Assembly (NCBI GenBank): GCA_002167215.1
Contig: NHDS01000009.1
Location: forward strand, 1 to 15,772
Length of the DNA stretch: 15,772 bases
Direction: 5' to 3'
DNA from: Pelagibacteraceae bacterium TMED65
GTDB lineage: Bacteria; Pseudomonadota; Alphaproteobacteria; TMED127
The notes below the pieces were generated by a model. It did not search any database and had not been told where the DNA came from. It worked only from the letters and a program-made list of their open reading frames with translations. Below are positions 1 through 15,772 of the stretch, piece by piece (position 1 is the first letter of the stretch; every line of letters begins with the position of its first letter). Made by a program: the position numbers and the translations under genes.

Positions 1-10
1 CTGACCCAAG

Positions 11-120
11 GCCCGAGGGCCTAGGTCCAAGCAAATAGGTCCGTGGTCCACGGACCTTGAGCCGCGGATCGTGGACAGCATCTCGAGGCTCAAGCTTCGT
101 GGCTCTCGCCTCGTGGACGC
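11..120. repeat. GC-rich palindromic segment at window edge
   Basis: No gene is visible in the first 240 bases. The first 120 bases hold several short inverted repeats. Bases 11-20 are GCCC-GA-GGGC. Bases 38-56 form a perfect 9-bp inverted repeat (GGTCCGTGG / CCACGGACC around one base). CGAGGC at 84-89 pairs with GCCTCG at 108-113. The word TCGTGG also recurs at about 69, 97 and 112. The segment is richer in G and C than the DNA that follows. It could be the 3' processing or termination region of a gene outside the window, or a dispersed palindromic repeat; the sequence does not decide between these. Confidence 0.5.
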
Positions 121-171
121 CGGACCGGGGTTGTTCATTAGATCAATTTCAATCGCTTCAGAATATGCTAA

Positions 172-219
172 ATTTAAACGCCTAACGCACGGTTGGTCGT
201 GATTGCTCGCCGTTTAAAT
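172..219. repeat. Inverted repeat upstream of the ureohydrolase gene
   Basis: ATTTAAACG at 172-180 is the exact reverse complement of CGTTTAAAT at 211-219, with 30 bases between the arms. It ends 21 bases before the start codon at 241, just upstream of the ribosome binding site. It could be an operator for a local regulator or a stem in the 5' leader. No convincing -35/-10 pair could be assigned next to it. Confidence 0.45.
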
Positions 220-240
220 GCCTACAAGGAGAAAAAGTTC

Positions 241-1200
241 ATGACATCCGATCTCACAGCTCCTCCCAAACGGGAATTCCAGAGCTTCCACGATTTTCCA
301 ATTGTTACTGATCTGGACAACCTGGACGCCGACATTGCGATACTAGGGATCCCCTTTGGCGATCCTTATTCGATGGGTGAAGCGAGTAATGATCAGTCGA
401 ATGCCCCAACGCATATTCGGCGGTATTGCGAGCGCGCCCTTCGTGGGCTTGATCGTTATGATTTCGATATTGGCGGTACCCTACTTAACGGGCGCGACAT
501 TAAAGTTGTCGATTGTGGAGACGTCGTTGCCGAAGCCAAGGACGTAGCGGGCAACCATGACCGGTCAGAACAGGCGGTGCGCAAAATCCTCGCCTCCGGT
601 GCATTGCCCATTATCCTCGGTGGAGATCACGCTATTCCCATTCCGGTTTTCCGGGCATTCGAAGGACGCGGGCCGATCACATTGATTCAGATCGACGCCC
701 ATGTCGACTGGCGGGACGTTTTCCATGGCGTGAGCTACGGATTGTCAAGTGTCATCCGAAGGGCATCCGAAATGGAGCACATTGAAGATATTTACCAAAT
801 CGGATTGCGTTCCGCGGGCAGCGGACGCCCGGAGGAAGTTGAAGCCGCGCTGGCGTACGGGTCAAATCTGATCTCCGACATGGAGTTGCAGGAACTTGGA
901 ATGAACGCTATTTTAGATCGCATTCCAGATGGCGGAGATTACTATCTGACAATCGATGCCGACGGCGTCGATCCCGCAATCATGCCGGCGGTCGCGGGTC
1001 CAGCCCCTGGCGGTGTCAATTATTCCCAAATGCGGACCCTAATTCAGGGCTTGGTCAAAAAAGGTAATGTCGTCGGCATGGATATCGTCGAGATTACCCC
1101 CAGTCGCGATGTGAATGGGATCACCGCAATTACCGCCGGAAGGTTTATTTGCAACCTGATCGGTACGGCTGTCAGGGCTGGATATTTCGACGAGAAATAG
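241..1200 (+). CDS. Arginase/agmatinase-family ureohydrolase
   Basis: A 319-residue protein of the Mn-dependent ureohydrolase family, which hydrolyses guanidino or amidine compounds to urea (or an analogue) plus an amine; cytoplasmic. The binuclear metal site looks complete: GGDH (His130), DAHVD (Asp152, His154, Asp156) and DADGVDP (Asp239, Asp241, Asp244), with the conserved acidic residue of VEITP at Glu284. Length fits agmatinase, guanidinobutyrase and proclavaminate amidinohydrolase, and the sequence does not separate these. An in-frame start exists at 193, but ATG 241 is chosen because AAGGAG at 226-231 sits nine bases upstream and family homology starts after it. It lies 71 bases upstream of an MmgE/PrpD gene on the same strand and is probably co-transcribed with it. 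The substrate is unknown; agmatine is only one option. Confidence 0.9.
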   Translation: MTSDLTAPPKREFQSFHDFPIVTDLDNLDADIAILGIPFGDPYSMGEASNDQSNAPTHIRRYCERALRGLDRYDFDIGGTLLNGRDIKVVDCGDVVAEAKDVAGNHDRSEQAVRKILASGALPIILGGDHAIPIPVFRAFEGRGPITLIQIDAHVDWRDVFHGVSYGLSSVIRRASEMEHIEDIYQIGLRSAGSGRPEEVEAALAYGSNLISDMELQELGMNAILDRIPDGGDYYLTIDADGVDPAIMPAVAGPAPGGVNYSQMRTLIQGLVKKGNVVGMDIVEITPSRDVNGITAITAGRFICNLIGTAVRAGYFDEK

Positions 1201-1221
1201 CAGGCAACATTCATTGGACCG

Positions 1222-1245
1222 GCCTCACACTCACTGGTGTGAGGC
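1222..1245 (+). repeat. Perfect intergenic hairpin
   Basis: GCCTCACAC (1222-1230) and GTGTGAGGC (1237-1245) form a 9-bp stem with a 6-base loop between the ureohydrolase stop and the next start. No T-run follows, so it does not look like a classical intrinsic terminator. It may stabilise the upstream mRNA, attenuate read-through or act as an operator. Confidence 0.5.
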
Positions 1246-1271
1246 ATTGGAAACATAGTGAGAGAACCGTT

Positions 1272-2639
1272 TTGAAAACAACTAGGCACGCGATACCTAG
1301 TCTTGCAGATTCCTTGGTGTCTCTGCGGCTTGAGGACATCCCGCACGATGTCCTGAACCAGGCAAAACGTTGCCTGATCGATGTTTGTGGTGTAACATTG
1401 GCAGGATCGAATACAGAATCTGCAAGATTGCTTTTGCAGACAGCGGTTGCGACTTACGGGGAGGGCAATTGCGACATCCTGGGGACGCCGCACAGGCTGA
1501 ATGCGCCTGGAGCTGCGTTTGCAAATGGATCGGCTGCTCACGCTCTTGATTTTGATGATAATTGCTATGCCGGTATTGTGCATGGGTCAGCCGTTGTTTT
1601 CCCGGCTGTCCTGGCCATGGCCCAAAAGCACGGTGCAAGCGGGGCCGATCTTCTGCTTGGATTCATTGCAGGATTAGAGGTCGAATTTGCGGTCGCGAAA
1701 GCGCTGTCTAATTCAATCTATGATAAGGGCTGGTGGACCACCTCTGCCTTAGGGGCCATCGGCAGTGCAGCAGGCGTCGCCAAAGTCTCCTGCCTGGAAC
1801 GCGAGAAAACGACTCATGCGCTTGCTCTCGCCACCGCTGGTGCTGGTGCCATAAGAGCCGTACGCGGTACTGCTGCGAAGCACTACTATTGTGGCAGAGC
1901 TTCCGAAAGCGGTGTCACCGCTGTTATTGCGGCGATACAGGGCGCAACCGGGCCAGCGAACGCATTCGAAGATCAGTCGGGTATTGCGCAGGTACTTAAC
2001 GGGGGGACCTTCGACCCCGGAGAAATCGAGAAGCTGGGAGTGGAATTTAGCATTTCCGCTCCAGGTGTCGATTTGAAGAAGTATCCAGTTTGCTACGCCA
2101 GCCACGCTTCAGCCGATGCAGTCAAAGATATTATGGATGCGGAGGGACTCAGCGCCAATGATGTGATCGCTGTTACCTGTACAGTGCCGCCGGTTGTGAC
2201 CTCCAATCTGACTTATCCAAACCCGCAAACCGCCACTGAAGCGCAATTCAGTTTGCACTTCGCTATTGCAGCAATCATTGAGTACGGCGATATCAAACTT
2301 GAGCATTTGACAACCGAGATGTTGTCGAGTGCACCAATCAAGCGACTCTTGCCGAAAATTGACGTGAAGGTTGGCGATATCCCAGAGTCATACAGGACCT
2401 CATGCTTGATCTGTCCAGAATGGGGCTATGTCGAATTGACGACTCAGGCGGGAGATCGCAAACGCAGTTTCGTTGGCTCGCCTTTAGGCTCGGCTTTGAG
2501 GCCTATGTCTGACGAAGTGCTAAAGACGAAATTTAATGCTTGCGCCGAATACGGCAATGTAAACGGCTTAGCTTCTGCACTCTATGATAAAATTCTGAAC
2601 GTCGAATTGTTGACGAATACCCGGGAATTATTTTCCTAG
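1272..2639 (+). CDS. MmgE/PrpD family protein (copy 1)
   Basis: A 455-residue protein of the MmgE/PrpD family, which includes 2-methylcitrate dehydratase, cis-aconitate decarboxylase and iminodisuccinate epimerase; many members have no known substrate. The hallmark stretch AHALDFDDN followed by a His-containing segment (VHGSAVVFPAVLAMA) is present, as is the helical-domain GTAAKHYYCGRASESG segment. The C-terminal domain starts near KKYPVCYASHASADAV, matching the family K-x-P-x-C-x3-H pattern. The open frame extends back to 1149, inside the ureohydrolase gene, but that part is not family-like. TTG 1272, preceded by GAGAGAA, is taken as the start; it is a weak assignment. It is a distant paralogue of the gene at 9847-11211. 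Co-occurrence with a ureohydrolase suggests a role in processing a carboxylated amine degradation product. Confidence 0.85.
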   Translation: MKTTRHAIPSLADSLVSLRLEDIPHDVLNQAKRCLIDVCGVTLAGSNTESARLLLQTAVATYGEGNCDILGTPHRLNAPGAAFANGSAAHALDFDDNCYAGIVHGSAVVFPAVLAMAQKHGASGADLLLGFIAGLEVEFAVAKALSNSIYDKGWWTTSALGAIGSAAGVAKVSCLEREKTTHALALATAGAGAIRAVRGTAAKHYYCGRASESGVTAVIAAIQGATGPANAFEDQSGIAQVLNGGTFDPGEIEKLGVEFSISAPGVDLKKYPVCYASHASADAVKDIMDAEGLSANDVIAVTCTVPPVVTSNLTYPNPQTATEAQFSLHFAIAAIIEYGDIKLEHLTTEMLSSAPIKRLLPKIDVKVGDIPESYRTSCLICPEWGYVELTTQAGDRKRSFVGSPLGSALRPMSDEVLKTKFNACAEYGNVNGLASALYDKILNVELLTNTRELFS

Positions 2640-2900
2640 TTCCGAGACGCCGGTGCTCCAGGCCAATGGCAGTTCGCTTACACAGATAAGTTGATGAATA
2701 GAGCGCGAGGTGCTCAACAGTGCTTCGTCTTCCCCCGCAACCAAAAATTATTACCCGCGCACTTTCTAGGCACAGTCTCGCAGGGCCGAAAAATTTACGG
2801 TAAAATAATACCCCATTAATGGAAGTGCCCAGATTATAGCAAAAGGCAACCTTCTAATCGGTCTAGAGACACGCTTTGGAGCTGACTGGCAACGTCAACG
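2640..2900. other. Intergenic region without recognisable gene
   Basis: AT-rich in its second half. No reading frame with family resemblance, no clear terminator after the MmgE/PrpD stop and no convincing promoter were found. Confidence 0.5.
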
Positions 2901-3182
2901 ATGCGGTGTCGGGGCGCCGCGTGTCAGCGTCCTGCCAACAGGAAGAATGGCCGTTGCCGGCTGCAAAGCGGGGTCAGTACTAGTGCAAAGACCGAAGAGG
3001 GGCGAGCGCAGATCTTGGCAGCGAATCTTCGGAATGGGAAGTTCAACAAGGACGAGCTTGAAGAGCGTAGGGAGAATGTTGCCAGGGGACAGGAGATACG
3101 TAAGGAGCTTCGCCAGATGGAGCGCGAATTGATTGCTGGTGGCCCGCTCAACAAGCATTGGCGGGACAGTTTCCTGTCATAG
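2901..3182 (+). CDS. Small HGGxSTG-type protein, possibly decaying
   Basis: A 93-residue basic protein. The N-terminal part has spaced cysteines (MRCRGAACQRPA, then NGRCRL) followed by QSGVSTSAKTEEGRA. This resembles the signature of HGGxSTG domain proteins (typically a NGRCRLHGGxSTGPKT pattern followed by a basic/acidic helix ending near a WRD motif). Here HGG reads QSG and the GP of STGP reads SA, so the signature is degraded. The rest (KDELEERRENVARGQEIRK, ending NKHWRDSFLS) fits the same family and is probably helical. The function of the family is unknown. No ribosome binding site precedes ATG 2901, and it sits at the head of a region of gene debris, so it may itself be a pseudogene. Confidence 0.5.
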   Translation: MRCRGAACQRPANRKNGRCRLQSGVSTSAKTEEGRAQILAANLRNGKFNKDELEERRENVARGQEIRKELRQMERELIAGGPLNKHWRDSFLS

Positions 3183-3536
3183 GCGCTTGATTTTAATGTA
3201 GGTAAAGCGGTCTTGTTTAGTCTCCAGAAGGAAGCTGGGGCACTCACGCCTGATTTTGGCTATCACGCGTGAGCGGGTATCTTTGTTAGTGATGCTACCA
3301 TGATGCGAGGTAAAACTCAGGGTGCCGACACAGTGTTAGTCGGTGGTGAGGTAATTCTATAAGGTGGACGCTCTACCCAGATTGATGAAGTGGCTGTCAT
3401 GACTGAGCTCGCGGAAAAACTCGCTGGTCCGCGCACTGAAGACGAAGAGCGCCGACGTAAAATGGCCTAACGAACAATTACTTATTCTGAAAAGTTCCTT
3501 CAGGGCTGGCTCGATGATGAACCGATGAAACCTTAA
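3183..3536 (+). pseudogene. C-terminal remnant of an ATZ/TRZ-type amidohydrolase
   Basis: One continuous frame gives recognisable C-terminal amidohydrolase sequence: VGKAVLFSLQKE near 3198-3233 (compare the family GKxADLVLFDL), then GADTVLVGGEVIL at 3321-3359, GGRSTQIDEVAVMTELAEKL after it, EDEERRRKMA, and finally EKFLQGWLDDEP. The frame is broken by TGA 3270, TAA 3360 and TAA 3468, and ends at TAA 3534. The catalytic barrel is absent altogether. No gene could be made from this. It is not derived from the intact amidohydrolase at 3933-5315, which is on the other strand and has a different C-terminus. The family call rests on short conserved stretches and is moderate. Confidence 0.55.
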
Positions 3537-3569
3537 GAGTATAGGGCTTCCCAAGTTTAAGTTTCCGCT

Positions 3570-3930
3570 GTCGTAAAATAAAAAAAGGAGCAGGCGTTTG
3601 CGCAAGAATTACATGGAGAAAATCTCCAAGTGGACCGTGCTCATTGGGCCAGGAAATTGTGTTGAGTTAACGGGCCATAAACAAATGCGGGCACCACTTT
3701 GTAACGGAGTGGCTTGCAGTTCGAGGTAGTGATGCCGCTAATCCCAAGCGGCTGATTATCGTCTAAATCTGCGATAACCCGCTGAAGAATAGTCTAAATT
3801 TCGTGATCCGGGTCGCCGGCTGATGCTGAGTTACTGGTGGCTTGTTGGAACTCCGTCGAGGTAGCCGAATAATTGGTCAGACTGGCGTTAATTTCCGTCA
3901 ATACACCATCATTCTCTTTCTTTTCCAATT
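3570..3930 (-). pseudogene. C-terminal remnant of an M20-family peptidase/deacetylase
   Basis: Read on the minus strand, one frame gives GDPDHEI, stop (TAG at 3794-3796), TILQRVIADLDDNQP, then a segment ending in VVPAFVYGPLTQHNFLA, with a TGA at 3641-3643. Shifting frame just there restores NEHGPLGDFLHVILA. The order matches the C-terminal half of M20 peptidases (ArgE/DapE type): a PDH stretch, a helix, a metal-ligand region before GVPAxVYGP, then DEHV and FLHV. The N-terminal catalytic domain and dimerisation domain are missing. It lies directly downstream of the amidohydrolase on the same strand, so it was probably the third gene of that operon. Non-functional with reasonable certainty. Confidence 0.6.
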
Positions 3931-3932
3931 GT

Positions 3933-5315
3933 TCAAATTTGCATGCTGGCAGGCAATTTGATGTCGGGTGAAATCTCTCCCAACCGACGCCAGGCTGCGT
4001 GGGTTGCTTCTTGCGCTTCCCCTATAACATCCGCCTCGTTCATGCAGAGTACTTTGCCATCTTTCATCAGAAATCGTCCTTCGACAGCGACCGCTGAGAC
4101 GATACCTGGGTGTCCGTAGTGAACGATATTCGCGATTGGATTAATTACCGGTGTCAAGCTTGGGCTGGTCATATCAAGAACAGTGATATCGGCCAGTTTG
4201 CCTGGGGCAAGCGTACCGAGGTGGTGTGATCTTTTTAGCGCTTTGGCTCCATTTATCGTTGCCGCATGCAGCGCGTGAAGAGGTGCAGGGTCGACGCCAC
4301 CACCGCCCGCGCCCCGATGGACGATGGAGCCGATCCTCATAGCTTCGAACATATCCTCGGTCATGTTGTCCGTACCTAGGGCGATATTGACCCCGGCATC
4401 GATGATATCTCTGGCCAGCGCTTTGTGAGGGCCGCGTCTCGAACTGTTGGCAGGGCAATGCGCCATATGCACACCACGACTGGCTAGCAATTGCACATCG
4501 TTGGGAGTGCAGAATGTCCAGTGCGCCGCAACCACGTCATCCCCCAGCCATCCGTTTGCATCCAGATATTCAGCAGAGGTCATGCCGTGTGCTTCTTTGA
4601 CCTGTTCCAGCTCTTTAGGGCTCTGCGAAAGATGCACGGTGCGTGTCAGACCGTGTTTTTTAGCGAGGTCATTCAACTCAGCAAGCATCCATGGTGAGCA
4701 CACATCAGGTGCGTGTGCAGATATTTGGCATTGCACACGTCCATCATTGGTATCGTGGAAGCGGTTTATCATTTCGACGGTGCGGTCCAGAAATTCCTGC
4801 CCAAAGCCCTTATCAAATTCGTAGATGCCGTCTCGGATCTTAAGTGTCAAAGCATCTGCGGCGTTTTCACCGAAATACAAACGAAGACCGCTATCGATCA
4901 TTCCGTCCGCGTAGCCGGGTATAAAACGAAAAGGCTCTACAAGCGTTGTCGAGCCAGACCGGATTGCTTCTAAACAACCCAATCGGGCGAGAGCGCGTCG
5001 TTCATTATCCGTCATCGCAAAGCTGATGGGCGTCATGTACCCAAAGATGGCATCACCTGACATGTCCTCTACAGTGCCCCGCAACACGAGTAGAACAGTG
5101 TGAGTGTGGGAGTTGATAAACCCGGGCAAAACAGCTTTGCCGCGTCCGTCAATCTTCTCTAAATTTGGAAATCGAGCCTCGACCTGATCGCTCGGACCTA
5201 TTTCAGATATAATCCCTTGCTCTACGGCGATAGCGGCATCTTCGAGGACTACGTCGCTGTCTTCGAGTGAGATTACTGATGTGTCAGTGATTATCCAGTC
5301 TGAGGTTTTAGCCAT
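3933..5315 (-). CDS. Amidohydrolase, ATZ/TRZ (TrzA/SsnA-like) superfamily
   Basis: A 460-residue metal-dependent hydrolase, probably a deaminase or chlorohydrolase-type enzyme acting on an aminated heterocycle or amidine. The N-terminal beta domain is followed by PGFINSHTHT (His70, His72), SAHAPDVCS (His201), HLSQSPKELE (His228), AAHWTF (His265) and ALGTDNM (Asp316), so the mononuclear metal site appears complete. The residue three after His228 is Gln231, where many relatives (for example S-adenosylhomocysteine deaminases) have a catalytic Glu. The family C-terminal segment GKLADITVLDM and an EGRFLMKDGKV strand close the beta domain. The frame extends back to 5447, but ATG 5315 is chosen: an AACGGAGAAC site lies upstream and homology starts there. 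A decayed transporter gene ends 26 bases upstream and an M20 remnant lies just downstream, suggesting a former uptake-and-hydrolysis operon. Confidence 0.88.
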   Translation of the reverse strand: MAKTSDWIITDTSVISLEDSDVVLEDAAIAVEQGIISEIGPSDQVEARFPNLEKIDGRGKAVLPGFINSHTHTVLLVLRGTVEDMSGDAIFGYMTPISFAMTDNERRALARLGCLEAIRSGSTTLVEPFRFIPGYADGMIDSGLRLYFGENAADALTLKIRDGIYEFDKGFGQEFLDRTVEMINRFHDTNDGRVQCQISAHAPDVCSPWMLAELNDLAKKHGLTRTVHLSQSPKELEQVKEAHGMTSAEYLDANGWLGDDVVAAHWTFCTPNDVQLLASRGVHMAHCPANSSRRGPHKALARDIIDAGVNIALGTDNMTEDMFEAMRIGSIVHRGAGGGGVDPAPLHALHAATINGAKALKRSHHLGTLAPGKLADITVLDMTSPSLTPVINPIANIVHYGHPGIVSAVAVEGRFLMKDGKVLCMNEADVIGEAQEATHAAWRRLGEISPDIKLPASMQI

Positions 5316-5341
5316 CGTCAGTTGTTCTCCGTTCCTATGAT

Positions 5342-6532
5342 TTACAGGTTCTCGGGTTCCACAGGCGTTTCCTTTCCACAAAACCCATACAAAGATGAAA
5401 AGGCAGATAGGGCACCAAAGCCAACAACAAACCAGATTACTGAGCATACCGGTTCAGATAGAATCAAACTCAGGGCCTGCGTGGTTGCGGTGGCAATATT
5501 CCACTGTGCAAATCCCATGATGCCAGCTTTGCTCCCAGCTAACTCGAGGCGGGCAACGAATGCCAACAAAAATAATTTCGGTTGGCTCTTTTCCTGTCCC
5601 AAGAAGACAAAAGTAAATGGCAAGACCACCTTAGCGTGGCGGAGTAACCATACAGGTTCCAAATCACAACAAATGCGTTAAGCGCCAATGTAAATCTAAT
5701 GCCAACGCGAATTAAGCGCTTAACATCCTAGGTCGAGGTGAATCCGGACGTCATCAAATTTTCTATTATGTAGCAGTCTAATATGTAACCAATTGCAAGA
5801 AACGGATAGTAGGAACCATATGATGTGGTCGGTTACTCCAACACTTCGGCTGATAATAACGGCAATCAAGTTAACATGGGATACCAGCCTTAAAGTTCGC
5901 AGGCGCCATGTAAGGCATGACCAACTAGAGCCTTAGAGTGCACCAGCGTCGCGCCATCAACCACCGTCTGCAAAGTTCCCCGAGCCAACTGTTCATGGCG
6001 CTTTTCAGGCCAGCACAAATAACAAAACAATAAGGCCACCAGGCTCGAAGGCAGAAATCACCCAGGCACTCACCTGCCAGCCAAACCAAAAATCAAGATA
6101 TCCGCCAATGGCTGATGCTGCGGCCGCAATCAAAGGTTTTATCTTCGTCACGAACCCAATTACATGCGCAGCCCTATAAAGACTGAACAAATCGGAGGCG
6201 ATGGGGTGTGCTAACGTTTACATGGCATAGCTGCCACTTGCTTATAATGCTCGGCCAATGACCAGAGCTTCAATCCCATGATTCTATCTACAGTAGAGTG
6301 GTTCGACGATGTATACCGCGATTCCCATCGGGATAACTCAATGTCGGCCAAACCGATTTGATACTGGGCCATATCCCAGTCTCACAAATGCAAACGTTGC
6401 CATGTAAATGCCTAACGTAAGTTGTGAGGTGCCAGCGCTCGCACCTGGATCCTCTGTTAGCCGAGGAAGCTTAGTCAAGAACATGTGAAAGGCAGATGGA
6501 TTGGTCACGTTGAGACCAATCCGTAGAGACAT
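5342..6532 (-). pseudogene. Decayed Bcr/CflA-like MFS transporter
   Basis: Minus-strand pieces in order reconstruct a 12-helix MFS protein of the Bcr/CflA drug-efflux type. They are an N-terminal part (GTSQLTLGIYMATFAF, YGPVSNRFGRH), IEALVIGRAL at about 6245-6274, ALYRAAHVIGF-like sequence then GGYLDFWFGW, a loop RGTLQTVVDGATLV near 5900-5990, VKRLIRVGI near 5700-5730, and the C-terminal AGIMGFAQWNIATATTQA. The first pieces share one frame, interrupted by stops at 6338-6340 (TGA), a TAG about 65 bases on, 6242-6244 (TAA, where homologues often have Gln) and another TAA before 6200. Frame changes occur near 6005 and 5660. The gene ends at TAA 5342-5344, 26 bases before the amidohydrolase start. 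It spans the whole length of a normal transporter, so it decayed by point changes rather than by deletion. Substrate unknown. Confidence 0.72.
5677..5724. repeat. Inverted repeat inside the MFS pseudogene
   Basis: GTTAAGCGC (5677-5685) pairs with GCGCTTAAC (5716-5724); the right arm also lies in a 12-base palindrome TTAAGCGCTTAA (5712-5723). It falls within former coding sequence, so it is probably incidental. Confidence 0.3.
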
Positions 6533-6630
6533 TAAATATCTGTAAAAAAATGACTTTTTTATTTTCTGGTCGAATATTGAGACGTTACGTACTTCCTTTC
6601 AACGGTAGTGACTGGTATCCTTGGGTGCTA

Positions 6631-6659
6631 TTGAAATCATACATTTTCGCATTTTTACT
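6631..6659 (+). promoter_or_regulatory. Possible sigma-70-type promoter for the RidA pair
   Basis: TTGAAA (6631-6636), a 17-base spacer and TTTACT (6654-6659) lie in an AT-rich gap 27 bases before the start codon at 6687. The -35 is close to consensus; the -10 matches four of six positions. This is only a candidate. The gap 6533-6686 holds no gene. Confidence 0.3.
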
Positions 6660-6686
6660 AGTCCTAAATTATCGAAGGATAAAACT

Positions 6687-7928
6687 ATGACTATTACTCG
6701 GTTTCGCAAATTTAATACCCGCGACGTTTACCCCGGTGGACACATGGACAACGACATGTGCATGGCCGTTCGAGCCGGAAACCGGATTTTCCTGCGAGGT
6801 CAAACGGGGCTCGATCTCAATCAAAACATGATCGATCCAAATGATGCGGGAGCGCAGGCCGAACAGGCCATGCAGAACGCCAAAGTCCTTCTTGAGGAGG
6901 CAGGTTCTAGCCTGGGCCACGTAACGATGGTGACTACCTATTTGACAGATCCGGCTTACAGAACCGCTGTTTATAAGGTTGTTGCTAAGCATTTGCGCGG
7001 CAATCACACGGTTGGAACGGGCCTTGTTGTGAAGGGCTTGGCGATGCCGGATATGAAAGTCGAGATCGATCTGGAAGCCTATATCCCTGAAGCAAATGAA
7101 GTTAAAAAGCATCGTCTTATGCATTCTAAAGACTGGTATGGGCAAACCGAAATTAATCGTGACTCGGCATGGCTGATTGACACTGGGAGCGAGATCTACT
7201 TGCGCGGCCAGACTGGAACGGAATTTGATGGTAAGACCATGCATGGCACCGGCTATACGGCTGAGGACGCAGGAAAGCAGGCCCATAAGGCGATGCAGAA
7301 TGCGCGTGAACTGCTGGAAGAAGCGGGGGCTAGCTTTGACGATGTCTGTAGGACTCGCATTTACATCGCTGACAGGGCCTACCGAGAGCCCGTGTATCAA
7401 GCTATCGGCCAACACTTTGGTGACGTTTACCCATGTTCGACTGGACTTATAATGCGCGGATTTGCGCGTCCCGAAATATTATTCGAGATCGACATGGCCA
7501 TCGTCAGAACAAACGGTACGCCTCATCAACGTTTTCGAAAGTTCCATACGGACAACGAATACAAAGACGGGCAGAAACTGGGGATGAAATTCTGCAAGTC
7601 TGTTCGTGCTGGCAACAGGGTGTTCCTTCGCGGACAGACCGGGACCACGCTTGACGGGGAATTCGTAGCACCGGGCGATCCGGGCGCGCAGGCGGATCAG
7701 GCGATGCACAACATCAAAGTGTTGCTCGAAGAGGCGGGGGCCAGCCTCAAGGACATCGTGAAGGTGAGCACGTATATACAACACCGCGACCATCGCAAAC
7801 CGGTGTATGAAGCCGTCGGCAAGCACCTTAAAGGCGTGTTCCCGTGTGGGACTGGTCTGATCGTGGATGGCTTTGCCAAGCCTCAAATTCTGGTCGAGAT
7901 CGATGTTGACGCTGTGATTTCGGACTAG
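6687..7928 (+). CDS. Triple-domain RidA/YjgF-like protein A
   Basis: A 413-residue protein made of three consecutive RidA/YjgF/Rid-like domains, about 1-133, 140-274 and 281-412. Each carries (F/Y)LRGQTG (37-41, 173-177 and 315-319 for RGQTG), a QAxxAMxNxxxLLEEAG helix, and a closing EID strand (KVEID, LFEID, LVEID). Canonical RidA is a single-domain homotrimer of about 130 residues that hydrolyses reactive enamine/imine intermediates, with active sites between subunits. Three domains on one chain could make a pseudo-trimer. The position that should hold the catalytic Arg (Arg105 in E. coli RidA) appears to be Thr in all three domains (Thr111, Thr252, Thr389), so classical imine deaminase activity is doubtful. 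ATG 6687 is chosen over the in-frame ATG 6621 because GAAGGA precedes it at the right distance and the domain starts there. It is 24 bases upstream of its paralogue. Confidence 0.88.
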   Translation: MTITRFRKFNTRDVYPGGHMDNDMCMAVRAGNRIFLRGQTGLDLNQNMIDPNDAGAQAEQAMQNAKVLLEEAGSSLGHVTMVTTYLTDPAYRTAVYKVVAKHLRGNHTVGTGLVVKGLAMPDMKVEIDLEAYIPEANEVKKHRLMHSKDWYGQTEINRDSAWLIDTGSEIYLRGQTGTEFDGKTMHGTGYTAEDAGKQAHKAMQNARELLEEAGASFDDVCRTRIYIADRAYREPVYQAIGQHFGDVYPCSTGLIMRGFARPEILFEIDMAIVRTNGTPHQRFRKFHTDNEYKDGQKLGMKFCKSVRAGNRVFLRGQTGTTLDGEFVAPGDPGAQADQAMHNIKVLLEEAGASLKDIVKVSTYIQHRDHRKPVYEAVGKHLKGVFPCGTGLIVDGFAKPQILVEIDVDAVISD

Positions 7929-7952
7929 CCCAGTAAATGAAAGTACCTCTGG

Positions 7953-9197
7953 ATGAAACTTGAAAGAATTGGCTCCTTCAACAGTGCTGACGGCCATGTA
8001 GGCCGAACTGAACCCGGCATCGACGCGTCTTCGGTCGTCAAAGCGGGCAATCGCATTTTTATGAGTGGTCAGACTGGCCAGCCGGAAAGCGGTATGTTGC
8101 CAGACAAGACGGATCCGGCGGAGTTTGCAGAGCGTGCGATGGACTCGGTTTCCGCGTTGCTTGACCAGGCCGGGGCGTCGCTCGCCGATGTGTGCAAGGT
8201 CACAACCTGGATCACGGACAAGGCTTATCGACCGGCGGTTTATAATTCGGTCAATCGATTTCTGTCGGTCGAGCCCACAGTCGGAACGGGCATCGTGACC
8301 AAGGGATTGGCATTGCCCGGCATGATGTGCAACCTGGGAATAGAAGCTGTCATTCCACGTCCGGAGGGCCACAAACGTTTTCGTGAATTCGACACGGCGC
8401 AATGGTTTGACCAGAATAAACTGACGCGGCGTTCCTGCATGGTGATCAATACAGGTGATGAAATTTATTTGCGCGGCCAGACGGGGACCGCTCTTGATGG
8501 GTCCAAACAGTATGGTCCGACATTCACGCCTGAGGATGCGGCTGAGCAAGCTGATGTGGCAATCCGCAATGCTGCGACGCTACTCGAAGAAGCGGGGGGC
8601 ACATTTGATGATGTTGCTAAGCTACACGTATACATTCGTGATCGTGCCTACCGACAGGCGATCTATCAGGTGATTGGACACCATCTTGGCGCGCTTGCTC
8701 CGGTATCAACAGGTTTGATTGTCGGTGGTTTTGCCCGTGTCCCGATTCTGTTTGAAATCGATATGGCCGTGACCTTGTCGAAAGGCACTCCGCACACGCG
8801 CATTCGATCTTTTGAAACGACCGCTCAGTATAAAGATGGGCAAGACCTGCGAAGCCGATTTAGTATGGCTATTCGAGCCGGAGACAGGGTTTATTTGCGC
8901 GGTCAGACTGGTTTGACATTTGACGGTGAATTCATGGGCAAGGGTGATGTCTCGGCACAGGTCGAACAAGCCATGTCGAACGTGATTGAATTGCTTGATG
9001 AGGCGGGCGCGCAGCTCGGCGATATTTGTAAGGTCACTGTCTATGTCACCGAGAGGGAGTTTCTGCCAGCTGTTGAAGTGGTCATTGCTCGACATCTTGA
9101 GCAGGTCCGGCCTTGTTATACGGCCATTGTCATCGACGGCCTAGCCATGCCATGGATGCAGGTCGAAATAGACGTTGACGCAGTCATCCAACGTTAG
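7953..9197 (+). CDS. Triple-domain RidA/YjgF-like protein B
   Basis: A 414-residue paralogue of the preceding gene with the same three-domain order, about 1-134, 141-274 and 282-413. Glycine-rich motifs are SGQTG (38-42), RGQTG (174-178) and RGQTG (316-320). Thr112, Thr253 and Thr390 occupy the place of the RidA catalytic Arg. Domain 1 ends with MCNLGIEA instead of the VEID strand seen in the other five domains, so this unit has diverged most. Corresponding domains of the two proteins match best (for example VGTGxVxKGLAxP in both first domains), so the three-domain form arose before the gene was duplicated. The 24-base gap and shared strand imply co-transcription and perhaps a hetero-complex. 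The start has only a weak ribosome binding site. The gene converges on a broken deaminase gene 20 bases downstream. Confidence 0.88.
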   Translation: MKLERIGSFNSADGHVGRTEPGIDASSVVKAGNRIFMSGQTGQPESGMLPDKTDPAEFAERAMDSVSALLDQAGASLADVCKVTTWITDKAYRPAVYNSVNRFLSVEPTVGTGIVTKGLALPGMMCNLGIEAVIPRPEGHKRFREFDTAQWFDQNKLTRRSCMVINTGDEIYLRGQTGTALDGSKQYGPTFTPEDAAEQADVAIRNAATLLEEAGGTFDDVAKLHVYIRDRAYRQAIYQVIGHHLGALAPVSTGLIVGGFARVPILFEIDMAVTLSKGTPHTRIRSFETTAQYKDGQDLRSRFSMAIRAGDRVYLRGQTGLTFDGEFMGKGDVSAQVEQAMSNVIELLDEAGAQLGDICKVTVYVTEREFLPAVEVVIARHLEQVRPCYTAIVIDGLAMPWMQVEIDVDAVIQR

Positions 9198-9217
9198 CGG
9201 CGATGGGTGCTTGGAAA

Positions 9218-9836
9218 TCATGCGCCATAGACCTCATTGCGAGCGATGATACGTCCTTGCTCAAAGACCAAATTGCGTGCGGAATGTCTGGCGACAGCGT
9301 GTACAGCAAGCCCAACTCTCACGATGAAAAAGTCAGGTGTTGCCTGGCTGGCAGTTCCCGCATCTGCGTGAACGAATATGCGCTTGCCTGCAGCAGTGGC
9401 GCAATCGAGGCCAATCAGCCAATAATGATCGTTGTGATATCCTGAACGCCAAGGGGTCAGGGTCATGCGCTCCAGCATTTGACCCCAGCCTGATCGCGAC
9501 CATGTATCGCGAACATCATCATGGCCAGTGAACACTTCGACGCCCCAGTCACGTAGAACTTTGATCGGTGGTAATGATGATGCGTCGCCCCATGGGTCAC
9601 AAGCGATACGTCTGCAGCTGACATCCAGGGTGTTTCTGTCAACGTCTTGTCCAAATGCATGTGCCCGTCCATAACGCCAGGCGACCCTAGTTGTCATCCA
9701 CCATTCACAACATCTTCGCAAAGTGGGGATTTGTTCATTTTCAATTTTGGCGGAGGACGCCGTTAACGTTTTGTATATCGGCCTCAACGCCATCTGGCAG
9801 GCGCACGTCCGTCAGCAGCGTGAACCAGCTTGTCAT
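9218..9836 (-). pseudogene. Broken cytosine-deaminase-like amidohydrolase
   Basis: The minus strand carries pieces of a CodA-like amidohydrolase in three frames. The start ATG 9836 gives LLTDVRLPDGVEADI, ended by a TGA. A second frame gives MDGHMHLDKTLTETPWMS (normally PGFVDxHxHLDKT, the first metal-binding motif). A third gives LPPIKVLRDWGVEVFTGHDD, then VRDTW and the closing segment LVFEQGRIIARNEVYGA, ending at 9218. The order is right but the middle of the barrel, with the remaining metal and substrate ligands, is missing: about 620 bases remain where an intact gene needs about 1,200. It starts 10 bases after the stop of the MmgE/PrpD gene at 9847-11211, so it was the second gene of that operon. 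Cytosine deaminase proper is not implied; the family also includes other heterocycle deaminases. Confidence 0.75.
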
Positions 9837-9846
9837 TCTTTTTCTG

Positions 9847-11211
9847 TTAATTTGTCAGTAATATCGTGAATTCGCGGATATCGGCTATATCCTCGAAGCG
9901 TTCCAGCTTGTTGCGGATCGCGGCCACTCGATCAGCGTCGCCAATGCACGAAACGCAATCATCAAATTTGGACCACATTTCTTCTTCTGAAAGTGGGTTT
10001 TGAAGTACACCTTTAGGATGTTTTAAGAACTTTGAGAGTGTTTGACCATTTTTTAATGTGACCCGAGTCTCTGCGGGCTCTCGACCATTGGTTGCGGTCG
10101 GTAGTGGATTGTCCTCGGATTTCTTTGTCATGGTGATTTTTGGATACAATGCGCGTACCTCTGAATTTTGAATTGCAGAACTTTCAAAATCATCGAGCAC
10201 CAAGCGCTTTCGGAGTAACGCAACCGCAATACAATAATGCATGCTGAAACGTGCTTCCATTTCTGTCTTTGGGTCATCGAACATCAAATTGTCATAGCTG
10301 ACTTTATTGACGACGGTTTCAACGGATTTGATTTCATCAACTCGAAGGTCATGCTCATTCATCAGGTCGACTAAAGCATCGACGGCGGTATGGACACTTG
10401 CGCAACAGGGATGAATTTTCACCTTTAGCCCGTAGCGTTCCAATGCGATGGGCTTACCCATGATTTTGGCACCTTCGGCAAAGCCTTGTTCGCCACTGCC
10501 ACCATATAAATCCTTAAAACTCCATATGCCGTCTAAGGGCTCTGAGGCTGCTGTAATTCCAGCTTCAGCATATCGGGCCGCGAGCAAACCGTTCATCGCA
10601 GCGATCCCTGAATGAAGTGGCTTTGCCATCGTACCAAACTGGATTTTAGACCCTGATGCCATACTGAACGCCAGGCTAATGGCACGAGTGGTTGTTTCCG
10701 TATCGAACTTACACAGTCTTGCCGCGGCCGCAGCAACACCCATGCCGCCGATTGTACTGGTGGTGTGCCAACCCAATTCGTAGTGGGCCAAGTTGACACC
10801 ATTACCAATAACAGCCATCGCTTCAAGCCCTGCTATATAAGAATCAAGCAGCGCTGTTCCGTCTGTAGAATGCTCGTCTGCCAAGGCAAAAATCGCCGGA
10901 GCAAGCACAGCTGTCGCATGTCCAGCCGTCGGGTGGTAGTTATCGTCAAAGTCGAGGGCGTGTGCCGCTGTGCCGTTAACCAGAGCCGCATGCGGCGCTG
11001 CCAAGGATACTTCGCTGCCGACTAACCGCGCAGAACCAGAACTCAAATCTACGATCGCCTTCCTTGCACGACTGGTGGCCTCATCGTTCGCGCCAGCAAT
11101 CATGCACCCAACAATATCGATCATGGCATTTCGGGCGAGTCTAAGAGCTTCACCGGTTATATTCGTTTCGGATTCAGCAACCCATCTAGCAATTTCATCG
11201 GTTATCGACAT
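9847..11211 (-). CDS. MmgE/PrpD family protein (copy 2)
   Basis: A 454-residue member of the same family as the gene at 1272-2639, only distantly similar to it. Family features: AHALDFDDNYHPTAGHATAV with PAIFALAD after it, GTMAKPLHSGIAAMNG in the helical domain, and KIHPCCASVHTAVDAL at the start of the C-terminal domain. ATG 11211 is preceded by AGAAGGAT nine bases upstream, a good ribosome binding site. The frame is intact to its stop at 9847, and a broken amidohydrolase follows 10 bases later. It is transcribed divergently from the DUF1028 gene across a 103-base gap. Related enzymes are methylcitrate dehydratase and iminodisuccinate epimerase; the substrate here cannot be inferred from sequence alone. 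Confidence 0.87.
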   Translation of the reverse strand: MSITDEIARWVAESETNITGEALRLARNAMIDIVGCMIAGANDEATSRARKAIVDLSSGSARLVGSEVSLAAPHAALVNGTAAHALDFDDNYHPTAGHATAVLAPAIFALADEHSTDGTALLDSYIAGLEAMAVIGNGVNLAHYELGWHTTSTIGGMGVAAAAARLCKFDTETTTRAISLAFSMASGSKIQFGTMAKPLHSGIAAMNGLLAARYAEAGITAASEPLDGIWSFKDLYGGSGEQGFAEGAKIMGKPIALERYGLKVKIHPCCASVHTAVDALVDLMNEHDLRVDEIKSVETVVNKVSYDNLMFDDPKTEMEARFSMHYCIAVALLRKRLVLDDFESSAIQNSEVRALYPKITMTKKSEDNPLPTATNGREPAETRVTLKNGQTLSKFLKHPKGVLQNPLSEEEMWSKFDDCVSCIGDADRVAAIRNKLERFEDIADIREFTILLTN

Positions 11212-11314
11212 TTAAAAGCGATCCTTCTATGGACTAGGCTTTCGGCACAAATTATTGTTTCCGTGATTTTTAGCCAAATATCCCTTTTTTGCTGATTTTT
11301 GGAGATGCCAAAAA
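11212..11314. promoter_or_regulatory. Divergent intergenic control region
   Basis: The only non-coding DNA between the start of the MmgE/PrpD gene (minus) and that of the DUF1028 gene (plus), so it should carry both promoters and any shared operator. It is AT-rich, with ribosome binding sites at either end (AGAAGGAT on the minus strand, GGAGAT on the plus strand). No hexamer pair was convincing enough to name. Confidence 0.45.
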
Positions 11315-11965
11315 ATGACATTTTCGCTTGTAGGAAAATGCGCTCGCACAGGAATGTTTGGTGCGGCTGTCACAACATCAAGCATCGGCGTTGGTTCCCG
11401 TTGCCCATATGCGCGAGCCGGCGTGGGCGCGGTGCTCACACAGCACCGCACTGATCCAACACTGGGACCAAAGGGCTTGGATTTTCTGTCTGAAGGAAAA
11501 TCAGCAGAAGAAACGGTAGCTGCTCTCGTTGATGGCAATGAAACGATTGGTTGGCGGCAGTTGGCTGTCATCGATTCAAGTGGTTCGTCAGCATTTTTCC
11601 ATGGTGAGCATATTTCGTCGATCCATTCCGGTTTCAAGGGTGAAAACAGTTGTGCCATCGGTAACATCATCCGCACGGACGATATACCGCAAAAAATGGT
11701 TGATGCGTTTGAAGCAACACCGTACGAGGACTTGGCAGAGCGGTTACTGCTTGGCCTTGAGGCTGGGGAAAATGCAGGCGGTGAGTTTAAACAAATCAAG
11801 TCAGCTGCTTTATTGGTCGTGCATGAAGAGTCGTTTCCCTTGGTAGATCTGCGCGTTGAGTTTGATCGCGACCCGCTTGCTGAATTGCGTTTTCTCTGGG
11901 AGGTTTATCGTCCTCAGTCAGAACCTTATGTGCAACGCGCGGTCGATCCATACAGCATTCCCTAA
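11315..11965 (+). CDS. DUF1028 family protein
   Basis: A 216-residue protein matching the DUF1028 family. It begins MTFSLVGKCARTGMFGAAV, continues with VGSRCPYARAGVGAVLTQH, a LGPKGLDFLSEGKSAEE segment and WRQLAVIDSSG, then a GENSCAIGNI segment. These are the order and spacing expected of the family, and the length is normal for the short form. The biochemical function is not established; genes of this family often sit among peptide transporters and C-N hydrolases. ATG 11315 is supported by GGAGAT about ten bases upstream and by homology starting at residue 1. It is divergent from an MmgE/PrpD gene and ends eight bases from the convergent dioxygenase gene. Confidence 0.85.
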   Translation: MTFSLVGKCARTGMFGAAVTTSSIGVGSRCPYARAGVGAVLTQHRTDPTLGPKGLDFLSEGKSAEETVAALVDGNETIGWRQLAVIDSSGSSAFFHGEHISSIHSGFKGENSCAIGNIIRTDDIPQKMVDAFEATPYEDLAERLLLGLEAGENAGGEFKQIKSAALLVVHEESFPLVDLRVEFDRDPLAELRFLWEVYRPQSEPYVQRAVDPYSIP

Positions 11966-11973
11966 CCTGAAAC

Positions 11974-13008
11974 CTAAACGTTTCGATTGGCATAATACGT
12001 GGTTTTGCCATCTTGGCGGGGTATCCCGTTGTCACCCTTGTGAACACCCACGGCGTCAACGGCAATCCGACCGTCCCAGTCATTAAGCCATAGTCGTATC
12101 AAATGACGCTTTTTTGCTGGATCTTCGGAGTCCCGAAATGCCGAGCGACGGTGAAGTAGCCGTGAATTGTTGAACAAAGTAGCCTCGCCTCGCTCCAAGA
12201 TAAAGTCGAGCCTGAAGTCTGGACGGTTTCCGATTTCTTCGAACAAATCCATTGCTTGTCTGTCTTGATCTGAAAATGGCATATCAAATTCTTCGACTGC
12301 CATATCGATGTATCCACGCATCAGAACGACACTCGGCACCCCATCTTTTTCAGAAATGATTGGAATCGGAACTTTTGAATAGGGGGGATCGCCAGGTAAT
12401 TCCTCGCCGAATCGATGCAGATGAAACCCTTTCCAAAGTGGCTCTAGCAGATTAACGTGGTTCAGAAGCATTTCATTGTAGACCGCGAGTGCGCTGCAAT
12501 AGCTAGATAAGCCCCCACTTTCGGCCGGTTGTAAGGCGAGCATTCCGACTGTATCACAACGGTCCGTATGAAAATGTAGGTCTCGGGAATTTCTGTAGGC
12601 CCGTTCTCGCGCGTCCTGACCACCCACATTAACTACGTGACCTAACAAATCTCCCATTGCGCTTTGCGATACAGGGCGGCCAAAGTGCGTGCCAAGGCCC
12701 AACCACATCATTTCAATTTCATCGATTGGAAAAGTGTCGACAGGAAAACCCCTCAGAATCAGAAGACCTTTTCCATCACTAATTTCACGTTGCCACTCGG
12801 CCAAGTCGTCAGAAATACTTTCTAGCGCAAAGTCATCACGCCCAATTTTATGGAGGTCCGTCTGTCCTTTAGTCTTTAATTTTTGTGCACCCCGCGCTAA
12901 CGCGTCGACATGTTTCCCGCCCAATTCGACGACGAATTCCTCTTTATCTTGAAAAGTTGAAGCTTTCCACGCTGCAGGATGATCATAAGGTTCAAGGCGT
13001 GGTTTCAT
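11974..13008 (-). CDS. TauD/TfdA-type Fe(II)/2-oxoglutarate dioxygenase
   Basis: A 344-residue protein with the TauD/TfdA fold, oxidising an organic substrate at the expense of 2-oxoglutarate and oxygen. The iron triad is visible: HTD (His147, Asp149) in LHFHTDRCD and His286 in NNSRLLHRR. Arg305 in HLIRLWL probably binds 2-oxoglutarate. GLLILRGFPVD near 81-91 is typical of the N-terminal part of the fold. The frame opens at a TTG at 13032, but ATG 13008 is chosen because GGAGGA lies seven bases upstream. It begins 39 bases after the stop of the ABC ATPase gene on the same strand, so it is probably co-transcribed and acts on what the transporter imports. It resembles the gamma-butyrobetaine hydroxylase/TauD-like relatives found with peptide and amino-acid transporters more than taurine dioxygenase itself; the substrate is unknown. 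Confidence 0.87.
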   Translation of the reverse strand: MKPRLEPYDHPAAWKASTFQDKEEFVVELGGKHVDALARGAQKLKTKGQTDLHKIGRDDFALESISDDLAEWQREISDGKGLLILRGFPVDTFPIDEIEMMWLGLGTHFGRPVSQSAMGDLLGHVVNVGGQDARERAYRNSRDLHFHTDRCDTVGMLALQPAESGGLSSYCSALAVYNEMLLNHVNLLEPLWKGFHLHRFGEELPGDPPYSKVPIPIISEKDGVPSVVLMRGYIDMAVEEFDMPFSDQDRQAMDLFEEIGNRPDFRLDFILERGEATLFNNSRLLHRRSAFRDSEDPAKKRHLIRLWLNDWDGRIAVDAVGVHKGDNGIPRQDGKTTYYANRNV

Positions 13009-13047
13009 TCCTGATTCCTCCAATTGCAACAATATGGAAATTTGTGA

Positions 13048-15180
13048 TTAGACGACGGGGTCTTCTGAATCCTGGTAGCGGATTACGGGTCTCATTGCTT
13101 CAAGTTGTTTTCTTGGGATGTGGCAATAGATTTTATGTTGATCGCCATAATTCTGAAGTGGGGGATTTTTGGTTTCGCAAATGTCTCCAACCTTACGGGG
13201 GCATCGTGAGGCAAACCTGCAACCTGACTTCGGGTTAATCGGGCTGGGGACAGATCCCTCAAGGCGAATACTTTCTTGGTCAATATTTGGATCGGGCAGC
13301 GAAATAGCCGAGAGCAATGCCTCTGTGTATGGGTGGTATGGCGGAACGAAAACCTCTTCTGGCGATCCGATCTCACACAATCGACCCATATACATAACGG
13401 CGACCCTATCCGACAGGTAACGAACAACGGAAAGATCGTGGGAGATAAATAGGTATGCTGCGTTAGATGATCTCTGCAGTTCAACCAGGAGATTAAGGAT
13501 TGCTGCCTGAACCGAAACATCGAGAGCTGACAACGGCTCGTCACAGACAATCAGGTCCGGATCTGCCGCAAACGCGCGAGCAATCGCGACCCGTTGTTTT
13601 TCGCCGCCGGAAAGCTCGTGCGGATACCTTGAAGCGTAATGGGCTGGCAAGTTGACGCTTTGGAGCAGGTGAGCAACGCGGGCGTCTCGTGCTTTTTCGT
13701 CTGCCAACCCAAAAAGTTCCAACGGGCGACCAATGGTTTCTCCGATAGATTTCTGTGGATTGAGTGTTGCGTCTGGGTTTTGAAAGACAATTTGAACCCG
13801 GCGCCTGACATCACCACTGCGGTTCCGCGCTTTGCCTTCCAGTAATTTATTCTCAAATGCCATAGATCCATTGGTCGCGGTTTGTAACCCGACGACGGTT
13901 CGACCGAGAGTGGTCTTACCACAGCCAGACTCTCCAACAATCGCAAGCGTTTGTCCCCGCTCTAAATTTAAATCAATGCCATCAATGGCATGAACATTTC
14001 GAACACTCTTGCCTGTGATCATTTCAGCCAAATTGCGACGAAGGGGGTATAAACATTGCAAAGCATCCACGTTGAGAATGGGAACACCATCGTGCGTTTC
14101 TTCTCTTGATTTGGTTTTGCGAGCATTTCGGTCGAATTCAAAAGTCGGAATGTTGTTCCAACGTACACAGCGAACAAAGTCCTCGTCGCCATCTATCATT
14201 TCTTTTTGAATGTCTTCTTTAACACATTGATCCTTGCTTTCGCTGCAACGTGGTGCAAAGACACAGCCTGAGGGCAATTCACTGAGGTTGGGCAACCGTC
14301 CTTCGATTGCGTTCAATGGACGATCATGCTTTGAGAGATCAAGGCGCGGAATGCAAGTCAGCAGACTACGCGTATATGGGTGCGCGGGCGCAGTAAAGAC
14401 TCGGGAAACTGGCCCTTGTTCAACGATTTGTCCAGCATACATAACCGCGACACGGTGACAAAACTTGGCTACGACGCCTAGGTTGTGGGTGATATAAAGA
14501 ATAGCAGATCCGTGTATTTCTTTTAGCTTGGCAACAAGATCAAGGATGTGTGCTTCGGTTGTGACATCAAGGCCTGTCGTGGGTTCGTCCATGATTAAAA
14601 GTTCTGGATTACATGCGAACGCCATTGCGATCACCACGCGTTGCTGTTGTCCGCCAGATAATTCATGGGGATATCTCTCATAGAAGCTGGCTGGATCAGG
14701 AAGCTTGACCTCCTCTAGGAGTCCGAGCACTCGTTCTCGTACTTCTGCTGCTTGCATATTCGTATGTTCATTCACGACCTCTGCAATTTGGTCACCGATC
14801 CGGTACGCTGGGTTTAGCGCCGTTTGTGGATCTTGATAGACCATCGCAATTCGTGACCCTTGAATTCGCTTCAGTTCACCAGAATTTAGGGAAAGAACAT
14901 CAGTATCATGAAAATTGATGGAGCCCTTCATGATCCGACCGGCTGCATCAAGACCTCGCATCGACGCGAACGCTACAGAACTTTTCCCCGAGCCACTCTC
15001 ACCGACCAACGCGAGGGTCTCCCCGGCATGAACGGTGAGATCCACACCGCGAACGGCTTTGACTTCTTTGCCGCGCGGAAAATACGAAATGTGCATATCT
15101 CGTATCGTTAGAACCGGCTTCCCGGTTTGAACGTCCTGCTCAAGCGTGCCGACATCGCCTTCTGAGACTGGACTACTCAT
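13048..15180 (-). CDS. Peptide/opine ABC transporter, fused double ATPase
   Basis: A 710-residue protein carrying two complete nucleotide-binding domains of the OppD/DppD and OppF/DppF types. The first has Walker A GESGSGKS (60-67), Gln116, LSGGQ (174-178), LLIMDE (194-199) and His232; the second has GESGCGKT (416-423), Gln467, LSGGE (523-527), LIVCDE (543-548) and His581. Each ends in an oligopeptide-type C-terminal extension with spaced cysteines (306, 312, 319, 338 and 654, 660, 668, 686). Similar cysteine sets in OppD proteins can hold an iron-sulfur cluster. ATG 15180 is chosen over an in-frame start at 15225 because GAGGAAAA precedes it; it overlaps the permease stop by eight bases, indicating translational coupling. 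It energises import of a peptide-like or nitrogenous solute with the adjacent permease. The substrate-binding protein and second permease are not in the window. Confidence 0.93.
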   Translation of the reverse strand: MSSPVSEGDVGTLEQDVQTGKPVLTIRDMHISYFPRGKEVKAVRGVDLTVHAGETLALVGESGSGKSSVAFASMRGLDAAGRIMKGSINFHDTDVLSLNSGELKRIQGSRIAMVYQDPQTALNPAYRIGDQIAEVVNEHTNMQAAEVRERVLGLLEEVKLPDPASFYERYPHELSGGQQQRVVIAMAFACNPELLIMDEPTTGLDVTTEAHILDLVAKLKEIHGSAILYITHNLGVVAKFCHRVAVMYAGQIVEQGPVSRVFTAPAHPYTRSLLTCIPRLDLSKHDRPLNAIEGRLPNLSELPSGCVFAPRCSESKDQCVKEDIQKEMIDGDEDFVRCVRWNNIPTFEFDRNARKTKSREETHDGVPILNVDALQCLYPLRRNLAEMITGKSVRNVHAIDGIDLNLERGQTLAIVGESGCGKTTLGRTVVGLQTATNGSMAFENKLLEGKARNRSGDVRRRVQIVFQNPDATLNPQKSIGETIGRPLELFGLADEKARDARVAHLLQSVNLPAHYASRYPHELSGGEKQRVAIARAFAADPDLIVCDEPLSALDVSVQAAILNLLVELQRSSNAAYLFISHDLSVVRYLSDRVAVMYMGRLCEIGSPEEVFVPPYHPYTEALLSAISLPDPNIDQESIRLEGSVPSPINPKSGCRFASRCPRKVGDICETKNPPLQNYGDQHKIYCHIPRKQLEAMRPVIRYQDSEDPVV

Positions 15181-15772
15181 CGTTGGTTTTCCTCGCTGCA
15201 AGATATTCGCGCATGCCATCACCAAGCAAATTCACGGAGATAATAAGAAGTACAATCGCACCCGCCGGCGCAAAGACCACCCAAGGGGCTGAAACTAAGA
15301 ATGCGCGTTCTTTAGCAATCATTAGTCCCCAGTCTGGAGCAGGTGGCTGCGCACCAAGCCCGAGGTAGCTCAGCGACACGACGAGAAGCACCGCATAGCT
15401 AAGTCGGATACACGTTTCGACGATCACAGGTGGCCAGACGTTCGGAAGAATTTCGCGGAATATTATGTAGCTATTCGACTCGCCGCGAACTTCAGCGGCC
15501 TCAACAAATTGAACGTTGCGCAGTCCTAAGGTAGCACTCCGAACTACGCGTGCGACCTTAGGAATGAAAACGATCCCGATGCTTAAGACCGCATTAATTT
15601 CGTTTGAACCAAGCGCAGCAACCACGAGCATGGCCAGAAGAAGGGCAGGGAAGGACATTACGATATCGGTGAGCCGCATCAGGATTTCATCGAACCATCC
15701 ACCAATGAAACCACTGAACAGCCCAATTATAAGGCCGATAGTGACGCCAATGATTGTCCCTGTGCCGGCCAT
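15173..15772 (-). CDS. ABC transporter permease, OppC/DppC type (partial)
   Basis: A partial inner-membrane permease of which 199 residues are in the window. Hydrophobic segments are seen near GVTIGLIIGLFSGFIGGW, MSFPALLLAMLVVAALG, AVLSIGIVFIPKV, SYAVLLVVSLSYLGLG and PAGAIVLLIISVNLLG. The cytoplasmic EAA loop (VEAAEVRGESNSYIIFREI), which docks on the ATPase, is intact. The family is normally 280-300 residues with one more N-terminal helix and a periplasmic domain, so about 90 residues lie beyond 15772 and the ATG at 15770-15772 is probably internal. The stop overlaps the ATPase start by eight bases. Confidence 0.88.
   Translation of the reverse strand: MAGTGTIIGVTIGLIIGLFSGFIGGWFDEILMRLTDIVMSFPALLLAMLVVAALGSNEINAVLSIGIVFIPKVARVVRSATLGLRNVQFVEAAEVRGESNSYIIFREILPNVWPPVIVETCIRLSYAVLLVVSLSYLGLGAQPPAPDWGLMIAKERAFLVSAPWVVFAPAGAIVLLIISVNLLGDGMREYLAARKTNDE

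What the first reader, a model, noticed from the sequence alone, without database searches (positions are those of the whole stretch)
6687..9197. Two tandem genes each encoding three fused RidA-like domains
Six RidA-like domains sit on two adjacent chains. Canonical RidA is a one-domain homotrimer with active sites at the subunit interfaces, so a three-domain chain suggests a single-chain pseudo-trimer in which each interface can specialise. A duplicated pair could also give mixed complexes. I do not recall a described system of this architecture, but that is a recollection, not a search. The repeated RGQTG motifs and the domain boundaries are visible directly in the translation.
Basis: partly seen in the sequence, partly recalled or inferred. 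Interest (0 to 1): 0.78.

Follow-up and report, generated by a model that had tools for sequence, protein, structure and literature searches.

The report
Tandem three-in-one Rid enzyme genes
Two neighbouring bacterial genes each encode three Rid enzyme units fused into one chain, predicted to fold like the usual three-part Rid ring; such triple fusions were described in 2015, but this branch has an altered active-site signature and often lies near an uncharacterised gene family in what look like nitrogen-compound breakdown clusters.

Summary

The architecture is not new: Niehaus et al. 2015 (PMC4433059) named '3x-RidA' and proposed covalently linked trimers. A has 1053 hits at E <= 1e-3 among 8000 scored candidates.

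Less ordinary: in this Rid branch the RidA catalytic Arg is missing from all six window domains, an Arg replaces the Ser before GQ in five of them, and the pocket Glu stays in five. Of 16 single-domain relatives, 14 have an HpaB-family gene upstream and 11 have DUF1028 nearby. B is a whole-gene duplicate, seen in 3 of 14 loci, with altered pocket residues in two of three domains but apparent purifying selection.

Most likely role: hydrolysis of an imine/enamine made during catabolism of a nitrogen compound; substrate unknown, and the lost Arg speaks against it. New variant of a known kind.

The parts
6687..7928 (+). Gene A: three-domain Rid protein, 413 aa
   Evidence: model
6687..7100 (+). 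A domain 1 (signature residues Arg37, Tyr96, Glu126)
7101..7514 (+). A domain 2 (signature residues Arg173, Tyr237, Glu267; short insertion before the first long helix)
7515..7928 (+). A domain 3 (signature residues Arg315, Tyr374, Glu404)
7953..9197 (+). Gene B: whole-gene duplicate of A, 414 aa
   Evidence: model
7953..8366 (+). B domain 1: signature Arg replaced by Ser and Glu by Asn in 9 of 9 B-type rows
8367..8783 (+). B domain 2: keeps the A-type signature in 9 of 9 B-type rows
8784..9197 (+). B domain 3: signature Tyr replaced by Glu, and Tyr at the Arg105 position, in 9 of 9 B-type rows
3933..5312 (-). Amidohydrolase, nearest NCBIfam models of the TRZ/ATZ kind (none of those shown reaches its cut-off); conserved neighbour
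9218..9793 (-). Remnant of an amidohydrolase (PRK05985 / cytosine-deaminase-like) that is full length in relatives
9847..11211 (-). MmgE/PrpD family protein, conserved neighbour
11315..11965 (+). DUF1028 protein; DUF1028 also lies near 11 of 16 single-domain relatives
11974..13011 (-). TauD-family dioxygenase, conserved neighbour
13048..15177 (-). Oligopeptide-type ABC transporter, two fused ATPase units, conserved neighbour
   Evidence: matches; the name is my reading of the translation, in keeping with the permease and solute-binding families of the same cluster in L005
15173..15772 (-). ABC transporter permease, cut by the window end
   Evidence: matches; name by reading

Best explanation
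Each gene makes a single-chain pseudo-trimer of a non-canonical Rid branch. SHOWN by computation: three Rid domains per chain; a confidently predicted compact fold of the kind seen in other concatenated Rid-type proteins; one clade with single-domain Rid proteins; loss of the RidA catalytic Arg together with an Arg at the Ser position before GQ, with the pocket Glu kept (B domain 1 excepted for both); recurring gene neighbours; B nested domain by domain with A. INFERRED: pockets between the domains hydrolyse an imine or enamine (C=N) that an oxidative or ring-opening enzyme makes from an imported nitrogen compound, after which DUF1028 and the amidohydrolases remove further nitrogen. In the window the oxidative enzyme would be the TauD-family dioxygenase; in relatives it would be a luciferase-like, molybdenum-cofactor or HpaB-type enzyme. 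The new Arg may take over substrate binding from the lost one. B is a duplicate kept by selection, with one domain of the old kind and two altered, so it likely handles a different ligand or assists A.
For: Domains. Fold. Clade of the 3x domains of this branch with the single-domain relatives, support 100/99. Signature: Arg at position 30 in 19 of 19 single-domain rows and 30 of 30 A-type domain rows, in 0 of 22 outgroup rows; in the larger set in 163, 173 and 173 of 173 A-type rows for domains 1-3, Glu120 in 168, 173 and 173. Neighbours: an HpaB-family match upstream on the same strand in 14 of 16 single-domain loci (one partial), DUF1028 in 11 of 16; DUF1028 in 10 of 14 3x loci, three of the other four being cut by contig ends. 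Family names of neighbours. A small Rid protein, OngD, is needed for growth on an oxidised amino sugar in a marine bacterium, its reaction unknown (PMC9537276, passages), which shows that a Rid protein can be essential in a catabolic cluster.
Against: No substrate, activity or pocket geometry was tested. [quoted passage not shown] PMC4433059 also says that about 10% of RidA proteins have Ser there, as domain 2 and 15 of 19 single-domain rows do, so the branch may be less apart from RidA than I argue; 9 of my 22 outgroup rows lack the Arg as well. The second Rid genes of L038, L041 and L045 depart from the signature at positions 88 and 107. Mapping to TdcF is by sequence at low identity; positions 17 and 88 are the least sure. 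DUF1028 is often without a Rid neighbour (Rid near 2 of 30 DUF1028 loci scanned). Type II is defined by its luciferase-like gene, so that link is not independent evidence. Single-domain relatives on plasmids sit in other settings, so no one pathway is indicated.
Confidence: 0.45

Rival explanations
1. An ordinary RidA-type housekeeping deaminase for 2-aminoacrylate and similar imines, merely fused.
For: Rid family membership; TIGR00004 total score passes its cut-off, though as a sum of three domains, while two single-domain relatives fall well below it; about 10% of RidA proteins have Ser in place of Arg (PMC4433059).
Against: No Arg at the catalytic place in any domain of A or B; the gene lies in catabolic-looking clusters and the branch was found in 17 of 289 genomes of the class at E<=1e-40.
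Confidence: 0.13
2. A ring-opening amidase working in the central barrel, like cyanuric acid hydrolase and barbiturase.
Against: Much weaker fold match than chorismatase; Pfam scan returned only PF01042 for A and B; among 50 aligned rows no Lys is invariant and only two (K222, K359) are nearly so, so three Ser-Lys pairs are not conserved.
Confidence: 0.08
3. A binding or assembly protein without catalysis, with A and B forming a mixed complex that shields or delivers an intermediate.
For: Catalytic Arg absent; two of three domains in B altered; A and B adjacent and both apparently under purifying selection.
Against: The Gly, Gln, Thr and Glu of the signature are nearly invariant in A-type rows, more than a scaffold would need; 11 of 14 loci show a single copy.
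Confidence: 0.24
4. B is a decaying copy on its way out.
For: Longer stem branches for B domains 1 and 3 (0.70, 0.48) than for domain 2 (0.32), and lost signature residues; a neighbouring amidohydrolase in the same window is already broken.
Against: B is open in window, L001 and L012, and its dN/dS against L001 is about 0.04, a rough value; the altered residues are fixed in 9 of 9 B-type rows.
Confidence: 0.1

Closest known systems
3x-RidA proteins (Niehaus et al. 2015, PMC4433059; passages seen, example EF_0115)
   Same: Three Rid domains in one chain, proposed there as covalently linked trimers.
   Different: The paper treats them as a subset of RidA. Here the RidA Arg is absent; whether the paper's 3x proteins have it was not stated in the passages seen. 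EF_0115 itself could not be compared because its sequence was not in reach.
Chorismatases FkbO/Hyg5
   Different: 15-17% identity; NCBIfam TIGR04444 reaches 20.4 bits on B against a cut-off of 325 and is not listed for A.
Cyanuric acid hydrolase / barbiturase (Toblerone fold, PMC3758960; passages seen)
   Different: Active site in the central barrel with three potential Ser-Lys pairs; not conserved here.
TdcF / RidA homotrimers (PMC1884159; passages seen)
   Same: Domain fold, pocket Gly31 and Glu120.
   Different: Arg105 to Gly/Ala/Ser, Ser30 to Arg, Asn88 to Tyr, Pro114 to Ala in the A-type rows.
Second 3x family of L014/L015
   Same: Three Rid domains, about 400 aa; 2176 hits at E<=1e-3 among 7998 candidates, which may overlap with the hits of A.
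   Different: 27-28% identity to A and outside the clade of A: perhaps an independent fusion, but its own place in the tree is weakly supported (82/36).

Membership tests
3x-RidA (Niehaus 2015) | Three Rid domains fused in tandem | tested here: met
   three stretches of PF01042 in A and in B
3x-RidA (Niehaus 2015) | Domains belong to the RidA subfamily as assigned by CDD | not testable with these tools
   CDD models not held
3x-RidA (Niehaus 2015) | Covalently linked trimer (proposed in the paper) | tested here: inconclusive
   prediction agrees: pTM 0.93 and whole-chain matches to concatenated Rid-type folds; no coordinates were in hand to measure the packing
RidA subfamily | Catalytic Arg at TdcF position 105 | tested here: not met
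   A-type: Gly 109, Ala 63, Ser 1 of 173 in domain 1; Ser 173 of 173 in domain 2; Gly 149, Ser 12, Gln 7, Trp 2, Tyr 1 in domain 3, two rows beyond the five letters listed. The paper allows about 10% of RidA with Ser
RidA subfamily | Pocket Glu at TdcF position 120 | tested here: met
   A-type: 168, 173, 173 of 173; not in B domain 1, Asn in 9 of 9
RutC (TIGR03610) | Equivalog cut-off 169.1 bits | tested here: not met
   A 87.6 bits, B 55.3 bits
Chorismatase FkbO/Hyg5 (TIGR04444) | Model cut-off 325 bits | tested here: not met
   B 20.4 bits, A not listed
Chorismatase FkbO/Hyg5 | Whole-chain fold | tested here: met
Cyanuric acid hydrolase / barbiturase | Three Ser-Lys pairs in the central barrel | tested here: not met
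   no invariant Lys and two nearly invariant ones among 50 aligned rows
Rid4-Rid7 subfamilies | Assignment by CDD; Trp at the Arg position in Rid4/Rid7, variable in Rid5/Rid6 | tested here: inconclusive
   Gly/Ala/Ser would fit Rid5/Rid6 rather than Rid4/Rid7; CDD models not held

The most novel reading that the evidence does not exclude
A distinct Rid branch in which the catalytic arginine has moved across the pocket (to the Ser before GQ) and whose trimer was fused into one chain, so that each of three pockets could evolve alone. It works as a partner of DUF1028 in breakdown of nitrogen compounds, and copy B is a natural experiment in which two of three domains have been rebuilt while one is kept.
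Probability: 0.22. Interest if true: 0.6.

Novelty: new variant of a known kind. Interest (0 to 1): 0.38.

Why it matters
Rid4-Rid7, which lack the catalytic Arg, had no known activity in 2015 (PMC4433059). This branch offers unfused, fused and fused-plus-duplicated versions, one unfused version (L041) in a cluster like that of the window, so the effect of fusion and of pocket-by-pocket change on a symmetric trimer can be tested directly. The recurring link with DUF1028 and flavin-dependent enzymes gives a first handle on what DUF1028 and Arg-less Rid proteins do.

Tried and rejected
Novel architecture: rejected, described in 2015. Origin of the three domains from separate genes: not decided; the data do not reject one clade of all three (p-AU 0.19) but do not show it, and the root is unstable because of long branches. 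Cyanuric acid hydrolase and chorismatase membership: not met by sequence. DUF1028 as a Rid-only partner: not so in reverse (2 of the 30 DUF1028 loci scanned within about 1.5 kb, out of more than 100 matches). One of those two (L102) was not in the list, so with its strict cut-off undercounts. My ORF-based clustering gave spurious reverse-strand ORFs and was replaced by tblastn. Pyrrole-2-carboxylate as substrate was considered; only a reference entry for its flavin enzyme was seen and nothing here tests it. Papers joining Rid with DUF1028: none with the terms. Papers on Rid with HpaB or with ring cleavage: judged from listings; passages seen only in PMC6165268, PMC7356986, PMC9420511 (unspecified RidA-family genes highly expressed in paracetamol degraders, no HpaB or DUF1028) and PMC9537276; other listed papers that hold 'RidA family' were not opened. 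PMC4921024 holds Rid only in its reference list. Rows dropped: one further Rid (in L042) before the trees; three L015 and three P0126 rows as near-copies; L054, the second 3x family and 17 of 22 outgroup rows. Trees drew on A, B and 11 of the 180 listed homologues (P0126 dropped; 12).

Full report
WHAT IS THERE. Two same-strand genes, A 6687-7928 and B 7953-9197, each encode three PF01042 domains. The solved structures related by sequence (30 distinct sequences for A, 42 for B) are all chains of 123-156 residues, so no three-domain Rid chain was found among them.

NOT A NEW ARCHITECTURE. Niehaus et al. (PMC4433059, passages) describe 3x-RidA, with EF_0115 as the example, and call them presumably covalently linked trimers. 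A full-text search for that term finds this paper only. A has 1053 homologues at E <= 1e-3 among the 8000 candidates scored, B 693 among 7998; the best 120 of each are listed, 180 distinct proteins in all. A second 3x family in two of the fetched genomes (L014, L015) is 27-28% identical to A and has 2176 hits among 7998 candidates; the hit sets may overlap.

ACTIVE SITE. TdcF has seven conserved pocket residues: Tyr17, Gly31, Asn56, Asn88, Arg105, Pro114 and Glu120 (PMC1884159, passages). Aligned to TdcF (A and B plus 12 of the 180 homologues, 19 single-domain rows, 22 outgroup rows), Arg105 is Gly, Ala or Ser in A-type domains, Ser30 is Arg, Asn88 is Tyr, Pro114 is Ala, while Gly31, Asn56 and Glu120 stay. 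The outgroup has Arg105 in 13 of 22 rows and never Arg30. Among 173 A-type rows (window A and 172 of the 180 listed homologues) Arg30 is found in 163, 173 and 173 rows for domains 1, 2 and 3, and Glu120 in 168, 173 and 173. Nine B-type rows all have Ser30 and Asn120 in domain 1, the full signature in domain 2, and Glu88 and Tyr105 in domain 3. That Ser30 lines the RidA pocket is recalled, not from a call. PMC4433059 adds that about 10% of RidA proteins carry Ser in place of the Arg, which weakens the claim that this branch lies outside RidA.

RELATIONS. In a tree of 86 domain rows, the 3x domains of this branch and 19 single-domain rows form one clade (100/99) apart from the other Rid rows. 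Domains 1, 2 and 3 form their own groups, except that domains 1 and 3 of the divergent L054 stand apart, and B domains fall inside the matching groups, so B arose by duplication of a whole three-domain gene. A reduced tree gave an unstable root, so whether the three domains came from one gene by triplication is open. That single-domain Rid is ancestral is inferred from its spread in the family.

NEIGHBOURHOOD. Fourteen 3x loci were examined (window, L001-L012, L054). Type I, 7 of 14 (window, L001, L003-L006, L012): amidohydrolase, 3x Rid, second amidohydrolase (not found in L005, broken in the window), MmgE/PrpD, DUF1028, TauD (not found in L004), oligopeptide-type ABC transporter; L001, L003 and L012 are cut by contig ends and show a part. 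Type II, 5 of 14 (L007-L011): molybdenum-cofactor enzyme, 3x Rid, luciferase-like enzyme, and in L007-L010 FAA hydrolase, DUF1028 and a distant TauD; L011 is cut. L002 and L054 differ. DUF1028 is in 10 of 14; L001, L003 and L011 are cut, L002 lacks it over 10 kb on both sides. The A+B pair is in 3 of 14 (window, L001, L012).

SINGLE-DOMAIN RELATIVES. In 289 genomes of the class of G001, 17 match A at E <= 1e-40, giving 19 places: three 3x places (two in G001, one in G138) and 16 single-domain ones. Around those 16, an HpaB-family gene lies upstream on the same strand in 14 (one, L044, a partial 40% match) and DUF1028 in 11, ten of them within about 130 bases; nine have both. L041 is a type-I-like cluster with two single-domain Rid genes instead of a 3x gene. 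On plasmids, 248 records hold single-domain relatives; the five regions I opened show Rid-DUF1028 with a deacetylase gene in E. coli and Pantoea, Rid-DUF1028 after an FAD-type oxidoreductase in Leisingera and Rhizobium, and Rid with ABC genes, an arginase-family gene and an amidohydrolase but no DUF1028 in the stretch shown in Azospirillum.

HOW IT MAY WORK. Many of these settings share an oxidative enzyme that could act on a nitrogen-containing compound and enzymes that cut C-N bonds. RutC, a Rid protein, works in a comparable place in pyrimidine ring breakdown (recalled; the RutC model itself is not met). So a C=N hydrolase is the best guess, with the other Arg as a possible substitute for the lost one. 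Against it stands the need for Arg105 in RidA and its use as the predictor of activity in the family (PMC5619798, passages). B keeps one domain and has two altered; dN/dS near 0.04 against L001, a rough value, argues for use rather than decay.

VERDICT. Observation confirmed; architecture known; I found no description of the branch, its signature or its gene partners in the paper searches made, which cover open-licence papers only and were judged mostly from listings.

Noticed in passing
window 9218-9793 (-): Broken second amidohydrolase: L001 has a full-length copy of about 400 aa, the window matches only its two end parts, with about 565 bases missing between them and frame changes.
   Followed up: partly
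window 193-2639 (+): Arginase-family gene and a second MmgE/PrpD gene that are not part of the cluster conserved in relatives, though L001 also has a distant MmgE/PrpD on that side; an arginase-family gene follows a single-domain Rid in Azospirillum (L109).
   Followed up: partly
window about 2640-3930: About 1.3 kb without a convincing gene; longest frames about 110 codons, none searched against databases.
   Followed up: no
L014:4912-6126 and L015:4896-6242: A second, distant three-domain Rid family with 2176 hits among 7998 candidates, perhaps an independent fusion.
   Followed up: partly
L041:1346-8273: Type-I-like cluster with two separate single-domain Rid genes where relatives have one fused gene.
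   Followed up: partly
L038:4733-9221 and L045:6325-10798: Run with HpaB-Rid on both sides of DUF1028: the HpaB-Rid pair appears twice.
   Followed up: no
L105:6995-12675, L106:8995-14535: Single-domain Rid-DUF1028-argE-ABC-oxidoreductase-GST-dehydroquinate dehydratase run shared by an E. coli and a Pantoea plasmid; relatives of this Rid are in 105 Klebsiella records of 248.
   Followed up: no
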